This document shows, piece by piece, positions 1 to 64,000 of a stretch of 64,000 nt of DNA. Made by a program: the position numbers and the translations under genes. The notes below the pieces were generated by a model that saw only the letters and a list, made by a program, of their open reading frames with translations, searched no databases and had not been told where the DNA came from. The stretch comes from Roseivirga sp. Its GTDB lineage: Bacteria; Bacteroidota; Bacteroidia; Cytophagales; Cyclobacteriaceae. Where the stretch lies: positions 1-64,000 of the forward strand of contig JAAWWF010000041.1 of the NCBI GenBank assembly GCA_021404565.1, given 5' to 3'. How positions within the stretch are numbered: position 1 is the first letter of the stretch; each line of letters opens with the position of its first letter.

Positions 1-2
1 AC

Positions 3-3000
3 CCCGGCCAAAACAAGGATGCAGCCAACAATGCAGCCACCTTGACATTGGCATCACCCGCAGCAACCAACTCATTGGGAGCCAACAAAGACCTTGTGAT
101 AGACACTGCTGTGCCAACTTTATCATCCGTTGCGATTGCCAGTAGCCAAACAGCATCAGAAGCTTTTGCAGATGCCAGCCATGCAACTACCGGTAATTTA
201 ATCACGCTTTCATTTACTGCGAGTGAAGCACTCAATGGAAATCCAGTGGTCAGTATGTCAGTTGGAGGCACCGGTGTTACCCCAGCAGTGAATGATCTGG
301 GAAGTAACAATTACAGTGCTACCTATACGATATTGGGTACAGAGAATGACGGTGCAGTCACCTTCACCATTGATTTTACCGATGCTGCGGGCAATGCCGG
401 AACACAAGTAACAGCCGTTACCAATTCAAGCAGTGTAGAGGTCGACTTTGTTGTCCCTTCTTTAAGTTCGGTAACCTTATCGACCAATAACAGTACCGAT
501 AATCAACATGGTACGACCGGGGATGTAGTGACCTTGGCTTTCACTGCCAATGATGACCTCAGTGCTAACCCAACCGTGAGTATGTCTGTAGGAGGTACCG
601 GTGTTACACCAACTGTCAATGACCTGGGAAGTAACATGTACAGCGCCACTTATACCTTATTAGGCTCAGAGAATGAAGGGGCTGTCACCTTTACGATTGA
701 TTTTGTAGATGATGCCGGTTTATCAGGCACACAGGTAACTGCCACTACAGACGCATCCAGCGTAGAAGCAGACTTCCAGGTGCCTACTTTGACTACAGTA
801 ACCCTCGCCAGCAGCCAGACGGCATCCGAACAATTTGTGGATGCCAGTCATGCGGCTAATGGCAATACGGTCACCTTAGATATCGTGTCTTCGGATGTAT
901 TGAGTGCTTTGCCTACAGTTGCGATACAAAGTGGAGGAGTGAATGTGCAGGGTCCGGTGACGGTGGCACATGACAATCCCGGGGCACCGGATTTTCAAAA
1001 CTTTAATGTAACCTATCAGGTAGATGGTTCGGGTACAACCAATGGCGTTGATAAAGATGCTGACGGTACTGTTACTTTTACCATTGATTTTACTGATGAT
1101 GTCGGTATTGCCGGTACGCAGGTGACTGCCACCACTAATTCAAGTGCGGTTGAAGTGGATAATGTAGCACCTACATTGACCTCCGTTGCCATTGCCAGTA
1201 GTCAAACAGCATCAGAAGCATTTGCAGATGCCAGCCATGCTACAACCGGTAATTTGGTCACGGTTTCATTTACCTCTGATGATGACCTTAGTGCTAACCC
1301 CGTTGTGAGTATGTCAGTTGGAGGCACCGGTGTTACCCCAACCGTGAATGATCTGGGAAGTAACAATTACAGTGCTACCTATACGATATTGGGTACAGAG
1401 AATGACGGTGCAGTCACCTTCACCATAGATTTCACAGATGATGCCGGCAATGCCGGAACACAAGTAACAGCCGTTACTAATTCAAGCAGTGTAGAGGTCG
1501 ACTTTGTCGCCCCAACCCTAAGCCCGGTGACCTTATCGACCAATAACAGTACCGATAATCAACATGGTACAACCGGGAATGTAGTCACCTTGGCTTTCAC
1601 TTCCACAGATGATCTCAGTGCAGACCCAACCGTGAGTATGTCTGTAGGAGGTACCGGTGTTACACCAACTGTCAATGACCTGGGAAGTAACATGTACAGT
1701 GCCACTTATACCTTATTAGGCTCAGAGAATGAGGGAGCTGTCACCTTTACAATTGATTTTGTAGACGATGCCGGGATTTCAGGTACGCAAGTAACTGCCA
1801 CTACAGACGCTTCCAGTGTGGAGGCAGACTTCCAGGCGCCTACCTTAACAACTGTAACCTTGATCAGTAATAATGGGACAAACAATCAACAAGCCACGGA
1901 CGGTAATACGGTTCTTTTAGATATCGTGTCTTCCGATGTATTGAGTGCTTTGCCCACCGTTGCAATACAAAGCGGAGGAGTAAATGTACAGGGTCCGGTG
2001 ACGGTGGCACATGACAACCCCGGAGCACCGGATTTCCAAAACTTCAATGTGACCTATGCAGTAGACGGTACAGGCACAACAGCAGGTACAGATAAAGATG
2101 GAGAAGGGGCTTTGGCATTCACGATCGACTTTACAGACGATGCGGGCATTGCCGGAACCCAAGTGACTGCTACTACCAACAGCAGTACAATGAATATAGA
2201 CTTTACAGGCCCGACAGTAACGAGCGTAAGCTCTTCCATCGCAGATGGTACTTACAAAGCAGGTGATGTGATTGCTGTGACGGTTACTTTCAGCGAGTCA
2301 GTGACAGTGACAGGTACCCCTCAGATAGAACTGGAAACGGGAACTACTGACAGGACTGTGAACTACTCTTCAGGTTCACCAGGTACTACCTTGACCTTTA
2401 ACTATACAGTACAGGCCGGAGATCTGAGTTCAGATCTGGATTATACAAGTGACGGTGCTTTGACCCTGAACGGAGGAACGATCAATGATGGAGCGGGTAA
2501 TGCTGCTACCTTGACCTTAGCTACCGAAGGAACAGCCGGTTCATTGGGAGCCAACAAGGCATTGATGATAGATACAAGCGCCCCAACGATCAGTTCCACT
2601 TCTCCAACAGATGATGCGACCGATGTAGGTATCTCCTCAGACATTACGATTACTTTCAGTGAGAACATTGCCTTTGGCACGGGCAACATCCAGATTATAG
2701 ACCTGGGCGATAACTCCAGCACAGTGATCATCGATGTTGCCTCACCGGGCTCAGAAGCCTCTATAAGCGGAGCAATGCTGACATTGAGTCCATCGAGTGC
2801 GCTGGAGCTGAACACCAACTATGCGGTTCAGATAGCCAGTACAGCCATTGATGATTTGGCAGGCAATGATTTTGCAGGAATTACAGACAATACCACTTTC
2901 AACTTCACGACCGTCAATACAAGTGTTGCCTTTAGCGCCACGAGCAGTAATGCCGCAGAGAGCACAGCAAGTGCTGACCTGGAGGTGACCTTGAATGCGA

Positions 3001-6000
3001 TCAGTGGAGTAAATGTAACAGTTGATTATGCGGTGACAGGTACAGCCACCGGCTCGGGAACTGATTATACACTGGCTAATGGTACCCTGACCATTAATGC
3101 TGGTAGTTTGACTAACAACATATCCATTGCCAGTATCATCGATGATGCATTGGATGAGGCTGAAGAAACGGTAATAGTGACCTTGAGCAACCCGACCAAT
3201 GCCGGCCTGGGCACCAACATGCAACACACCTATACGATCAATGATGATGATCCAACGCCAGTAGTAAGCTTAAGCCAAAGCAATCCAACCTTTGCAGAAG
3301 CAGGAGGCACGAATACGATCACAGCGACCGCCTCCGCTGCCACAGGCCGTGGAGATATCACAGTAAACATAGCGGTGAAAGCAGGAGGAACAACCGCTAC
3401 TGTGACCGATGACTATACGCTGTCATCAGCCACAATCACCATTACCGAAGGCACGACTACCGGCACAGCGACATTGACAGCCGTTCAGGACGCCTTGGAT
3501 GAGTCTAATGAGACGATCACTGTTGAGATTACAGGAACGATCAATGCAGATGAAGATGGCACTCAGGAAGTGGCCAGCAGCATCACCGATGACGATGCTG
3601 CACCAAGTATTAGTTTTAACACCACTGCCAGCGATGGAGCAGAGGCTACGGCCAATGCCAATCTTCAGGTAGACCTGAGTGCGGTGAGTGGTCAGGATGT
3701 GATGGTAGATTATGCGGTAACCGGTACGGCCACTGAGGGCACAGACTTCACATTGGCAGATGGAACGCTGACGATCTCAGCGGGCAGCAGTATTGATAAT
3801 ATTACGATTGCCAGCATTGTGTCGAATGCTATAGATGAAGATGATGAGACGGTGATCGTGACACTGAGCAATCCGGTGAATGCCACCTTAGGTACGAACA
3901 CGGTTCATACTTACACCATTCTGGATGATGATGCATCACCTACAATATCCTTTACCACATCAAGCGGTAATGGCGCTGAGTCGGTAAGCAGTAAAGATGT
4001 GCAGGTTGATCTGAGTACGGTGAGTGACCGAACCATTACGGCAGACTATACGGTAACCGGTACGGCTTCAAACGGTACGGACTACACATTGGCAGATGGA
4101 GCACTGACCTTTACAGCGGGAGATAATAGTGAGACCATCACGATCGCCAGCATTGATGACGATGCGATCCTTGAATCGAACGAGACGGTGATTATCACCT
4201 TGTCCAATCTGGTCAATGTAAGTGCTGGTACCAACCAGCAGTTTACCTATACGATTTTCGACAATGATGCAGCGGCAGTAACGATCGCTGATGTGAGTCA
4301 GGCAGAGAATGGCGGAGATATTACAGTGACCGCTACGCTTGATAATGCAGTGGAAGGCGGTTTTACGGTGGATGTGAATACCGCAGACGGCACCGCAGAG
4401 ACTACTGACAGTGATTACACTGCGGTAACGAGCGAGACGTTGACCTTTACAGGTACAGCAGGCGAGACGCAGACTTTCACAGTCACCCCGACAGCGGATA
4501 CTAGGCTGGAAGCTGATGAGACGCTGACGGTGAGCATGGATAACCTTGCAGCGACCAGTCTGAGTATAGACATCTCAGACGGAGCTACGGTGACTATTAA
4601 TAATGATGACAATGCTGCGGTAACCATAGAAGATGTGACTGGTACTGAGAATGGTGGAGCCATTTTACTGACCGCTACCCTGGACAATGCAGTACAAGGC
4701 GGCTTCTCTGTAGATGTGATAACTACAGACAATACAGCTACAACAGCAGACAGTGATTACACAGCCCTGAATGTTACCACATTGACCTTTACCGGTAATG
4801 CAGGAGAAACACAACAATTTACCGTTACCCCAACAGCTGACACTAAGGTGGAGGCAAATGAGGACCTGTTTATCGGCATGCAAAATACCCAGGGTACCAG
4901 TCACTCAATCAACATTGGTGATGGCGCTTCAGTGACCATTATCAATGATGATGCGGCCACGATCGCGATCAATGATGTGACCAGGGCAGAGAATGCAGAT
5001 GGTGGAGCCACAACTACCTATACCTTTACTGCAACGCTGACCGGAGATGTTGACCAATCTATCTCGGTAGACTATGCCACGCAAGACGGTACAGCTACGA
5101 CTGCGGACAATGATTATACCGCAGCGAGTGGTACCCTCACCTTTGACGGAATTAACGGAGAGACTGAAACCTTCCAGGTAATAGTGGGCAATGATGACAA
5201 AGTAGAGCTGGATGAAACCTTCAGTGCGTTGCTTTCCAACCGGCAGGTTGGGGGCAAGAATGTTACCCTTAGCGATGCCTCCGGCACAGGTACGATCACC
5301 AATGACGATGCAGCAGCCGTGACGATAGCCGATATTAGCGGAGCAGAGAACGGAGGAGATATTACGGTAACCGCCACCCTTGACAAGGCAGTGGAAGGTG
5401 GCTTTACAGTAGATGTAAGCACAGCCGATGGTACAGCAGAGACAGGCGACAGTGATTACACTGCGGTAACGAGCGAGACGTTGACCTTTGCAGGAGCAGT
5501 GGGAGAGACTCAAACATTTACAGTGAGCCCAACTGCAGACACTAAGTTCGAAACAGATGAGACTTTGACTGTGGCGATGAGCAACCTGGTTGCTGTAAAT
5601 GCGGCAGTTAGTGCAATAGATATTACTGACGGAGCAACAGTAACAATTGACAATGACGACACCGAACCTACGGTGACCTTGTCAGTAGACGATAATAGTA
5701 TTGCGGAAAATGGTGGCACAGCTACCCTGACCGCTACTTTATCCAACTTGTCGGTAAATGATGTAGATGTAACCATCGGTTACGCGGGTACGGCTGACAA
5801 CGGAACGGACTACAACAATACTGCGAGTACCACAATTACGGTGAGTGGCGGAACCATGTCAGCAAGTGCTGCTGTAATTATAACCGCTACTGATGATGCT
5901 ACCGCTGAGGGAGATGAAACCATAATCACGACTATTGACGGTGTGACTAACGGTACAGAAGATGGTACTCAATCGCAAACGATAACCATTGAGGATGATG

Positions 6001-9000
6001 ATGCCGCCATAATAACCTCAGTGACCAGTAACACAGTCAATGGTAGTTACAAGGCTGGTGACTTAATAGAAGTTCTGGTAACTTTCAACCGAGCGGTGAA
6101 TGTAACGGGGACTCCTCAGCTTACGCTTGAAACCGGAACCACTGATCAGACTGCGAACTATGCAAGTGGCGATGGAACGACAACCCTCACATTTAATTAT
6201 ACAGTTCAGGCCGGTGATGTAAGCAGTGACCTTGATTATACAGGCACAACTGCCCTGGCACTTAATGGTGGAACCATTATTGGAAACGGACTGAATGCGA
6301 TTCTGGACCTGCCGGCTCCCGGGGCTACGAACTCTCTCGGAGATAATGCGGCCATAGTGATAGATACCGATGCTCCGACAGATCCGGTAGTTACTGTGCC
6401 CGCAACTGATATTCTCCTGAATGCGGCTACCCAAACGGTAAGCGGTACACATGGCGAGGACGGTATCACCATTAACCTATATGCAGATTCAGACAACAAT
6501 GGTGTTGCTGACAATGCCACTGTACTGACTTCAACTACTGTTTCGGGTAATGCCTGGAGTCTGACAGCCAACCTGACCGGTGATGCCGCAAATAATTTTG
6601 TAGTTCAGGCAGCAGATGCTGCTGGAAACACTTCTGCTCAGGTAGATGTGCCAACCATAACGGAGGATAGCATCAGCCCTGTAATCACTTCTGATGGTGG
6701 TGCAGCAACAGCCAGCCTGAATGTGAATGAGAATAACACAGCAGTAACTACTGTTACCGCAACGGATGCCAATCCAATTACATTTACGATTAGCGGGGGA
6801 GCCGATCAGGCCCTGTTCAGTATAGCCTCAGGAGTACTGACCTTCACGGCAGCGCCTGATTTTGAGAACCCGGGTGATTTGGATACAGACAATGCTTATG
6901 TAGTGGAAGTAACCGCCAGTGATGGTGTGAATACAGATGACACACAAACCATTACGGTGACCGTGGTTGATCTGGACGATAACAGTCCGGTGATCACTTC
7001 TGATGGAGGAGCTGCTACGGCAGCGGTGAATGTAAATGAAAATGCGACTGCTGTTACCACGGTGACGGCTACAGATGCCGATGGAGTGAGCACAATCGCT
7101 TACAGTATTTCGGGTGGAGCCGATCAGGCTTTGTTCAGCATGGCTTCAGGGGTACTGACCTTCACGGCAGCACCTGATTTTGAGAATCCGGGCGATGCGG
7201 ATACTGACAATGCCTATGTAGTGGAAGTAACCGCCACAGATGGAACTACAACAGCCGATACCCAGACCATTACAGTTACGGTAGTCGATCTTAACGATAA
7301 TAACCCCGTCATTACCGCCAGTCAAACACTGAGTGTAGACGAAACAGCCTCAAACAGCACCTCAGTCGGTACTGTGGTTGCTACCGACCCGGATGCGGGT
7401 ACAACTTTTAGCAGCTGGGCAATCACGGCAGGTAATGGATCCGGAATCTTCGCGATAAATGCGGGAACGGGTGAAGTGACCATCGCTGATAATACGAACC
7501 TATCTCCAAAAGATGTAACGGCTTCTTATACGCTCACGCTTACAGTAAGTGATGGAGCTAATACCAGTGCCACAGAAACTATTACGATCAATATACTGGA
7601 TACTACTGCTCCCGCAGCTCCTGTCGTAACAGGTATCAGCGATGATACTGGTAGCAGCAGCACGGATGGTATTACCAGCGATCGAAACCTGCTGATTAAT
7701 GGAACTGCGGAGTCAAATGCCAATGTAGAAGTTTTCTCAGGCGCAGCCAGCGTGGGCACGGTTCAGGCAGACGTCAATGGCGATTGGACACTGGATATCA
7801 CAGGCTTCACCCTAAACGAAAGCGTTTCAAACGTTACCGCTGAGGCGGAAGATGCATCTGGTAATCGCAGTACGGCCAGTGCTGTATTTGTCCTGACCAT
7901 CGATTTTACTGCCCCTGCTAAGCCCGCTGTCACTCATATCAGTGATGATACCGGTAGCAGTAGTACAGATGGTATTACCAGCGATCGAAACCTACTGGTC
8001 CATGGAACTGCTGAGGCAAATTCAAGTGTAGAGGTATTCTCAGGAGTGGTAAGTGTGGGTACAGTTCAAACAGATGGCAATGGTGACTGGACGCTGGACA
8101 TTACAGCATTCACACTCACCCAGAGCGTTTCCAATGTGACTGCTGAGGCCGAGGATGCGGCAGGTAATCGTAGTGCCACCAGTGATATCTTCGTATTAAC
8201 CATCGATTTCAGCGCTCCTGCCAAACCCGTGATTGCCAGTATTAGCGATGATACGGGTAGTAGTACTACAGATGGAGTAACAAGTGATAATACACTCAGC
8301 TTTACAGGTACGGCAGAGGCTAATAGTACGGTGGAGGTATTCATTGATGGTAGCAGCATTGGTACTACCACGGTTGATGGATCGGGTGATTTTACATACG
8401 ATCATACAGCCACCACCCTCACGGACGGAACCATATCTGTTACTGCTATGGCCACCGATGCTGCCGGTAATCAAAGTGCTAGCAGTGATGCCTTTTCTGT
8501 GACGATAGATACTGTGGTTCCGGCAAAGGCTGTATTTACAGGTATTTCTGATGATAACGGAATCAGCAATACTGACTTTACCACCAATGACGGAACTCTT
8601 ATTTTCTCAGGTACAGCCGAACCATTTTCTACAATAGCGCTTAAGTCGGGGCCGTTTACTCTTACTACGACTACTGCTGATATGAATGGCGATTGGATGG
8701 CAGATATTACAAACAGGCCATTTACAAGTGGATTTACTGCCATTGCTACTTCTACTGACCCTGCAGGTAATGTGAGTGCAGATAGCGACCCTCTGGTGAT
8801 TGTCATCGATGTTGTTGATCCTACTGTATCAAGTATTAATAGAGTTGATCCTAGTCCGACTATGGCCACTAGCGTAGATTATACGGTTACCTTCGATGAA
8901 GAAGTGCACGGCTTAAGTACGAGTAGTTTTGGTCTTGCGTTCACGGGAACTCAAAATGCCAGTATTGCCAGTATCTCGGCTACTTCAGGTACCAGTATTA

Positions 9001-9998
9001 CCGTTACGGTTAATAACATTACCGGTGAAGGTACCTTCGGGCTTAACCTGACCAGTACAACAGGTATTACCGATGTAGCAGGAAACTCTCTCGCTGGTAC
9101 ATTTACGGGACAGCTTTATACCACAAATAGTACACCTACTGATATTACGCTGTCCAGTACGAGTATTCTGGAGAATAATAGTATTGGTGATGCAGTGGGT
9201 ACGCTGGGTAGTTCCGATATAGATGCCGGAGATACCCATACCTACACCCTGGTAGCGGGCACAGGCGATGCAGACAATGCCTCTTTCAGCATCAATGGTA
9301 CGCAACTTGAAGCAGCGGCTGTATTCGATCTGGAAACTAAAGCCAGTTATAACATTCGCCTTCAGACCGATGACGGCAATGGTGGGACCTTCCAGAAGGC
9401 GTTTACCATAACCATTGACAATGTACCTGAGGCGGATCTGCGCATTACTGGCAATAATAACATTCCGGCTACACCACTTGGTATTACCACGAGTTTTGAC
9501 ATTACGATACACAATGATGGAGATGCGGCAATGTCAGTTACCAGCATACTCTACCCAACTGCCTTCGGAGGGCCTGTATCGGGTATCAATATCGCGGCTG
9601 CCAGCAGTCAGGTGGTGACCATGACCTTTACACCTACTGTGGCTCAGCTGTACACCGGTGATATCACTATCGTTACAAATGGAGGTACTGGAATCCTTGC
9701 GGTAAGTGCAGACGGAGCCATCATTACCGGTACGGATGATGGACTACTGACGGCTGAGGCCATTAATATTTACCCGAATCCTGCCAGTGATGTGGTAACC
9801 GTAGATCTTTCGGAGTTCAACGGCAGACCATTGGATATCCAGTTATTCGACCTTTCAGGCACCAAGACATTTGGCGTGGCCGATTTCAGAGAGGCTACAC
9901 TGAAACTCGATATCAAAGCATATCAGCAGGGAATCTATCTGATGTATTTCACAGATGGTAAAAGCACAGTACAGAAGAAATTCATGATCAGGAAATAA
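3..9998 (+). CDS. Giant repetitive T9SS-sorted surface protein/adhesin, 5' truncated by window edge
   Basis: The reading frame is open to the left edge, so the true start lies outside; about 3,330 residues are visible. Modules in order (numbered from codon 42): six Ig-like repeats of about 110 residues (about 25-720), a further Ig-like pair (about 725-960), nine Calx-beta-like modules ending in NDDD/NDDA (about 965-1985), an Ig-like pair (to about 2205), cadherin-like repeats (about 2210-2520), four Ig-like units opening with a GISDDTGSSSTDG-type motif (about 2520-2920), another Ig-like unit, a cadherin-like unit (about 3030-3130) and an ASPM/choice-of-anchor-like unit. The last 75 residues (NIYPNPASD, GIYLMYF, KKFMIRK) form a type A T9SS sorting domain. 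This predicts export by the type IX system and attachment at, or release from, the cell surface. Ca2+ binding through Calx-beta and cadherin modules is inferred from family knowledge; no enzyme domain is visible. Confidence 0.92.
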   Translation, partial: PGQNKDAANNAATLTLASPAATNSLGANKDLVIDTAVPTLSSVAIASSQTASEAFADASHATTGNLITLSFTASEALNGNPVVSMSVGGTGVTPAVNDLGSNNYSATYTILGTENDGAVTFTIDFTDAAGNAGTQVTAVTNSSSVEVDFVVPSLSSVTLSTNNSTDNQHGTTGDVVTLAFTANDDLSANPTVSMSVGGTGVTPTVNDLGSNMYSATYTLLGSENEGAVTFTIDFVDDAGLSGTQVTATTDASSVEADFQVPTLTTVTLASSQTASEQFVDASHAANGNTVTLDIVSSDVLSALPTVAIQSGGVNVQGPVTVAHDNPGAPDFQNFNVTYQVDGSGTTNGVDKDADGTVTFTIDFTDDVGIAGTQVTATTNSSAVEVDNVAPTLTSVAIASSQTASEAFADASHATTGNLVTVSFTSDDDLSANPVVSMSVGGTGVTPTVNDLGSNNYSATYTILGTENDGAVTFTIDFTDDAGNAGTQVTAVTNSSSVEVDFVAPTLSPVTLSTNNSTDNQHGTTGNVVTLAFTSTDDLSADPTVSMSVGGTGVTPTVNDLGSNMYSATYTLLGSENEGAVTFTIDFVDDAGISGTQVTATTDASSVEADFQAPTLTTVTLISNNGTNNQQATDGNTVLLDIVSSDVLSALPTVAIQSGGVNVQGPVTVAHDNPGAPDFQNFNVTYAVDGTGTTAGTDKDGEGALAFTIDFTDDAGIAGTQVTATTNSSTMNIDFTGPTVTSVSSSIADGTYKAGDVIAVTVTFSESVTVTGTPQIELETGTTDRTVNYSSGSPGTTLTFNYTVQAGDLSSDLDYTSDGALTLNGGTINDGAGNAATLTLATEGTAGSLGANKALMIDTSAPTISSTSPTDDATDVGISSDITITFSENIAFGTGNIQIIDLGDNSSTVIIDVASPGSEASISGAMLTLSPSSALELNTNYAVQIASTAIDDLAGNDFAGITDNTTFNFTTVNTSVAFSATSSNAAESTASADLEVTLNAISGVNVTVDYAVTGTATGSGTDYTLANGTLTINAGSLTNNISIASIIDDALDEAEETVIVTLSNPTNAGLGTNMQHTYTINDDDPTPVVSLSQSNPTFAEAGGTNTITATASAATGRGDITVNIAVKAGGTTATVTDDYTLSSATITITEGTTTGTATLTAVQDALDESNETITVEITGTINADEDGTQEVASSITDDDAAPSISFNTTASDGAEATANANLQVDLSAVSGQDVMVDYAVTGTATEGTDFTLADGTLTISAGSSIDNITIASIVSNAIDEDDETVIVTLSNPVNATLGTNTVHTYTILDDDASPTISFTTSSGNGAESVSSKDVQVDLSTVSDRTITADYTVTGTASNGTDYTLADGALTFTAGDNSETITIASIDDDAILESNETVIITLSNLVNVSAGTNQQFTYTIFDNDAAAVTIADVSQAENGGDITVTATLDNAVEGGFTVDVNTADGTAETTDSDYTAVTSETLTFTGTAGETQTFTVTPTADTRLEADETLTVSMDNLAATSLSIDISDGATVTINNDDNAAVTIEDVTGTENGGAILLTATLDNAVQGGFSVDVITTDNTATTADSDYTALNVTTLTFTGNAGETQQFTVTPTADTKVEANEDLFIGMQNTQGTSHSINIGDGASVTIINDDAATIAINDVTRAENADGGATTTYTFTATLTGDVDQSISVDYATQDGTATTADNDYTAASGTLTFDGINGETETFQVIVGNDDKVELDETFSALLSNRQVGGKNVTLSDASGTGTITNDDAAAVTIADISGAENGGDITVTATLDKAVEGGFTVDVSTADGTAETGDSDYTAVTSETLTFAGAVGETQTFTVSPTADTKFETDETLTVAMSNLVAVNAAVSAIDITDGATVTIDNDDTEPTVTLSVDDNSIAENGGTATLTATLSNLSVNDVDVTIGYAGTADNGTDYNNTASTTITVSGGTMSASAAVIITATDDATAEGDETIITTIDGVTNGTEDGTQSQTITIEDDDAAIITSVTSNTVNGSYKAGDLIEVLVTFNRAVNVTGTPQLTLETGTTDQTANYASGDGTTTLTFNYTVQAGDVSSDLDYTGTTALALNGGTIIGNGLNAILDLPAPGATNSLGDNAAIVIDTDAPTDPVVTVPATDILLNAATQTVSGTHGEDGITINLYADSDNNGVADNATVLTSTTVSGNAWSLTANLTGDAANNFVVQAADAAGNTSAQVDVPTITEDSISPVITSDGGAATASLNVNENNTAVTTVTATDANPITFTISGGADQALFSIASGVLTFTAAPDFENPGDLDTDNAYVVEVTASDGVNTDDTQTITVTVVDLDDNSPVITSDGGAATAAVNVNENATAVTTVTATDADGVSTIAYSISGGADQALFSMASGVLTFTAAPDFENPGDADTDNAYVVEVTATDGTTTADTQTITVTVVDLNDNNPVITASQTLSVDETASNSTSVGTVVATDPDAGTTFSSWAITAGNGSGIFAINAGTGEVTIADNTNLSPKDVTASYTLTLTVSDGANTSATETITINILDTTAPAAPVVTGISDDTGSSSTDGITSDRNLLINGTAESNANVEVFSGAASVGTVQADVNGDWTLDITGFTLNESVSNVTAEAEDASGNRSTASAVFVLTIDFTAPAKPAVTHISDDTGSSSTDGITSDRNLLVHGTAEANSSVEVFSGVVSVGTVQTDGNGDWTLDITAFTLTQSVSNVTAEAEDAAGNRSATSDIFVLTIDFSAPAKPVIASISDDTGSSTTDGVTSDNTLSFTGTAEANSTVEVFIDGSSIGTTTVDGSGDFTYDHTATTLTDGTISVTAMATDAAGNQSASSDAFSVTIDTVVPAKAVFTGISDDNGISNTDFTTNDGTLIFSGTAEPFSTIALKSGPFTLTTTTADMNGDWMADITNRPFTSGFTAIATSTDPAGNVSADSDPLVIVIDVVDPTVSSINRVDPSPTMATSVDYTVTFDEEVHGLSTSSFGLAFTGTQNASIASISATSGTSITVTVNNITGEGTFGLNLTSTTGITDVAGNSLAGTFTGQLYTTNSTPTDITLSSTSILENNSIGDAVGTLGSSDIDAGDTHTYTLVAGTGDADNASFSINGTQLEAAAVFDLETKASYNIRLQTDDGNGGTFQKAFTITIDNVPEADLRITGNNNIPATPLGITTSFDITIHNDGDAAMSVTSILYPTAFGGPVSGINIAAASSQVVTMTFTPTVAQLYTGDITIVTNGGTGILAVSADGAIITGTDDGLLTAEAINIYPNPASDVVTVDLSEFNGRPLDIQLFDLSGTKTFGVADFREATLKLDIKAYQQGIYLMYFTDGKSTVQKKFMIRK
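110..2200 (+). repeat. Tandem duplication of a three-domain block inside the adhesin (period 1056 bp)
   Basis: Domains A-B-C at about 110-1160 recur as A'-B'-C' at about 1166-2200. Anchor words recur at an offset of exactly 1056 bp: GTGAATGATCTGGG at 288 and 1344, AACTGTCAAT at 611 and 1667. In the third domain the offset falls to 1041 (GGTCCGGTGA at 951 and 1992), because that copy is five codons shorter. The high nucleotide identity points to recent duplication or ongoing recombination. Confidence 0.9.
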
Positions 9999-10010
9999 CC
10001 TAAACTAAAA

Positions 10011-10445
10011 ATGAAAAGGATAAAATATATATACAGTGTGGTCTTAATCATTAGCCTGCTCGGCCTGTCTTGTGGGGGAGATGAAGACCCTACAGCCCAG
10101 GAATTGGCTTTTGAAAAGCTATCCGGTAGCTGGAACCTGGGTAATGGAGGAAGCATTATGATAGATGGGCAGGACGCCAGTGCAAACTTCGCGGGGTTCT
10201 CGTTTTCTTTTACCGATGGTACCTACAGCACTTCAAACGCTGGTGACATGTTCAGGGCAACTGGCACCTGGACATGGGCTGATGAAGAGGCTCAACGAAT
10301 CTCTGTTGATGATGGTAAGTCAATTACCATAGTCACATTAACTGAGCAGCAATTTGTTTTCACTTTTACTTCTGATGGTACGGGTGGTGTGGCTAATACG
10401 GGAGAGGGTATTGCCGGGAACTATACCATTACAGTGAATAAATAG
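10011..10445 (+). CDS. Small secreted lipoprotein, lipocalin-like
   Basis: 144 residues. The N-terminus has a basic start, a hydrophobic segment and a lipobox ending GLSC at about residue 22, so it is predicted to be lipid-anchored after signal peptidase II processing. The mature part (KLSGSWNLGNGG, TGTWTWADEE, FTFTSDG) is rich in beta-strand and resembles small lipocalin-like proteins of Bacteroidota. It begins 12 nt after the giant adhesin stop, so the two are probably co-transcribed and end at the terminator at 10576. It may be an accessory of the surface protein; this rests on position only. No function is assigned. Confidence 0.85.
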   Translation: MKRIKYIYSVVLIISLLGLSCGGDEDPTAQELAFEKLSGSWNLGNGGSIMIDGQDASANFAGFSFSFTDGTYSTSNAGDMFRATGTWTWADEEAQRISVDDGKSITIVTLTEQQFVFTFTSDGTGGVANTGEGIAGNYTITVNK

Positions 10446-10502
10446 TGATGAGAACACTGCTCAGGCAGTATTGAAAGAACTAAAAGTAGAGTGTTAGAAA
10501 AG

Positions 10503-10538
10503 ATGAGCCATGTAACTCATCTTAGTTGCATGGCTCAT
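10503..10538 (+). other. Hairpin downstream of the lipoprotein gene
   Basis: ATGAGCCATG at 10503-10512 is the exact reverse complement of CATGGCTCAT at 10529-10538. An inner AACT/AGTT pairing extends it into a nearly continuous 15-bp stem. There is no clear T-run after it, so it is a processing or pausing hairpin rather than a standard terminator. Confidence 0.6.
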
Positions 10539-10575
10539 TTGTCAAATGAGTGGTTCTAATTTTTTAGTGTTTTGG

Positions 10576-10601
10576 AAAAGCGGCCCGAAAGGGCCGCTTT
10601 T
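10576..10601 (+). terminator. Rho-independent terminator after the adhesin/lipoprotein unit
   Basis: Perfect 11-bp stem AAAAGCGGCCC / GGGCCGCTTTT with a GAAA tetraloop, running into a T-rich stretch. As the stem is symmetrical it could terminate in both directions. Confidence 0.9.
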
Positions 10602-10656
10602 ATTTTGACTTTTCTACCCGTTATTCCCGCAATCCCGTATACTTAACTGGATATTT

Positions 10657-11163
10657 ATGCTGAGCGCTATGAGCAAAGTAAAAGAGGAACCCGTATTTCT
10701 GACAGAAGCTTCAAAACGGCTTTTCAGTAGAATAGATTTTGCCGATACCTTTGCTACAACCAACAGAAGTAGTTCCCTGCAGGAGCTAGGTAACGCTATT
10801 TTTGACCGACCTCCCAAATGGGTGAAAGGGCTTTTTAAAGTCAGAAATCGAATTGTCAGGTATTTTGGCCTTAAAACCACGATGCCGGAGGACTATCACA
10901 CAGAGTTTGAAGAAGGGGGTTATATCAGTTTTTTCAAAATACTCCATGTTTTAGAAGATGAACTGGTGTTAGGAGCCAACGACAATCATCTGGATTTCAG
11001 GGCAATAATCAGTAAGACACAAGAACCGGAATTCAATATTAAAGTCACTACGCTGGTCAGATTCAATAACAAAACAGGTAGAATTTATATGGCCTTAATC
11101 GCGCCCTTTCATCGCCTGGTGGTAAAGCGAATGATATCACAAGCCTGGCAACCTGCTAGTTGA
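10657..11163 (+). CDS. DUF2867 family protein
   Basis: 168 residues. The middle holds a run of family-like features (YISFFKILHVLEDELVLG, ANDNHLDFRA) and the end matches the DUF2867 C-terminal signature (IYMALIAPFHRLVVKRMI). The biochemical role of DUF2867 is not established; it occurs alone or fused to NAD(P)-binding epimerase domains. No signal peptide or membrane segment is visible, so it is probably cytoplasmic. It converges on the 70-residue gene at 11156-11368, with the two 3' ends overlapping by 8 nt. Confidence 0.75.
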   Translation: MLSAMSKVKEEPVFLTEASKRLFSRIDFADTFATTNRSSSLQELGNAIFDRPPKWVKGLFKVRNRIVRYFGLKTTMPEDYHTEFEEGGYISFFKILHVLEDELVLGANDNHLDFRAIISKTQEPEFNIKVTTLVRFNNKTGRIYMALIAPFHRLVVKRMISQAWQPAS

Positions 11164-11368
11164 CCTCCTGGGCTATTTTCTTAATCTCATCTCTCCAGTA
11201 AGCCATTTCCAGAGATTGCATGGCCATTGCGAAAAGTGCCAGTGATTCTTCCGTGTTAGTCCTTTCATGTTGATCCGCTAACGCTACTCTGAGCAGGTCA
11301 TACGCTACATTGCCCATAGTGTATTGCTCAAGCAATTCGATACTGTTATCATCCTCCATCACGCTCAT
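11156..11368 (-). CDS. Small helical protein of unknown function
   Basis: 70 residues, acidic and predicted all-helical (IELLEQYTMGNVAYDLL, then AMAMQSLEMAYWRDEIKKIAQ). There is no signal peptide. Its pattern of an N-terminal IEL-[LF]-[ED]-[QR]-Y motif followed by an A-[MI]-x2-LE-x2-Y-x3-I motif is shared with the 85-residue protein at 13353-13610, so the two are probably distant paralogues. The N-terminal motif loosely recalls the short helical start of Bacteroidota anti-sigma factors, but no partner sigma factor is present. Its 3' end overlaps the DUF2867 gene. Confidence 0.6.
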   Translation of the reverse strand: MSVMEDDNSIELLEQYTMGNVAYDLLRVALADQHERTNTEESLALFAMAMQSLEMAYWRDEIKKIAQEVN

Positions 11369-11445
11369 ATGCAGTAACTAATAGGCAGTAAACCCCAAAA
11401 TGTGCTTTTTGGGTTCCCAACTTCAATACCAGGCATCTATTGTTG

Positions 11446-11784
11446 TCAGTTGGGCATCACTTCTACCTGTAGCGAGGGGTGTGTAGCAGGTACCGCTATG
11501 CGAAAGGCAATAAAGGGAAAAATTGGATTGGGGAGCCAGTACTTCCAGGCAATCATGGTTTCCTTTTCTCCATTGTCGAGTTTAAGGTGATACCAGAAGT
11601 AGATGAATTTATAGGGGCAAATGCCGGGTACTCCACTGAACTTGAACCCGTCTGTTTTAAGGTATTTAGATGAGATGTAGTAGTTGCCTTCAAAGGCGGT
11701 AATACCCCAACCCACAGGTCCCTCAGCAATAAGCTCACCTGAGGATGTGTGAAAGATTCTGATCTTTCTACCCGACTTCCCCAT
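11446..11784 (-). CDS. DUF427 family protein
   Basis: 112 residues with the DUF427 pattern: an early GELIAEGPVG strand, YYISSKYL, CPYKFIYFWYHL and a late AWKYWLPNP followed by IAFRIAVPA. DUF427 proteins are small single-domain beta proteins of unknown biochemical role. The start codon lies inside the 3' end of the Crp/Fnr gene (17-nt overlap), so it is translationally coupled to the regulator and probably acts in the same response. Confidence 0.75.
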   Translation of the reverse strand: MGKSGRKIRIFHTSSGELIAEGPVGWGITAFEGNYYISSKYLKTDGFKFSGVPGICPYKFIYFWYHLKLDNGEKETMIAWKYWLPNPIFPFIAFRIAVPATHPSLQVEVMPN

Positions 11785-12451
11785 CGTCCAGCTTCATCTT
11801 GATATAATGTCGGTCGTATTCAAATACTCCTGTTTCCCGATGAGCACTGATTACATTGTTAACAGTCTGTCTGCTGGTAGAGGTCAACTTGGCAATATCC
11901 GTATGGCTATAAGGGTTTTTCGCGTGGAACAGGCCACCCTCCTCCTTTTGGCCATTTTCGCTGACGTGGTCTTTGATAAAATCAAGAATACGGGTTTTAG
12001 CATCTTTATAGAGAAGGTCTTCAAGTCTGCGTTCCATCTTGCTCACCTTCTTCCAGGATATCTTGGTGATGGCATTGTTTAGCCTGGGATACTTGCCGAG
12101 CAGTTGTTCCATCATATCAGCCTCTATAAAGCAGATTTGAGTTTCTGAAAGGGTTTTGGCAAAATAGCTCGGACCTGATTCACCCATGATCCTTGACTCG
12201 CCAAAAATGTGACCCCTGCCCAGTACGTATCGGAGTGTTTCATTACCTTCCTCATCACGGTGGCCTATCTTTACCTGGCCTTTCTTAATGAAATAGACAG
12301 TCTCTTCAGGTTGGCCCATATCATGAATATAAGCTCCCTTCATGTAGGTTTTCATTACTAAAAGATGACAGAGTTTCATCATTTCGCCCATACCGATGCG
12401 CGTCATCATATTGAAGGATTCCTCCAGGTACCAGTATTTTACAATATTCAT
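11768..12451 (-). CDS. Crp/Fnr family transcriptional regulator
   Basis: 227 residues. An N-terminal cyclic-nucleotide-binding-like beta-roll (about 20-140, with GHIFGESRIMGE) is followed by a long dimer helix and a C-terminal Crp-type helix-turn-helix (about 165-215: YSHTDIAKLTSTSRQTVNNVI). FGE of the phosphate-binding cassette is present, but the arginine that contacts the cyclic phosphate in E. coli CRP is not visible (SGPSYFAKTL instead), so classical cAMP binding is doubtful. No Fnr-type cysteine cluster is seen. It is divergent from the Pycsar-type effector at 12707 across a 255-bp spacer and heads an operon with the DUF427 gene. Confidence 0.9.
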   Translation of the reverse strand: MNIVKYWYLEESFNMMTRIGMGEMMKLCHLLVMKTYMKGAYIHDMGQPEETVYFIKKGQVKIGHRDEEGNETLRYVLGRGHIFGESRIMGESGPSYFAKTLSETQICFIEADMMEQLLGKYPRLNNAITKISWKKVSKMERRLEDLLYKDAKTRILDFIKDHVSENGQKEEGGLFHAKNPYSHTDIAKLTSTSRQTVNNVISAHRETGVFEYDRHYIKMKLDDGEVG

Positions 12452-12706
12452 GATCAGGAAATGAAGTCAGGTGCTTTTTGCCTTTTGAAGTTACCATTAA
12501 TTGACCAGAATACGCCTTGCCCGTATGAGCCGGAAATTTGAATTATCTGCATAAACCATTCGAAGCTAGTTGAACTATGGCTTCATACCCACAACAGATT
12601 TTTTACAATGTACTTCAGTTTACACTTCTCAATACTGGCCTTTCCATCTGTTGAGAGCAATGGGCTAATTGCCTTTGTGAATCTCTGAACTCTTTAATGC
12701 CGGATT
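12452..12706. promoter_or_regulatory. Divergent intergenic region between Crp/Fnr regulator and Pycsar-type effector
   Basis: 255 bp without a plausible gene, lying between two divergent starts, so it should hold both promoters. I could not identify a convincing TTG/TAnnTTTG promoter pair or a clear Crp-like palindrome by eye. Confidence 0.5.
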
Positions 12707-13345
12707 ATGGACGAAACGAAAAATAATAAAGCCGACAATAAGTCGCTCATGAAAGAACTGGGAGTTGATAAAGACAGGCTGAAGGAGCTTAAGAAAAAAC
12801 TCTCAAAAGTAGATCCGCGATCTGAAAGAGGCACAGAGACGCTCTTCAGACTTGCCTCAAAAAACCATTATACCCTCAATACCATGGTGGATCGTAAGGC
12901 GAATATCATGATTTCTATCAATGCTATTATTCTTTCCATCATCATAGGTACGGTCATGAATCAGCTGGATACGGATCCTCATTTGGTCTATCCGGTGGTG
13001 ATGTTGCTATTTACAAACCTTACCTCAATTGCCTATGCCGTGCTGGCTACAAGGCCGGATCTGACACACGGAAAGGTAGATTTAGGCTCAGCCAAGAGGC
13101 GCAGTGCCGGGTTGTTGTTTTATGGTAATTTTCAAGACCTGGAAGAGGATGACTATGTGGCGGGAATGCGATCGCTGATTTATGGTGGAGATGACCTGTA
13201 CGATGCCATCTCCAGAGATATATACCAGCTAGGTAAGCGACTGAAAGTTAAATTCGGTTTTTTAAGAAAGGCCTTTAATGTATTTGTAGTAGGTATTATA
13301 CTATCAGTGTTGGCCTTTATAGCATGCCATGTGTTTTTTGCGTAA
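12707..13345 (+). CDS. Orphan Pycsar-type membrane effector (PycTM, DUF5706-like)
   Basis: 212 residues. A charged, lysine-rich N-terminus of about 45 residues precedes a domain matching the Pycsar effector family: HYTLNTMVDRKANIMISINA leading into TM1 (about 61-82), TM2 (about 92-115), LATRPDLTHG, LLFYGNFQ, DDLYDAISRDIYQLGKRL, and TM3 (about 188-211). In characterised Pycsar systems such a protein is activated by a cyclic pyrimidine nucleotide and damages the inner membrane. Many Bacteroidota homologues have an N-terminal HD domain; this one lacks it. No nucleotide cyclase gene is in the window. The neighbour across the divergent promoter is a cNMP-domain regulator. An immune role is inferred from family only; a housekeeping role is possible. 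Confidence 0.75.
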   Translation: MDETKNNKADNKSLMKELGVDKDRLKELKKKLSKVDPRSERGTETLFRLASKNHYTLNTMVDRKANIMISINAIILSIIIGTVMNQLDTDPHLVYPVVMLLFTNLTSIAYAVLATRPDLTHGKVDLGSAKRRSAGLLFYGNFQDLEEDDYVAGMRSLIYGGDDLYDAISRDIYQLGKRLKVKFGFLRKAFNVFVVGIILSVLAFIACHVFFA

Positions 13346-13352
13346 GCGTGTA

Positions 13353-13610
13353 TTACAGCATTACAGGAAGACCTGAAAATATGGTCCTTTTCGATTTTTT
13401 GTGGGCAAGATGTGTGGATTCTACATTTCGGATGATCTCTTTCAGATAATTTTGCTCCAGCAACATAATAGCCGTTTGGTAACATTGTAATTCATAGTCC
13501 GGATCGAAGGAAACATCCATTTCCTCAAGCGAATCGATCGTAGTTTCACGATCAATTTCGTTTCGATTATATCGATCAAAGAGCTCAATATAAATTTCTT
13601 CTTCCTCCAC
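13353..13610 (-). CDS. Small acidic helical protein of unknown function
   Basis: 85 residues from a GTG start (no in-frame ATG before it). The N-terminus is very acidic and leads into IELFDRYNRNEIDRETTI, a spacer with DVSFDPDYEL, and a helix AIMLLEQNYLKEIIRN. The two helical motifs match those of the 70-residue protein at 11156-11368. It converges on the PycTM gene with a 7-nt gap. An overlapping ORF in another frame (13442-13627) begins with ATG, but its arginine- and lysine-rich product is less protein-like. It resembles the N-terminal module of anti-sigma factors only weakly. Confidence 0.5.
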   Translation of the reverse strand: MEEEEIYIELFDRYNRNEIDRETTIDSLEEMDVSFDPDYELQCYQTAIMLLEQNYLKEIIRNVESTHLAHKKSKRTIFSGLPVML

Positions 13611-13850
13611 CTGATAATAAGTTCCATTTTTTGAATCTAAAAAACTAACATATTATTCAATATGTTAAATTTTGATTCGCTGCCCTAAATCAATCCTCCA
13701 ATTGAGATGAATTCACTTAGCCTTTTTAATTCCCCTTTTACCCTTAGTTGTATTCAACTAATAGAGGTAAGCAAAATCTTGGGATTATTCTAGTGTGGTT
13801 CTTGCGGAGTCCCTGTTTGCAGCCCTCGTTTGCAGGCGTGAAAGTAGTAT

Positions 13851-14534
13851 TTAGCAGACCAATTTGTAGCCGTAACCCCTGACATTCAAAATCTCCACAG
13901 ACTTGTCTTCACTGAGTTTCTTTCTCAATTTTGATATAAAAACATCCATGCTGCGAGCGTTAAAAAAATCGTCACTACCCCAAAGCTGATTGAGAATCAG
14001 GCTTCGGTCTGTCACTGCATTCCTGTTTTCGCTTAGGTGAAAAAGAAGCTGTGCTTCTCGGTGGGTAAGTTGGAGTTCCTGCTCTCCCAAAGTAAGCTTT
14101 TGTTTGGGCAGGCTGAACTTATAGCTGCCTATCATGATGGCCTCTTTTGATTCCCTTCGCTTTTTTCTGTCGAGCAGGGCATGGATTCTCACAATGAGCT
14201 CTTCCATACTAAAGGGCTTTTTCAGGTAATCGTTACCGCCAAGTCCAAAGCCCTCTACAACATCCTCAGTACGACTTTTTGAGGTAAGGAAAATGATAGG
14301 TACGTCCTGGTTGGTAGCTCTTATTTCCTGAACCAGGGTAAAGCCGTCTTTCTTCGGCATCATTACATCTAATACCAGTATCTCAGGATTTTCGCTTTTG
14401 TATTTCTGATGAGCCTCCACTCCGTCCTCACAAAGAGTTACCTCGAAGCCACGTGTTTCAAGGCTTTCTTTGATGATCATGCCCAGGGCAGTCTCATCTT
14501 CGGCAAGTAAAACACGGATTTTATCTTCCATCAA
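13851..14534 (-). CDS. OmpR-family response regulator (RprY-like)
   Basis: 227 residues. The receiver domain (1-120) has the acidic pocket near residues 12-14, phospho-acceptor Asp56 in LVLDVMMPKKDG and the conserved Lys in NDYLKKPF (about 106). The C-terminal winged-helix DNA-binding domain (about 130-227) has RSMDVFISKLRKKL and VRGYGYKL. The start overlaps the upstream kinase stop by 4 nt (ATGA), so the two are co-translated. The set-up resembles the RprXY systems of Bacteroides. Its likely targets are the GTTAAC direct repeats at 16094-16119, just upstream of its own operon. Confidence 0.92.
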   Translation of the reverse strand: MMEDKIRVLLAEDETALGMIIKESLETRGFEVTLCEDGVEAHQKYKSENPEILVLDVMMPKKDGFTLVQEIRATNQDVPIIFLTSKSRTEDVVEGFGLGGNDYLKKPFSMEELIVRIHALLDRKKRRESKEAIMIGSYKFSLPKQKLTLGEQELQLTHREAQLLFHLSENRNAVTDRSLILNQLWGSDDFFNARSMDVFISKLRKKLSEDKSVEILNVRGYGYKLVC

Positions 14535-16054
14535 ATGGCTACTTCAAAACTGGTGCTATTGGGAGCCAGAATAAGCTCAATGGTGCCCCCGTGCTTTTCA
14601 ATGATTTTTTTAGTGTAATAGAGGCCTATGCCAAAACCTTTTACATCATGCTGATTACCCTTGGGTATGCGGTAGAATTTGTCAAAAACCCTTTCTCTAT
14701 GACCTTTTTCTATAAAACCTCCGTCATCTTTTACGATTACCTGAACAGAGTTCAATTGTCGGGCCAGTGAAACGGAGATGTGTTCTCCACCATACTTAAT
14801 AGCATTGTCTATCAGATTAGACATGGCGTTTTCAAGGTGAAAGGCATCGGCCTCAATCACGACATCGTTGGTGGCATCCAGCAGCTCAATCTTTTTATCG
14901 GTGGCAACCATGCTGTACTTCTCTACCATGGTATGAAGTAATAGGCTAAGGTTGACTGGAGTTTTGTTGAGCTCAAGAGCTCCGGTATCCAGTGTAGCCG
15001 TTTCCAGCAGTTTCTCCACCATGACATTGAGCTTTTTCAGCTGTTCGTTGGAGATGTCAAGGTACTTTTCCGTTTTGGCCGGATCATTCTTATCGTTGAA
15101 GTTCGCAATTGCCTCGATGGCTGTGGCTACCGTGGCGATGGGAGTTTTAAACTCATGGGTAATATTGCTGATCAGGTCATTTTTGATCTCAGCCAGCTGC
15201 TTTTGCTGATTGATGATGCGGTACAGATACAGCAGTGCACCTACTACAGTAAGCGAAATAAGCAGAGATATGATGAGGTCTGTCAGACCTCTTTGCAATA
15301 TGGCGAGGGATGCGTTGGTGTAGCGCATCTCCAGCATTTCCGGCCCGAGCTGATAAGTAGAATTGGCCCGGGTAGACATGACAAATCTGCTATCTCCGGG
15401 GTTGTTATAATCCACAAAACTACTATCCATCTTTATCCCTCGGAAGGCAAATTCTATATCCAACTGCTTCCTGGATAGCTCATCCGCTACATGCCTATGG
15501 AGCTCGCTGTAGTCCATTTCCTCATAGAGTGATATGAAAAACTGCCTGGCAAAATTGCCAAAATCATCACCTTGATTGAAAAGCGAATCAGCGATTACTT
15601 TAACAGACGATATACTGGACGGATTAATTGCTTTAAGCTCCGTGTTTCCAGTGATGGTAATGGTGGGACTATTGACTGAGAACTTCAGACTATTGCTACT
15701 TGCGGTATCGATTCTGCGGGTTGGGAGCCTTCTTTCTTTAAAATTAAAGCTCTGAAAATAACCTCTATTATGCAGAGAGTCATCGGTGGAGTGACTATTG
15801 ATTCGGTTGATACGATTGAGAAATCTCCCGTCATCAGTGGAGCTATCCGAGAGTACCAGAATTGACTGGTTTTCCTTCGCCAGATCGGCATAGTAAGACT
15901 CAACGCCATTGTCAAGTGCTTGCTGTACCTCGTTCATCAGGGTCTGCTTGTTCAGCTGGTAGTTCTGTATGTTTCTATATACCTGTATGCCTACCGTTAC
16001 CAACACAGTAAACGAAATCAGATAGATAACGGCCTTGAACTTACCCTTTTTCAC
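14531..16054 (-). CDS. Membrane sensor histidine kinase (RprX-like)
   Basis: 507 residues, GTG start. TM1 (about 9-27), a periplasmic sensor region of about 230 residues without a recognisable domain, TM2 (about 261-280), a HisKA domain with His300 in ISNITHEFKTP, and an HATPase domain with an N-box (NAMSNLIDNAIKYGG) and a G-box (GFGIGLYYTKKI). It should autophosphorylate and pass phosphate to the regulator encoded immediately downstream. It diverges from the GLPGLI/outer-membrane pair, which suggests that it monitors the cell envelope and controls that pair. Confidence 0.93.
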   Translation of the reverse strand: MKKGKFKAVIYLISFTVLVTVGIQVYRNIQNYQLNKQTLMNEVQQALDNGVESYYADLAKENQSILVLSDSSTDDGRFLNRINRINSHSTDDSLHNRGYFQSFNFKERRLPTRRIDTASSNSLKFSVNSPTITITGNTELKAINPSSISSVKVIADSLFNQGDDFGNFARQFFISLYEEMDYSELHRHVADELSRKQLDIEFAFRGIKMDSSFVDYNNPGDSRFVMSTRANSTYQLGPEMLEMRYTNASLAILQRGLTDLIISLLISLTVVGALLYLYRIINQQKQLAEIKNDLISNITHEFKTPIATVATAIEAIANFNDKNDPAKTEKYLDISNEQLKKLNVMVEKLLETATLDTGALELNKTPVNLSLLLHTMVEKYSMVATDKKIELLDATNDVVIEADAFHLENAMSNLIDNAIKYGGEHISVSLARQLNSVQVIVKDDGGFIEKGHRERVFDKFYRIPKGNQHDVKGFGIGLYYTKKIIEKHGGTIELILAPNSTSFEVAI

Positions 16055-16093
16055 AGTTCAAATATACGGACTAGAATGTGCCTGCACCGAACT

Positions 16094-16119
16094 GTTAACA
16101 CACGTTAACACACGTTAAC
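16094..16119. promoter_or_regulatory. Three phased GTTAAC sites: candidate response-regulator operator
   Basis: GTTAAC occurs at 16094-16099, 16104-16109 and 16114-16119, each separated by CACAC or ACACG-type spacers with a period of exactly 10 bp, about one helical turn. The sites are 40-65 bp upstream of the kinase start and 59-84 bp upstream of the GLPGLI start. OmpR-family regulators typically bind direct repeats spaced by about one turn (for example CpxR GTAAA-N5-GTAAA), so binding by the adjacent regulator is a reasonable inference. Confidence 0.65.
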
Positions 16120-16177
16120 CGAGTGTTTGCAGTCAAGCAGGTTCTTTTGTAGACGTCAAAGTATAATTCAACAGAAC

Positions 16178-17029
16178 ATGAAAAAGCGTAGCACAAAAAC
16201 TTTTATAATCGCCATAGTCGCCCTGTTCATAACAGCAGGGCTTTATGGTCAGAACTTTCAGGGTGAGGCCACTTACCAGTCGTCCAGAAAAATGAGCGGC
16301 ATGCAGATAAAGATGGATGGCATGACTCCCCAGATGGAGGAACAGCTCAAAGCTCAAATGGCCAAGCAGGCTCAAAAGGAGTATACATTAAAGTTTAACC
16401 TGACAGAATCTGTTTGGAAAGAGGTAGAAAGCCTGGAAGGTGGAGGTCCTTCAGGAGCTTCGGCATCTGGTGGCAATGTGGTTATCAAAATCGCAGGTTC
16501 TGGCACTAATGGGTCGCTGTATAAAAATACAGCTGAACTCAGACATCTGGAAGAAATAGAACTTTTCAGTAAGCCATTTCTCATTGATGATGAACTCGAA
16601 TCGCGAGAGTGGGAGCTTACCGATGAAACCCGGAAAATTGGAAGTTACTCTGCACAGAAGGCTATTTACTCAATAATCGCGGAACGAAAGGTCATGACCT
16701 TTGGTGATGGGGAAGATGGAGAAATGAAAGTCATTTCCGATACCGTAAAAATAGAGGCCTGGTACACACCTGAAATTCCAGTGTCTCATGGCCCGGACGA
16801 CTATTGGGGACTGCCTGGCCTTATTCTCGAAATAAACGATGGGACCACCACATTTTTATGTACTAAGGTTGTACTCAACCCTGAAGGTGGTGTAAACATT
16901 AAAGTGCCCTCAAAAGGCAAGAAGGTTAATCGCAAAGAGCTCGCTGTGATTCGCGAAGAAAAAACTGCTGAGATGATGAAGAACATGAAGAATGGCAATG
17001 GCAGCTTCAGGATTAGCACCGGAGGTTAA
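16178..17029 (+). CDS. GLPGLI family secreted protein
   Basis: 283 residues from the ATG at 16178, preferred because it starts a clear signal peptide (MKKRSTKTFIIAIVALFIT then GLYGQ); the open frame upstream begins only with TTG. It carries the family signature WGLPGLILEINDG at about residue 210, preceded by the usual IEAWYTPEIPVSHGP segment. The family is periplasmic or outer-membrane-associated in Bacteroidota and its function is unproven. It is encoded 34 nt upstream of an outer-membrane barrel protein, a common pairing, and diverges from the two-component system. Confidence 0.9.
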   Translation: MKKRSTKTFIIAIVALFITAGLYGQNFQGEATYQSSRKMSGMQIKMDGMTPQMEEQLKAQMAKQAQKEYTLKFNLTESVWKEVESLEGGGPSGASASGGNVVIKIAGSGTNGSLYKNTAELRHLEEIELFSKPFLIDDELESREWELTDETRKIGSYSAQKAIYSIIAERKVMTFGDGEDGEMKVISDTVKIEAWYTPEIPVSHGPDDYWGLPGLILEINDGTTTFLCTKVVLNPEGGVNIKVPSKGKKVNRKELAVIREEKTAEMMKNMKNGNGSFRISTGG

Positions 17030-17063
17030 CGTCTGAATTTTTCACAGGTCAATTCAAAACAAC

Positions 17064-19757
17064 ATGAAGAAACGATTAGTCATTTTAATGCTCATGCTAG
17101 GGCTTTCGGTAACAATGAAAGCTCAGCAAAAAATTGCCTTTGTGGGTGATGTACGTGACTCCGTGGGCGCCCCATTGGAATTTGCCAACGTGCTGGCAAT
17201 GGATACGGTCAAAAATACGATTGCCTCTTTCGGAGTTACTAATAAACTAGGTGAATTTAAGCTGAGCCTGGTTGAGGGAAAGGTATACAAGCTTAAGGTT
17301 AGTTTCATAGGGTTTCTACCCTTTGAAAAAGTATTTACTGCCAAAGACACCAATGGAGTGCCTTTTTTAATCACGCTCAGTAATGATGTCACGCAGCTCG
17401 ATGCAGTAGAAGTGGTGACAGAAATGCCAGTGCTTATTCAGGGAGATACCATTACCTACAAAGCAGATGTATTTACTCAAGGCAATGAACGGAAACTAGG
17501 CGATGTGCTCGAGGATTTGCCTGGCTTTGAAGTGGATGAGAACGGTGAGGTGAAAGTTCAGGGTAAGAAGGTAGATAAGGTGCTGGTAGATGGTAAGGAA
17601 TTCTTTGAAGGAGATACCAAGCTTGCTACTAAAAACCTGCCTGCCAATGTAGTAGACCGGGTACAGGTACTTCAAAACTATAACGATGTCGGGCCATTAA
17701 GTGGAGTCAATAATAGTCAGCAGATGGCTTTGAACATTCAACTGAAGGATGACAAAAAACGCATGGTTTTTGGCGATTTTACGGCAGGTGGAGGCCCTGA
17801 AAATCGGTATAGGGCTCATATAAACGCGTTCTATTACGACCCTAAGGTCAATATAAACTTTATCGGAGATGCGAATAATGTGGGAGAGCTGGCCTTTACC
17901 ATGGGAGACTATTTCAGGTTTGGTGCCGGCCTGGGCAGCTTCGCCCGCAGATCAGGCTCAAGCTTTCAGGTAAGCAGCGATCAAACTGGTATTCCCATGG
18001 CACAGCGCAATAATGCCAGGGAGCTGAACAATCAGCTCGGAGCGCTGAATTATAATTTCACTCCAAGTACAAGGTGGCAGTTTTCAGGTTTTGCCATTGG
18101 CTCCAAAGTCAATAATACCTTGGGTTCTGTACAACTGCGAAATTATATCCTACAGCCAGGAGACAATCAGGAGGTACTTTCTTCTACACAGAATGTAAGA
18201 AGCACCGGAGGCCTGGCGAAATTCGGAGCCAAGTATATGCCCAATCCAAGCCTGCAAATAGATTATAGTGTGTTTGGCAGGCTTACAGAGATTGAGAACA
18301 GAGATACCCAGAATTCTCAGTTTACGGGTTTTACCAATGAAATTGCCGGACTCACCACGCAGCAACCCATGGCACTGGAGCAGCAGCTGAGGGCTTTTTA
18401 TGCACCTGACGACAAGAATGTAATGTCCTTCGAGGGTTCTTATAAATACCAGGAGCAAGACCCCACCTATGATTTGGCGACCACGCAGCAGCCGTTTGCT
18501 TCGATTATCCCTTTACTGGGATCAGGCGATGACTATAATCTGCTTCAGTTCAAAGATGTGACCACGCATAGTCAGGAAGCCGCGCTGAATTATTACAGGA
18601 TTCTCAATAAGACCAATCACATCAATTTTAAGATTGGTAACAGCTATTCCAGCCAAAAGCTAAGCTCTAATCTGATCGAGAGAACAAGTGATGGCGGAGA
18701 CAGTCCCATCACCAATAGTGAGCTCACAAACCTGGTAGATTATACTTTCAAGGATTACTACGCTGGTATCTTGTATAAAACCAAACTTGGAAAACTTACT
18801 TTGACTCCGGCCCTCAATCTACACCATTATGACATTGAAAATGTGCAGAATGGTGTTTCAGAGGGCTTTAAAAAGACGCTGTTGCTACCATCGATAACGG
18901 CACGTTATCGCTTCAGAAGCTCCCATAGTCTTACAGTCAATTATAATGTGAACGCTGAGTTTACGGATGTACAGAATTTGGCTCAGGGTATTATTGTGAG
19001 GAGTTATAACTCACTCTTCGGAGGTAATCCACTGCTGCAGAACAACTGGTACCACAGAACACAAGTGAACTATAGCAATTTCAATATGTTCAATAACCTG
19101 AATGTATTTGGAGCATTGACCTACCAGAAGAAGTTCGATGACATCACCAATATCATCCAGTTCAACGGCCTGGAAAGGGTCAATAGTCCGATCAATATCG
19201 ATCCTGCTAACGAAATCCTGACAGGCTCTGCCAGTGTGAGCAAAGGCTATGGAAATATCAGGTTGAGCGGCTCAGGTAACTGGACCAGAAGTACCACTAA
19301 CAATCGTATCAGCGATATAGCCAACGAGAATGTAAGTTTTCAACAGCGCTATAGGTTTGGTGTTAGAACTACCATAGTATCAAATATTCATTTAAACCTT
19401 AATTATGAGATGTCCTACAATAAATATGAGGCACGTTCCATAACCAGCAAGTTTGAAAACCATCGTCCTTCAGGCGGACTGGAAATCGACTTTCTCAAAG
19501 GCTTCAACCTGGATATTGACTATGAGTACAATAGCTACCTGAACAAGAGCAATGACACAGAGAGTAACTATGATCTGCTCAGCGCCAAGTTAAGGTATAG
19601 AAAGGACAAGAGCCCCTGGGAGTTTAGGGTAGAAGGCATGAACCTGATGAATACTACGGGAATCCGCAGAGATTCATTCTCAGAAAGTCTGATCAGCACC
19701 TTTGAGTATTTTATTCAGAAGCGTTACTGGCTCTTCAGCGTAATGTACGACCTCTGA
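17064..19757 (+). CDS. TonB-receptor-like outer membrane beta-barrel protein
   Basis: 897 residues. Signal peptide (MKKRLVILMLMLGLSVTMKA), a carboxypeptidase-regulatory-like beta-sandwich (about 22-115: VRDSVGAPLEFANVLAM), a plug-like region (about 120-235, with LGDVLEDLPGFEVDENGEV and KVLVDGKEFFEGD), then a long barrel ending in aromatic-rich strands (RYWLFSVMYDL). It belongs to the Bacteroidota barrel proteins that usually partner GLPGLI proteins. The substrate is unknown, and there is no SusD-type partner beside it. It shares an operon with the GLPGLI gene and ends before the terminator at 19777. Confidence 0.88.
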   Translation: MKKRLVILMLMLGLSVTMKAQQKIAFVGDVRDSVGAPLEFANVLAMDTVKNTIASFGVTNKLGEFKLSLVEGKVYKLKVSFIGFLPFEKVFTAKDTNGVPFLITLSNDVTQLDAVEVVTEMPVLIQGDTITYKADVFTQGNERKLGDVLEDLPGFEVDENGEVKVQGKKVDKVLVDGKEFFEGDTKLATKNLPANVVDRVQVLQNYNDVGPLSGVNNSQQMALNIQLKDDKKRMVFGDFTAGGGPENRYRAHINAFYYDPKVNINFIGDANNVGELAFTMGDYFRFGAGLGSFARRSGSSFQVSSDQTGIPMAQRNNARELNNQLGALNYNFTPSTRWQFSGFAIGSKVNNTLGSVQLRNYILQPGDNQEVLSSTQNVRSTGGLAKFGAKYMPNPSLQIDYSVFGRLTEIENRDTQNSQFTGFTNEIAGLTTQQPMALEQQLRAFYAPDDKNVMSFEGSYKYQEQDPTYDLATTQQPFASIIPLLGSGDDYNLLQFKDVTTHSQEAALNYYRILNKTNHINFKIGNSYSSQKLSSNLIERTSDGGDSPITNSELTNLVDYTFKDYYAGILYKTKLGKLTLTPALNLHHYDIENVQNGVSEGFKKTLLLPSITARYRFRSSHSLTVNYNVNAEFTDVQNLAQGIIVRSYNSLFGGNPLLQNNWYHRTQVNYSNFNMFNNLNVFGALTYQKKFDDITNIIQFNGLERVNSPINIDPANEILTGSASVSKGYGNIRLSGSGNWTRSTTNNRISDIANENVSFQQRYRFGVRTTIVSNIHLNLNYEMSYNKYEARSITSKFENHRPSGGLEIDFLKGFNLDIDYEYNSYLNKSNDTESNYDLLSAKLRYRKDKSPWEFRVEGMNLMNTTGIRRDSFSESLISTFEYFIQKRYWLFSVMYDL

Positions 19758-19776
19758 TCAGCTGAAAATCTTTTAT

Positions 19777-19807
19777 GAAAGCCATGGAAGTCTCTTTCAT
19801 GGCTTTC
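19777..19807 (+). terminator. Terminator after the outer-membrane barrel gene
   Basis: GAAAGCCATG (19777-19786) pairs with CATGGCTTTC (19798-19807) over an 11-nt loop and is followed by TTATTTTTG. Confidence 0.8.
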
Positions 19808-19820
19808 TTATTTTTGATCA

Positions 19821-20216
19821 ATGAACAAATTTCAACCGGTCGATTTTCAGGACTTTGACGACCTCTATGCCTTTTTACCCGATCATGAGCTGAAAATGGT
19901 AAAGGCACTCAGGGCTTTGGTTTATGAGTGTATTCCCGAAATAAAAGAGAAGCTATCCTATAACGTCCCTTTTTTCAGGCTTCACCGGAATATCTGCTTT
20001 ATCTGGCCCGGTTCGGTTCCCTGGGGAGGCACTTTTGAGGGCGTGCAGTTTGGGTTTACCAAAGGGCACCTGCTCGCAAATGAAGACGGTTACCTGGATG
20101 CTGGTAAACGTAAGTATGTGCGTATTCGTAAGTTCCAGTCACTGGAGGAGATTGATTTTGAAAAGCTACGACTGCTGTTGTTTGAAGCACAGATCATTGA
20201 TACGGAAACCAAATAG
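19821..20216 (+). CDS. DUF1801 family protein
   Basis: 131 residues with the DUF1801/YdhG-like fold: an N-terminal helix with LYAFLPDHELKMVKALRALV, IPEIKEKLSYNVPFF, a tryptophan-rich middle and a late RKYVRIRKFQSLEEID. Family members are small cytoplasmic proteins of unclear role. A Bacteroidota-like -7 element TATTTTTG lies at 19809-19816, only 4 nt before the ATG, so the transcript may be nearly leaderless. The pirin gene follows after 30 nt. Confidence 0.82.
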   Translation: MNKFQPVDFQDFDDLYAFLPDHELKMVKALRALVYECIPEIKEKLSYNVPFFRLHRNICFIWPGSVPWGGTFEGVQFGFTKGHLLANEDGYLDAGKRKYVRIRKFQSLEEIDFEKLRLLLFEAQIIDTETK

Positions 20217-20246
20217 GCTCTCAGCAGGTTGATCTAAAAAAACACT

Positions 20247-21119
20247 ATGTCCAATACAAACCTGATTATAGAAGAACGTAGCCGCGATATCGGAGATTTC
20301 CTGGTAGGCCGGCTTATCCCTTTTCGTAAAAAACGAATGGTTGGGCCCTTTATCTTTATCGATCATATGGGACCTTCGGTAATCAAGCCGGGCCATTATA
20401 TGGACATAGGGCAACATCCACACATTGGTTTGTCTACACTGACCTATTTGCTGGAAGGACAAGTGATGCATCGTGACACCTTAGGCACTGAACAACTGGT
20501 AACCCCGGGCTCTGTTGGGTTTATGACTTCTGGTAGAGGAATTGTACATACCGAAAGAACTCCTGAAGTTTTACGGGACGGAGGCGAATACCCTGTTCAC
20601 GGATATCAGATTTGGGTGGCGCTACCCAAGGCACTGCAACAAATGGAACCAGAGTTCTCTTTTACACCGGCTGAAAATCTGCCTTTCTGGTCTTCTGAAG
20701 GTCTAGATTTTACCCTGGTGGCAGGAGAAGGTTATGGTCGTAAGTCACCCGTTCCCGTGTTTTCTGAACTTTTTATGATCGAGGCAAAATCTACTCAAAA
20801 GACAATACTGGATGTAAAAGCTAAGGTAAGGGGGGAGATAGGCATTGTGGTTGTTGAAGGTTATATAGAAGCTTGTGCAGAAAGAATCGAAAGCGGTCAT
20901 ATGCTGGTCTCCAAAGAAGAAGATCTTTGCAGGATTGTCATAGGTGAGAATACCCATATCTTTCTTTTCGGAGGTCAACCCTTTGATGAGGAACGTCTCA
21001 TTTACTGGAATTTTGTTTCCACTGAAAAAGCGCTGATAGAGCAGGCGAAAGAAGACTGGAAAAACAAGAAGTTTGAGATGGTACCCGGTGAAAGCGGCTA
21101 TATTCCTTTGCCAGGTTAA
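20247..21119 (+). CDS. Pirin family protein
   Basis: 290 residues with two cupin domains. The N-terminal cupin has all four pirin metal ligands: His57 and His59 in QHPHIGL, His101 and Glu103 in GRGIVHTE. The C-terminal half (about 160-285) is the second cupin, with the pirin C-terminal motif FLFGGQPFDEERLIYWNFV. Bacterial pirins bind iron, and some have quercetin 2,3-dioxygenase activity; the physiological role is usually redox sensing or unknown. It is probably co-transcribed with the DUF1801 gene. Its 3' end converges on the CHAT gene. Confidence 0.93.
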   Translation: MSNTNLIIEERSRDIGDFLVGRLIPFRKKRMVGPFIFIDHMGPSVIKPGHYMDIGQHPHIGLSTLTYLLEGQVMHRDTLGTEQLVTPGSVGFMTSGRGIVHTERTPEVLRDGGEYPVHGYQIWVALPKALQQMEPEFSFTPAENLPFWSSEGLDFTLVAGEGYGRKSPVPVFSELFMIEAKSTQKTILDVKAKVRGEIGIVVVEGYIEACAERIESGHMLVSKEEDLCRIVIGENTHIFLFGGQPFDEERLIYWNFVSTEKALIEQAKEDWKNKKFEMVPGESGYIPLPG

Positions 21120-21176
21120 GAGCTATCTTAGCCTGATTCGTTAAGACTTGTTGCCTGGTATTTATGGCTTTATTTC

Positions 21177-24100
21177 TCAGGAGTTCTGGCCTTTTCTCCG
21201 CTTTATCAAAATGAAGCTTGCGACTAATGCAAGTAATAGGACAAGAGCTAAATATTGGGTTAAGTTTCCAGACTTTTTGAGATCTATAGGAGAGGTATCT
21301 CCAATCACGATAAAACTTCCCCAGAAGTAAGGGCTCGAAGTATTACTGTCGGATGACTCTAAAAAGGTAAGTTTAGCCTTTTGTAAAGCCTCATCCTTGC
21401 TTAATCCTGCTTTCAGGTTCTCATAGAATTTCTTGACTATATCGGCTCCTATCTGATCATTGACCTTCCATAACGTAGTAACAATGCTGGGTACTCCGAC
21501 CGAGGCAAATCCTCTTGCTACGCTGAAGGAGCCTTCAGCAGTGGATAGCTTTCCGACACCAGACTCACAGGCACTTAGTACGACCATACGCGGATTGAGC
21601 CTGATCCCATACAGATCGTAAGTATTAAGACTGTAATCTGTATCTCCATTAAAAATCAGCGATGAATTAAACCGATTATTTAAGTCGGCTTTGCCGTGTA
21701 GTGCCAGATGCAGCACATCGTAGTCTTTGGCCTTTTCTAGAAACCTTCGTTTATCTCCACTGTTTCCGCTATAAAAAGTACCTGTGAAATTGCTCCTCAG
21801 AAACTCAACCTCAGCCACTGCACCGGGAAGCCCCCCTAAACCGGAACGCTCGTCAGCTATCCCTTCCCCGTCATAGCCGAAAGCCAAAATACCCTTTCTG
21901 TTACGGGCTAAAGTTCCTGTTTGCATGTTGCTTGCCGAAAGTTGATAAGAGATGATATAGTCATGAATTAAGTAATGAGCTTGCTTAAAGCTGGTTAAAT
22001 CATCCTGCTTTTTCGTCACAAGTAATTCAAATGGGAGCAGATTAAGTTTGTCATCAGCGATTATGGTCATCCTGGAAACTTCAGTGTCGAATGCATCCAC
22101 CACAGGAGACAAGAGTTTCTCGTAAAGGGAATGGGCCCTGTCCTGGAATTGATTTAGTTCGTCAACCGAAGGATTGATCTTTGTACCGATCTGTTCCAGA
22201 AAAGTGTTTAATGTCTGGTCAAAAGCCGAATCCCTCGGTATATGAAAGAGCTTCTTCTCAGTTTTTGACACGGCCAGTGTAGTGATGCTATGATCCCCTA
22301 CAAAGTACTCCAGGATTACTTCATCATTATTGGCTGGATGGTAAAGATCTTTGATTTTGTCAAGGTCAGAAACAGGGCTTAATAAAAGATCGGTTGGTTG
22401 ATATTCTTTTTTGAGGTGTTGTTTTATACGGTTATACTCATTGTTCCAAAAGAATTTTTGTTTGTTTAAAACTCTGATTGAGTCGCTGTCAATGGACTTT
22501 GCGAATAATTCATTGAGATGATTGTCTAACCTGGCAACCGCACGTTTTGCTTCGATAAATCCAATCCTGACTGAATCTGGAATAGAATTATTGTTGACAA
22601 GCCTGAATTCACCCATTTCATCCACAAGAAGCCTGGATTTGCCCGAAGTCAGGTAGGCCATAGCCTGATCCAGGAACTTCGGATTTTGACTTTCTTCATA
22701 AAGAAGGTACAAGGCTTCTAAAACAGTTTCATAGGCTGATTTGAACCATTCTGAATGGAGTAGTACACTTTCCGACTCGTAAAGAGTATTTCGCTTATCA
22801 TCGAGTACTTTTTGAATTACCTCAGCACGTGACACTACGGCATGCAGATACTCCTTTCTATCTGCGGGTCTTTCCTTATAAACCGCCATTTGTTGAAGCA
22901 TCTGGGAATGCAGAACGTCTAGTGTTTCAAAAGAGACCAAATTGGATTCTAATTTGGGGTTGGAAAGAAACCCTCCGGTATGTGAAGGCTCGAGGCTCGT
23001 GAGTGCACTATCGATATAAACCAGGGCCTTTTCCTGATCGCCTGCCATGCTGTAGTGCTCAAAGAAATACAGATAAAAAGGAGAATGCTCAGCATGGGCT
23101 TCTCCAAAAATACGCTTGTTTAATTTCAGGCCCTGCTGCAAATGAAGCTCACTTGACCTGAAATCTCCTTTACGGGCTTCCACCGAGCTGATGTTCAGAA
23201 GCAAACCGGCATAGATACTATTTTTGATTCCCTGATTTTCCAGAATATCCCTGCATATGTTATACCAGGTCATGGCAGAATCGAACTCATCAAGCCCTTC
23301 ATAATTGATACCCATTAGGTTGTAGTACTGGATCATTGTATAATCGTCAGGTGAAAGTCTTTTCTTGGCAAGGTCAACGAGATGCTCTGTATGGTAGAGC
23401 GATTCTTTATACTGCTTGTTGTAGTAGTAGTTGACACAAAGCCAAAAGAGGTTTTCTTCATAGAAGCCATCGAAGGTCAAATCTCGCTTTTCTTGTGCAT
23501 CCATGATTCTCATGAGTTCCATTCCATAAGAGATGGCTTTTGAAAAATCCCCTGAACTTGCATAAAACTGAGCATAACCCAGATATAAAGAATTTTGATT
23601 GTTTTCAGGAGACACATAATAATGGCCATAGTCTTTCAACAACGCTTTTCTGATATCAAGATATTTTAAAGTGGAGTCCGTGGCTCCCGGTGCGGAAGAG
23701 GATACATAAGCCCTATACTTGTTTGATGTGATGGCTTTGTAGAGAAAAACGCTTTGATATGGGCCTTTTAAATAAGCCTCTAAGGCAGCATCAGCAGCGT
23801 TTGCACATTTTGCCTGACTTTCCTCGTCCATACGTGCATAAATATGTGACAGTACGGAGTAATACTTGGCAATCAGAATGTTGTTGGTAATTTCCCAATC
23901 ATCAAGTAATTGCTTAATCAGCTCACACTGCTCAAGGGCTTTTTCTGTCTTTAGCTCAGACGTGTACAGAGAAGCTTTGTATTCCTGGCTGACTATATAG
24001 GTAATGGTATCGGCTGAAGTTTTAAGCTCCTTTTGTAGAAAGTCAGTTTCAAGGGTTTCGATCAGACGATATGCCCTGTTGTAGTTTTCTTGGTTTTTGG

Positions 24101-24275
24101 AGTCCAGTAGGTCGCCAATCTCTCCAAGGACCGGGGTTGGATGATCATATACCTCCATACCATTATTGGGAAGTACATATTTCTGAGCGAGACAAGGGAT
24201 GCTCAAAAATGAAATTGAAAAGACAAATAAGAGGAGGAGCCTGCTTTTGGGCAGGAGGGCTACGAAATACGACAT
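21177..24275 (-). CDS. CHAT-domain protein with TPR repeats, secreted and membrane-anchored
   Basis: 1032 residues from the ATG at 24275, chosen because it begins a signal peptide (MSYFVALLPKSRLLLLFVFS ... CLAQ); the frame extends 34 codons further without a good start. Residues about 100-450 hold tetratricopeptide-like helices, and about 700-1000 a CHAT caspase-like protease domain with the His of LHLALHGKAD (about 859) and the Cys of VVLSACESGVG (about 901). A C-terminal TM (YLALVLLLALVASFILI) is followed by a basic tail. TPR-CHAT proteins are peptidases or protein-interaction modules. The signal peptide plus tail anchor place the protease in the periplasm rather than in a cytoplasmic defence complex. 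No substrate gene is evident nearby. Confidence 0.9.
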   Translation of the reverse strand: MSYFVALLPKSRLLLLFVFSISFLSIPCLAQKYVLPNNGMEVYDHPTPVLGEIGDLLDSKNQENYNRAYRLIETLETDFLQKELKTSADTITYIVSQEYKASLYTSELKTEKALEQCELIKQLLDDWEITNNILIAKYYSVLSHIYARMDEESQAKCANAADAALEAYLKGPYQSVFLYKAITSNKYRAYVSSSAPGATDSTLKYLDIRKALLKDYGHYYVSPENNQNSLYLGYAQFYASSGDFSKAISYGMELMRIMDAQEKRDLTFDGFYEENLFWLCVNYYYNKQYKESLYHTEHLVDLAKKRLSPDDYTMIQYYNLMGINYEGLDEFDSAMTWYNICRDILENQGIKNSIYAGLLLNISSVEARKGDFRSSELHLQQGLKLNKRIFGEAHAEHSPFYLYFFEHYSMAGDQEKALVYIDSALTSLEPSHTGGFLSNPKLESNLVSFETLDVLHSQMLQQMAVYKERPADRKEYLHAVVSRAEVIQKVLDDKRNTLYESESVLLHSEWFKSAYETVLEALYLLYEESQNPKFLDQAMAYLTSGKSRLLVDEMGEFRLVNNNSIPDSVRIGFIEAKRAVARLDNHLNELFAKSIDSDSIRVLNKQKFFWNNEYNRIKQHLKKEYQPTDLLLSPVSDLDKIKDLYHPANNDEVILEYFVGDHSITTLAVSKTEKKLFHIPRDSAFDQTLNTFLEQIGTKINPSVDELNQFQDRAHSLYEKLLSPVVDAFDTEVSRMTIIADDKLNLLPFELLVTKKQDDLTSFKQAHYLIHDYIISYQLSASNMQTGTLARNRKGILAFGYDGEGIADERSGLGGLPGAVAEVEFLRSNFTGTFYSGNSGDKRRFLEKAKDYDVLHLALHGKADLNNRFNSSLIFNGDTDYSLNTYDLYGIRLNPRMVVLSACESGVGKLSTAEGSFSVARGFASVGVPSIVTTLWKVNDQIGADIVKKFYENLKAGLSKDEALQKAKLTFLESSDSNTSSPYFWGSFIVIGDTSPIDLKKSGNLTQYLALVLLLALVASFILIKRRKGQNS

Positions 24276-24499
24276 GATTTTACACTCTTCAGGTAAGTAC
24301 AAGATGTGGATTTTATTATGAGATACAAAAGAGCCCATTCTAATTTGGCCCTTTCTATACAGTGAGTTTTCATGCACTTAAGGAAAGAAATAGCTCTTAG
24401 ATGGGGTATTCGTAAGAAATCAGCTATGTTCCCTCGTCTGAATGTGCTAGCTCTAATAGTCACGCCAAAACCTGATTTTGATCAGTATTTCTGCTTGTG

Positions 24500-26020
24500 A
24501 TGAGCCGCACCTTTGTACCGAACAAAGGCAGAGACCCAATGACCAGACGTAAGCTCTTTGAGCGGATTCACCTTAGGTTTGAAATAGAAAGAGCACATTT
24601 CAGAGAAGCTCTGGCTTATGTACCACGGCCTCTCCTTTCCCGTCACCTCCTATTGTTTCTGGGAAGCCTTATCATGGCTTCTATGGTGTCTGTTCTGATG
24701 CTTGAAAGCCAGCCACAGGAAATTGCCTTTATGGGAGGAGTCTTTGTACTGGCGGCCCTGCTTTGGGTTACTGAGGCCTTGCCCTTGTTTGCCACTGCTT
24801 TGTTGGTCATCGGGTTGGAAATTATCCTACTGTCCAATCCCGGAGGCTGGCCAGGCTTCGGTTTTGCTTCAGGCATCAACCCGACTTATAATGACATACT
24901 GTCTCCATTCGCAGACCCCATTCTGGTGCTCTTTTTGGGAGGCTTTATCCTGGCGAGGGCAGCCGTAAAAGAAGGAGTGGACAAGGCATTGGCTAGTAGC
25001 ATTCTAAGAGTTTTCGGAGGCAAACCTGCCATGGTTTTGCTGGGACTTATGCTTATTACGGCTGTATTTTCCATGTTTATGAGCAACACGGCCACTACAG
25101 CTATGATGATTACCCTGGTCTCGCCTTTGTTGGTCAATCTGCCCAATGGTGACCCACTGAGGAAAGGGCTGATCCTATGTATTCCCTGTGCGGCTAATAT
25201 CGGAGGTATGGGCACACCCATTGGTTCACCCCCAAATGCAGTGGCCATTGGGTTCTTACGCAATGAGGGGGTGCCCATAGACTTTCTTACCTGGATGGTC
25301 ATAGCCGTTCCCCTGGTGCTTTTGCTATTACTAATCAGCTGGTGGGCCATCAGCCGCATCTATCGCTCTCCTAACCCCGAGGCAAGACTGATTTCTCAGA
25401 AACAAGTGATCAAACCCAGGGGCTGGTTTGTCATCTCTATCTTTTCAATTACCATTTTATTGTGGCTCACTGACCAATGGCACGGTTTACCATCTGCCGT
25501 AACGGCTTTGTTTCCAGTGCTGGTTTTTACGGCTACCAGTATCATTGATAGAAAAGACTACAACAATCTGGAATGGCATATTCTGGCATTGATTGCTGGG
25601 GGAATTGCCCTGGGATTAGGAATGAAACTAAGCGGTCTCGATACCTTGTTGGTGGCGTTGATCCCATCATCTTCCTCCTTTGTTTTCAGCATGCTGATTG
25701 TAGCCACCGTAGTACTTAGCATTTTCATGTCCAATACCGCTGCAGCTAACCTGATCATTCCCCTGGGTATTTCACTGGCTACTATGTCTTATGGCAGTGA
25801 TGAACCGCAGGTTGCCTACTATGGCCTGTCCATTGCTCTGGCTTCCAGTGCTGCTATGGCTCTGCCCATCAGTACACCTCCCAATGCAATTGCCTATGCT
25901 AAGGGCATGGTGGAAACCAAAGATTTTGTGAAAATCGGGGGCTTTGTGAGTTTATTGGCCATCATACTCATTAGTCTGCTTGGTCCGCAGGTAATAGCCT
26001 TCTGGCAGGAAGTAATGTAG
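24500..26020 (+). CDS. SLC13/DASS family anion symporter
   Basis: About 506 residues with a dozen hydrophobic segments. The two SNT substrate/sodium motifs typical of the DASS family are present (FMSNTATTAMMITLV in the first half, FMSNTAAANLIIPLG in the second), as is the paired re-entrant loop signature (ANIGGMGTPIGSPPNAVA and ALPISTPPNAIAYAKG). It should import dicarboxylates, citrate or sulfate with sodium. An ATG at 24539 is an alternative start, because a promoter-like CACCTTTG at 24509-24516 and a CCTTTGT/ACAAAGG hairpin lie between the two. It diverges from the CHAT gene. Confidence 0.9.
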   Translation: MSRTFVPNKGRDPMTRRKLFERIHLRFEIERAHFREALAYVPRPLLSRHLLLFLGSLIMASMVSVLMLESQPQEIAFMGGVFVLAALLWVTEALPLFATALLVIGLEIILLSNPGGWPGFGFASGINPTYNDILSPFADPILVLFLGGFILARAAVKEGVDKALASSILRVFGGKPAMVLLGLMLITAVFSMFMSNTATTAMMITLVSPLLVNLPNGDPLRKGLILCIPCAANIGGMGTPIGSPPNAVAIGFLRNEGVPIDFLTWMVIAVPLVLLLLLISWWAISRIYRSPNPEARLISQKQVIKPRGWFVISIFSITILLWLTDQWHGLPSAVTALFPVLVFTATSIIDRKDYNNLEWHILALIAGGIALGLGMKLSGLDTLLVALIPSSSSFVFSMLIVATVVLSIFMSNTAAANLIIPLGISLATMSYGSDEPQVAYYGLSIALASSAAMALPISTPPNAIAYAKGMVETKDFVKIGGFVSLLAIILISLLGPQVIAFWQEVM

Positions 26021-26034
26021 ATTGGTGTGAAGTC

Positions 26035-27498
26035 CTAACTATAGTTATCGGAGAGAATTTTTGCCGAGAGTAAGCACAATGGAATACCGCCACCAGGGTG
26101 CACGCTGCCTCCGCAGAAATAGAGGTTTTTAATGTTTTTAGAGAAGTTGGCATGCCTAAGAAAGGCTGCATATTTGTTGTTAGAGCTATTGCCATAAAGC
26201 GCTCCCTGGCTTGAGGATGTTTTGACCTCTATGGTTCTGGGATCAAGAATGTCTTCCACTTCTATCAGGGGCTCAATGTCTGTTTTGAGCTGCTTAGAGA
26301 GCTTGTTGAGAATGCTCTGCTTTGCTTCCGTAACCAACTTATCCCAATCCTGTCCCTGGTTGTTGGGTACATTAATCATGGTAAACCAGTTCTGACATCC
26401 TTCCGGGGCATCATCTGGTTTGTGCGTTGAGGTGATGTTTACATATACCGTAGGATCGGGATGTATGCTCCCCTTCTTAAAGATATGTTCAAACTCACCT
26501 TTGTAGTCTTCAGAAAAGAAAATGTTGTGTAAGTCGAGCTCGGGAAATATCTTTTTTATCCCCCAGTAAAAGATCAGGGCGGAACTGGATTTGGCTTGCC
26601 TCAAAAGCTTTGTGGGCTGGGAATGACCCTTGAGCAGATGCTTGTAAGTAGCCACTACATCCATATTGCTGACGACCCTGTCTGACTTATGAAAGCCCAT
26701 ACTGGTATTAACTCCCTTGGCAGCTCCTTCATGCACTACAATACTCTTGACCTTGGTACCAAACTGAAACTTAACCCCCATCTTTTTTGCCAGCTTATAC
26801 AGACTCATGGTGATATCATGCATGCCTTTGGTAGGGAAGTAGGCCCCTTTGTCAAACTCCAGGTGAGGAATGATATTGAGTGTTCCGGGGGTCTGATAGG
26901 GGTCAGAACCATTATAGGTGGCATAACGATCGAAAAGCTGTACGACTTTCAGGCTATTAAATCGTTTTTTATTCACCTGATTCATAGTTCTGCCAAAGTC
27001 GAATTTGGAGAGCTTCGAGTAGGCTTTCATGGCTTGTCCGTTCAACCAGGTAGACCGTTTGTGCAATGATTTGTGCATGAAAAGCGGGGCCAGGTTCTCA
27101 TAGAGAAAGGCGCTTTTTTCCAGGGCCTTGTGAATGTTAGCCTCCGGTTCTCCGGTTTTCGCATGGACCTCTTTTGCGAATTTATCCTGATCACTATAGG
27201 CCTGTATAAAGGTGCCGTCAGGGTAAAAGTAATGGCAGGTAGTGTCTAATTGTTGATAAGTAAAGAAATCTTCGGTTTTGACTTTGCAGAGCCTGAACAG
27301 GCTTTCTACTTCTTCAGGTAAGGTAAAGAGTGAGGGGCCTGCATCGAAGCGATAACCCTTGAGGTGTATTTCTGTGAGCTTACCACCAGGGTACCTGTTG
27401 GCCTCCAAAACGGTGACTATTTGTTTCTTTTTAGCAAGACGAATTGCAGTGGCGATACCAGCTATACCGGCACCGATAACGATGACAGATTTCCCCAT
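26035..27498 (-). CDS. Carotenoid desaturase (CrtI/CrtD-type FAD oxidoreductase)
   Basis: 487 residues from the ATG at 27498, placed directly before the dinucleotide-binding motif MGKSVIVIGAGIAGIATA. A second FAD motif region (ANRYPGGKLTEIHLKGYRFDAGPSLF) and the C-terminal CrtI signature (NLYFCGGSVHPGGGIPLCLL) are present. The enzyme introduces double bonds into phytoene or a hydroxylated carotenoid; sequence alone does not separate CrtI from CrtD. No other carotenoid gene is adjacent, which is unusual. The gene converges tail to tail on the SLC13 gene with a 14-nt gap. Confidence 0.88.
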   Translation of the reverse strand: MGKSVIVIGAGIAGIATAIRLAKKKQIVTVLEANRYPGGKLTEIHLKGYRFDAGPSLFTLPEEVESLFRLCKVKTEDFFTYQQLDTTCHYFYPDGTFIQAYSDQDKFAKEVHAKTGEPEANIHKALEKSAFLYENLAPLFMHKSLHKRSTWLNGQAMKAYSKLSKFDFGRTMNQVNKKRFNSLKVVQLFDRYATYNGSDPYQTPGTLNIIPHLEFDKGAYFPTKGMHDITMSLYKLAKKMGVKFQFGTKVKSIVVHEGAAKGVNTSMGFHKSDRVVSNMDVVATYKHLLKGHSQPTKLLRQAKSSSALIFYWGIKKIFPELDLHNIFFSEDYKGEFEHIFKKGSIHPDPTVYVNITSTHKPDDAPEGCQNWFTMINVPNNQGQDWDKLVTEAKQSILNKLSKQLKTDIEPLIEVEDILDPRTIEVKTSSSQGALYGNSSNNKYAAFLRHANFSKNIKNLYFCGGSVHPGGGIPLCLLSAKILSDNYS

Positions 27499-27836
27499 TA
27501 GGTAGTGAATAGAAAGTGCTATTAGCGGCCGCGGGTTGAGGGGTGCATCGGAACGTTTGAGTAGCACTTTCAATATGATTTAGGAAAGTTTTTTTTCCAA
27601 ATATCAGACATGAAAATTAGCGTATTGTTAACGGTAATCTTGGGTGCAGTGATAGATTGTTAGAATAGTAAAAAATATACCTCAGTTCCTACAATTTACT
27701 TTGGCAAGGCGGTTGTAAGTTTTTGTGTGGTATTTCGATATAGGTTGTCACTGTTCTTTTATATCGGAACGGTGGGCAATTCGTTACTTTATAATACTGA
27801 CTTCTGTATTTGAGAAGGAATCAATACAACCTGTAC
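27499..27836. other. 338-bp intergenic region upstream of the carotenoid desaturase
   Basis: AT-rich and with no plausible ORF. It must hold the desaturase promoter (minus strand) and the 3' end of the GH63-like gene. I see no clear terminator hairpin, repeat or RNA in it. Confidence 0.5.
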
Positions 27837-29852
27837 TTATTCGTTTAAAAGCATTAAAAGCAAATGGGCAGATGACCAGCTGAAATGCCTGGCATTGAGT
27901 CTCTCTCCGGTTACAGGGTGATAATTCTCATGAATAGGAGTTCCCTTTTCCTTTAATCCATCTGCGTTCGCAATGAGCTTTCTGATGACTTTTTCGGCTG
28001 CCTCAGGTCTACCGTATTGTTCAAAAGCCTGAACCCCGAAATACACCTGATCGAGCCATACCGGTCCTCTCCAGTAACCATTTCTGGGATTGAACTTTGG
28101 ATGATCTTTCGTGAAAGTGGGCAAAGGAACAAAAGTGTCGAACTTCGATGTATCCAGCATGATTTCGAAAACCTTATCTGCCTGAGCCTGGGTGGCCACT
28201 CTCGCCCAAAGAGGAGTCCAGCCTTCTGTGCCTTCTACTTGTTTCAGCTCAGTGGATGAAATCACCTTGTCATAGAAATAACCGGCTTCTTCAGAATAGA
28301 AGTTGGCTCCAATTGCATCTTTTAAAGCTTCTGCTTCCTGGTCGAGGGCCGTTTTGTCCTCGATGAAACCAAGTACTTCAGCCATCTGCGAGAGGTACTG
28401 TTTTTCCGCATATAAATAGGCATTTAAATCCACCGACTCCTGGTTCAGCGACCAGCCCTGCTCGTTGTTTTTGAGCATGATGGCATCATCGAACCTTACT
28501 GCATTGTCCATGCCGCTTTCCCAGGCAGCAGCAATACGCGTGCCGTCCGTAGAGCCATATTCGCAAAGTCCGTTTTGGTCGTGGTCTCGGTAGATGTACC
28601 ACCATTTATGGTATTTCAATACTTTTGGATACATCTCTTCCAGAAAGGCCCGGTCGCTTGTGACTTCATAAATCTTCCATATGGCCCAGGCCGAAAGAGG
28701 GGGCTTGGTATCACGCCAGTTGTTCCATTCCTTGTTTCGATAAATCACATCGGGCACCATTCCCATTTCATCCTGATAGTCATACATCACGCGCATCTGA
28801 TCCTTGGCCAACTCCGGAGCAAACTTTACCAGGGCGACAGCGTGTTTCCAAGAATCCCATGACCAGACCCCGTGAAAGCCCCGATAGGCGTAAGATGGAA
28901 ACAAACCATTGTAATGCAGGTCCTGTGCCGGGCTACGCCAGTTGTTCATTAGCGTGTTGAGTGCTTTGACTGCTACTACATCATATTCCGGGTATTTCAG
29001 ATCAAGTACTCTTTCGAGGTAGCCATTCCAGCGCTCTGCATTGGCAGCAAAATGGACTTCGGGGTTTTTAAGAGCCTTTGTGATGTTATCCTGGTCTTTC
29101 TGCTCCTCCTCTGAGTCAAAATAGACCGATGTGGTATGGTAAAATTCTATTACTTCTCCTGGTGACAGGGTGTGAGGCTCACCAATACGGAGGGCATAGG
29201 AGTTTCGGTTCACTTCTGTGTGCGAACTCATTTGGTAAGGGCCCTCTTCAAAGGTGAGTTTCGCAAGCCCGCGCTCTTTTAAAGGGATAAGAATAGTACC
29301 CTTGACAAATGCCTGATCAGAGGCTGCGTAGTAAGAGCCAGTCCAGTTTTGTATTAAGTTTTGGAGCTTGTCAGCCGTATTTTTTACTGTTGTTTTAACC
29401 AGGGAAGTGCGGTCAGAGACAAAAATCAATTCCATTTCTATCGAAAGTTCCCCTAGCCTGAATGACTGCCAGAGCTTCCCGGGATAGTAATGAGTCTTAA
29501 AGTCAGATGCCTGATCTGTATTCAGACTTTTGCCGGTCTCTGAGTCCACCAGTTGTAACTGACTAAGGCCGGCACTCATCCATTCACCATCTCCCTGGGT
29601 CATCAGAAAGGGTCCGGGAAAAGTACCTGCATTACCCTCTTCAGGCAGAGCAAAACTGTGCCAGGCGCCCAAATCGGAGAAGCTGGAGAGCCCGTAGTGC
29701 CTTACGGAATCAGGGGCATTTCTCAAATTGAGTACGTCAGGGTATTGCTCCTGAAGGAGAGGAGTGACCTCTTTACTTGTACTATTAGTGTTGCAGGCCG
29801 TAACCGCCAACACCAGGGCCGAGATGGTTAATAGTTTAAAAAATAGTCTCAT
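27837..29852 (-). CDS. GH63-like (MGH1) glycoside hydrolase lipoprotein
   Basis: 671 residues from the ATG at 29852, which gives a clean lipoprotein signal (LLTISALVLAVTAC). An N-terminal beta-domain is followed by an (alpha/alpha)6 barrel from about residue 290, with family motifs GVWSWDSWKHAV (candidate acid Asp), NWRDTKPPLSAW, WESGMDNAVRFDD, RGPVWLDQVYFG and IHENYHPVTGE (candidate base Glu). GH63 members cleave alpha-glucosidic or mannosyl-glycerate-type bonds. Lipid anchoring suggests periplasmic or surface action. It lies 13 nt downstream of the aminopeptidase P gene, in a same-strand run. Confidence 0.85.
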   Translation of the reverse strand: MRLFFKLLTISALVLAVTACNTNSTSKEVTPLLQEQYPDVLNLRNAPDSVRHYGLSSFSDLGAWHSFALPEEGNAGTFPGPFLMTQGDGEWMSAGLSQLQLVDSETGKSLNTDQASDFKTHYYPGKLWQSFRLGELSIEMELIFVSDRTSLVKTTVKNTADKLQNLIQNWTGSYYAASDQAFVKGTILIPLKERGLAKLTFEEGPYQMSSHTEVNRNSYALRIGEPHTLSPGEVIEFYHTTSVYFDSEEEQKDQDNITKALKNPEVHFAANAERWNGYLERVLDLKYPEYDVVAVKALNTLMNNWRSPAQDLHYNGLFPSYAYRGFHGVWSWDSWKHAVALVKFAPELAKDQMRVMYDYQDEMGMVPDVIYRNKEWNNWRDTKPPLSAWAIWKIYEVTSDRAFLEEMYPKVLKYHKWWYIYRDHDQNGLCEYGSTDGTRIAAAWESGMDNAVRFDDAIMLKNNEQGWSLNQESVDLNAYLYAEKQYLSQMAEVLGFIEDKTALDQEAEALKDAIGANFYSEEAGYFYDKVISSTELKQVEGTEGWTPLWARVATQAQADKVFEIMLDTSKFDTFVPLPTFTKDHPKFNPRNGYWRGPVWLDQVYFGVQAFEQYGRPEAAEKVIRKLIANADGLKEKGTPIHENYHPVTGERLNARHFSWSSAHLLLMLLNE

Positions 29853-29865
29853 GGTATAGTTGTTA

Positions 29866-31260
29866 TCAGCCGATTGCTTCCTGTCGAATGGCTTCGATAT
29901 CTGCAATGCTCGTAGCTACCTTTTTGCCAAGCCTTCTGGAGCCACCCGCTGTGATCACGAAGTCTTCTTCAACGCGCATGCCTCCAAAGTCTTTATAACC
30001 TTCCAGCTTATCGTAGTTGAGAAAATCCATAAACTTACCCTCACTCCGCCAAATGTCGATCAGCTCGGGAATCAGGTAAATGCCAGGCTCCACAGTGAGC
30101 ACAATACCTTCTTTCAGTGGTTTGCCAAGGCGTAAAGATTTCAGTCCGAACTGAGTGCTTTTTGCCGCTCCGTCATAGCCAACCTGTACCTCGCCCAGGT
30201 TTTCCATGTCGTGCACGTCCATGCCCATCTGATGGCCCAGACCGTGAGGAAAAAAGAGAGCATGTACTCCCTGAGAGACGGCTTCTTCTGTATCCCCTTT
30301 AGTCAGTCCGATTTGTTTCAGGCCATCAAAGATCGTTCTTGCTGCCAGCAGATGTACATCTTTGTAGGGCACTCCCGGTTTCATAGCTGCAACAGCGTCC
30401 TCATGCGATTGTAGCAATACTGTGTAAACCTCTCTTTGCTTTTGGCTGAAAGTACCATTTACCGGGAAAGTACGGGTCATATCACCGGCATAGTGGTTGC
30501 TGGTTTGTGCACCGCTATCACATAGGAGTAAACGACCTTCTTCGATCACATTGCCATGGTAGTGGTTGTGAAGTGTCTGGCCATTGGTCGTGAGAATAAT
30601 GGGAAAGGAAAGCTCGGCTCCGTTGAGCAGGGCAGTACTGTTCACCACACCGCTTACCTCATATTCCATCATGCCGGCTTTAGTGGCCTTCATAGCAGCC
30701 AGGTGCATATCAGAAGTAATGTCCACAGCCTTATCCAGCTCTACTAATTCCTCGGCTGTCTTGATCTCTCTCTGGGCTACAATGGCCTTGATCAGCGGCA
30801 AAGAGGCTTTATCGGCCACTTCTCCTATGGCGAGGCCCAACCAGTGGTGGAGTTTAACGGTATGCTCATCTCTGTAAGGAGGCAGAAAGTGAATGTTGCG
30901 GCCCTTTTGCTGTGCTGCCTGTAGCGCGTTTATCACCTCATTGTGAGCCGCTGTGTGCCTGATTCCGGTTTCGGCAGCTAAAGCAGCGATGGAAGGCAAT
31001 GGCCCGGTCCATACAATGTCGTCAACGGTTAGCTCATCACCATAAACCGTGGTGGTGTTCTCATCTATATCAATGATCGCTGCCAGGGAAGCCTGGTTGA
31101 GACCAATGTAATAGAGAAATGTACTGTCTTGCCTGAAATGATACCAGTTGTCGCGATAGTTCATGCCGGCTTCTTCATTACCGAGTATTAAGATCACTCC
31201 CGAACCGACTGATTGGCGAAGTACTTCTCTGCGTGCTGTATAAGTCTCTTTGCTGAACAT
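29866..31260 (-). CDS. Aminopeptidase P family (Xaa-Pro) metallopeptidase
   Basis: 464 residues, close to the usual length. An N-terminal creatinase-like domain (about 1-175) precedes the pita-bread catalytic domain, whose five metal ligands are visible: two Asp in LLCDSGAQTSNHYAGDMTRT (about 250-262), His in FPHGLGHQMGMD (about 345), Glu in TVEPGIYL (about 392) and Glu in RVEEDFVIT (about 428). It removes N-terminal residues preceding proline. No signal peptide, so probably cytoplasmic. In this neighbourhood it would complete breakdown of proline- and hydroxyproline-rich peptides. Confidence 0.93.
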   Translation of the reverse strand: MFSKETYTARREVLRQSVGSGVILILGNEEAGMNYRDNWYHFRQDSTFLYYIGLNQASLAAIIDIDENTTTVYGDELTVDDIVWTGPLPSIAALAAETGIRHTAAHNEVINALQAAQQKGRNIHFLPPYRDEHTVKLHHWLGLAIGEVADKASLPLIKAIVAQREIKTAEELVELDKAVDITSDMHLAAMKATKAGMMEYEVSGVVNSTALLNGAELSFPIILTTNGQTLHNHYHGNVIEEGRLLLCDSGAQTSNHYAGDMTRTFPVNGTFSQKQREVYTVLLQSHEDAVAAMKPGVPYKDVHLLAARTIFDGLKQIGLTKGDTEEAVSQGVHALFFPHGLGHQMGMDVHDMENLGEVQVGYDGAAKSTQFGLKSLRLGKPLKEGIVLTVEPGIYLIPELIDIWRSEGKFMDFLNYDKLEGYKDFGGMRVEEDFVITAGGSRRLGKKVATSIADIEAIRQEAIG

Positions 31261-31295
31261 CTCTTTCTGTTTAAATGATTGGCACCATGGCCAGA

Positions 31296-34200
31296 CTACT
31301 GATCAATTTTCGAAAGCCTAACTTCCAAATTCTTAAGCGCTATTTCAATTTCTTTCAGGTGCTTTTCCGCAATTGCCAGACTTTCTTTTTGAGTGGTAGT
31401 AGGCTCGGAGGTTGTACCGTAAAGAATTCCCCTAACTCTACCGATTCTGCGACTGACAGATGGTGGTGCAAATTCTGCATTATCTGATATGACCGACCTT
31501 CCATTAAGCCGTTTGTCAAGGGCCAGATAAGCTTGCTTCAACTCATAAAGACTATTCACCAAAGCTTCATTTCCTTCTCCCAGATTCAAGGCTTTTTGCC
31601 TGGCTTTGGCAAGGGCTTGGAGCGACTGTTCAATTTGAGTATTGATGTCATCTGCCTGAAGGTCCAGTTGGCTGACTTTGTTCTGAAAGTCAAAGAGGGC
31701 CTTTCTGTCACTGGCTGGTAAAGTAGCATTGTTGAGGGCTTTCACTTCAAAACTCTGCTTTTCACCAAGGTCGGTCCAGGTACCATTATTGAGTCTGGCC
31801 ATTTCTACCGTATAGTGGCCAGGAGGAACAAGCGGGCCCGCAGGATTTCTGCCTACCCTGGTCTGCTGATAACCAAAAGACCGCAGGTCCCAGTTGATGC
31901 GATGGATTCCTTTTCTGTCTGGTCCTGTAATTCTTCTGACCAGTTTGCTATTTGCATCACGAATGGTAAAGACCAGTGCCGTTCTTTCCTGTTCTGATTC
32001 GGCTTCCAGTTCGTCCCAGGAAGGATAGGGTACAGGTTTTCCTTCTTTGATCAGGGCCGATTCTCTGGCTTTTCTTTCCTGATTCAATGATTTGGAGGAC
32101 TGCCCCAATCTGTAGGTGAAGGAGGCACCATATCGCGGATTGGGAGAAGTGTAAAAGCTGTGCCCCATGGCGTAACTATCCGGGCTTTGCTGCACAAACT
32201 GCAGGGCATCTCCAACTGCAAAAAGGTGAGCTGCTTTGCCGTTCACTTCCGCGGATGCTTCACGCAGATAAGCGTAGTCATCCATAATAAAGAAACCTCT
32301 TCCAAAAGAAGCCGCAATCAAGTCATTGTCACCTTGATGGATCTCCAGGTCACGAATAGGAATGGTGGGGATACCTCTCCTGAACTTGTTCCATTGATCA
32401 CCCCGGTTGGTGGAGTAGTACATACCAAACTCAGTGCCGAGAAAAATCAGATCGGGGTTTACGTGATCCTGATAAATCGTCCAGGCAAACTCACCTTCAG
32501 GGATGCCCGAAATAATCGGCTTCCAGGTATTTCCCTTATCTGTACTTCTAAGAACGTAAGGCTTATAATCGCCATATTTATGGTAATTGAATGCGATAAA
32601 GATCTCATTGGCATCATGGCGCGAGGCATGTACATCTGAAACATAAGCCCTGGCAGGAACTCCGGGGAAATTCTCAATAAGCCTCCAGTTCTGACCATTG
32701 TCTTCTGTAATTCTGAGCAGGCCGTCATCGGTACCCACCAATATCAGCCCTTCCTGAACTGGGGACTCATCCAGTGCCACAATGGAACCGAGAGGCGAGG
32801 TAAACACATTCTTAAAGATGGCATCTACAGTCCATACGCGGCCCATTACTTCTTTTTGATTACGGTCTTCCTGGCGAGTCAGATCATCGCTGATGGCTGT
32901 CCAGGTATTACCACGATCGTCACTTCTGAAAAGCTTGTTGGCAGCAAAGTAAAGTCTTTTATGGCTGTGTGGACTGATCAGCAGAGGGGAATCCCAGTTC
33001 CATTTTAAGGCTGGTTCCCCATCTCCGGGCTGTGGTTGGATGTCTATTTTTTCACCGCTCTTTTTGTCGTAGCGTACAATACCTGCATACTGATATTGCG
33101 AGTAGACAATATTCTCATCAGTGGGGTCCACCCGGGTTTGAAAGCCGTCCCCACCCTGGGTAAAGTACCAGTCTGTATTGCGAATACCATTAGAGTTAGT
33201 GGTTTGAGAAGGCCCACCCAGTGAGTTATTGTCCTGGGTGCCACCATAGATATTGTAAAAAGGTTTTGCATTGTCGATGCCTACCCGGTAAAACTGGGTG
33301 AGGGGCATATTGTCGGTGAAACGCCAGGTATTCATGCCATCCCAGCTCTCATAGATTCCGCCATCACAGCCGATCATAATGTAGTTGGGATCGCTGGGAT
33401 CAAAAACCACCTCATGACTATCTACATGCTTTCTGTTTTCATTGATGCGTTGAAATGTGCTGCCTCCATCAATGGTTACATTGGTACGCATATCTACAGA
33501 AATGACCCTATCGAATTGATTAGGGTCAGGGAAAATCTCCATATAGTACTGCGCGTCCACCACCATATAGTCACTTTTCTTAACCCAGCTTTCTCCATGG
33601 TCGCTGGAGCGATAGAAGCCTTTGGTTTGGTCTGTACCGGCAATAAGGGCATAGACTACTTCCGGTTTTTGAGGAGATACCGCCATGGCAATTCTACCCA
33701 GATCACCCCCGGGTAGTCCTTTCTTAAGTTCCTTCCAGGTTTTTCCCGCATCACCCGATTTAAAGATTTTTCCTTCAGGCCCTCCGGCAATCAGGATACC
33801 GAAATGTCTTCTGCGCTGGTAGGAAGCAGCGTACAGCACATCAGGATTTACCGGGTCCATTGCCAGCTCTGATATACCGGTGTTTTCACTTACATGTAGG
33901 ACACGTTCCCAATTTTTACCTCCATCTGTCGTCTTATACAGGCCTCTTTCTCCGCCAGCAGACCATAGCGGACCCTGGGAGGCTACGTAAACCACTTTGG
34001 AATCACGAGGATCGACTATGATTTTACCAATGTGCTCCGAGGTTTTTAAGCCCATATGCTGCCAGGTTTTTCCGGCATCCATGCTTTTGTATACCCCATC
34101 ACCATATCCAACTGACCGCTGACTGTTGTTTTCACCGGTACCCAGCCAAACCACATTTGGGTCATTCGGGTCCAGTGTGACCACCCCGATAGAAAATGAA

Positions 34201-34490
34201 CCATAGCGATCGAAAATGGGCTGCCAGGTAGTACCGGCATTCACGGTCTTCCATACATTACCAGAGGCAGTCGCGACATAGCGGATACTTCGGTTCGTGG
34301 GGTTAACGGCTATATCAGTAACCCTGCCTCCCGTATGGCCGGGACTGAGGTTTCGAAGCGGGATATTTCCGTATTCGGAAACATCCGGTTGAGACGGTGC
34401 AGGGGTCTGTCTTTTTCTGCGTTGTGCTTCTGATGTATGAAAACACAACAGACCTATGAACAGTAGGGTGAGGAAAGTGATCTTCTTCAT
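31296..34490 (-). CDS. Secreted BNR/sortilin-like beta-propeller protein
   Basis: 1064 residues with a signal peptide (MKKITFLTLLFIGLLCFH ... SEA). At least eight Asp-box (BNR) signatures are visible (MDAGKTWQ, TDGGKNWE, GDAGKTWKE, SDHGESWV, DDRGNTWT, EDNGQNWR, TDKGNTWK, TNRGDQWN), giving two stacked propellers over residues about 40-760. A beta-sandwich and a helical tail follow (YRLGQSSKSL; QNKVSQLDLQADDIN). Databases often label such proteins glycosyl hydrolase or VPS10/sortilin-like, but no catalytic residues are evident. It sits 16 nt after the DPP IV gene, so the two are likely made and exported together. Confidence 0.85.
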   Translation of the reverse strand: MKKITFLTLLFIGLLCFHTSEAQRRKRQTPAPSQPDVSEYGNIPLRNLSPGHTGGRVTDIAVNPTNRSIRYVATASGNVWKTVNAGTTWQPIFDRYGSFSIGVVTLDPNDPNVVWLGTGENNSQRSVGYGDGVYKSMDAGKTWQHMGLKTSEHIGKIIVDPRDSKVVYVASQGPLWSAGGERGLYKTTDGGKNWERVLHVSENTGISELAMDPVNPDVLYAASYQRRRHFGILIAGGPEGKIFKSGDAGKTWKELKKGLPGGDLGRIAMAVSPQKPEVVYALIAGTDQTKGFYRSSDHGESWVKKSDYMVVDAQYYMEIFPDPNQFDRVISVDMRTNVTIDGGSTFQRINENRKHVDSHEVVFDPSDPNYIMIGCDGGIYESWDGMNTWRFTDNMPLTQFYRVGIDNAKPFYNIYGGTQDNNSLGGPSQTTNSNGIRNTDWYFTQGGDGFQTRVDPTDENIVYSQYQYAGIVRYDKKSGEKIDIQPQPGDGEPALKWNWDSPLLISPHSHKRLYFAANKLFRSDDRGNTWTAISDDLTRQEDRNQKEVMGRVWTVDAIFKNVFTSPLGSIVALDESPVQEGLILVGTDDGLLRITEDNGQNWRLIENFPGVPARAYVSDVHASRHDANEIFIAFNYHKYGDYKPYVLRSTDKGNTWKPIISGIPEGEFAWTIYQDHVNPDLIFLGTEFGMYYSTNRGDQWNKFRRGIPTIPIRDLEIHQGDNDLIAASFGRGFFIMDDYAYLREASAEVNGKAAHLFAVGDALQFVQQSPDSYAMGHSFYTSPNPRYGASFTYRLGQSSKSLNQERKARESALIKEGKPVPYPSWDELEAESEQERTALVFTIRDANSKLVRRITGPDRKGIHRINWDLRSFGYQQTRVGRNPAGPLVPPGHYTVEMARLNNGTWTDLGEKQSFEVKALNNATLPASDRKALFDFQNKVSQLDLQADDINTQIEQSLQALAKARQKALNLGEGNEALVNSLYELKQAYLALDKRLNGRSVISDNAEFAPPSVSRRIGRVRGILYGTTSEPTTTQKESLAIAEKHLKEIEIALKNLEVRLSKIDQ

Positions 34491-34506
34491 AGCGCTGAGG
34501 TTTGAT

Positions 34507-36771
34507 TTATTTATTGCGATTGAGGTCTCGGTCCGGTTTCGGTCCTGCTTCCATATTTTGATTCAGGTAGCGGGTTAGCAATTCTCTGAGGTGACGCGAA
34601 GTATTCTCTCCCTCATAAATGCCATGCGAGCGATTCGGGTAGGCCATCATGGAAAAGAACTTGTTGTGCTTGATCAACTCATTGATCACGACCTCGGCAT
34701 TTTGATAATGCACGTTATCATCTCCCGTACCATGAATGATCAGCAAATTACCTTCCAGACCTTTAGCATGGGTGAATGGAGATCCGTTTTTATAGTTCTC
34801 AGCATTTTCCCAGGGCAGTCCCATATAACGTTCCTGATAGATATTGTCATAAAGCAGTTGGTTACCCACAGGGGCGATGGACATACCCGTTTTATAAATT
34901 TCAGGATAGCGGAACATCATATTGAGGGTCATGGAACCTCCTCCGCTCCAGCCCCAGATGCCGATCCGGTCTTCATCTACAAAGTCAAAGTTTTTGATAA
35001 TGGCTTTGGCCCCCTTTGCCTGGTCATGTGAGGCGAGGATACCGATTTGTCCATAAACACTTTTACGCCATTCCCGACCTCTGGGAGCAGGGGTTCCGCG
35101 ATTGTCCATGCTGATAACGATGTAGCCCTGTTGGGCCAGCATAGCGTGCCATAAGTAACCGGACCCTCCCCAACGGTCAAGCACCGTTTGTCCGGCAGGC
35201 TCTCCGTAAACATGGAAAAGGACCGGGTATTTTTTGGTCGGGTCAAAATCATGAGGTTTGATCATATAAGCATCCAATTCAACCCCATCTCCGATATCTA
35301 CCTTGAAGAATTCAGAAGGCGTTTTGGCAAGCCCGGCAACTGTCTGCTTTACTTTGTTATTAGCTGCCAATACACGCTGTACGGTATGATTGGGAAGTGA
35401 TATGAGATCAATAGTCCGTGGCTGATTGAAACTGGAATAGGTGTGAATGGCCCATTTGGCATCAGGGGAAATCTGGTAGCTGTGGGTGCCGGCATCTCCG
35501 GCCGGAGAGAGGCGCTCGGCTTTTCCTTTACCGTTCAGTTTGGAGCGATAGAGATAGCGCTGTGTGGCATTATCAGGAGAGGCAATGTAGTAGACCCAGC
35601 CTTTTTTCTCATCCAGGTGCTCAATGGATACTACATCAAATTCCCAGGGGGTGAGTGTTTTGGCTTCCCCGCTTTTGCTGATTTCATAAATGTGTTTCCA
35701 GCCATCCCGTTCGCTTACCCAGGTAAAGGCCTTGCCATCTTTAATCCAGTTTAGGTCCCGGTGGAGCTGAACCCAGGCTTCGTCTTTTTCTGCCATCACG
35801 AGCTTTACGGTACCGGATGAGCCGTTGGTGAGCATTATCTTGTTGGTGTTTTGCTTTCGGTTTAGCTGTTGAACGATCAACTCTTCATTGTTGGCCCAAT
35901 CCATTCTAGCCAGATAGTGCTGTCTTGGATCTCCCTCAATATTCATCCATTGGGTAGCCCCGCCACTGGCACTTACCACACCAATTTTAGCAGCTGATCC
36001 ATCAGTACCCACCTTGGGGTACTGAATAGGAATGGTTCGTGAATAGGCCGAATCAGTATAATTTACCATCAGGAAATCTCGAATACCATTGGCATCCAGT
36101 TGCCAATAAGCGATACGTTTGCTATCTGGGCTCCAACGGAAACCATCCTGCTGTCCCAGTTCTTCTTCATACACCCAGTCGAAAGTACCATTGATGATTT
36201 TGACAGAACCATCCTTTGTAAGCTGAGTGATCTTTCCACTGGCCAGATCTTCTACATAGATATTGTGCTTCTGTACATAGCCTACCTTGGTGTTATCGGG
36301 AGAGAATTTGGCAAACATAAGGGTGGAGGCTTCCATATTAGCTCCCAGCTGGGTCAGGTTCCAGTTTTCGAGGTCAAGTACCCAATAGTCCCCTTTGGTA
36401 TTGGTTCTCCAGACACGGACTGTGTTGGTGAAAATGAGCATCTTCTTTTTATCCGGTGACCAGATATAATTGCTGATATCGAGGGCACGTTGGGCTCCCG
36501 AGGGGATAAGTCGCTGAGCCGGAATAAGAACAGATCGAGCACCTGTGGCTGTTTCGTATCGGATGATTTCACGGGCTCCAGCTGTACCGGACGCAACTTC
36601 CAGGGTAGTATAGGCATCTCCGTTTTCTATCCAGCGGGCCGGCCCAAATCTTTCCTGATTAAATTCTCCGGAACTGAAGATGCGCTCAAGCGAAAGCATT
36701 TGTGAACCGCCCTGGGCGGATACTGTGGTGCATAAAATCAGCAAAGTGAGGAATGCGAATACTTTCTTCAT
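34507..36771 (-). CDS. S9B dipeptidyl peptidase IV family serine peptidase
   Basis: 754 residues with a signal peptide (MKKVFAFLTLLILCTTVSAQ). An eight-bladed propeller N-terminal domain (about 40-490) includes the DPP IV double-Glu substrate motif in DWVYEEELGQQDG. The C-terminal alpha/beta hydrolase has Ser of GIWGWSGGGSM (about 609), Asp of GTGDDNVHYQN (about 682) and His of PNRSHGIYEG (about 717). It removes X-Pro dipeptides in the periplasm. It begins the four-gene minus-strand run 36771-27837. A palindromic element at 36811-36888 separates it from the hydroxyproline operon. Confidence 0.95.
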   Translation of the reverse strand: MKKVFAFLTLLILCTTVSAQGGSQMLSLERIFSSGEFNQERFGPARWIENGDAYTTLEVASGTAGAREIIRYETATGARSVLIPAQRLIPSGAQRALDISNYIWSPDKKKMLIFTNTVRVWRTNTKGDYWVLDLENWNLTQLGANMEASTLMFAKFSPDNTKVGYVQKHNIYVEDLASGKITQLTKDGSVKIINGTFDWVYEEELGQQDGFRWSPDSKRIAYWQLDANGIRDFLMVNYTDSAYSRTIPIQYPKVGTDGSAAKIGVVSASGGATQWMNIEGDPRQHYLARMDWANNEELIVQQLNRKQNTNKIMLTNGSSGTVKLVMAEKDEAWVQLHRDLNWIKDGKAFTWVSERDGWKHIYEISKSGEAKTLTPWEFDVVSIEHLDEKKGWVYYIASPDNATQRYLYRSKLNGKGKAERLSPAGDAGTHSYQISPDAKWAIHTYSSFNQPRTIDLISLPNHTVQRVLAANNKVKQTVAGLAKTPSEFFKVDIGDGVELDAYMIKPHDFDPTKKYPVLFHVYGEPAGQTVLDRWGGSGYLWHAMLAQQGYIVISMDNRGTPAPRGREWRKSVYGQIGILASHDQAKGAKAIIKNFDFVDEDRIGIWGWSGGGSMTLNMMFRYPEIYKTGMSIAPVGNQLLYDNIYQERYMGLPWENAENYKNGSPFTHAKGLEGNLLIIHGTGDDNVHYQNAEVVINELIKHNKFFSMMAYPNRSHGIYEGENTSRHLRELLTRYLNQNMEAGPKPDRDLNRNK

Positions 36772-36810
36772 ATCAGTTAGGTCTTAGTTGTTAATCATGT
36801 TTAAAGGACC

Positions 36811-36888
36811 AATCTCAAAAACGCCACCCCCCTTCTCCTGCAGGAGAAGGGCCAGGAATGAGGCTCAATGAGAAACCTTTTTGAGATT
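36811..36888. repeat. Nested inverted-repeat element between the hydroxyproline operon and the DPP IV gene
   Basis: Outer arms AATCTCAAAAA (36811-36821) and TTTTTGAGATT (36878-36888) are exact reverse complements. Inside lies a perfect 20-bp palindrome CCTTCTCCTGCAGGAGAAGG (36831-36850). It begins 11 nt after the dehydratase stop (minus strand), so it may act as a terminator. Its nested architecture resembles a small non-autonomous repeat. Confidence 0.7.
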
Positions 36889-36898
36889 ACTATTTTAG

Positions 36899-37957
36899 TT
36901 ACCTCAATATAAATCCCGCTTTCAGCGGATCGTCCGGATCAATGATCCATTCATTTTGCCCTACTACGTGGGCATCCCCCTCTACTTTCGGAATCACCGC
37001 TTTAAAGGGGCCATAGTCTACTTCTTCTATAATGGAAGCTTTGAAGGTGGTACCCAAAATGCTCTCAATGACAAAAGGGGCATCACCTGTTTTTATTTCG
37101 TTGCGGGCATGGTGTATGGCCATGCGACCGGAAACACCGGAACCTGTAGGAGAACGGTCTACCTCACCTTCAGCAAAAATGCAGACATTACGACTGTGTG
37201 ATGGGCCGGTGGTTTTCTTACTTATGAAAATGGTCCCGTACAGAAAACTCAGGTCTTCTTCAAAAGGATGATCAATGGCTTGTCCTGAGCTCATCACGGC
37301 TCTTTTTATATCCATTCCTTTTTGGATATGCTCCTGGACATTCTCCGGGTTCAGGTCAATGCCCAGTTTATCAGCATCTACATAAGCATAGAAGGCACCT
37401 CCATAGGCAAGGTCATAGGTGACAGTGCCAAGCCCAGCTACTTGTACCTGAAGATCAAGGCCCACCACAAATGAAGGCACACAATGGAAGTGTGTACTGG
37501 TGACCTGCCCATTTTCCATATTGGCATAGGAGATAATCCGTCCGCAAGGGGCATCAATGGCCATTTGTGTGATAGGCTCTTGTGCCTGTACCCAGCCCAT
37601 TTCTACCGCCAGGCGGGTAATGGCAATAATGGCATGTCCACACATGGTACTGTAACCTTCGTTGTGCAAAAAGAGAATCCCGAAATCAGCTCCTTCATCG
37701 TTAGGTGACAGCAGAATACATCCATACATATCGGCATGGCCCCGGGGTTCGAACATCAGCGCAGTGCGATATATATCATGGTTTTCTTTGATATACCTGC
37801 GGTACTCCAATACGGAATTGCCCTGGAGTTCCGGGAGCCCATCTAATATGACACGCAAGGGCTCACCACCGGTATGCATGTCGATGGTTTTCACCCTGCT
37901 CCAGCCCTTTTTATGAGGGTATTCCTGAATGCCCTTTATGTTATCAAATACACTCAT
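36899..37957 (-). CDS. Trans-3-hydroxy-L-proline dehydratase (proline racemase family)
   Basis: 352 residues. The family active site needs two residues: the first is Cys in STMCGHAIIAI, but the second is Thr in DRSPTGSGVSGRMA where racemases and epimerases have Cys. The Cys/Thr pair is the hallmark of trans-3-hydroxyproline dehydratases, which give delta-1-pyrroline-2-carboxylate; the reductase for that product is encoded upstream at 40303. It is the last gene of the operon and overlaps the preceding oxidase by 4 nt. Activity on 3-hydroxyproline is inferred from the residue pair and the context. Confidence 0.85.
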   Translation of the reverse strand: MSVFDNIKGIQEYPHKKGWSRVKTIDMHTGGEPLRVILDGLPELQGNSVLEYRRYIKENHDIYRTALMFEPRGHADMYGCILLSPNDEGADFGILFLHNEGYSTMCGHAIIAITRLAVEMGWVQAQEPITQMAIDAPCGRIISYANMENGQVTSTHFHCVPSFVVGLDLQVQVAGLGTVTYDLAYGGAFYAYVDADKLGIDLNPENVQEHIQKGMDIKRAVMSSGQAIDHPFEEDLSFLYGTIFISKKTTGPSHSRNVCIFAEGEVDRSPTGSGVSGRMAIHHARNEIKTGDAPFVIESILGTTFKASIIEEVDYGPFKAVIPKVEGDAHVVGQNEWIIDPDDPLKAGFILR

Positions 37958-39207
37958 GCATATCGTTCTACGGCCAGTAATGGTGATTCAATAGATGGGG
38001 TTTCTCCCGCAATATCTTCAGCCAGCATTTGTCCGGTGATGGGGCCGAGAGTCCAGCCGAGCATAGCGTGACCGGTACCAACCAGTAAGTTCTTGTAACG
38101 CTGGGTTCTACCTATATAAGGAAGGCCATCGGGAGTGCAGGGACGTAAGCCTGCCCAGGGCTCAACTTTCGAGAAGTCTTCGTCCCTGAATTGAGGCATA
38201 AAATCTTTCACTCCTTTGATGATCCCCTGTACTCTTCTCTGGTTTACATCCAGTTGAGTGCCGGCAATTTCCATGGTTCCGGCAAAGCGGAGACCATGCA
38301 TCATAGGCGTGGTGGCGATGCTACCTTCTACCAGAATGGAAGGCATTTTGGGTATAACCACGGGTTTTGGAAGCACGATGCTGTAGCCTTTACCAGCCTG
38401 TAGGGGAATATCGACCTTAAGCTGCTTCATCAGCAGAGGAGTCCAGGCACCAGCAGTAAGCACATAATCATCCGCCACTAATTCACCCTCAGAGGTAATG
38501 AGCCTGTCAACTTTACTTCCGTTGTGCAGAATTTCTTTAAGTGTGGTATTGAAACGAATGTCAATGCCTGCACTGATGAGCCGCTGCTTGAATTCCTGCA
38601 TAAACAGATGTGGTGTCATCCATCCATCGCAGCCAAAGTAAACCGACCCTACCGTGTTATATTCCACTTCCGGCTCCATCTTCTCCGTTTCTTCCCTGGT
38701 CAGCATTTCAGCATCCAGACCAAAACTTTGGGCCATTTTCACCAACTCCGCTTCATGGTGTAGTGCTGCTTCTGTTTTACAGACCATCAAAAGGCCGGGC
38801 TTGTTATAGCCTGCTTCAATGCTCTCTTCTTTCAGAATTTCTTCATAGAGCTTTTGACTCTGAACAGTCAGCGCATTCAGAACCTTCGCAGAAGCCCGTA
38901 CCCTGGCCTGGGTAGCCGCTTTTTTAAAGAGAAGCCCCCATCGGATGAGGTCGCGATTAAGCCTTGGTTTGATGTAAAACGGACTTTCGGGGTTTAGCAT
39001 CCATTTGAGCCCCTGACTGATAATACCGGGGGAGGCCAGGGGAATGATGTGACTGGGAGAGACATAACCTGCATTGCCGAAAGAGCAGTTGTCATTGCCA
39101 TCTGTATTATCGATAACCGTCACCTCAATTCCTTTCTGATGAAGGAAATAGGCCGTACTCAAACCGACTATACCGGCTCCTATTACAATTACCTTTTTAT
39201 CACTCAT
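37954..39207 (-). CDS. FAD-dependent D-amino-acid (cis-4-hydroxy-D-proline) oxidase/dehydrogenase
   Basis: 417 residues of the DadA/DAO fold: N-terminal FAD-binding motif VIVIGAGIVGLSTAYFLHQKG, a substrate domain, and the C-terminal motif WAGLRPCTPDGLPYIG with GTGHAMLGWTLGP. Between a 4-hydroxyproline epimerase and a 3-hydroxyproline dehydratase, its most likely substrate is cis-4-hydroxy-D-proline, giving delta-1-pyrroline-4-hydroxy-2-carboxylate. It is of the single-subunit type. The gap to the epimerase is 3 nt. Confidence 0.87.
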   Translation of the reverse strand: MSDKKVIVIGAGIVGLSTAYFLHQKGIEVTVIDNTDGNDNCSFGNAGYVSPSHIIPLASPGIISQGLKWMLNPESPFYIKPRLNRDLIRWGLLFKKAATQARVRASAKVLNALTVQSQKLYEEILKEESIEAGYNKPGLLMVCKTEAALHHEAELVKMAQSFGLDAEMLTREETEKMEPEVEYNTVGSVYFGCDGWMTPHLFMQEFKQRLISAGIDIRFNTTLKEILHNGSKVDRLITSEGELVADDYVLTAGAWTPLLMKQLKVDIPLQAGKGYSIVLPKPVVIPKMPSILVEGSIATTPMMHGLRFAGTMEIAGTQLDVNQRRVQGIIKGVKDFMPQFRDEDFSKVEPWAGLRPCTPDGLPYIGRTQRYKNLLVGTGHAMLGWTLGPITGQMLAEDIAGETPSIESPLLAVERYA

Positions 39208-39210
39208 AGT

Positions 39211-40212
39211 TTAAATCACCTGGAACCCGTATGCGTAAGGGTCCTCATCATCAATTACAATGGTATTGTAGCCTGTTATTCTGGCCCAGCCTTCAATACT
39301 GGGAATAATAGCATCGTGCTCACCTAATTTAACCACATCTTCCACACGACCGGTAAACTGACTGCCGATAATGCTTTCATGTACAAACTGATCACCCTTT
39401 TTGAGTTTGCCTTTGGCGGCCCACTGAGCCATGCGGGCAGAAGTACCGGTACCACAGGGAGATCGATCTATGGCCTTGTCTCCGTAGAAGACAGCATTGC
39501 GAGCTGTGGAGTTATCCTGAGTAGGAGCGCCTGTCCAGAGTACATGGCTTAGCCCTCCGATAGTATCGTTTTGTGGATGTGCAAAGCTGTGCTCAGCATT
39601 AATCCTTTCTCTGATCTTTTGGCTCCAGCCAATAAGCTGCATGGCCGTATAATCAGCCATATCCCGGTAGTTTTCCTGCGGATCTACAATGGCGTAGTAG
39701 TTACCACCATAGGATACATCTACTGTTAGGATTCCTAAGTCAGGGCACTCTACCTCAATGTTTTCTTTGGCCAGATAGGCAGGCACATTGGTGAGCTTTA
39801 CAGCAGTAACTTTGCTGCCTTGCTGTTGGTAGTCAATGGTCACCAGACCGGCTGGGGTTTCCAGGCGCAGATGTCCCGGAGTTTTGGGAGATACCAGTCC
39901 CTCTTCAATCATAATAGTAACCGTACCGATAGTACCATGACCACACATAGGCAGACAACCACTGGTTTCGATAAAGAGGACTCCTATATCATTGGCCGGG
40001 TCAGTAGGGGGGTACAGAATACTTCCTGACATCATATCATGTCCCCTGGGCTCGAACATCAGCCCTTTGCGAATCCAGTCAAATTCCTTAAGGAAATGTT
40101 GACGTTTCTCACTCATATTGGTCCCATTGAGCAGGGGTCCTCCTCCGGCTACCAGTCTTACCGGGTTGCCACAGGTATGTGCATCTATGCAGAAGAATCG
40201 CTTCGTGTTCAC
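39211..40212 (-). CDS. 4-hydroxyproline 2-epimerase (proline racemase family)
   Basis: 333 residues. Both catalytic cysteines are present (LPMCGHGTIGTV and DRSPCGTGTSARMA), which fits an epimerase rather than a dehydratase. It should convert trans-4-hydroxy-L-proline to cis-4-hydroxy-D-proline, the substrate of the FAD oxidase encoded 3 nt downstream. It is paralogous to the Cys/Thr protein at 36899; the operon thus has both functional types of the family. A 90-nt gap separates it from the upstream reductase gene. Confidence 0.9.
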   Translation of the reverse strand: MNTKRFFCIDAHTCGNPVRLVAGGGPLLNGTNMSEKRQHFLKEFDWIRKGLMFEPRGHDMMSGSILYPPTDPANDIGVLFIETSGCLPMCGHGTIGTVTIMIEEGLVSPKTPGHLRLETPAGLVTIDYQQQGSKVTAVKLTNVPAYLAKENIEVECPDLGILTVDVSYGGNYYAIVDPQENYRDMADYTAMQLIGWSQKIRERINAEHSFAHPQNDTIGGLSHVLWTGAPTQDNSTARNAVFYGDKAIDRSPCGTGTSARMAQWAAKGKLKKGDQFVHESIIGSQFTGRVEDVVKLGEHDAIIPSIEGWARITGYNTIVIDDEDPYAYGFQVI

Positions 40213-40302
40213 TGGTGTAAGAGGTTAAGGGTTGAAGGAATGGATGGGCTCGCTTTCATATTCTTTATTTTCGTCTTTATCCGTTCGTGTTTTTTCTGTG
40301 CA

Positions 40303-41244
40303 TTAACTCCTCAGCTTCTTCATTACATACAAAGCAGCACTCAAATCCTCCAGGGCATGCCCGACAGACTTAAAGATCGTTATCTCCCTATCTGTTTTTC
40401 GAGCCAGTTTACCGGCCTTGCCAAGATCTTTCAATTCGCCTTGAATATCTTCCTTTTGGATGCCCCCCTGCTCCAGAGGTATGGCGAGGTCACCTGACTC
40501 CCTTAGTGCTCCGGGATGGTCAATGAAGATGGAAGACCTTTTCAAAGCTTCATCATCCGTTTCACGCATATCCGGCCGATAAGCTCCAACGAGATCGAGA
40601 TGCTGACCGGGTAGCAACCACTTTCCTAAAACCAAAGGCTCACGGCTCAGTGTCGCTACTGAGATAATATCCGCTTTCGGTAACGCGTCCTCCAAAGAGG
40701 CAACTACCTCTATCTTCAATTCCAGGTGGGCCAGTTGTTCTTTTACCACTTCGGCTTTTTCAATGCTTCTTCCCCAGATCAAAACTTTTTGAATAGGCCG
40801 CACTTTGTGATGGGCCATGATAAGCTCAGGTGCCAGCGCTCCTGTACCTACCATTAAAAGGGTGGTGGCATCTTCACGCGAAAGATAAAGGGATGCCAGA
40901 GCAGAGGTAGCGGCTGTACGTTTTACAGTGAGCATCTTGGCCTCCATTTGGGTTTTAACCATACCGTTTTTGGCATCTATCAGTGTATAAATTCCCTGAA
41001 TAGAAGGAAGGTCAAATTCACCATTGTAGGGAGAGACCGTGACCGTTTTAATCCCTACATATCGTCCGTTGCTCCAGGCAGGCATGAGTAACAGGGTAGA
41101 GGTATTTTCTCCAACACCATTTTCATATTCATAATGATGTCGCTGTGGCACGGTAAAATCTCCCAGAAAGGCCTCTTTGAGCAAGGGGATAAACTCAGTA
41201 TAGTCAAAAACAGCTGCGATATCTTCAGCAGAGATAAACTTCAT
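40303..41244 (-). CDS. Ornithine cyclodeaminase/mu-crystallin family: delta-1-pyrroline-2-carboxylate reductase
   Basis: 313 residues. Substrate-binding residues lie in the N-terminal half (GVGENTSTLLLMPAW, KTVTVSPYNG, AKMLTVKRTAATSALAS), followed by a Rossmann domain with LLMVGTGALAPELIMAHH and a conserved DLVGAYRPDMRE segment. The family includes ornithine cyclodeaminase, alanine dehydrogenase and pyrroline-2-carboxylate reductase. Beside a 3-hydroxyproline dehydratase the last is the best fit, returning L-proline. It starts 3 nt after the DUF885 stop. Confidence 0.85.
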   Translation of the reverse strand: MKFISAEDIAAVFDYTEFIPLLKEAFLGDFTVPQRHHYEYENGVGENTSTLLLMPAWSNGRYVGIKTVTVSPYNGEFDLPSIQGIYTLIDAKNGMVKTQMEAKMLTVKRTAATSALASLYLSREDATTLLMVGTGALAPELIMAHHKVRPIQKVLIWGRSIEKAEVVKEQLAHLELKIEVVASLEDALPKADIISVATLSREPLVLGKWLLPGQHLDLVGAYRPDMRETDDEALKRSSIFIDHPGALRESGDLAIPLEQGGIQKEDIQGELKDLGKAGKLARKTDREITIFKSVGHALEDLSAALYVMKKLRS

Positions 41245-41247
41245 TGG

Positions 41248-42966
41248 TCAGGCTCCCTTTTTATCAGCGATATAGCGGTTAATTACTTTTTCGAGCAGAG
41301 GCAGTGTAAGCGTACCCTGCGAAAGTAAGGCATCGTGAAACTCACGAATGTCGAAATCAGCACCTAGTTCGAGAGTGGCCTTTTGTCTCAGCTCTTTGAT
41401 CTTAAGCTCACCAATTTTGTACGAGAGCGCTTGTGCCGGCCAGGCGATATAGCGGTCAGTTTCGGTGGTACACTCGTGAATGGAAAGTGCGGTATTTTCT
41501 GCCAGATAATCGATCACCTGCTGACGCTGCCAACCATAAGCGTGAATTCCTGTATCTACCACCAGTCGACAGGCCCGCCACATTTCATAAGTGAGCCGGC
41601 CAAAATCTTCATAAGGGGTTTCATACATGCCCATTTCTATCCCCAGATATTCTGAGTAGAGCCCCCAGCCTTCGCCAAAGGCAGAGATATACATGTTGTT
41701 GCGAAATGAGGGTAGCCCTTCGAGTTCTTTCGTCAGTGCTGACTGCAAATGATGTCCTGGTACTGCTTCATGTAGTGTAAGTGATGGCATCACATACAGG
41801 GGGCGACTGGGCAAGTCATAGGTATTAACCCAGTATTCTCCTGGCCTGGTGCTGTTCAGGGGTGCCCCGGAATAGCGGCCTCCCGTGTATTTGGGTGCCA
41901 GGTGTGGAGCAACAGGCTCAACAGTATAAGGCTGACGAGGTAGCCTTGAAAAAAGGGATGGTAGTTTTCCATCTGCTTTTTTGGAGAGATAGGCTGCGAA
42001 AGAAAGCAGCTCACGGGGGGTCTTGGGATAAAACTGAGGGTCAGTTCTTAAAAATTGAATAAACTCTTTGCGGGTACCCTTGAAGCCGGCCTTTTCTTTT
42101 ACCGCTTCCATTTCTTCCTGAATACGTTTTACTTCGCTCAACCCAAGCTCATGAATCTCTTTCACAGACATATCAAGCGTAGAGAAATGGTTGGCGCGTA
42201 CCTGATAGTATTCAGCACCATTGGGCCAGTGAGCCGCTCCTGTTTTGTCAGGAGCATTAGGAATGTATTCGTTATCGAAGAAGTTTTTTACCAAGCCATA
42301 ACCAGCTAGTGCTCCCAGCTCAACAGCTTCTTTTCCCTCTTTGTGTATGCGGGATTTGTCACCTTCTGAAAAGGAGTCGGGGATTTTAAGAAAGGGAGTA
42401 TAAAAAGAGCTTTCCTTATAGTCAGCTACCAGATGCGTGTTATAAGTAACATCATAACCATCCAAAATGGCTTTTGGCAAGGCAATGCCTAAAGAGAGCC
42501 CCTTACGCATCAGGTCAATGTGCTGTTGAGCGTATTCCGGAAAGGCTTTCAGATCGCGAATATAATTGTCGAAATCTCCCACCTTATCAAACCGATACCT
42601 GCGCGGCCTGCCTACAAAGCTCATATGGAAGCCTGCATCAATGAGAATAGGATTAAGGTAGCTTTGGTACTTATACTTGTCCACATCTTCCTGTAACCTG
42701 TAAAGCATCAGCTCCACACTAATCTGATCGGTAAATTCCATCTCAGAGGTGTGGAGCTTTTGAAGCTTGGCAATCATCCGTTCTGCGAATTCTGCCCTGT
42801 TTTTAAAGTCTTGTTCTGTATATCTCCCTAATGGAAACTGCTCTCTTTCCTCCTCTGTCAGAAAGTTTTTTTCCTCTATTTCGGTCAGGATTGCATCAAG
42901 GCCCACCCCGGTAGGCTGGCAGGCTGTGAAGAGCCCGAAGGCCAACAGAACAAGTAACTTTTTCAT
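41248..42966 (-). CDS. DUF885 family metallopeptidase-like lipoprotein
   Basis: 572 residues. A short lipoprotein signal (MKKLLVLLAFGLFTAC) places it in the periplasm or on a membrane. DUF885 features include TLHEAVPGHHLQSAL (an HExxxGH zinc-binding motif) and AFGEGWGLYSEYLG downstream, consistent with a zinc metallopeptidase related to carboxypeptidase-like enzymes. Inside the hydroxyproline operon, with gaps of 3-4 nt on each side, it may release hydroxyproline from peptides. Peptidase activity is inferred from the motif, not demonstrated here. Confidence 0.88.
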   Translation of the reverse strand: MKKLLVLLAFGLFTACQPTGVGLDAILTEIEEKNFLTEEEREQFPLGRYTEQDFKNRAEFAERMIAKLQKLHTSEMEFTDQISVELMLYRLQEDVDKYKYQSYLNPILIDAGFHMSFVGRPRRYRFDKVGDFDNYIRDLKAFPEYAQQHIDLMRKGLSLGIALPKAILDGYDVTYNTHLVADYKESSFYTPFLKIPDSFSEGDKSRIHKEGKEAVELGALAGYGLVKNFFDNEYIPNAPDKTGAAHWPNGAEYYQVRANHFSTLDMSVKEIHELGLSEVKRIQEEMEAVKEKAGFKGTRKEFIQFLRTDPQFYPKTPRELLSFAAYLSKKADGKLPSLFSRLPRQPYTVEPVAPHLAPKYTGGRYSGAPLNSTRPGEYWVNTYDLPSRPLYVMPSLTLHEAVPGHHLQSALTKELEGLPSFRNNMYISAFGEGWGLYSEYLGIEMGMYETPYEDFGRLTYEMWRACRLVVDTGIHAYGWQRQQVIDYLAENTALSIHECTTETDRYIAWPAQALSYKIGELKIKELRQKATLELGADFDIREFHDALLSQGTLTLPLLEKVINRYIADKKGA

Positions 42967-42970
42967 ACGT

Positions 42971-44539
42971 TTATGATTTGGTGCGTTCTCCGTCTACCAG
43001 CCTCCAGACACCCGATGGGTTGCTGCTTTGAAGCTCTGTAGGCAGTAGTGAATCCGGCCAGTTCTGGTAGCTGATGGGTCGGGTAAAGCGACTGATAGCT
43101 GCCGAACCTACGGAAGTATATTTGGCATTGGTGCTGGCCGGGTATGGACCACCATGATGCATGGCCGCACAAACTTCGACCCCTGTAGGCACTCCATTGA
43201 AAAGGATGCGACCAACCTTCTGCTCAAGGTTTTTCACCACTGTATCATTTTGGGTCAGGTCATTTTCTGTAGCAACCAGGGTACCAGTAAGTTGGCCGGT
43301 AAGGGTAGCGGCTACGGCCTCCATTTCAGTTGCTGATTCACAGACTACAAGCAGCGTAAAAGGGCCGAAAATTTCTTCGTGTAACCTGGGGTTTTCAAGA
43401 AATGCAGTTGCACTGACAGTCGCTGTCAAAGCTCTGGCGGTGTTGCCTTCTGCCTTATCCGTATTGCCTTGATGAGAAACACCTTCTTCATTCAGCAGTG
43501 CATCTCTGTGCTGATAATAGCTTTCCGCAATCTTTGCATTCAGCATGGTTCCGGTTACTTCTGTAAGACCTTCTTCCAGTGATTGACTGAAGGTATCCAG
43601 AGCGGTTGATTTAATACCCACTAACAAGCCTGGGTTGGTACAAAACTGACCAACTCCCAAGGCTACAGAACCTGCAAATGATTTTCCTAATGCGTCTGGG
43701 TTTTCGCCCAGTTTTTCAGGCATCAGAAAAGTCGGGTTGATACTGCCCATTTCCGCATAAACAGGGATAGGTTCATCACGCTGGTTGGCCAGGTCAAAAA
43801 GGGCTCTGCCTCCTCTGAGTGAACCGGTGAAACCCACTGCTTTTACAGCAGGGTGTTTTACCAGCTGTTGACCAACCGGAATTCCTCCGTTTACCATAGA
43901 AAAAACACCTTCAGGCATGCCAGTCTTCTCAGCTGCTGCGAGTATGGCTTTAGATACCAATTCGTTGGTGCCTAAATGCGATTCGTGGCCTTTTACAATC
44001 ACAGGATTCCCGGCAGCCAACGCAGAGGCGGTATCTCCACCCGCGGTAGAGAAGGCAAGAGGAAAATTACTCGCTCCAAAAACCACCACAGGACCGATAG
44101 GAATCTGCATCATGCGCAAATCAGGTTTGGGAATAGGGTCTCTGTCAGGCTGGGCTGTATCGATGACGGCATCTACCCAGGAGCCCTCACGTACCAGGCT
44201 GGCAAACATCTTCAACTGTCCACAGGTGCGGCCTCGCTCGCCCTGAATTCTTCCGGCAGGTAATCCGGATTCACCACAAGCCCGTTCCACTAATTTATCT
44301 CCCAGGGCCATAATCTCATCTGCAATGGCATCCAGAAAGTCCGCTTTGTTTTGTGGTGAAACAGCCTGATATGTCTGAAAAGCACTTACAGCTTTGTCTA
44401 CTGCCTGATTAATTTCATCAGTGCTGGCAATAGCAAACGACTCTGCAAATGCAGAGCCGTCTACCGGATTGTATGAAAATAGTGTTTCTTCACCCTGGTC
44501 AGAGGGGGTTGATCCAATGAAGTTTGTTCCTTTGATCAT
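42971..44539 (-). CDS. Aldehyde dehydrogenase, probable 2-ketoglutarate semialdehyde dehydrogenase
   Basis: 522 residues. Nucleotide-binding region PIGPVVVFGASNFPLAFSTA, GFTGSLRGGRALFDLA, Glu of YAEMGSINPTFL and catalytic Cys in GVGQFCTNPGLLVG match the NADP-type semialdehyde dehydrogenases found in hydroxyproline and sugar-acid clusters. It would oxidise 2-ketoglutarate semialdehyde, made by the DapA-like deaminase, to 2-ketoglutarate, feeding the TCA cycle. It is the likely first gene of a tight operon that continues to 36899. Confidence 0.9.
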   Translation of the reverse strand: MIKGTNFIGSTPSDQGEETLFSYNPVDGSAFAESFAIASTDEINQAVDKAVSAFQTYQAVSPQNKADFLDAIADEIMALGDKLVERACGESGLPAGRIQGERGRTCGQLKMFASLVREGSWVDAVIDTAQPDRDPIPKPDLRMMQIPIGPVVVFGASNFPLAFSTAGGDTASALAAGNPVIVKGHESHLGTNELVSKAILAAAEKTGMPEGVFSMVNGGIPVGQQLVKHPAVKAVGFTGSLRGGRALFDLANQRDEPIPVYAEMGSINPTFLMPEKLGENPDALGKSFAGSVALGVGQFCTNPGLLVGIKSTALDTFSQSLEEGLTEVTGTMLNAKIAESYYQHRDALLNEEGVSHQGNTDKAEGNTARALTATVSATAFLENPRLHEEIFGPFTLLVVCESATEMEAVAATLTGQLTGTLVATENDLTQNDTVVKNLEQKVGRILFNGVPTGVEVCAAMHHGGPYPASTNAKYTSVGSAAISRFTRPISYQNWPDSLLPTELQSSNPSGVWRLVDGERTKS

Positions 44540-44645
44540 ATGTGTCTTTTTTCCTTATCTCTTAGGTCGACTTTATAGTTTCCCTGAACTCGCCTGGCTG
44601 TCGACAAAGACGGGTTTCAGGGTCTGTTTTTTATGGTGACAAAAG

Positions 44646-44673
44646 ATTCTGTCCCGAAGCCTCAGGACAGAAT
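44646..44673. repeat. Short inverted repeat between aldehyde dehydrogenase and deaminase genes
   Basis: ATTCTGTCC (44646-44654) and GGACAGAAT (44665-44673) form a 9-bp stem with a 10-nt loop. It lies in the 150-bp spacer after the deaminase stop. There is no T-run on the minus strand, so it may be a dispersed palindrome or an mRNA processing/stabilising hairpin. Confidence 0.55.
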
Positions 44674-44689
44674 GACTTTAAAACAACTA

Positions 44690-45604
44690 TTACAGATTTA
44701 AGTAATCTGGCAATTGAGGTCTGTTTTTTAGACCGGTTTCAATAATGTCAATGACATGGGTTCTTTCTGCACCCATCAGAGGTAGCCTTGGTGCACGTAC
44801 CGTTTCGGTACCGATTCCCGTATATACCTCAGCCAACTTGATATTCTGAACCAGTTTGGCATTGATATCAAGTTCTAACAGAGGTAAGAACCATCTGTAT
44901 ATTTTCAAAGCTTCTTCATATCTACCGGCTTTGTGCAGGCGATAAATGGCAACAGTTTCTTCAGGGAAGGCACAAACCAGCCCGGCAACCCAGCCATTGG
45001 CTCCCATAAAGATGCTTTCAAGGGCAAGAGTATCCACTCCTGAAAGAATGCTGAAACGATCTCCAAAGCGATTCTTCATGCGCGTAATATTTGAGATATC
45101 TCGCGTAGATTCCTTCACTGCCTGAATGTTCTCACATTCACTGAGTGCTTCGAACATGTCGAGGGTTACCTCAATCTTGTAGTCCACCGGATTGTTGTAT
45201 ACCATGATTGGTAAATCGGTAGAATTGGCTACAGCCTTATAGTAAGTAACCGTTTCATGGTCACTGGCTTTGTAGCGCATAGGAGGTAACATCATCAGAC
45301 CGCTGGCACCGTTATTTCGCGCCTTTTCGGCAGCCAGAATCGCACCTTTGGTAGTTTGCTCGGCAATATTCATTACTACCGGTACTTTGCCATCTACCAT
45401 AGACACGGTGGCTTTTACCAACTCGTCTTTTTCATCGTCCAATAGCGAACTGGCTTCTCCCAGTGTTCCTCCCAGAATAATACCATCAACACCTGCCTTT
45501 AATTGTGCTTTGATGTTGGTTTCGAACATGGCCAGATCTAACTGGTCATCTTCTGTGAATTTCGTTGTGACCGCAGGGTACACACCTTCCCAGGCTACTT
45601 TCAT
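44690..45604 (-). CDS. DapA-family lyase: delta-1-pyrroline-4-hydroxy-2-carboxylate deaminase
   Basis: 304 residues from the ATG at 45604, where DapA homology begins (MKVAWEGVYPAVTTKFT); the open frame upstream runs through a palindromic repeat and is not credible coding sequence. Family residues are present: GGTLGEASSL, the Tyr of MVYNNPVDYK and the Schiff-base Lys of AVKESTRDISN. In hydroxyproline clusters this paralogue deaminates and dehydrates pyrroline-4-hydroxy-2-carboxylate to 2-ketoglutarate semialdehyde. It is probably the promoter-proximal gene, divergent from the AraC regulator. Confidence 0.88.
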   Translation of the reverse strand: MKVAWEGVYPAVTTKFTEDDQLDLAMFETNIKAQLKAGVDGIILGGTLGEASSLLDDEKDELVKATVSMVDGKVPVVMNIAEQTTKGAILAAEKARNNGASGLMMLPPMRYKASDHETVTYYKAVANSTDLPIMVYNNPVDYKIEVTLDMFEALSECENIQAVKESTRDISNITRMKNRFGDRFSILSGVDTLALESIFMGANGWVAGLVCAFPEETVAIYRLHKAGRYEEALKIYRWFLPLLELDINAKLVQNIKLAEVYTGIGTETVRAPRLPLMGAERTHVIDIIETGLKNRPQLPDYLNL

Positions 45605-45622
45605 TGTTTCTTCTTTTACGTC

Positions 45623-45653
45623 ATTGCGAGCCTGCCGCAGGCAGCGAAGCAAT
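45623..45653. repeat. Palindromic mini-repeat in the leader of the deaminase gene
   Basis: ATTGC (45623) and GCAAT (45649-45653) flank an inner inverted repeat GCCTGC/GCAGGC (45630-45642). The core resembles the CCTGCC...GGCAGG palindromes of the tRNA array and is the only copy noticed elsewhere in the window. It sits 19-49 nt upstream of the deaminase ATG. Confidence 0.55.
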
Positions 45654-45810
45654 CTCTTGGATGTTATCCCCACTCACAATTTCATTCCATTGATTATGTA
45701 GCAAATGTAGCAGGCCTCTTTCGGAGATTCATTTCAAATATTTACCAAAACTGATAGGATTTTAACATATTTGATTTTTTATCAGGCCTAATACTGAATA
45801 TATCATACCA

Positions 45811-46671
45811 ATGAAGGCGCTTCCTTTTAAAATCCCCAAGACGGAGCAGAACTCCTTTCATGTACAGATTGATGAAGAATCCTACTTCTATGATACCCTG
45901 CACCAGCATCCTGAAATTCAGTTGACCTTAATTCTTGAAAGCACGGGAAGTTTGATTTATGGTGACTACCTGGGAGCATTTGCTCCGGGAGACATCTTTA
46001 TTATTGGGCCCAATGCGCCACACGTCTTTAGAAATGACCCCGCTTATTATCAGGAGGAGAGCTTGAGGGCTGAAGCCATGACCATGTTTTTCGATCAGCA
46101 CACCTTTGGTCAAACCTTTCTGGAGCTTCCGGAAGCCCACGCATTATCGCAGCTCATGTTGGCTGCAGAGCGTGGAATGCGCATCAGGCCTGAAGCCACA
46201 CCCGGACTGTCTACCATGATTAAAAACGTGTTTGAAGCACAGGGACTGAGTAGAATCATTCTCTTGTTACAAATCCTGAACAAGCTGTCAAGTCCCACGA
46301 CTTATGATTTTCTTACCAGCCAGCTGCAGGTAAGGCGACTCAACGATGCTGAGGGTAAAAGGCTCAATGATATTTTCCGATTCACTATGCAGGAGTATGG
46401 TCGCCCCATCAAGCTGGACGAGGTGGCAGCTATTGCCAATATGAGTCCTTCTGCTTTTTGCCGCTACTTCAAGCAACATACCCGCAAGACCTACCTTGAC
46501 TTTCTGAATGAGTATCGCATAGGCCAGGCCTGCAAGCTTTTGACCAATCGGGATAAACCTGTCTCTCAGGTTTGCTATGATGCAGGTTTTAACAACCTCT
46601 CCAATTTTAATCGCAAGTTCAAAGAGGTGACCGGTAAGACGCCTAAGGGCTACAGTTTGGGGTTGAGGTAA
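45811..46671 (+). CDS. AraC family regulator with N-terminal cupin sensor
   Basis: 286 residues. The N-terminal cupin-like ligand domain (about 10-95: LHQHPEIQLTLILESTGSL, FAPGDIFIIGPNAPHVF) is followed by two C-terminal AraC helix-turn-helix motifs (about 185-285: IKLDEVAAIANMSPSAFCRY and VSQVCYDAGFNNLSNFNRKF). It is divergent from the hydroxyproline operon with a 206-bp spacer, so it most likely activates that operon in response to hydroxyproline or an intermediate. The ligand is inferred from position. Confidence 0.92.
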   Translation: MKALPFKIPKTEQNSFHVQIDEESYFYDTLHQHPEIQLTLILESTGSLIYGDYLGAFAPGDIFIIGPNAPHVFRNDPAYYQEESLRAEAMTMFFDQHTFGQTFLELPEAHALSQLMLAAERGMRIRPEATPGLSTMIKNVFEAQGLSRIILLLQILNKLSSPTTYDFLTSQLQVRRLNDAEGKRLNDIFRFTMQEYGRPIKLDEVAAIANMSPSAFCRYFKQHTRKTYLDFLNEYRIGQACKLLTNRDKPVSQVCYDAGFNNLSNFNRKFKEVTGKTPKGYSLGLR

Positions 46672-46850
46672 AGGACCCATGTCACCTGCATTTGTCCTGG
46701 CCAAATCGACCATGGAACCTAAGAAGCCAGTATAAAAAGCAGACTAGCGAGTAACTCACCGATCATAATATGTTATTCTTATAATTATGAAGGAGTATTG
46801 ATATTTATCCAGAAGCGTGGATATTTGTCGCGCATTAAAAAGGAAACAGT

Positions 46851-47456
46851 ATGTCAGAAAAGAAATTTTATCATGTTGGTGAACTCAGTTCAGAGCAACC
46901 CGCCAAAACTCAATATGAATCCACGAAATTCAAAAAAGCCCGTCATCCTGAGCCTTATCGTTTCGAAGTGAACCTAAGCGCGGAAGCTGGTAATATGCAA
47001 AGTAAAACGGGTGTTGTTTCCGTCAATATTCCGGGCTTTAGTCCCGTAAAGCTATATTGTGATGAGCAGCCACCTGTAGGAGAGGACACGGCACCACCAC
47101 CATTGGCCTTCTTTTCAGCAGGCATCGGGTTTTGTCTGATGACGCATTTAACGGATATTCTCACAGCGAGAAAGATTCAGGTAGATAGCCTGAAGCTGGA
47201 ACAACGCATCGTATTTGCAACGAACCTCGGACACATGCGGGAGCACGGCTATATGACTAATGGCCGATGTGATATGGTTGAAACACATGTGATCATTGAA
47301 AGTCCCGAGCCTGAAGAAAATATCAAAGACCTGCTCAATGAAGCGGAAAATGGCTGCATGGCCCATTTCGCCCTTAGAAATCCAATACCCTGGTCGACAA
47401 GGCTGGTTTACAATGGCCAGGAAGCGATTAGTCGATCATCTGAAGATAATGTTTGA
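46851..47456 (+). CDS. OsmC/Ohr family protein
   Basis: 201 residues. Two cysteines typical of the OsmC fold are in SAGIGFCLMTHL and AENGCMAHFALRN. The N-terminal 60 residues are longer than in simple OsmC proteins. Family members reduce organic hydroperoxides using paired cysteines, but many remain uncharacterised. Cytoplasmic; no operon partner. The 180-bp region upstream shows no obvious operator. Confidence 0.85.
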   Translation: MSEKKFYHVGELSSEQPAKTQYESTKFKKARHPEPYRFEVNLSAEAGNMQSKTGVVSVNIPGFSPVKLYCDEQPPVGEDTAPPPLAFFSAGIGFCLMTHLTDILTARKIQVDSLKLEQRIVFATNLGHMREHGYMTNGRCDMVETHVIIESPEPEENIKDLLNEAENGCMAHFALRNPIPWSTRLVYNGQEAISRSSEDNV

Positions 47457-47584
47457 GCAACATGGCAGTTAGGTACTGGATATAATAACGGAATACCCTA
47501 GGCAAATGAACTGATAAAGGCCTCTTTTTGTATTGAATTAATTAATTGCACATACAATTACTCTTTTGGTGCTTTGATTGCCAT

Positions 47585-48124
47585 ATGAGGAAATTTGTAT
47601 ATCTGCTATTTATCATATGCATCGGGAATGGTGTGTTTGCTCAGTCTACACATGAGGAAATCAAAAGTCGGCTGAAGGCGCTTTCATCACTGGTAGGAAA
47701 TTGGACCACCGAAAGTCGATACGAATCGAGAACAGGACAAGTGAGCATAGAAAAGGGAAGTGCCGGTATTTCCTGGGCCCTGGACAGCACCTACCTTCAA
47801 TGGACTGCCGAAACGACCAACACTGAAACCGGCAGACAGCGCGAACACATTAGCTGGATAACCTTTGATAAGGAGAAGAACGCATATCGTCAGACCTATT
47901 TGTACAGTCGATCAGCCAATGTCATTATCGAATACGGACAATGGAAGCCTGAAACGAGGATGTTCTTAACAGAGGTTACCCTGAATCTACCTGATGGTAC
48001 CATTGAGCAATTGCGGAATGAAATCGGCTTTAACGATCCAGACAACCTTGTTTATGAAAGCTGGGCCAAATTTGACGATGCAGAAGCTGTGAACAATTTC
48101 ACCCATAAGATGACCAGGAAGTAG
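47585..48124 (+). CDS. Secreted DUF1579/lipocalin-like protein
   Basis: 179 residues from the ATG at 47585, chosen because it begins the signal peptide (MRKFVYLLFIICIGNGVFAQ). The mature part has the LSSLVGNWTTESRYES opening typical of small beta-barrel proteins of the DUF1579/nitrobindin-like type, followed by alternating beta-strand segments. No catalytic residues are recognised. A second protein of this general type is at 49650-50279 and the regulator at 48408 lies between them. Role unknown. Confidence 0.75.
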   Translation: MRKFVYLLFIICIGNGVFAQSTHEEIKSRLKALSSLVGNWTTESRYESRTGQVSIEKGSAGISWALDSTYLQWTAETTNTETGRQREHISWITFDKEKNAYRQTYLYSRSANVIIEYGQWKPETRMFLTEVTLNLPDGTIEQLRNEIGFNDPDNLVYESWAKFDDAEAVNNFTHKMTRK

Positions 48125-48150
48125 TTGACTTACTTCATCTGTTAAAAAGA

Positions 48151-48192
48151 AGGCCTCCGTATGTTGCTCCTTTTGTACAAAGGAGGAGGCCT
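48151..48192. other. Hairpin after the DUF1579-like gene
   Basis: AGGCCTCC (48151-48158) pairs with GGAGGCCT (48185-48192), with an inner CTCCTTT/AAAGGAG pairing. It sits 27 nt after the stop at 48124 and is probably a terminator or 3' stabiliser, though it lacks a strong T-tail. The rest of the 283-bp spacer shows nothing else clear. Confidence 0.6.
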
Positions 48193-48407
48193 GAACGTAT
48201 ATAATTAATTCAGTGAATCATTTTAGCGAATTGTTTTAATCTGGTTACGTTAATCGGGAATCAGCTTCATTATTGAGTATACCGGGTTAAGCTTGAATTT
48301 TATATCCTGGATTGTGCTCATGCAACTCCTTGATTTATACATGGTCTTTGAATTGTGATTCTGATCACATTCAAAAATCTTAGACTTTATCAACCTAGCC
48401 AGGGCCC

Positions 48408-49532
48408 TTGATTATTCCGATTACCACATTTTTTTTCTGCGCAATAGTCACCTCAATTATCGTCATTGCCCTGGCGTTCTTTATATCTCGTCCAAAGTCT
48501 AAGTTTAAATATTACGTCCTGGCATTCTTTATATGCCTGCTGCTCATCTATATAGAGCATTTCATAGAGTTTTCAGGCCTGTCTCTTAAGTTGTCATTTA
48601 CCATTTACATGGCCACTGCTGGCTACTATCTGCTGGCACCCTTATTTAATCTAATTATCAAGTCGATTTTCGGGGAGAGTCTGGTCCCTAAAACATTTCT
48701 GTTGGAATTGATTCCTGCGATCGGTAGCCTGATCTATATGATTCCATTTTATCTTTTACCGGGGCCTGAGAAGTATCGCTATACACTCAACTATGTTGAA
48801 GTGACCTCCATGGCTCCGAGACACATTGTTCTAATCAGCCTGCTGTTTTTGCAATTAGCGATTTATGCGGTGATTTGGAATAAGAGGATGAGACACTATT
48901 CACAAAGCATCAAATCTGGTGCGTCCACCGGAGACCTCGAATTCATTCCATGGTTGTCGAGGTTGATTGGTTTGATCATCCTTTTCGTCTGCTCTATTGC
49001 CATTGTAGCGGTAGTTAGGGTATTGTGGCCAGATCAATTCGCCATAGTAGATCAATCGGAGAATATTGTGCTTACATTGATACCTTACGTCTTTATATTT
49101 CTCATTTTCTTTTTGCCGGAAAAACCGTTTCCGAAGGTTAATACGGTCGTGGTAAAAGAATCGAAAGAGAAGAATCATTTCGAACCAGAAGCGATAACCA
49201 GACTAGAGCAACTTATGAAGTCTGAACGCCTCTACTTGAATCCAGACCTCACACTATCTGATGTGGCAGCAAAAATCGAATTGTCAAGGCACAAACTGTC
49301 GGCCTTATTAAGTCAGGGCTTGGGTAAGAGCTTTTATGATTTTGTGAATGAATATCGGGTGGAAGAAGCCAAAGCACTCATGGACAGTGAGATGATCAAA
49401 ACCTTTTCACTTTCCGGTATTGCAAGAGAATCCGGGTTCAACAATTATGTTTCCTTCTATCGTGTTTTCAAACGTTTTACCAGGCAATCTCCTTCTGATT
49501 ATCTAAAGAAAAAGCCATCAGGTAAGCTTTAA
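48408..49532 (+). CDS. Membrane-anchored AraC-type transcriptional regulator
   Basis: 374 residues from a TTG start; no ATG precedes the first membrane segment, and the first internal ATG would delete two helices. Seven hydrophobic segments (about 5-25, 35-52, 62-85, 95-118, 138-155, 180-205, 220-240) form a membrane sensor. The C-terminal AraC domain (about 265-374) has LTLSDVAAKIELSRHKLSAL and FSLSGIARESGFNNYVSFYR. This architecture is common in Bacteroidota. It probably controls the secreted DUF1579-like protein and permease genes downstream. Confidence 0.85.
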   Translation: MIIPITTFFFCAIVTSIIVIALAFFISRPKSKFKYYVLAFFICLLLIYIEHFIEFSGLSLKLSFTIYMATAGYYLLAPLFNLIIKSIFGESLVPKTFLLELIPAIGSLIYMIPFYLLPGPEKYRYTLNYVEVTSMAPRHIVLISLLFLQLAIYAVIWNKRMRHYSQSIKSGASTGDLEFIPWLSRLIGLIILFVCSIAIVAVVRVLWPDQFAIVDQSENIVLTLIPYVFIFLIFFLPEKPFPKVNTVVVKESKEKNHFEPEAITRLEQLMKSERLYLNPDLTLSDVAAKIELSRHKLSALLSQGLGKSFYDFVNEYRVEEAKALMDSEMIKTFSLSGIARESGFNNYVSFYRVFKRFTRQSPSDYLKKKPSGKL

Positions 49533-49649
49533 TTGTTTACAGTTGGTCCATTGTAATGCCTGTAGTCTAGCCAGGTCCCTCGATCAAATACTGCATTCGT
49601 AGGTTTAGAAAAGGAAACACCTAGGGGTTCTCCCAACTGAACCAAAATT

Positions 49650-50279
49650 ATGAAACAACTGCTTCGATCTACCATCATTTGTCTATACATAGTGCTTACT
49701 TCTACAGGGCTGATTGCTCAATCGACAGATACCATACCTGATGCTGTAAAGGCATTTTATGGTGTTGCCATCAAACCGAACCCCAAGGCTCCCTTAGAGA
49801 CAGTTCAGTTTGGCCAGCTGGAAGGCATCTGGCATTGTAAAGGTTTTGAACCTGATGGAAATGGAGGGCTGAAGCCATCTGGCAGCGCTTATTGGGCCTG
49901 GAAATACATTTTAGATGGTTATGGTGTACAGGATTTCTGGTACCAGGGCGAAAATGAATCTCAGTACTGGTCTTATTTCAAAAGAGAGTTGATGCTGACA
50001 CAGCTGCGGATATATGACGTCAATGAAAAGGTCTGGAAGATCGCATTTATCAATAACCATGCGGGAGAAGTACCGGGTAGAATGTTTGGCCTCTTTACAG
50101 CTCAAGCTGACGGAGATGACATGGTAATGCAGTTTGAGCCACAAGAACCGGAGCTACTGAAGCGCATCATTTTTTATGATATTGAACAAGAATCCTTTAA
50201 GTGGAAAGTAGAAGTCTCAACAGATAAAGGTGACACCTGGAGACGAACATCCTACATAAGTGCAACCCGAATTAAGTAA
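49650..50279 (+). CDS. Secreted DUF1579-like protein
   Basis: 209 residues with a signal peptide (MKQLLRSTIICLYIVLTSTG, cleavage near LIAQ). The mature protein has a GQLEGIWHCKGFEPDGNG opening, an aromatic-rich middle (YWAWKYILDGYGVQDFWYQG) and a late beta-strand series, similar in style to the protein at 47585. The fold suggests binding of a small hydrophobic ligand, but the function is unknown. It is 33 nt upstream of the permease gene and probably shares its transcript. Confidence 0.75.
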   Translation: MKQLLRSTIICLYIVLTSTGLIAQSTDTIPDAVKAFYGVAIKPNPKAPLETVQFGQLEGIWHCKGFEPDGNGGLKPSGSAYWAWKYILDGYGVQDFWYQGENESQYWSYFKRELMLTQLRIYDVNEKVWKIAFINNHAGEVPGRMFGLFTAQADGDDMVMQFEPQEPELLKRIIFYDIEQESFKWKVEVSTDKGDTWRRTSYISATRIK

Positions 50280-50312
50280 TCAGGTCTTTTGCAGTAACCA
50301 ACCGCTCCAACT

Positions 50313-52688
50313 ATGAAAAAGCATTTCATTCAACTCTATCGTAGCATAGGCAAAGATAAACTTTTGACATCTGTGAAGGTACTCGGACTGAGTACGGGTT
50401 TCATGGTATTTGTAGCCGCAATGCTCTTTGTTCAGGGGCAATTGGCCTTTGATGGCATCCATACCAAAAAGGACCGAATGTATCGTCTGAATCTGATTGG
50501 CACATTCGAAGAGATTGCGACAACTGAATTGGCAAAAAGCCATTTTAGTATGGAACCTATGCTTAGAGCTGATCATCCGGAGATCGAAGAGGTGGTCAGA
50601 ATATTTAATGCAAATGCAGGCTATGCTGAATTCCAAGGTGAACGTAGTTTTTTCGATCGTGGCATTTTTGTCGATTCCACCTTCTTCAAAGTGTTTGATT
50701 TTGACCTGATCTATGGATCTAAAGAACGGGCACTATCTGAGCCCAACTCTATCATTATATCAGAAACCCTCAGCAGAGCACTGTTTGGTGATAAGGATCC
50801 CATGGGAGAATTACTGACCATGAGCTACGGCAGTTGGCTGGTAGCTCCACCGACTCCCGCAGAAGCCAGTCGCGTAACAGGAGTCTTTCGGGAAGAGGAC
50901 AGAAGTCATTTGCAATTCGATGTCATCACCTCTTTTTCAACCTGGAATGTGCTACATAATGTCAAGTGGAGTGGCCCGGTGGTACATACCTACCTTCTCC
51001 TGGAAGAAGGTGTCACACCAGAAGTGCTGAACACAAAACTCGAAGGATTCTATGCAAAGAATCATGAGCCACTTAAAGACATGTACCAACCTGTACTACA
51101 GGCCCTTGATGACGTCCATCTTGGTTCTACTGGTATGGGTAATGATGATATGAACTGGCAGAAGTTTGATCGTAAGTACATTTCCATATTCGTGTCGCTC
51201 GCTCTTATTGTTTTACTTATCGCCACGGTCAATTTCATACAGCTTTCAGTAGGGCAGTCTGCCTCTCGTATCAAGAGCACAGCCATTCGTAAATTGGTGG
51301 GTGCCACCAATCGGGATACTTTAATACAATACTACTTTGAGACCTCAGTACTCTGTTTACTATCTGTAGTAATTGCCATAACAGGGCTGTATCTGATATC
51401 TCCTTTTCTTAGCAACGAAGTGGGAGTAGAACTGTCGATTAATGAAATAATGGCTTTTGGAACTCCCAAAATTATTTTGCTGGCCATTGCCCTCATCATT
51501 CTTGTGGTTGGATTTGTACCAGCTATCATTACCCGAATGGTGCCCGTTTTAAGTGTCCTGGCAGGGAGTTATAAGTCAGGAGGGAAGGCTTTGCTGCCTA
51601 AAATTTTAATCCTGGTTCAACTGATCATGAGCTTTGGTCTGTTAGGAGGAGGCATTGTGGTTTATAATCAGACATCCTATCTACTCAGTAATAATGATGC
51701 CTTTGAGCAGGAATTTGTCTTGCAAGTACCATTGAGTGAACAGGCTAAAAAAGTTTATGAGAATGTAAGAGATGATATGAAGAAACTGCCAGGTATCACT
51801 GCCGTGACCGCAGCCAGTAATCAGTTTGGTGCCATAGGTGGGCTTGATTTGAAACTGAAGGTGGATGGGGTTGAGAAAGAACTGATTTTACCGACTTTAA
51901 TGGTAGATCCTTCATTTCTCGATTTTTATGACATAGAACTTAAAAAGGGACAGAAATTTACCGAGTGGGGAAAGAATGAGTTTATCATCAATCAGGCCAT
52001 GGCGGATAATTTCGGATGGGAAGAACCTATTGGGCAACAGATTGGGTTTGCCTATGGACAGCCTGGAAAAGTGGTAGCTGTAGTTGATAATTTTAACTAT
52101 AACACCCTTCATGAACCGGTGGAGCCATTCTGTTTCTGGAATACAAATTACCTGAGAATTATGTCCGTGAAGGTTTCAACCGGGGACATGCAATCTGTCC
52201 TTAACCGCCTGGAGGAAGCCTGGTCGGCACATGTGACTGACAAGACATTTTCTTATACCTTTCTGGAAGACGATATGGAGAAAATGTATATCGCGGAAGT
52301 GACAACCAACAAGATCGTTGGGTACCTCACCATTGTAGCCATCATTCTTTCCTCTTTGGGTATTTATGCCTTGTCCTATCTTATCGGGCAAAGGAAAACC
52401 AGAGAAGTGTCTATTCATAAAGTATTGGGTGCTCCTGTTGGCACGCTATTCAAAACCTATTCAAAGCAGTTTTATCTATTAATGCTGCTTGGTTTGATCA
52501 TCTCAATACCTATGGTGTACATGATTATGAAGGGCTGGCTTAATAATTTTGCCTATCAGGACGGTATACCGGCAATTCAGCTGTCTCTGGGCCTTTTAGC
52601 TATGATAGGCATCAGTACCTTAGCCCTGAGTTTTAATCTCCTGAAGTTGATATCAATCAACCCTGTAAGTGCACTCCGCGAGAAGTAA
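50313..52688 (+). CDS. FtsX/MacB-type ABC transporter permease
   Basis: 791 residues with the duplicated Bacteroidota permease layout: TM1 (about 28-45), a periplasmic MacB core-like domain (about 50-290), three TMs (about 290-420), a further TM at about 430-450, a second periplasmic domain (about 460-660), and three final TMs (about 665-785) with the FtsX signature IGQRKTREVSIHKVLGAPVGTL and ISINPVSALREK. It is an extracytoplasmic-facing permease of the mechanotransmission type. No ATPase gene is adjacent, which is frequent in this phylum. Confidence 0.9.
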   Translation: MKKHFIQLYRSIGKDKLLTSVKVLGLSTGFMVFVAAMLFVQGQLAFDGIHTKKDRMYRLNLIGTFEEIATTELAKSHFSMEPMLRADHPEIEEVVRIFNANAGYAEFQGERSFFDRGIFVDSTFFKVFDFDLIYGSKERALSEPNSIIISETLSRALFGDKDPMGELLTMSYGSWLVAPPTPAEASRVTGVFREEDRSHLQFDVITSFSTWNVLHNVKWSGPVVHTYLLLEEGVTPEVLNTKLEGFYAKNHEPLKDMYQPVLQALDDVHLGSTGMGNDDMNWQKFDRKYISIFVSLALIVLLIATVNFIQLSVGQSASRIKSTAIRKLVGATNRDTLIQYYFETSVLCLLSVVIAITGLYLISPFLSNEVGVELSINEIMAFGTPKIILLAIALIILVVGFVPAIITRMVPVLSVLAGSYKSGGKALLPKILILVQLIMSFGLLGGGIVVYNQTSYLLSNNDAFEQEFVLQVPLSEQAKKVYENVRDDMKKLPGITAVTAASNQFGAIGGLDLKLKVDGVEKELILPTLMVDPSFLDFYDIELKKGQKFTEWGKNEFIINQAMADNFGWEEPIGQQIGFAYGQPGKVVAVVDNFNYNTLHEPVEPFCFWNTNYLRIMSVKVSTGDMQSVLNRLEEAWSAHVTDKTFSYTFLEDDMEKMYIAEVTTNKIVGYLTIVAIILSSLGIYALSYLIGQRKTREVSIHKVLGAPVGTLFKTYSKQFYLLMLLGLIISIPMVYMIMKGWLNNFAYQDGIPAIQLSLGLLAMIGISTLALSFNLLKLISINPVSALREK

Positions 52689-52826
52689 TATGGTCGATAT
52701 ATCTCTGCAAGCTTCCATGGGAGACATTGTTCAACGCAACATTGTGGAATTGAACTATGCTGACACATCTGTATAACATTTAGTTTGGGTTTAGATAAAT
52801 CAATATGAATCTGTAATTTTGATCAA

Positions 52827-52925
52827 ATGAATAAAAGAATACAAAGCATATGTCTGGATTCCAGTCGCCATTATTTACTCTCAAAGGAGTGTGGTCTGGG
52901 ACGCTTGTGCTTTGGTAAAATATGA
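52827..52925 (+). CDS. Possible 32-residue small ORF upstream of a terminator
   Basis: ATG at 52827, TGA at 52925; product MNKRIQSICLDSSRHY... ending FGKI. It is followed 40 nt later by a strong terminator (52966-52989), as expected for a short transcript. A TAATTTTG box resembling the Bacteroidota -7 element lies at 52814-52821. The SICLDSS motif recalls HLCLSSD in the next small ORF (53240-53350). Coding status is uncertain; it could be a small RNA. Confidence 0.35.
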   Translation: MNKRIQSICLDSSRHYLLSKECGLGRLCFGKI

Positions 52926-53239
52926 TTCTATAGGAAAGAGAAACAAAAAACATCAAATATAGCAGAGCGTCCTTCGAAAGTTGGGCGCTTTTTTTATGTC
53001 GATTTCAAAATAATGAGCCGAGACAAAGCTAAATAACGATAGACCATTGAACGCAGAAACAATTGGGAGACAGACAGTTGTAAAATTCAAAAAAACTCAC
53101 CGTGAGTGGGGTGGAATCATATTGCCTAATTGAAACATAAATATCTGATTATCAACAAAATAAATCGGTTTATTTCTTGTTTTTAAAAAAGGGTGGTTTC
53201 AACTTTGCATCAGCAATAAACAGAATAATCAATAGAAAA
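52926..53239. other. Intergenic stretch between two small ORFs
   Basis: About 314 bp, AT-rich. It holds the terminator at 52966-52989, a small ACTCAC-C-GTGAGT palindrome near 53096 and a promoter-like TTG/CAACTTTG pair near 53178-53206. No gene is seen. Confidence 0.5.
52966..52989 (+). terminator. Terminator after the first small ORF
   Basis: AGCGTCC (52966-52972) pairs with GGGCGCT (52983-52989), followed by seven T residues. Confidence 0.8.
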
Positions 53240-53350
53240 ATGAAACTCATACATCGCTATATGGATCACTTATGTCTCTCCTCGGATCGACTTAGTTTAA
53301 GTTGTGAACAGGAACAATATTGGTATTTATGGGATGTTTATATGACTTGA
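53240..53350 (+). CDS. Possible 36-residue small ORF upstream of the tRNA array
   Basis: ATG at 53240, TGA at 53348-53350; the product begins MKLIHRYMDHLCLSSD and ends LWDVYMT. A promoter-like CAACTTTG lies about 35 nt upstream of the ATG, with a TTG about 20 nt before it. A terminator follows at 53382. The arrangement repeats that of 52827-52989: short ORF, short gap, terminator ending GCTTTTTTTATG. Coding status is unproven. Confidence 0.4.
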   Translation: MKLIHRYMDHLCLSSDRLSLSCEQEQYWYLWDVYMT

Positions 53351-53381
53351 GATTAAGATCAATAAAGAGATTACTCAGACA

Positions 53382-53406
53382 AGCATCCCACCAAAAATGG
53401 GGTGCT
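53382..53406 (+). terminator. Terminator just upstream of the tRNA array
   Basis: AGCATCCCA (53382-53390) pairs with TGGGGTGCT (53398-53406) over a 7-nt loop, followed by seven T residues. It ends about 20 nt before the first tRNA. Confidence 0.85.
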
Positions 53407-53430
53407 TTTTTTATGTGTAATAATTCAATC

Positions 53431-53504
53431 GGTGCCGTAACTCAATTGGCTAGAGTACTCGACTGTCTCTCGAGTGGTTGTGGGTTCAAGTCCCATCGGT
53501 ACCG
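53431..53504 (+). tRNA. tRNA-Asp (GTC)
   Basis: Full cloverleaf: acceptor GGTGCCG/CGGTACC, D-stem ACTC/GAGT, anticodon stem CTCGA/TCGAG with loop CTGTCTC (anticodon GTC), T-stem GTGGG/CCCAT with loop TTCAAGT, discriminator G as expected for Asp. No CCA is encoded. Position 37 is T instead of the usual purine, which is unusual. First gene of the array. Confidence 0.85.
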
Positions 53505-53531
53505 CTCTGCTCCGTTCGTCTAATGGCTTAG

Positions 53532-53565
53532 CCTGCCTGCACGTAGCAGTTTGGGCAAAGGCAGG
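53532..53565. repeat. CCTGCC-family palindromic insert in the D-loop of tRNA-Glu
   Basis: CCTGCCT (53532-53538) and AGGCAGG (53559-53565) form a perfect 7-bp stem around a 20-nt loop, inside the D-loop. Confidence 0.8.
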
Positions 53566-53598
53566 GAGACCTGGCTTTCTATCAGGTGATATGGGTTC

Positions 53599-53620
53599 CC
53601 CGCCTGACCGAACGGGCAAG
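53599..53620. repeat. Hairpin insert in the T-loop of tRNA-Glu
   Basis: 22 nt between C56 and R57 of the T-loop. CCCG (53599-53602) pairs with CGGG (53613-53616). It is a diverged relative of the CCTGCC family or a third type. Confidence 0.7.
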
Positions 53621-53642
53621 GAGTCCCGTACGGAGTGCCAAT

Positions 53643-53714
53643 GGTGTCTTTAGTTTAACCGGCAAAATACCTCGCTGTGAATGAGGAGAACAGGGTTCGA
53701 GTCCCGAAGACACC
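53643..53714 (+). tRNA. tRNA-His (GTG)
   Basis: Taking G53643 as G-1 gives acceptor GTGTCTT/AAGACAC with C73 opposite G-1, the histidine identity pair. D-stem GTTT/AAAT; anticodon stem CCTCG/TGAGG with loop CTGTGAA (GTG). The T-loop TTCGAGT is canonical, but only about three T-stem pairs form, so the gene looks partly degenerate. No CCA. Confidence 0.75.
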
Positions 53715-53716
53715 CA

Positions 53717-53758
53717 ATGAGAAATATGGCTTGTTCTTAGTAAAGCCAGAATTCTCAT
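53717..53758. repeat. Inverted repeat in the spacer between tRNA-His and tRNA-Gln
   Basis: ATGAGAA (53717-53723) and TTCTCAT (53752-53758) flank an inner GGCTT/AAGCC pairing. A long hairpin with no T-tail; it may be a processing signal or another mini-repeat. Confidence 0.5.
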
Positions 53759-53763
53759 GACAA

Positions 53764-53834
53764 TGGTCCATGGTGTAATGGTAGCACACTTGCCTTTGAC
53801 GCGGGTAGTCCTGGTTCGAGTCCAGGTGGATCAT
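53764..53834 (+). tRNA. tRNA-Gln (TTG)
   Basis: Acceptor TGGTCCA/TGGATCA (T1-A72 as in Gln), D-stem GTGT/GCAC, anticodon stem CTTGC/GCGGG with loop CTTTGAC (TTG), T-stem CCTGG/CCAGG with loop TTCGAGT. The discriminator is T, not usual for Gln. No CCA and no insert. Confidence 0.85.
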
Positions 53835-53846
53835 CAGATATTTAAT

Positions 53847-53922
53847 GCCCTGTTGGCGAAACGGCAAACGCGACCGGCTTAGACCCGGGAATTTGGGGGT
53901 TCGAATCCCTCACAGGGTACCA
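53847..53922 (+). tRNA. tRNA-Leu (TAG) with a short variable region
   Basis: Acceptor GCCCTGT/ACAGGGT, A73 and encoded CCA (53920-53922). D-stem GCG/CGC, anticodon loop CTTAGAC (TAG), T-stem GGGGG/CCCTC with loop TTCGAAT. The variable region is only about 5 nt, whereas bacterial tRNA-Leu normally has a long class II arm. Confidence 0.8.
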
Positions 53923-53938
53923 CATGCTCATGGTGGAA

Positions 53939-53960
53939 CCTGCCTTTGTTGGCAGACAGG
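53939..53960. repeat. CCTGCC-family insert in the D-loop of tRNA-Leu (TAA)
   Basis: 22 nt starting CCTGCCT and ending GACAGG, an imperfect palindrome (CTGCC/GGCAG core). Its removal leaves the normal D-loop GAACTGGCATA. Confidence 0.7.
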
Positions 53961-54002
53961 CTGGCATACACCACAGACTTAAAATCTGTGTTTTCCGGGT
54001 TC

Positions 54003-54020
54003 TCCCGATAATTATCGGGA
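54003..54020. repeat. TCCCGAT-family palindrome in the T-arm of tRNA-Leu (TAA)
   Basis: Perfect 18-bp palindrome TCCCGATAATTATCGGGA immediately after the T-loop TTC. Confidence 0.85.
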
Positions 54021-54063
54021 CTTGTGAGCATACTAGTGGCCTGTAGCTCAACGGTTAGAGTAG

Positions 54064-54081
54064 TCCCGATAGTTATCGGGA
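54064..54081. repeat. TCCCGAT-family palindrome forming the anticodon arm of the unassigned tRNA
   Basis: TCCCGATAGTTATCGGGA occupies the place of the anticodon arm rather than interrupting it; only a few other bases lie between D-stem and T-stem. Confidence 0.8.
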
Positions 54082-54094
54082 AAGATTCGAGTTC

Positions 54095-54114
54095 CCTGCC
54101 TGCCGGCAGGCAGG
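54095..54114. repeat. CCTGCC-family perfect palindrome in the T-loop of the unassigned tRNA
   Basis: Perfect 20-bp palindrome CCTGCCTGCCGGCAGGCAGG exactly between TTC and AATT of the T-loop. Confidence 0.88.
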
Positions 54115-54139
54115 AATTCTCGACAGGCCAACATGTAAT

Positions 54140-54226
54140 GGAGAGTAGGCAGATATTGGTTCGCTGCGCTTACCTGCTAAGTAAGTTCCCATTCGTGGGA
54201 TGAAGGTTCGATTCCTTTGCTCTCCG
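54140..54226 (+). tRNA. tRNA-Ser (GCT)
   Basis: Class II tRNA: acceptor GGAGAGT/GCTCTCC, D-stem GCAG/CTGC, anticodon stem CTTAC/GTAAG with loop CTGCTAA (GCT), long variable arm TCCCA-TTCG-TGGGA, T-stem GAAGG/CCTTT with loop TTCGATT, G73 as expected for Ser. No insert, no CCA. The best-preserved member of the array. Confidence 0.9.
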
Positions 54227-54230
54227 CTCA

Positions 54231-54313
54231 GGAGGTAGTCCGGTTGGTCGAGGAAGCAGTCTTGAAAACTGTGGGGCTTAATGGCTTCGGGGGTTCGATT
54301 CCCTCTGCCTCCG
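54231..54313 (+). tRNA. tRNA-Ser (TGA)
   Basis: Acceptor GGAGGTA/TGCCTCC, anticodon stem GCAGT/ACTGT with loop CTTGAAA (TGA), variable arm stem of about 6 pairs (54273-54288, several wobble), T-stem GGGGG/CCCTC with loop TTCGATT, G73. One base is missing between acceptor and D-stem (TCC/GGA). It follows tRNA-Ser (GCT) after 4 nt. Confidence 0.85.
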
Positions 54314-54318
54314 CACAT

Positions 54319-54391
54319 GAACATGTAGCCAAATTGGTAAGGCAGAAGTCTGCAAAACTTCTAACTGCGGGTTCGAATCCCGCCATGTTCT
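54319..54391 (+). tRNA. tRNA-Cys (GCA)
   Basis: Acceptor GAACATG/CATGTTC, D-stem GCC/GGC, anticodon stem GAAGT/ACTTC with loop CTGCAAA (GCA), T-stem GCGGG/CCCGC with loop TTCGAAT, discriminator T as required for Cys. No CCA and no insert. Confidence 0.88.
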
Positions 54392-54424
54392 TTCCGGGAG
54401 TACGCCAACGCAGGAGAGTTGGAC

Positions 54425-54442
54425 TCCCGATGGCTATCGGGA
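54425..54442. repeat. TCCCGAT-family palindrome in the anticodon loop of the Tyr-like tRNA
   Basis: TCCCGATGGCTATCGGGA, a near-perfect palindrome sharing its outer arms with those at 54003 and 54064; it separates T33 from the anticodon remnant. Confidence 0.82.
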
Positions 54443-54467
54443 TAAATCTGGTGCTTCGGCTGAGTAG

Positions 54468-54489
54468 CCTGCCTGCCGGCAAAGGCAGG
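54468..54489. repeat. CCTGCC-family insert in the T-stem of the Tyr-like tRNA
   Basis: 22 nt starting CCTGCCTGCC and ending AAAGGCAGG. Removing it joins GTAG to G and restores the five-pair T-stem. Confidence 0.82.
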
Positions 54490-54537
54490 GTTCGAATCCT
54501 ATTACTCCCACAATTAGTATAAAGGTAATATTTGCGA

Positions 54538-54642
54538 ATTCTCAATCGTTAAGAGCTATTTAACATCAAAACTAATTATGAAACACCGCATATGTTACAT
54601 AATTCGACTTATGTAAAGCACACATTTTAACTGATTGAGAAT
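54538..54642. repeat. 105-bp inverted-repeat element downstream of the tRNA array
   Basis: ATTCTCAATCGTTAA (54538-54552) and TTAACTGATTGAGAAT (54627-54642) are reverse complements apart from one bulged base. An inner perfect stem TTACATAA/TTATGTAA (54595-54616) has a 6-nt loop. No ORF inside. Architecture of a small non-autonomous element or a large RNA hairpin. Confidence 0.65.
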
Positions 54643-54713
54643 AAGTGACTTGCGGGAATATTTTTTCCAATTCCACAACTAAACCATATTGCTCTATACG
54701 AAAGCCTGAACCC

Positions 54714-56264
54714 CTATTCCTCCAACTCCCCAAAGCCCTTCGGAGTCATTCTATGTAAGGAGGCTTGCTCATAACTGTAGATCAGCTTAATCAAAGTAGG
54801 CTCATCAAACATACGGCCGAGAAACTGTATACCGGCTGGTAAATTGCCGGTGGAATAGCCCATAGGTATGGTAAAAGCTGGTTGGCCGGTATGAGGTGAT
54901 ATGATCTGGCTGTTATCACCTTTATAACCAGAAAAATCTCCGATTTTGGCTGGAGGGTTATTCCAGCTCGGATAGATCAGAGCATCTACATCATTTTCAT
55001 CCATGGCCACATGAACGGCATCACGGAAAGCAATGCGATGAGCGTCATTATAGGCATCCTGGCACTTAATACCATCAGCTGAAGGGTCGCCCTCTATTCC
55101 CTGAAAGTACTTCAGGTTGTTTTCGATATAGCCTGAGTATTTACCCGTGGCAATAAGCTCATCCAGTGTTTTCACAGGAGCACTCTCTCCCAGAGAAGCC
55201 AGGTAATTCTCCAGGTCTACTTTAAACATGGGGCACCATTGGTTTTGTCTGAGAGAATCAAAACTTTCTATTTCCACCTCCACTACCGTAGCTCCGGCCT
55301 TTTCCATGTCCGCCACCGCCTGATTAAACAGGGCGAGAATTTCTTCCGAGGGTTCTCCTATTTCAGTCAGGGCTTTCATAATGCCAATTCTGGCACCTTT
55401 TAAGCCATCTTTTTGCAAATACTGGGTGTAATTCTTCGGCACCTGGCCTTGTGCATTTTCAGTCAGGGGATCAGCAGGGTCGTAGCCTGCTATTACTTCA
55501 AAAACGCGAACGGCATCTTCCACTGTTCTGCCCATGGGGCCACCCACATCATTTCTTAAATAGAGAGGTATAATACCATCCCTGCTGGTCAAACCTAAAG
55601 TGGAGCGAAGACCGACCAGGGCATTGTGGCTGGAGGGCCCGCGAATGGAATTTCCCGTGTCGGTGCCCAACCCGATAGTGCCCAGGTTAGCGGCAACCGC
55701 AGCGGCCGTACCTCCACTGGAGCCTGCTGTGGTATGTTCCAGGTTGTAGGGATTCTTTGTTTCGCCAGCGATGGAGCTGATAGAAACCATGGGACTAAAG
55801 GCCCATTCGGCCATGTTCGACTTGGCCAGTACAATGGCTCCCGCTTCTCGTATTTTCCTTACCTGATAGGCATCATCCGGGGGCAGAGAACCCTTCATGG
55901 CCAACGATCCTCCGGCTGTTTGTATGTCATGCGTATCGTAGTTATCCTTCACAATCATCGGAACACAATGAAGCTTTCGTAGTTTGCCTGTTTCGATAAA
56001 CTCCTGATCCAGTTTTCTTGCCTTTTCCAAGGCCTTGGGATTGACCACCACAATGGCATTCATGCCGGTTGGTTGATCATAGGTTTCTATTCTATCGAGG
56101 TACTTTTGAACTAACTCTTCGCAAGAGCAATCCTTGTTTTGGATTGCCTGATGGATTTGGGCAATGGTAAGTTCTTCAACGATGAGCGGCTTTTTAGGAG
56201 TACACTGCGTGAATAAGGATAGAATCACTACCCCAAGGAGCACAAGGAGAGGTTGGGAATACAT
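54714..56264 (-). CDS. Amidase signature family lipoprotein
   Basis: 516 residues from the ATG at 56264, which gives a lipoprotein signal (MYSQPLLVLLGVVILSLFTQC). The Ser-cisSer-Lys triad is visible: Lys in VPMIVKDNYDTH, cis-Ser in TTAGSSGGTAAAV and nucleophile Ser in GTDTGNSIRGPSS. It hydrolyses amide bonds of unknown substrates outside the cytoplasm. It is related in sequence to GatA-type amidases but is secreted and has no GatB/C partners. It lies just upstream of the kynurenine genes, with no firm link to them. Confidence 0.92.
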   Translation of the reverse strand: MYSQPLLVLLGVVILSLFTQCTPKKPLIVEELTIAQIHQAIQNKDCSCEELVQKYLDRIETYDQPTGMNAIVVVNPKALEKARKLDQEFIETGKLRKLHCVPMIVKDNYDTHDIQTAGGSLAMKGSLPPDDAYQVRKIREAGAIVLAKSNMAEWAFSPMVSISSIAGETKNPYNLEHTTAGSSGGTAAAVAANLGTIGLGTDTGNSIRGPSSHNALVGLRSTLGLTSRDGIIPLYLRNDVGGPMGRTVEDAVRVFEVIAGYDPADPLTENAQGQVPKNYTQYLQKDGLKGARIGIMKALTEIGEPSEEILALFNQAVADMEKAGATVVEVEIESFDSLRQNQWCPMFKVDLENYLASLGESAPVKTLDELIATGKYSGYIENNLKYFQGIEGDPSADGIKCQDAYNDAHRIAFRDAVHVAMDENDVDALIYPSWNNPPAKIGDFSGYKGDNSQIISPHTGQPAFTIPMGYSTGNLPAGIQFLGRMFDEPTLIKLIYSYEQASLHRMTPKGFGELEE

Positions 56265-56290
56265 AGTTCGTTGAGTGCGTATTGTTGGCA

Positions 56291-56647
56291 TCATATCATT
56301 GCTATTAAAAGAGCCCCCAGGGAACAACAGAAGACTATATGAGCCTCATCTGAAACTGATTTGAACCCCTGACTCTTGTTGTATTTCCTGATGATTTTGA
56401 GCGAATTCAAAATCACCAAAACCAAAAAGGCAGTAAAATAGATAATGTCAGATATTGGGCGAACTGGCCACCCAAATAAATCTATGAGCTCAGATGACCA
56501 AAGGAGCAGCGCGATAATGGAAAGGTAGCCAAAGAAGGACTTAGTATGCTTTTCGTCTTTTGTTTCAGGTGCCTTTATGAACATATAGCCGCTAAAAATG
56601 AGCATCAGACTAAGAAATGTCACATAGAGGAAAGCAAAATCCATCAA
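56291..56647 (-). CDS. Small four-helix membrane protein of unknown function
   Basis: 118 residues with hydrophobic segments at about 5-24, 39-56, 64-83 and 102-118, joined by short charged loops (IKAPETKDEKHTKSF, KIIRKYNKSQGFKS). No family is recognised. It ends 26 nt before the amidase start, so the two may be co-transcribed. Confidence 0.7.
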   Translation of the reverse strand: MMDFAFLYVTFLSLMLIFSGYMFIKAPETKDEKHTKSFFGYLSIIALLLWSSELIDLFGWPVRPISDIIYFTAFLVLVILNSLKIIRKYNKSQGFKSVSDEAHIVFCCSLGALLIAMI

Positions 56648-56691
56648 TACATAAGTTATAAAACCTTTTGTGTCATACCCTAAAATTCTTA

Positions 56692-58014
56692 TTAGTTAAG
56701 CTCATGAATGATGCCTTCAAAATCCAGATTCTCCCAGTTCTCCTCAATCCCCGACTGATCCAAAACCTTGTCCATAATGGCCTGCTGCTTTCTGCCCAGT
56801 GCCCAGGCTTCCGAATAACGGAAGTCGCTAAAGGTAGTCATGGAGTAAAGCGGAACCCACTTGTCAGGATGAAGCTGGTTCAGCTTCTTTTCAATCTTCT
56901 TTTGCAGTATAAATTTCTCATCCGCTACCTTATCGCGCATTTCTATAAAGTTGTACAGGGCCAGGTCAGCAATGGCATTAGCATCAGGAATACGAAGCGA
57001 TTGATATTCTGTAAGCAGTGAATCATTGATTTGACCATGCTTTTCCAGCAATTGATTGAATACAAAGCAATCTTCAAAACCGGCATTCATTCCTTGTCCG
57101 TAAAAAGGGACAAGTGCATGGGCAGCATCTCCGATCAGCGCAGTATTTCCTTTCACCCAGGGATCACACCTGACAGTCACCAGGCTGGAGGTCGGGTTTT
57201 CAAAAAACTCCTTTTCAAGGTGGGTAAGATGGGGGACAGCATCCCTGAACTTATTATGGAAGAAGGCCGTCACATCTGATTCCGTTTTCAAAGCCTCAAA
57301 GCTGATGGGTCCCTCAAAAGGGAAAAAGAGCGTACAGGTAAAGCTCTTGTCCAGGTTGGGCAAGGCAATCAACATGTATTCTCCACGTGGCCAGATATGC
57401 AAAGCACCCGGGTCCAGGGCAAAATCTCCATCCGCTGTGGGAGGCATACTGAGCTCTTTATAGCCTGCAGTAATGTAGTCCTGACTGTAATTAAATCTAT
57501 CCGTTTTTTGCATGGCTGAGCGAAGGGCGGAGAACGCACCATCGGCACCAAAAAGGAAATCTGCTTTTACGGTACTACCATTGTCGAAAGTAGCCGAGGC
57601 ACTTTCAAAATCTACATCTGTACATCGGTGTTCAAACTCAACCTTGACGCCTTGATTTTCTGCCTCATTGACCAGAAGCTCGTTGAGTCCGCCACGGGAA
57701 ACAGAGTTGATAAACTGACCTTCTTTGCCATAGGGCTGAAAGTCCAGGCGACCTTCCAGGTCATGAATCATACGGCCGGGCATGGGAATGCAATTCTCCT
57801 GCACTTTTTCTTTTATGCCTACTGCATCCAGTGCTTTGAGTCCACGATGGCTCAGGGCCAGGTTGATGGATCGGCCACCGATCGCTCCGGCTTTTCGCAT
57901 ATCTGGCCTCCGCTCGAAGATCGTAACCTGGTATCCTTTTTTAGCAAGAAATATGGAAAGTAGGGAGCCTACCAGCCCTGCTCCTAGAATAGTTATTTGT
58001 TTGTTCTCCATCAT
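56692..58014 (-). CDS. kmo: Kynurenine 3-monooxygenase
   Basis: About 440 residues from the MMENKQ start at 58014. FAD motif ITILGAGLVGSLLSIFLAKKG, the KMO-typical ERRPDMRKAG and GRSINLALSHRGLKALDAVG, and a second FAD motif ALIGDAAHALVPFYGQGMNAG. It hydroxylates L-kynurenine to 3-hydroxykynurenine with NADPH and O2. With kynU, the ACMSD-like gene and haaO in the same strand run it forms a kynurenine degradation route. The C-terminal hydrophobic anchor of eukaryotic KMO is absent, as is usual in bacteria. Confidence 0.94.
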   Translation of the reverse strand: MMENKQITILGAGLVGSLLSIFLAKKGYQVTIFERRPDMRKAGAIGGRSINLALSHRGLKALDAVGIKEKVQENCIPMPGRMIHDLEGRLDFQPYGKEGQFINSVSRGGLNELLVNEAENQGVKVEFEHRCTDVDFESASATFDNGSTVKADFLFGADGAFSALRSAMQKTDRFNYSQDYITAGYKELSMPPTADGDFALDPGALHIWPRGEYMLIALPNLDKSFTCTLFFPFEGPISFEALKTESDVTAFFHNKFRDAVPHLTHLEKEFFENPTSSLVTVRCDPWVKGNTALIGDAAHALVPFYGQGMNAGFEDCFVFNQLLEKHGQINDSLLTEYQSLRIPDANAIADLALYNFIEMRDKVADEKFILQKKIEKKLNQLHPDKWVPLYSMTTFSDFRYSEAWALGRKQQAIMDKVLDQSGIEENWENLDFEGIIHELN

Positions 58015-58123
58015 CAGCCAATTTATCACTTTTCTGACTACTGTCTTAGCGTGATGGTTTGAGTTTTTATGACTGGATACGAGGTTGTATCACTCAGCGT
58101 CATTGCGTAACAAGACTCTCAGT

Positions 58124-59356
58124 TTACTGTTTTAGTAAAGGTTGAGCTTTCATCTTCGTCAAGCTTCGCCACAACCATTCCATAGGGCCGAATTGAAAAT
58201 ACCTGAGCCAAACGGGAGAGATAAGCAACTGCAAAACCCAGAGAGCGACAACAATGCCCAACTGTCCTGTTCTGGAAACCTGACCAAACATCCCCAGACC
58301 AAAGCCATAAAAGATGCTCGTACAAATCAAAGTCTGCAGCAGGTAATTGCTCAAAGCCATCCGCCCTACTGAGGCAAATCGTTCTCTCAATCGTGCGCTC
58401 TTTCCGCTTTTAATCCATAGTATGATCCCACTGATATAGGCCATGGCGATGCACAAACTGCCCCAGTAGTTAAATTCTGCTCCAAAGAACATGGAGTATT
58501 TCAACTGCCAACTGTGATAGAAGTTGAACAACAGGCCGCAAACAACCAGCGCAAGCCCAATGGAAGCGGCACGGATAAACACTCTTTTATAACTGTGTGA
58601 GGTAGATTTACCCAATAGAAAACCAGATTTGAACAGCGCCATACCAATCAGCATCAGCCCGGAAATACGCCAGACATAAAAAGTAGGGAAAAGCACTGTT
58701 TGCATCATATGAAGGGTCTTTGCCCTTTGCGCCAGCTGATCAGAGAAACTACCCAGATAAGCGGCTGTGTTTTTGTCAATAATCCGCTGATTGGGAGTCC
58801 AGCCGCCACTCATTTGATCTAAGGTGCTCTGAGGCAATTTGAAAACCTTCATCCCCTCATAAATATGAATAAAGCTGCTTATGGAAAAGATTATGATGCC
58901 CATGCCTATGAGTGCCTTTGCCGGTAGCTTTCTGAAAAAATATAGGGCGAAAGAGCAAGCGGCATAAGGTGCCAGTATATCGCCATACCAGAAGAGATAG
59001 CCATGTGCCAGACCAATGATCAAAAGCCAGAGGTTTCTGGAATAGTGAACCTTCAGCGATCTTCCCGTTTTTGCCTCGGTTTTCTCAGCAATCATAACGA
59101 TCGAGGCCCCGAAGAGTATACAGAAAATGCTGAGGAATTTTTGATCAGCGAAAACGTGACTTACAATCCAAACCCATTTGTTGAGGCCTGTCATATCTCC
59201 ATAAGCCATAGGGTTGAGGTAGGCCTGCCCTATCATGGAGAAGCTTTGAATGTTCATAAGCAATATGCCTAAGATGGCAATGCCGCGGATTACATCCAGC
59301 GATGCAAATCGGGGTTTGGAGGGTAATGTATCGACTGAGTTTTGAAGTTTATGCAT
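58124..59356 (-). CDS. DUF418 family membrane protein
   Basis: 410 residues with about ten TM segments and the DUF418 signatures: N-terminal RFASLDVIRGIAILGILLMN, and a C-terminal region with GRMALSNYLLQTLICTSIFYG and FQFGPMEWLWRSLT. Related proteins resemble acyltransferase-3-like membrane enzymes, but the substrate is unknown. It is placed between kmo and the LytTR regulator; a role in the pathway, for example transport or regulation, is not shown. Confidence 0.9.
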   Translation of the reverse strand: MHKLQNSVDTLPSKPRFASLDVIRGIAILGILLMNIQSFSMIGQAYLNPMAYGDMTGLNKWVWIVSHVFADQKFLSIFCILFGASIVMIAEKTEAKTGRSLKVHYSRNLWLLIIGLAHGYLFWYGDILAPYAACSFALYFFRKLPAKALIGMGIIIFSISSFIHIYEGMKVFKLPQSTLDQMSGGWTPNQRIIDKNTAAYLGSFSDQLAQRAKTLHMMQTVLFPTFYVWRISGLMLIGMALFKSGFLLGKSTSHSYKRVFIRAASIGLALVVCGLLFNFYHSWQLKYSMFFGAEFNYWGSLCIAMAYISGIILWIKSGKSARLRERFASVGRMALSNYLLQTLICTSIFYGFGLGMFGQVSRTGQLGIVVALWVLQLLISPVWLRYFQFGPMEWLWRSLTKMKAQPLLKQ

Positions 59357-59483
59357 GTAGTATTCTTGAATTAAACAGCGCGGGATAAATGCTGGTGTCA
59401 GGCAAGAATACGCGTTAATTGAGCATAGGATGCCCCTGTGTTATGAAATGGAAAATGGTGGTACGAACTGTCGCAAAATAGCC

Positions 59484-60347
59484 TTAATCAGTCTTGAGGA
59501 GTTGAATTAGCTGATCGGCCCTGGTTCTTGAAACAGGAACAGACTTGTCACTTCCCTTCATACTGATTTCATAGTCACGACCGCCACGATTTACTCTGGA
59601 GATACGATCGGTGTTTACGAAGTAGCTTCTGTGGCATTGGAAGAAACGGTCTTGAGGTAGCAGTGCCTCCACTGCTTTCAGTCGGTTACGCAGCAGCTCT
59701 TTCTTCTGCTCTCTTTGATCATTCACATAGAAAATCTCTACGTAGTTTCCTTCAGATTTCAGGTAGATAATTTCATTCGGGTCCAGCCTGAATTCAGGCT
59801 TCCCCTTTTCGGAAACGAAGGTGATCACCGAACTTTCGGTACTATCAACCTTTCGGGTTTCGAGCTGTTTATTAAGCCTTTGTAAGGCGGCCAGCTCGGT
59901 CCGGAGATGAAAACTTTGCTCTATAAACAACAAGAGAAAAGAAGCCACAATGCCGATAAGAATCGTGTGCGATACTACATTCACCACCAATGCCGGCAGG
60001 TCAGATGCAGAGAGTTTCAGCCAGTAAATTACGAGGCTGTTGGCAATGCCAATAAGCATCACATTAAAGGCAGAAAAGAGCAGATCATTCCATACGAGCC
60101 ATTGCTTGTTTTGAAAGGTCTGTGGCAGTATTCTGGTACATAATCCATAGCTGGCCAGCAGTGTGAAGGTAGTGGTCGCCCCCATGATCAGAGATTTCCA
60201 AAGTCGCGGGAAAAGATCAAGCTGACCAAAGCCAAATGGCTGTAGGGCGAAAAGGAGGAAGGCAATAATCAACCCGGAAGCCAGCGAGGAGTTGCCTTTG
60301 TAATTAAAAGGATGCGGCTTTTTAAAGAATGACAGAATGGTCTCCAT
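59484..60347 (-). CDS. LytTR-type transcriptional regulator with membrane N-terminus
   Basis: 287 residues. Four TM segments (about 20-150) are followed by a coiled linker and a C-terminal LytTR DNA-binding domain (about 185-285: IIYLKSEGNYVEIFYV, FFQCHRSYFVNTDRISRV, VPVSRTRADQLIQLL). There is no receiver domain, so the membrane part is the probable sensor. It lies 15 nt downstream of kynU on the same strand and may regulate the kynurenine genes. Confidence 0.88.
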   Translation of the reverse strand: METILSFFKKPHPFNYKGNSSLASGLIIAFLLFALQPFGFGQLDLFPRLWKSLIMGATTTFTLLASYGLCTRILPQTFQNKQWLVWNDLLFSAFNVMLIGIANSLVIYWLKLSASDLPALVVNVVSHTILIGIVASFLLLFIEQSFHLRTELAALQRLNKQLETRKVDSTESSVITFVSEKGKPEFRLDPNEIIYLKSEGNYVEIFYVNDQREQKKELLRNRLKAVEALLPQDRFFQCHRSYFVNTDRISRVNRGGRDYEISMKGSDKSVPVSRTRADQLIQLLKTD

Positions 60348-60362
60348 ATCTGCACCCGATGC

Positions 60363-61637
60363 TTATTGTTTCAGCGCCTCGCTGAGTAATCTGGCAAAAT
60401 GATAAACGTCTTCGAAACTGTTGTATAAGGGAACAGGAGCCACGCGAATTACATTGGGTTCCCTCCAGTCAGCGATCACTCCTTCTTTGGTAAGGAAGTC
60501 AAACAGAGCTCTGCCGTTTTTATGGCAGAAAATGGACAGCTGACAGCCTCTTTCTTCGGGGTTGGAAGGTGTGATAATCTCGAAAGTATCCTCATCTCCG
60601 CTGATGTCCCTGATCAGAAATTCCATAAAGCCTGTAAGCTTAAGACTCTTGGTTCTCAAGGCTTCTATACCCACCTCATCAAAAATCTCCAGGGATGCCA
60701 GGTGAGCCGCTGTCGAAATAACGTTCACATTGCTGAGTTGCCAGCCATCTGCTCCGGGCATTGGCTCAAAGCCTTTTTGCATCAGAAAACGCTTGTCTTC
60801 GGTATAGCCCCACCAGCCTGCAAAGCGGTTGAGGGAATCATCCTCAGCAAAACGTTCGTGTACGAAGATACCTGAGACATTTCCCGGTCCTGAATTGAGG
60901 TATTTGTACGAACACCAGGTAGCAAAATCTACCCCCCAATCGTGGAGCTGCAGTGGTACATTACCAAAGGCATGAGCCAGGTCAAAACCTACCAGGGCAC
61001 CTGCTTTATGACCAGCTTCAGTAATGGTTTTCATGTCAAAAAGCTGACCAGTATAATACTGGACGCCACCAATGAGCACCAGAGCCAGCTCATCGCCACA
61101 ATCTGCAATGGCTTTTAGAATGTCTTCTGTTCTGAGTGTTTGCTCGCCACTTCGTGGTGCCAGTTCTATCAGTGCTTCATCTGGGTTCAGGCCATGAAAC
61201 TTCAGCTGACTTTCGAACATATATTGGTCCGAAGGAAAAGCGCCAGCCTCGCAAATAATCTTGTTTCTCTTTCCTTTAGGTCTGAAGAAGGAAACCATCA
61301 GTAAGTGCAGGTTGACGGTCAGGTTGTTCATGGAAACTACCTCTAGCGGTTTGGCACCCACAAGTCTTCCCAAAGCCTCTTTGCTAAACTTATGATAATA
61401 AGCCCAGGGTTTGGAATGTCCCTCGAAATGTCCTTCTACCCCCAGGGTTTCCCAACCTTTCAGTTCTTCTTCTACAAAACCTCTTACCGATTTGGGTTGT
61501 AAACCCAATGAGTTACCGGTGAAGTAATAGCTGTCCTTGCCGTTTACCTGTGGAATATAGAAGCGATCCCGATACGCTTTTAACGGATCTGCTGCATCCA
61601 GCTGCTGAGCGAATGAAAGGTTGTTTTCGTAGATCAT
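60363..61637 (-). CDS. kynU: Kynureninase
   Basis: 424 residues from the ATG at 61637, preferred to an upstream start because it forms an ATGA overlap with the ogt stop. PLP fold type I: TGNSLGLQPKSV near the start, FDLAHAFGNVPLQLHDW (Asp binding the pyridinium N) and Schiff-base Lys in WCSYKYLNSGPGNVSG (about 242). It cleaves 3-hydroxykynurenine to 3-hydroxyanthranilate and alanine, between KMO and HaaO. The length is typical. Confidence 0.95.
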   Translation of the reverse strand: MIYENNLSFAQQLDAADPLKAYRDRFYIPQVNGKDSYYFTGNSLGLQPKSVRGFVEEELKGWETLGVEGHFEGHSKPWAYYHKFSKEALGRLVGAKPLEVVSMNNLTVNLHLLMVSFFRPKGKRNKIICEAGAFPSDQYMFESQLKFHGLNPDEALIELAPRSGEQTLRTEDILKAIADCGDELALVLIGGVQYYTGQLFDMKTITEAGHKAGALVGFDLAHAFGNVPLQLHDWGVDFATWCSYKYLNSGPGNVSGIFVHERFAEDDSLNRFAGWWGYTEDKRFLMQKGFEPMPGADGWQLSNVNVISTAAHLASLEIFDEVGIEALRTKSLKLTGFMEFLIRDISGDEDTFEIITPSNPEERGCQLSIFCHKNGRALFDFLTKEGVIADWREPNVIRVAPVPLYNSFEDVYHFARLLSEALKQ

Positions 61638-62131
61638 CCGAATAGGCTGGTTTGATTTTGGCCGGGCATGCATTTCTCATGTCGCAGCAGCCATTCTTTG
61701 TTCTGCAATCCGCTGGCATAGCCTGTCAGGCTACCATCTGAGCCAATTACCCTGTGGCAGGGAATAATGATGGCAATGGGGTTTTTGCCATTGGCAGAAC
61801 CCACGGCTCTGATTTTTTTAATATCACCAAGCTTTACGGATTGCTTGGCATAAGTGGTGGTGATACCATAGGGTATGTCCAACAAGGCATCCCATACTTC
61901 TTTTTGAAAATCGGTGCCCTCTGGTGCCAGGCGCAAGTTAAACTCCTTGCGCTTGCCCTTAAAATATTCGTTCAGCTGCTTCTTGCAGTTACGCACTACC
62001 AGTGGCAAAATACCATCCGTAGATTCTCCCTCCTTATCAACAAAACCGACCAGCTTAATGGCATCGGCATCTCCCACAATCTTAATCTTGCCCATGGGCG
62101 AATCCATATAGGTAATCGCGGTATTTCTCAT
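61634..62131 (-). CDS. ogt: Methylated-DNA-protein cysteine methyltransferase (Ogt)
   Basis: 165 residues. The active-site motif IIPCHRVIGSDGSLTGYA has the acceptor Cys at about 126, preceded by the helix-turn-helix region (YGITTTYAKQSVKLG, IRAVGSANGKNP). It repairs O6-methylguanine by suicide transfer of the methyl group to Cys. Its start overlaps the ACMSD stop and its stop overlaps the kynU start, each by 4 nt, so it is translationally coupled inside the kynurenine operon. Confidence 0.95.
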   Translation of the reverse strand: MRNTAITYMDSPMGKIKIVGDADAIKLVGFVDKEGESTDGILPLVVRNCKKQLNEYFKGKRKEFNLRLAPEGTDFQKEVWDALLDIPYGITTTYAKQSVKLGDIKKIRAVGSANGKNPIAIIIPCHRVIGSDGSLTGYASGLQNKEWLLRHEKCMPGQNQTSLFG

Positions 62132-63138
62132 TCAAAGTTACTTTTTTCCAGGTTTAACCATTCCAGTGTGGCATTACAGAAAATATCCTCTACTACCTCA
62201 TCTGACAACTCCATCTTTTCTATATATGCCCCAATTTCAAGGTCTCCCAGCGGGAAGGGGTAATCTGACCCAAGTGTAACGCGTTTAGACCCCTGCATTT
62301 CCAGTATATAGTTCATCAGTAGCGGGTCATGAGTGATCGAATCCACCCAGAACTTACCTACATACTCACGTGGATTGATCTGATTATCAATGGCCACCAA
62401 ATCGGGGCGGCAATTGAAACCATGCTCTACTCTGCCCAGTGTAGGTAAAAACGACCCACCTGCATGGGAGAAGTTCACTCTTAGCTCGGGTAGTCGTTCC
62501 AGTACACCTCCGAAAATAAGCGAGCAGGCAGCGCGCGATGTTTCTGCCGGCATGCCTACGAGCCAGGGTAGCCAGTAGCGCTCCATACTGTGAAAGCCCA
62601 TCATGTTCCAGGGGTGGATCATCACGGCCATGTCTAAGTCCTGACAGGCCTGAAAGATGGGGAAAAAGCGATTGCTGCTCAGGTTTTTGTCGTTGATGTT
62701 GGAGCCTATCTGAATGCCCGGCAGGTTCAGCTCATTTTTGCATCGCTCCAGCTCCTGAATGGCAAGGTCCTCATCCTGCATGGGAATGGTGGCCAGCCCA
62801 ATGTAATTCTTGGGGTATTTCTGACAGAGGCCGGCTATATGATCATTGAGGTATTGAGACACCTCGAGGGCATCATAAGGCTTGGCATTATATGAGAACA
62901 TGACCGGAATGGTACTCACTACCTGTACCTGCGTACCATTCGTAGCGTATTCTTCGATTCGAATTTCCGGCCCCCAGCAATTCGACTGAATCTCACGGAA
63001 AAACTTGTTGCCCTTCATCATCATGGCCGCATTTTCCTTGTGATGATGCAGGTGTATAAAATCCCCATACCCGAACTTCTCTGTCCATTTGGGCAGATGT
63101 TCCGGGATGATGTGGGTGTGCATGTCTATTTTTAACAT
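62128..63138 (-). CDS. 2-amino-3-carboxymuconate-6-semialdehyde decarboxylase-like amidohydrolase (ACMSD)
   Basis: 336 residues of the amidohydrolase_2 family. Zinc ligands: HxH in KIDMHTHIIP, His in AVMIHPWNMMG, and Asp in LGSDYPFPLGD; a further His lies in NFSHAGGSFLP. The CWGPEIRIEEYATNGTQVQV and MVTIPVMFSY-type context and the neighbours match ACMSD, which decarboxylates the product of HaaO and directs carbon away from quinolinate/NAD to the 2-aminomuconate branch. Confidence 0.9.
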   Translation of the reverse strand: MLKIDMHTHIIPEHLPKWTEKFGYGDFIHLHHHKENAAMMMKGNKFFREIQSNCWGPEIRIEEYATNGTQVQVVSTIPVMFSYNAKPYDALEVSQYLNDHIAGLCQKYPKNYIGLATIPMQDEDLAIQELERCKNELNLPGIQIGSNINDKNLSSNRFFPIFQACQDLDMAVMIHPWNMMGFHSMERYWLPWLVGMPAETSRAACSLIFGGVLERLPELRVNFSHAGGSFLPTLGRVEHGFNCRPDLVAIDNQINPREYVGKFWVDSITHDPLLMNYILEMQGSKRVTLGSDYPFPLGDLEIGAYIEKMELSDEVVEDIFCNATLEWLNLEKSNFE

Positions 63139-63155
63139 AGGGTTATTGGTTATCG

Positions 63156-63206
63156 GTTAATAGTTAATGGTAAAGCCCTGATAACCATTAACCAATCACT
63201 ATTAAC
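63156..63206. repeat. Long inverted repeat between ACMSD and haaO genes
   Basis: GTTAATAG (63156-63163) pairs with CTATTAAC (63199-63206), and TTAATGGT (63164-63171) pairs with ACCATTAA (63184-63191), with an internal asymmetric loop. It fills most of the 75-bp spacer. It could be a dispersed mini-repeat or an mRNA hairpin that adjusts expression of the downstream genes. Confidence 0.65.
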
Positions 63207-63213
63207 TAATTAT

Positions 63214-63744
63214 CTAATCAACAAACCTAGGATCTGTCTCCATTACATGGCCACAGCTATCGCAGGTGAGTAGTTTTTCAGAGGCATAGAATTCGCGGAA
63301 TCGGGGCTGAAAATCTTTCTCTACATTCTTAAGAGGAAAGTAAGTATCGTGCAGCTTTTCATTGCAGTTATCGCAGAACCACATGAGCCCATCAGTATGC
63401 TCTTCTTTTCTTTTGCGCTCAATCACCAAACCAACGGAACCCTCCGGCCGGATAGGAGAGTGGGGTACCTTTGGGGGGTGTAAATACATATCACCCGGAC
63501 CTATCTGGATATCTACTGCCTTGCCTTCCTCCTGAATGCGCACGGTAATAGTGCCCTCCAGCTGATAGAAAAGCTCTTCAGTTTCATTGTAGTGATAATC
63601 CTTACGGGCATTGGGCCCGCCTACTACCATCACTATATAATCGCCACTTTCTGTGTAGAGGTTTTTGTTGCTTACCGGAGGCTTGAGCAAGTCACGATTT
63701 TCCTCAATCCATTTCTTCAGATTAAACGGTCTTTTGATTCCCAT
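63214..63744 (-). CDS. haaO: 3-hydroxyanthranilate 3,4-dioxygenase
   Basis: 176 residues, the usual bacterial length. Cupin iron ligands His51, Glu57 and His95 (YHYNETEELFYQ, PPKVPHSPIRPEG) are present. The C-terminal rubredoxin-like second metal site has CDNC (about 124-127) and CDSCG (about 161-165), as in bacterial enzymes. It opens the ring of 3-hydroxyanthranilate to 2-amino-3-carboxymuconate semialdehyde, the ACMSD substrate. It is the first gene of the minus-strand run and diverges from the SDR gene. Confidence 0.95.
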   Translation of the reverse strand: MGIKRPFNLKKWIEENRDLLKPPVSNKNLYTESGDYIVMVVGGPNARKDYHYNETEELFYQLEGTITVRIQEEGKAVDIQIGPGDMYLHPPKVPHSPIRPEGSVGLVIERKRKEEHTDGLMWFCDNCNEKLHDTYFPLKNVEKDFQPRFREFYASEKLLTCDSCGHVMETDPRFVD

Positions 63745-63833
63745 ACCAGTTCCATTTAGTTCATGGCTAAATTACAGAAATTCGGGATAGGCCTAAATCC
63801 AATTTTCATAACTTTACTCAATACGGAAATTCT

Positions 63834-64000
63834 ATGGATCTAAATTTAAAAGGGAAAAGAGCACTGGTATGCGGTAGTACGCAGGGCATTGGCAGAGCCA
63901 TTGCCGAAGAGCTGGCCAATCTGGGCTGTAGTGTTACACTAATGGCGAGAAACGCTGTCACATTGGAGGAGGCAAGGGCTTCTTTGTTCAAGTCTGCCAG
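63834..64000 (+). CDS. SDR family oxidoreductase, 3' truncated by window edge
   Basis: Only the first 55 codons are visible, from the ATG at 63834: MDLNLKGKRALVCGSTQGIG followed by RAIAEELANLGCSVTLMARN. This is the Rossmann motif of classical short-chain dehydrogenases, with CGSTQGIG in place of TGxxxGIG. NADP preference is suggested by the Arg after the second strand. It is divergent from haaO; homologues often accompany kynurenine or aromatic degradation genes, but the substrate cannot be told from this fragment. Confidence 0.85.
   Translation, partial: MDLNLKGKRALVCGSTQGIGRAIAEELANLGCSVTLMARNAVTLEEARASLFKSA

Follow-up and report, generated by a model that had tools for sequence, protein, structure and literature searches.

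A redundant tRNA array of Roseivirga with palindromic inserts and putative leader-peptide attenuators

The array and its insert-bearing genes

The DNA analysed here, called the window, is a stretch of 64,000 nucleotides from Roseivirga sp. (contig JAAWWF010000041.1). Between positions 53431 and 54510 its + strand carries seven intact tRNA genes and four that bear inserts: Glu, Leu-TAA, an Ile-TAT relic, and a Tyr-like gene. ARAGORN calls the seven within 53431-54391, as tRNA-Asp(GTC) (53431..53505; Rfam, 61 bits), tRNA-His(GTG) (53643..53715), tRNA-Gln(TTG) (53764..53835), tRNA-Leu(TAG) (53847..53922), tRNA-Ser(GCT) (54140..54227), tRNA-Ser(TGA) (54229..54312), and tRNA-Cys(GCA) (54319..54391; Rfam, 72.1 bits). 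The other four tRNA-like genes are recognisable by reading the sequence, which bears out an earlier note's count of about eleven. The Leu(TAG) gene is a short form of 76 nt without the long variable arm; 24 of the 25 Leu genes found upstream of slipin genes at loci L160-L239 measure 73-78 nt.

All four insert-bearing genes and their inserts lie on the + strand. The tRNA-Glu-like gene (53509..53642) has a variant of the CCTGCC..GGCAGG palindrome in its D-loop (Glu-D, 53532..53565) and a degenerate hairpin in its T-loop after GGTTC (Glu-T, 53599..53621). The tRNA-Leu(TAA)-like relic (53926..54030) carries a CCTGCC variant in the D-loop (Leu-D, 53939..53960) and the sequence TCCCGATAATTATCGGGA (Leu-T, 54003..54020), which, judged by eye, replaces the 3' half of the T-arm. 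The third gene (54038..54130), left unassigned in the earlier note, is a tRNA-Ile(TAT) relic by comparison with its homolog at locus L112, which is intact (6936-7009); here TCCCGATAGTTATCGGGA replaces the anticodon arm (Ile-AC, 54064..54081) and CCTGCCTGCCGGCAGGCAGG forms a second insert (Ile-T, 54095..54114). The tRNA-Tyr-like relic (54396..54510) has TCCCGATGGCTATCGGGA in the anticodon arm (Tyr-AC, 54425..54442) and CCTGCCTGCCGGCAAAGGCAGG in the T-stem before GTTCG (Tyr-T, 54468..54489). Borders of the Leu, Ile, and Tyr relics were set by eye.

All eight palindromic or hairpin segments that had been described, two in each of the four genes, are thus present; each occurs once in the window and forms a hairpin of -7.4 to -13.9 kcal/mol. 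Their assignment to two families holds in part: five of the eight fit the strict families, and Glu-D, Glu-T, and Leu-D are longer or imperfect variants. Their near absence from the rest of the window stands, since matches to CCTGCCN4-20GGCAGG in the window are confined to this array. That pattern has 40 matches genome-wide, some overlapping, against 1 for its control. Of the 8 copies of TCCCGATNNNNATCGGGA in the 8.57 Mb genome, 3 fall within this 1.1 kb; the reversed control has 0.

After removal of the inserts, ARAGORN recovers one of the four genes, Glu, and only with both inserts out; excision from the Leu(TAA)-like and Tyr-like relics gives no tRNA. When stretches of matching length were instead cut out at random, 4 of 500 trials yielded one of the four genes and the other 496 yielded none. 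The earlier statement that canonical pairing returns on removal in five or more cases is therefore too strong for whole genes, and three of the four insert-bearing genes look broken and are unrestored by excision. Other loci have hairpin-bearing tRNAs too, such as Lys of L116, Gln of L121, and Cys of L221, and some tRNAs of this sort may still be functional.

The genome has 47 ARAGORN tRNAs in the regions fetched, and every isoacceptor of the array has another copy elsewhere in it; for Ile-TAT the sole other copy lies in a sister array on contig C11. The sister array is arranged like that of the window and is followed by a Band-7 match (Pfam, E 2.4e-30), two ORFs, and an RtcB match (6.7e-79). 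Arrays of the C11 type also occur in R. spongicola (L152/L187) and R. seohaensis (L150/L162). Slipin and RtcB adjoin the sister array; neither turned up next to the window array, whose contig has no RtcB. The window array is flanked by ABC permease and amidase genes. A reading of the array as a mobile element was set aside, as both flanking genes scanned are of these two kinds.

Putative leaders upstream of this and other tRNA arrays

Two short ORFs lie on the + strand upstream of 53431-54510, outside the segment flagged in the earlier note. By sequence they look like leader-peptide attenuators, each being followed by an intrinsic terminator ahead of the array. Putative leader ORF 1 (52827..52925) encodes 32 aa, MNKRIQSICLDSSRHYLLSKECGLGRLCFGKI; it was found by eye, the detector having missed it because terminator 1 falls below its cut-off. 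Amino acids of the array tRNAs account for 20 of its 31 post-Met residues (expected 0.46, p 0.03). Within this ORF a predicted antiterminator segment (52894..52906, +) is complementary to the 5' arm of terminator 1, with a duplex energy of -13.9 kcal/mol (p 0.033 vs 2000 dinucleotide shuffles), and the rho-independent terminator itself (52966..52989, +; -12.0 kcal/mol) is followed by a T run. Leader ORF 2 (53240..53350) encodes 36 aa, MKLIHRYMDHLCLSSDRLSLSCEQEQYWYLWDVYMT, and 26 of its 35 post-Met residues match the array tRNAs (expected 0.46, p 0.0006). The predicted antiterminator segment near its end (53319..53340, +) pairs with the 5' arm of rho-independent terminator 2 (53381..53407, +) at -16.2 kcal/mol (p 0.007 and 0.005). 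Pooled, the two leaders match at 46 of 66 residues, against 0.46 expected (p 8.5e-5). The window's leaders lack a Bacteroidota-type -33/-7 promoter with the usual spacing.

Comparable leaders precede tRNA arrays ahead of slipin genes in other Bacteroidota. A leader was detected at 33 of 80 slipin loci, the best 80 of at least 530 confirmed; three of the 80 are titled outside the phylum (Thalassobius, Rickettsiales, Chlorobiota). In the same best 80, at least one ARAGORN tRNA lies within 4 kb upstream of the slipin gene at 45 loci and at least two at 30; 35, including all nine titled Pedobacter, have none within that distance, and 55 have an RtcB match somewhere in the locus. A promoter of the -33/-7 type lies within 150 nt of 8 of 33 leaders, compared with 15 of 1650 at random. 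Some slipin-linked arrays are accompanied by RtcB ligase, and some by an RNA resembling Y RNA: matches to YrlA (RF02553) at 28.4-45.5 bits, below the gathering score of 69, were seen in four of seven loci scanned, and none reached that score in these seven or in the window. Ro60/Rsr is absent among the proteins scanned for the neighbourhoods of the window and sister arrays.

Alternative explanations for the palindromes and leaders

Palindromes of the same kind occupy arrays at L113, L116, L118, and L121. The insertion site of Tyr-T, before (G)TTC, recurs in L113, L116, L121, L147, and L221, and in L113 a palindrome sits in the anticodon of tRNA-Cys. The observation that tRNA genes harbour palindromes, and at loop positions that recur, holds, and they are commoner there than in the other DNA compared. 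At 60 loci (20 plus 40 of L164-L239; array borders set by hand, array loci partly picked for holding palindromes), 122 kb of arrays contain 34 elements, compared with 1 in 78 kb of remaining non-coding DNA and 2 in 461 kb of ORFs; the count omits the duplicates L160-L163, L177, and L187, and the slipin loci that remain lacked a clear array. Loci retrieved through their similarity to arrays or slipin (L147-L155, L164-L239) give 19 palindromes in arrays, 1 in other non-coding DNA, and 1 in an ORF. Uniform scatter, which the earlier note would have counted against a dedicated system, is not seen; the palindromes cluster in arrays and are frequently close to tRNAs.

One reading of this concentration is decay alone, the array being a graveyard of redundant tRNAs in which palindromes pile up under weak selection. 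It draws on the redundancy of the isoacceptors, the broken look of three window genes, and a repeat of another kind, about 173 nt long, in the C11 array. However, other non-coding DNA of the same loci holds the single element counted above, the window's leader, terminator, and antiterminator are intact, and similar arrays recur across the phylum, which together make pure decay unlikely.

The upstream ORFs and terminators might instead be coincidental, marking the ends of upstream transcripts. In the single-locus antiterminator test, 45 of 83 leader ORFs reach p<0.05 and 15 reach p<0.01 (300 shuffles), compared with 4 and 0 of 62 in the off-array control (200 shuffles); the remaining 38, including all three of L113, have no significant antiterminator and would suit coincidence. 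The 83 ORFs were drawn from 17 regions entered by hand and from what the detector reported for L164-L239, leaving out the six duplicate loci and window leader 1; the set is unfiltered, so that some are spurious, and overlapping ORFs at one terminator are counted separately. Across 30 arrays, leader residues match array tRNAs at 0.372, against 0.334 +/- 0.009 under permutation, a value equalled in 0 of 20,000 permutations overall and 9 of 20,000 within clades; without four Roseivirga arrays the figures are 1 and 7 of 20,000. This test used detector-chosen leaders only, which had been inspected before testing, and omitted the window, L112, L113, and L118 arrays, which had suggested the idea. In a separate comparison of 29 arrays, with leader ORFs picked by eye and L118b, missed by the detector, entered by hand, six show no excess, their match lying at or below expectation. 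These include the Roseivirga C11-type arrays (observed/expected 0.14/0.17 in L054, 0.11/0.15 in L161, and 0.10/0.10 in L162). The control and the permutations leave coincidence distinctly unlikely.

A third possibility gives the inserts a function within the tRNA genes, as mini-introns, processing signals, or portions of expanded tRNA-like RNAs belonging to a dedicated system. Insert positions recur in different tRNAs and arrays of distant Bacteroidota, ARAGORN still calls a tRNA, its loop enlarged, for the genes holding 5 of the 34 array elements, and taking out both inserts restores Glu. Against this, plain excision gives a tRNA at only 7 of the 34 elements (four of the seven already read through by ARAGORN, and one of unassigned identity) and at 9 of 34 with border variants, while random excision gave a new tRNA in 12 of 264 cases. 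Self-splicing or spliced tRNA introns are rejected because removal restores one of four window genes and 7 of 34 elements, and the splicing or processing of insert-bearing RNAs suggested earlier is unsupported on the same counts.

The palindromes are also not particular to tRNAs. Two copies lie inside RNase P RNA, one lies inside a cobalamin riboswitch, and others are found in further repeats and hairpins outside tRNAs. Because the array of the same kind of genes at L112, in another genus of the same family, is insert-free and palindromes occur in non-tRNA hairpins, the dedicated system is unsupported and very unlikely; a relative having the array without inserts, which the earlier note had offered as half of a refuting observation, is to that extent found. 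Outside arrays, 61 copies were collected from 60 fetched stretches, which cover 10 of the 17 copies of genome G015 (besides two in L125) and none of the 34 of G051. A tRNA start lies within -110 to +250 nt of 15 of them, and 13 of these 15 have flanks resembling the tRNA's 5' end. Flanks pair around the element with a median of -6.45 kcal/mol vs -3.3 (n = 60, one copy at a contig end being dropped; p 1.6e-6), and 32% of the non-array palindromes, no more, are clearly nested in a hairpin. Taken together, the palindromes have the look of dispersed repeats nesting in the loops of hairpins.

Their size and palindromic form recall REP/REPIN elements mobilised by a Y1 (RAYT) transposase. The tag CGTC lies within 20 nt of 17 of the 61 non-array copies (8 of these from genome G003), compared with 53 of 1034 controls. 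GTAG is not enriched at that distance (6 of 61 vs 107 of 1034), and within 2 nt CGTC is found at 1 of 61 copies and GTAG at none. Genome G000 has four Y1 matches; G003, G016, and G005 hold 10, 4, and 4 palindrome copies with no Y1 match, and G031 has 28 Y1 matches with no palindrome copy. With no Y1 link seen and no adjacent tag, RAYT/REP transposition is weakened to the point of being highly improbable. An origin at the RNA level, with hairpin RNAs joined into cleaved tRNAs by a ligase such as RtcB and copied to DNA, would suit the mostly tRNA-loop positions, the Cys anticodon of L113 among them, and the RtcB gene of the sister operon, but is scarcely credible for elements that also lie in other repeats and outside tRNAs.

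A candidate back-up operon and its known relatives

The array is probably a back-up tRNA operon under leader attenuation on which dispersed, hairpin-nesting palindromes have been superimposed. While the leaders are translated normally, terminators 1 and 2 would form and keep the redundant array silent. Should a tRNA needed to read the leader become scarce, for example through cleavage by a nuclease, the ribosome would stall there, and the freed end of the leader ORF would pair with the 5' arm of the terminator, so that replacement tRNAs are made. The anatomy, the complementarity, and the match of leader residues to array tRNAs are observed here; the stalling, the switching, and the stress signal are inferred. 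The inserts would be short dispersed palindromes of Roseivirga and its relatives that settle in loops of hairpins already present, namely D-, T-, and anticodon arms, REP-like hairpins, and those of RNase P RNA and a riboswitch. Many may lie in arrays because arrays offer numerous hairpins and consist of genes that the cell can spare.

On balance we lean, if only slightly, towards a broader proposal, in which Bacteroidota possess self-sensing tRNA rescue operons with palindromes nesting inside them and enlarging tRNA loops. Leader peptides rich in codons that tRNAs of the array itself decode would serve as the depletion sensor; loss of any array tRNA, for example to anticodon nucleases of phages or rivals, would release the replacement set, and some operons would add an RNA ligase and a slipin. 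If this is true, bacteria of one phylum use attenuation to sense when individual tRNAs run short and respond with spare tRNAs, joined in some operons by RNA repair. Such a response would be a defence against tRNA-cleaving toxins and a likely reason why these genomes retain arrays of extra tRNAs. The palindromes would be a natural record of tRNA loops tolerating extra hairpins. A literature search, in which subscription papers were thinly covered, found no description of leader-controlled tRNA arrays.

The closest known system is the silent, stress-induced trn operon of Anabaena. In the available text of PMC10272220, the operon of Anabaena sp. PCC 7120 has 26 tRNA genes additional to the housekeeping tRNAs, is normally silent, and is induced by translational stress; TrcR is its repressor, and deletion of TrcR also raises rtcB and the slipin gene alr0740. 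The Roseivirga array is likewise a cluster of many tRNA genes redundant with the housekeeping set. In Anabaena the link to rtcB and slipin runs through TrcR regulation; here the two genes lie at the C11 sister array and are not seen at the window array. Control is by TrcR in Anabaena, with no wording on leaders or attenuation in that main text, whereas leader ORFs and terminators precede the array here; palindromic inserts, present in the window array, go unmentioned in the same available text.

In rsr-yrlBA-rtcBA operons, an RtcB ligase accompanies a Y RNA with a tRNA-like domain, and the operons respond to damaged tRNAs (PMC7790460, available text). Some Bacteroidota loci share with the operons so described the ligase and a Y-RNA-like RNA (here a sub-threshold YrlA), but have slipin and leader ORFs, are preceded by tRNA arrays, and showed no Ro60/Rsr among the proteins scanned. 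RNA repair operons are reportedly the concern of Burroughs and Aravind 2016.

Rickettsial palindromic elements and REP/REPIN are short dispersed palindromes inside genes, and the former, named as a precedent in the earlier note, are the right kind of comparison. Small dispersed repeats of cyanobacteria are said to be treated in Elhai 2008. Those described in the available text of PMC3733652 offer a further comparison for short palindromes. The elements here share with all of these the character of short dispersed palindromes inside genes and differ, as far as the available descriptions go, in measuring 18-22 nt, in lying in tRNA loops and arrays, and in having no adjacent GTAG/CGTC tag and no visible Y1 link. 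The exact strings of four palindromes were not found in the literature, and nothing on point concerning palindromes in tRNA genes appeared by title and abstract.

Attenuators of the trp/his type consist of a short ORF, an antiterminator overlapping the end of the ORF, and a terminator, with residues matched to the regulated product. The putative leaders here have the same layout and residue matching. Here, however, the product is tRNAs, with repair genes too in the sister operons, and each leader draws on a wide range of amino acids rather than runs of one.

Palindromic inserts in the arrays

ARAGORN finds seven tRNAs between 53431 and 54391 of the window (C7:1-64000, in a Roseivirga assembly of 8.57 Mb and 81 contigs), and four further tRNA-like genes of this array each carry two hairpin inserts. 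Three of the eight inserts are copies of the palindrome TCCCGAT....ATCGGGA (P1), two match CCTGCC..GGCAGG (P2) strictly, and the remaining three deviate by being longer or imperfect. Genome-wide there are eight P1 copies, three of them in this array. The P2 pattern has 40 genome matches, partly overlapping, and inside the window these are confined to the tRNA array, which bears out the earlier note's remark that the motif is scarce in the rest of the window. Every array isoacceptor is also encoded outside the array, among the 47 tRNAs of the fetched regions of the genome (against 48 Rfam matches listed for the whole genome); for Ile-TAT, the sole other copy is in a second array, on contig C11.

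A search of 59 relatives yielded homologous or similar arrays. A similar stretch from another genus of the same family (L112) is insert-free and encodes Asp, Leu, Ile-TAT, Ser, Ser, and Cys tRNAs; comparison with its intact Ile-TAT shows that a palindrome now occupies the place of the Ile anticodon arm in the window. By eye, hairpins were placed in the His T-loop, the Ser-TGA T-stem, and within the Cys anticodon of L113 (same genus), in Ile (three) and the Lys D-loop of L116, in the Gln and Asp genes of L121, and in two genes of L118 (another genus). Recurrent sites are the T-loop after GGTTC, the T-stem before (G)TTC, and the D-loop. Palindromic inserts within tRNA genes are real and recurrent, in the window array and in those of relatives.

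The proposal that insert removal restores a tRNA holds for the Glu gene, which becomes recognisable once both inserts are removed; no tRNA was recovered from the Leu-TAA, Ile-like, and Tyr-like genes of the window. Of 500 control trials with random excisions, 4 recovered one gene. When array elements were simply cut out one at a time, a tRNA resulted at 7 of 34, four of which ARAGORN reads through anyway.

Palindromes beyond the arrays

Across 60 array loci, some of them found through the palindromes themselves, 34 copies of P1 or P2 fall in the 122 kb of arrays, against 1 in 78 kb of remaining non-coding sequence and 2 in 461 kb of ORFs. The subset of loci recovered through array or slipin similarity (L147-L155, L164-L239) contributes 19, 1, and 1, respectively, as raw counts. 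Rfam matches put P1 inside other RNAs too, twice in bacterial RNase P RNA (L252, L287) and once in a cobalamin riboswitch (L297).

Sixty-one non-array P1 copies were read in 60 fetched stretches. An intact same-strand tRNA starts within -110 to +250 nt of 15, and in 13 of these the P1 flanks are similar to that tRNA's 5' end (p<0.05). In most of the 13, P1 occupies the D-loop of a partial tRNA copy lying immediately upstream; at L293, where P1 lies behind its tRNA, the resemblance may be chance. At L241, L247, L248, L258, L259, L265, L275, L278, L284, and L298, the distance from a partial 5' copy with a D-loop P1 to the intact tRNA downstream is 19-49 nt. At L245, a partial copy with a D-loop P1 was seen by eye (p 0.09), and a similar partial Leu-TAA copy at L057:1316 of the Roseivirga genome bears a CCTGCC palindrome.

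Flank pairing around P1 has a median of -6.45 kcal/mol versus -3.3 in own-locus controls (n=60, Wilcoxon p 1.6e-6), and exceeds 95% of controls in just 32% of copies. CGTC, described as tagging one REP superfamily (PMC3733652), occurs no further than 20 nt from P1 in 17 of 61 copies versus 53 of 1034 controls; it is adjacent in 1 of 61, and 8 of the 17 come from one genome. By eye, Y1 transposases did not track with P1 across 59 genomes. We read these palindromes as repeats nesting into hairpins. A dedicated tRNA-insert system, which the earlier note had entertained, is disfavoured by the insert-free L112 and by the RNase P RNA and riboswitch copies; the window inserts are most likely dispersed palindromes within dispensable, hairpin-rich genes. 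The array plus its leaders is a more interesting object than the inserts.

The sister operon and slipin loci

Behind the C11 array (L054) come a Band-7/slipin gene, an ORF that matches nothing in Pfam, a TPR ORF, and RtcB. A slipin-family scan kept the best 80 of at least 530 confirmed loci, nearly all titled Bacteroidota. Among these 80, at least one ARAGORN tRNA lies within 4 kb upstream of slipin in 45, at least two in 30 (maximum 16), and none in any of the nine Pedobacter-titled loci, proportions that do not give the frequency of the association because these arrays were found through slipin. RtcB matches somewhere in 55 of the same 80, not always adjacent. Weak YrlA-like Y RNA matches were returned by Rfam at 4 of 7 loci scanned.

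Several features of these arrays were also observed. A conserved RNA of ~110 nt lies between tRNAs of the sister arrays (L054, query positions 302-420 in the similarity search; L147, L148, L152-L155), with up to about 85% identity; Rfam gives nothing at this position in the scanned loci, and the RNA contains palindromes in L147, L148, L152, and L154. A ~173-nt repeat sits inside a Lys tRNA gene of the C11 array (query positions 853-1025), with further copies in G000 (the same genome), G007, G009, G011, G013, G014, G032, and other genomes. Bacterial Leu tRNAs usually have a long variable arm; 24 of the 25 upstream of slipin (L160-L239) measure 73-78 nt and therefore lack it, and the window Leu tRNA (53847-53922) is of this short type. 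In Winogradskyella-type arrays (L220, L224, L227), ARAGORN calls a tRNA-Tyr with anticodon ATA adjoining tRNA-Phe.

Leaders and proposed control of the arrays

A 32-codon and a 36-codon ORF (leader 1, 52827-52925; leader 2, 53240-53350; both forward strand) lie 5' of the window array, each followed by a predicted terminator. A leader detector finds leaders in 33 of the best 80 slipin loci (of at least 530), titled Cytophagales, Flavobacteriales, Bacteroidales, and one Sphingobacteriales MAG, and, in a separate scan, in a Ferruginibacter locus. In the L118 array, a protein ORF (4490-4840) lies between two leader-tRNA blocks.

For each leader, the final codons (at most 22) were tested for pairing with the terminator 5' arm and loop, with dinucleotide shuffles as the reference. 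Antiterminator pairing is predicted at p<0.05 in 45 of 83 leader ORFs and at p<0.01 in 15, versus 4 and 0 of 62 off-array ORF-terminator pairs found by the same detector in 804 kb. In the window, p is 0.007 and 0.005 for leader 2 and 0.033 for leader 1. Pairing segment and terminator arm covary across lineages, as in GGTTCGGG with CCCGAGCC, CAGTTCGGG with CCCGGACT, and GGCTTCGG with CCGAAGC.

Leader composition follows the arrays. In the window leaders, 46 of 66 residues correspond to one of the nine array families (expected 0.46, p 8.5e-5), and 34 of 66 belong to the six ARAGORN families alone (expected 0.28, p 3.7e-5); a hand-found leader before the Pro-Gln-His-Arg-Ser array of L118 has 16 of 27 residues from those five (p 5e-6). 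Cases of this kind gave rise to the idea, which was then tested by permutation on 30 other arrays whose detector leaders were taken without selection. The observed match was 0.372 versus 0.334 +/- 0.009 when permuted, and 0 of 20,000 permutations reached it; the corresponding counts are 9 of 20,000 within clades, and 180 and 124 of 20,000 for the non-flavobacterial and flavobacterial subsets. In a separate comparison, 6 of 29 arrays, the Roseivirga C11-type included, have no excess, which counts against the match.

The Anabaena trn operon of 26 tRNAs is described as silent until induced by translational stress and as repressed by TrcR, deletion of which increases expression of rtcB and of a slipin gene too (PMC10272220). 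The Salmonella rsr-yrlBA-rtcBA operon is described as responding to cleaved tRNAs (PMC7790460). Because of these precedents, the Bacteroidota tRNA arrays appear to be an established type of response under a different control, one acting in cis.
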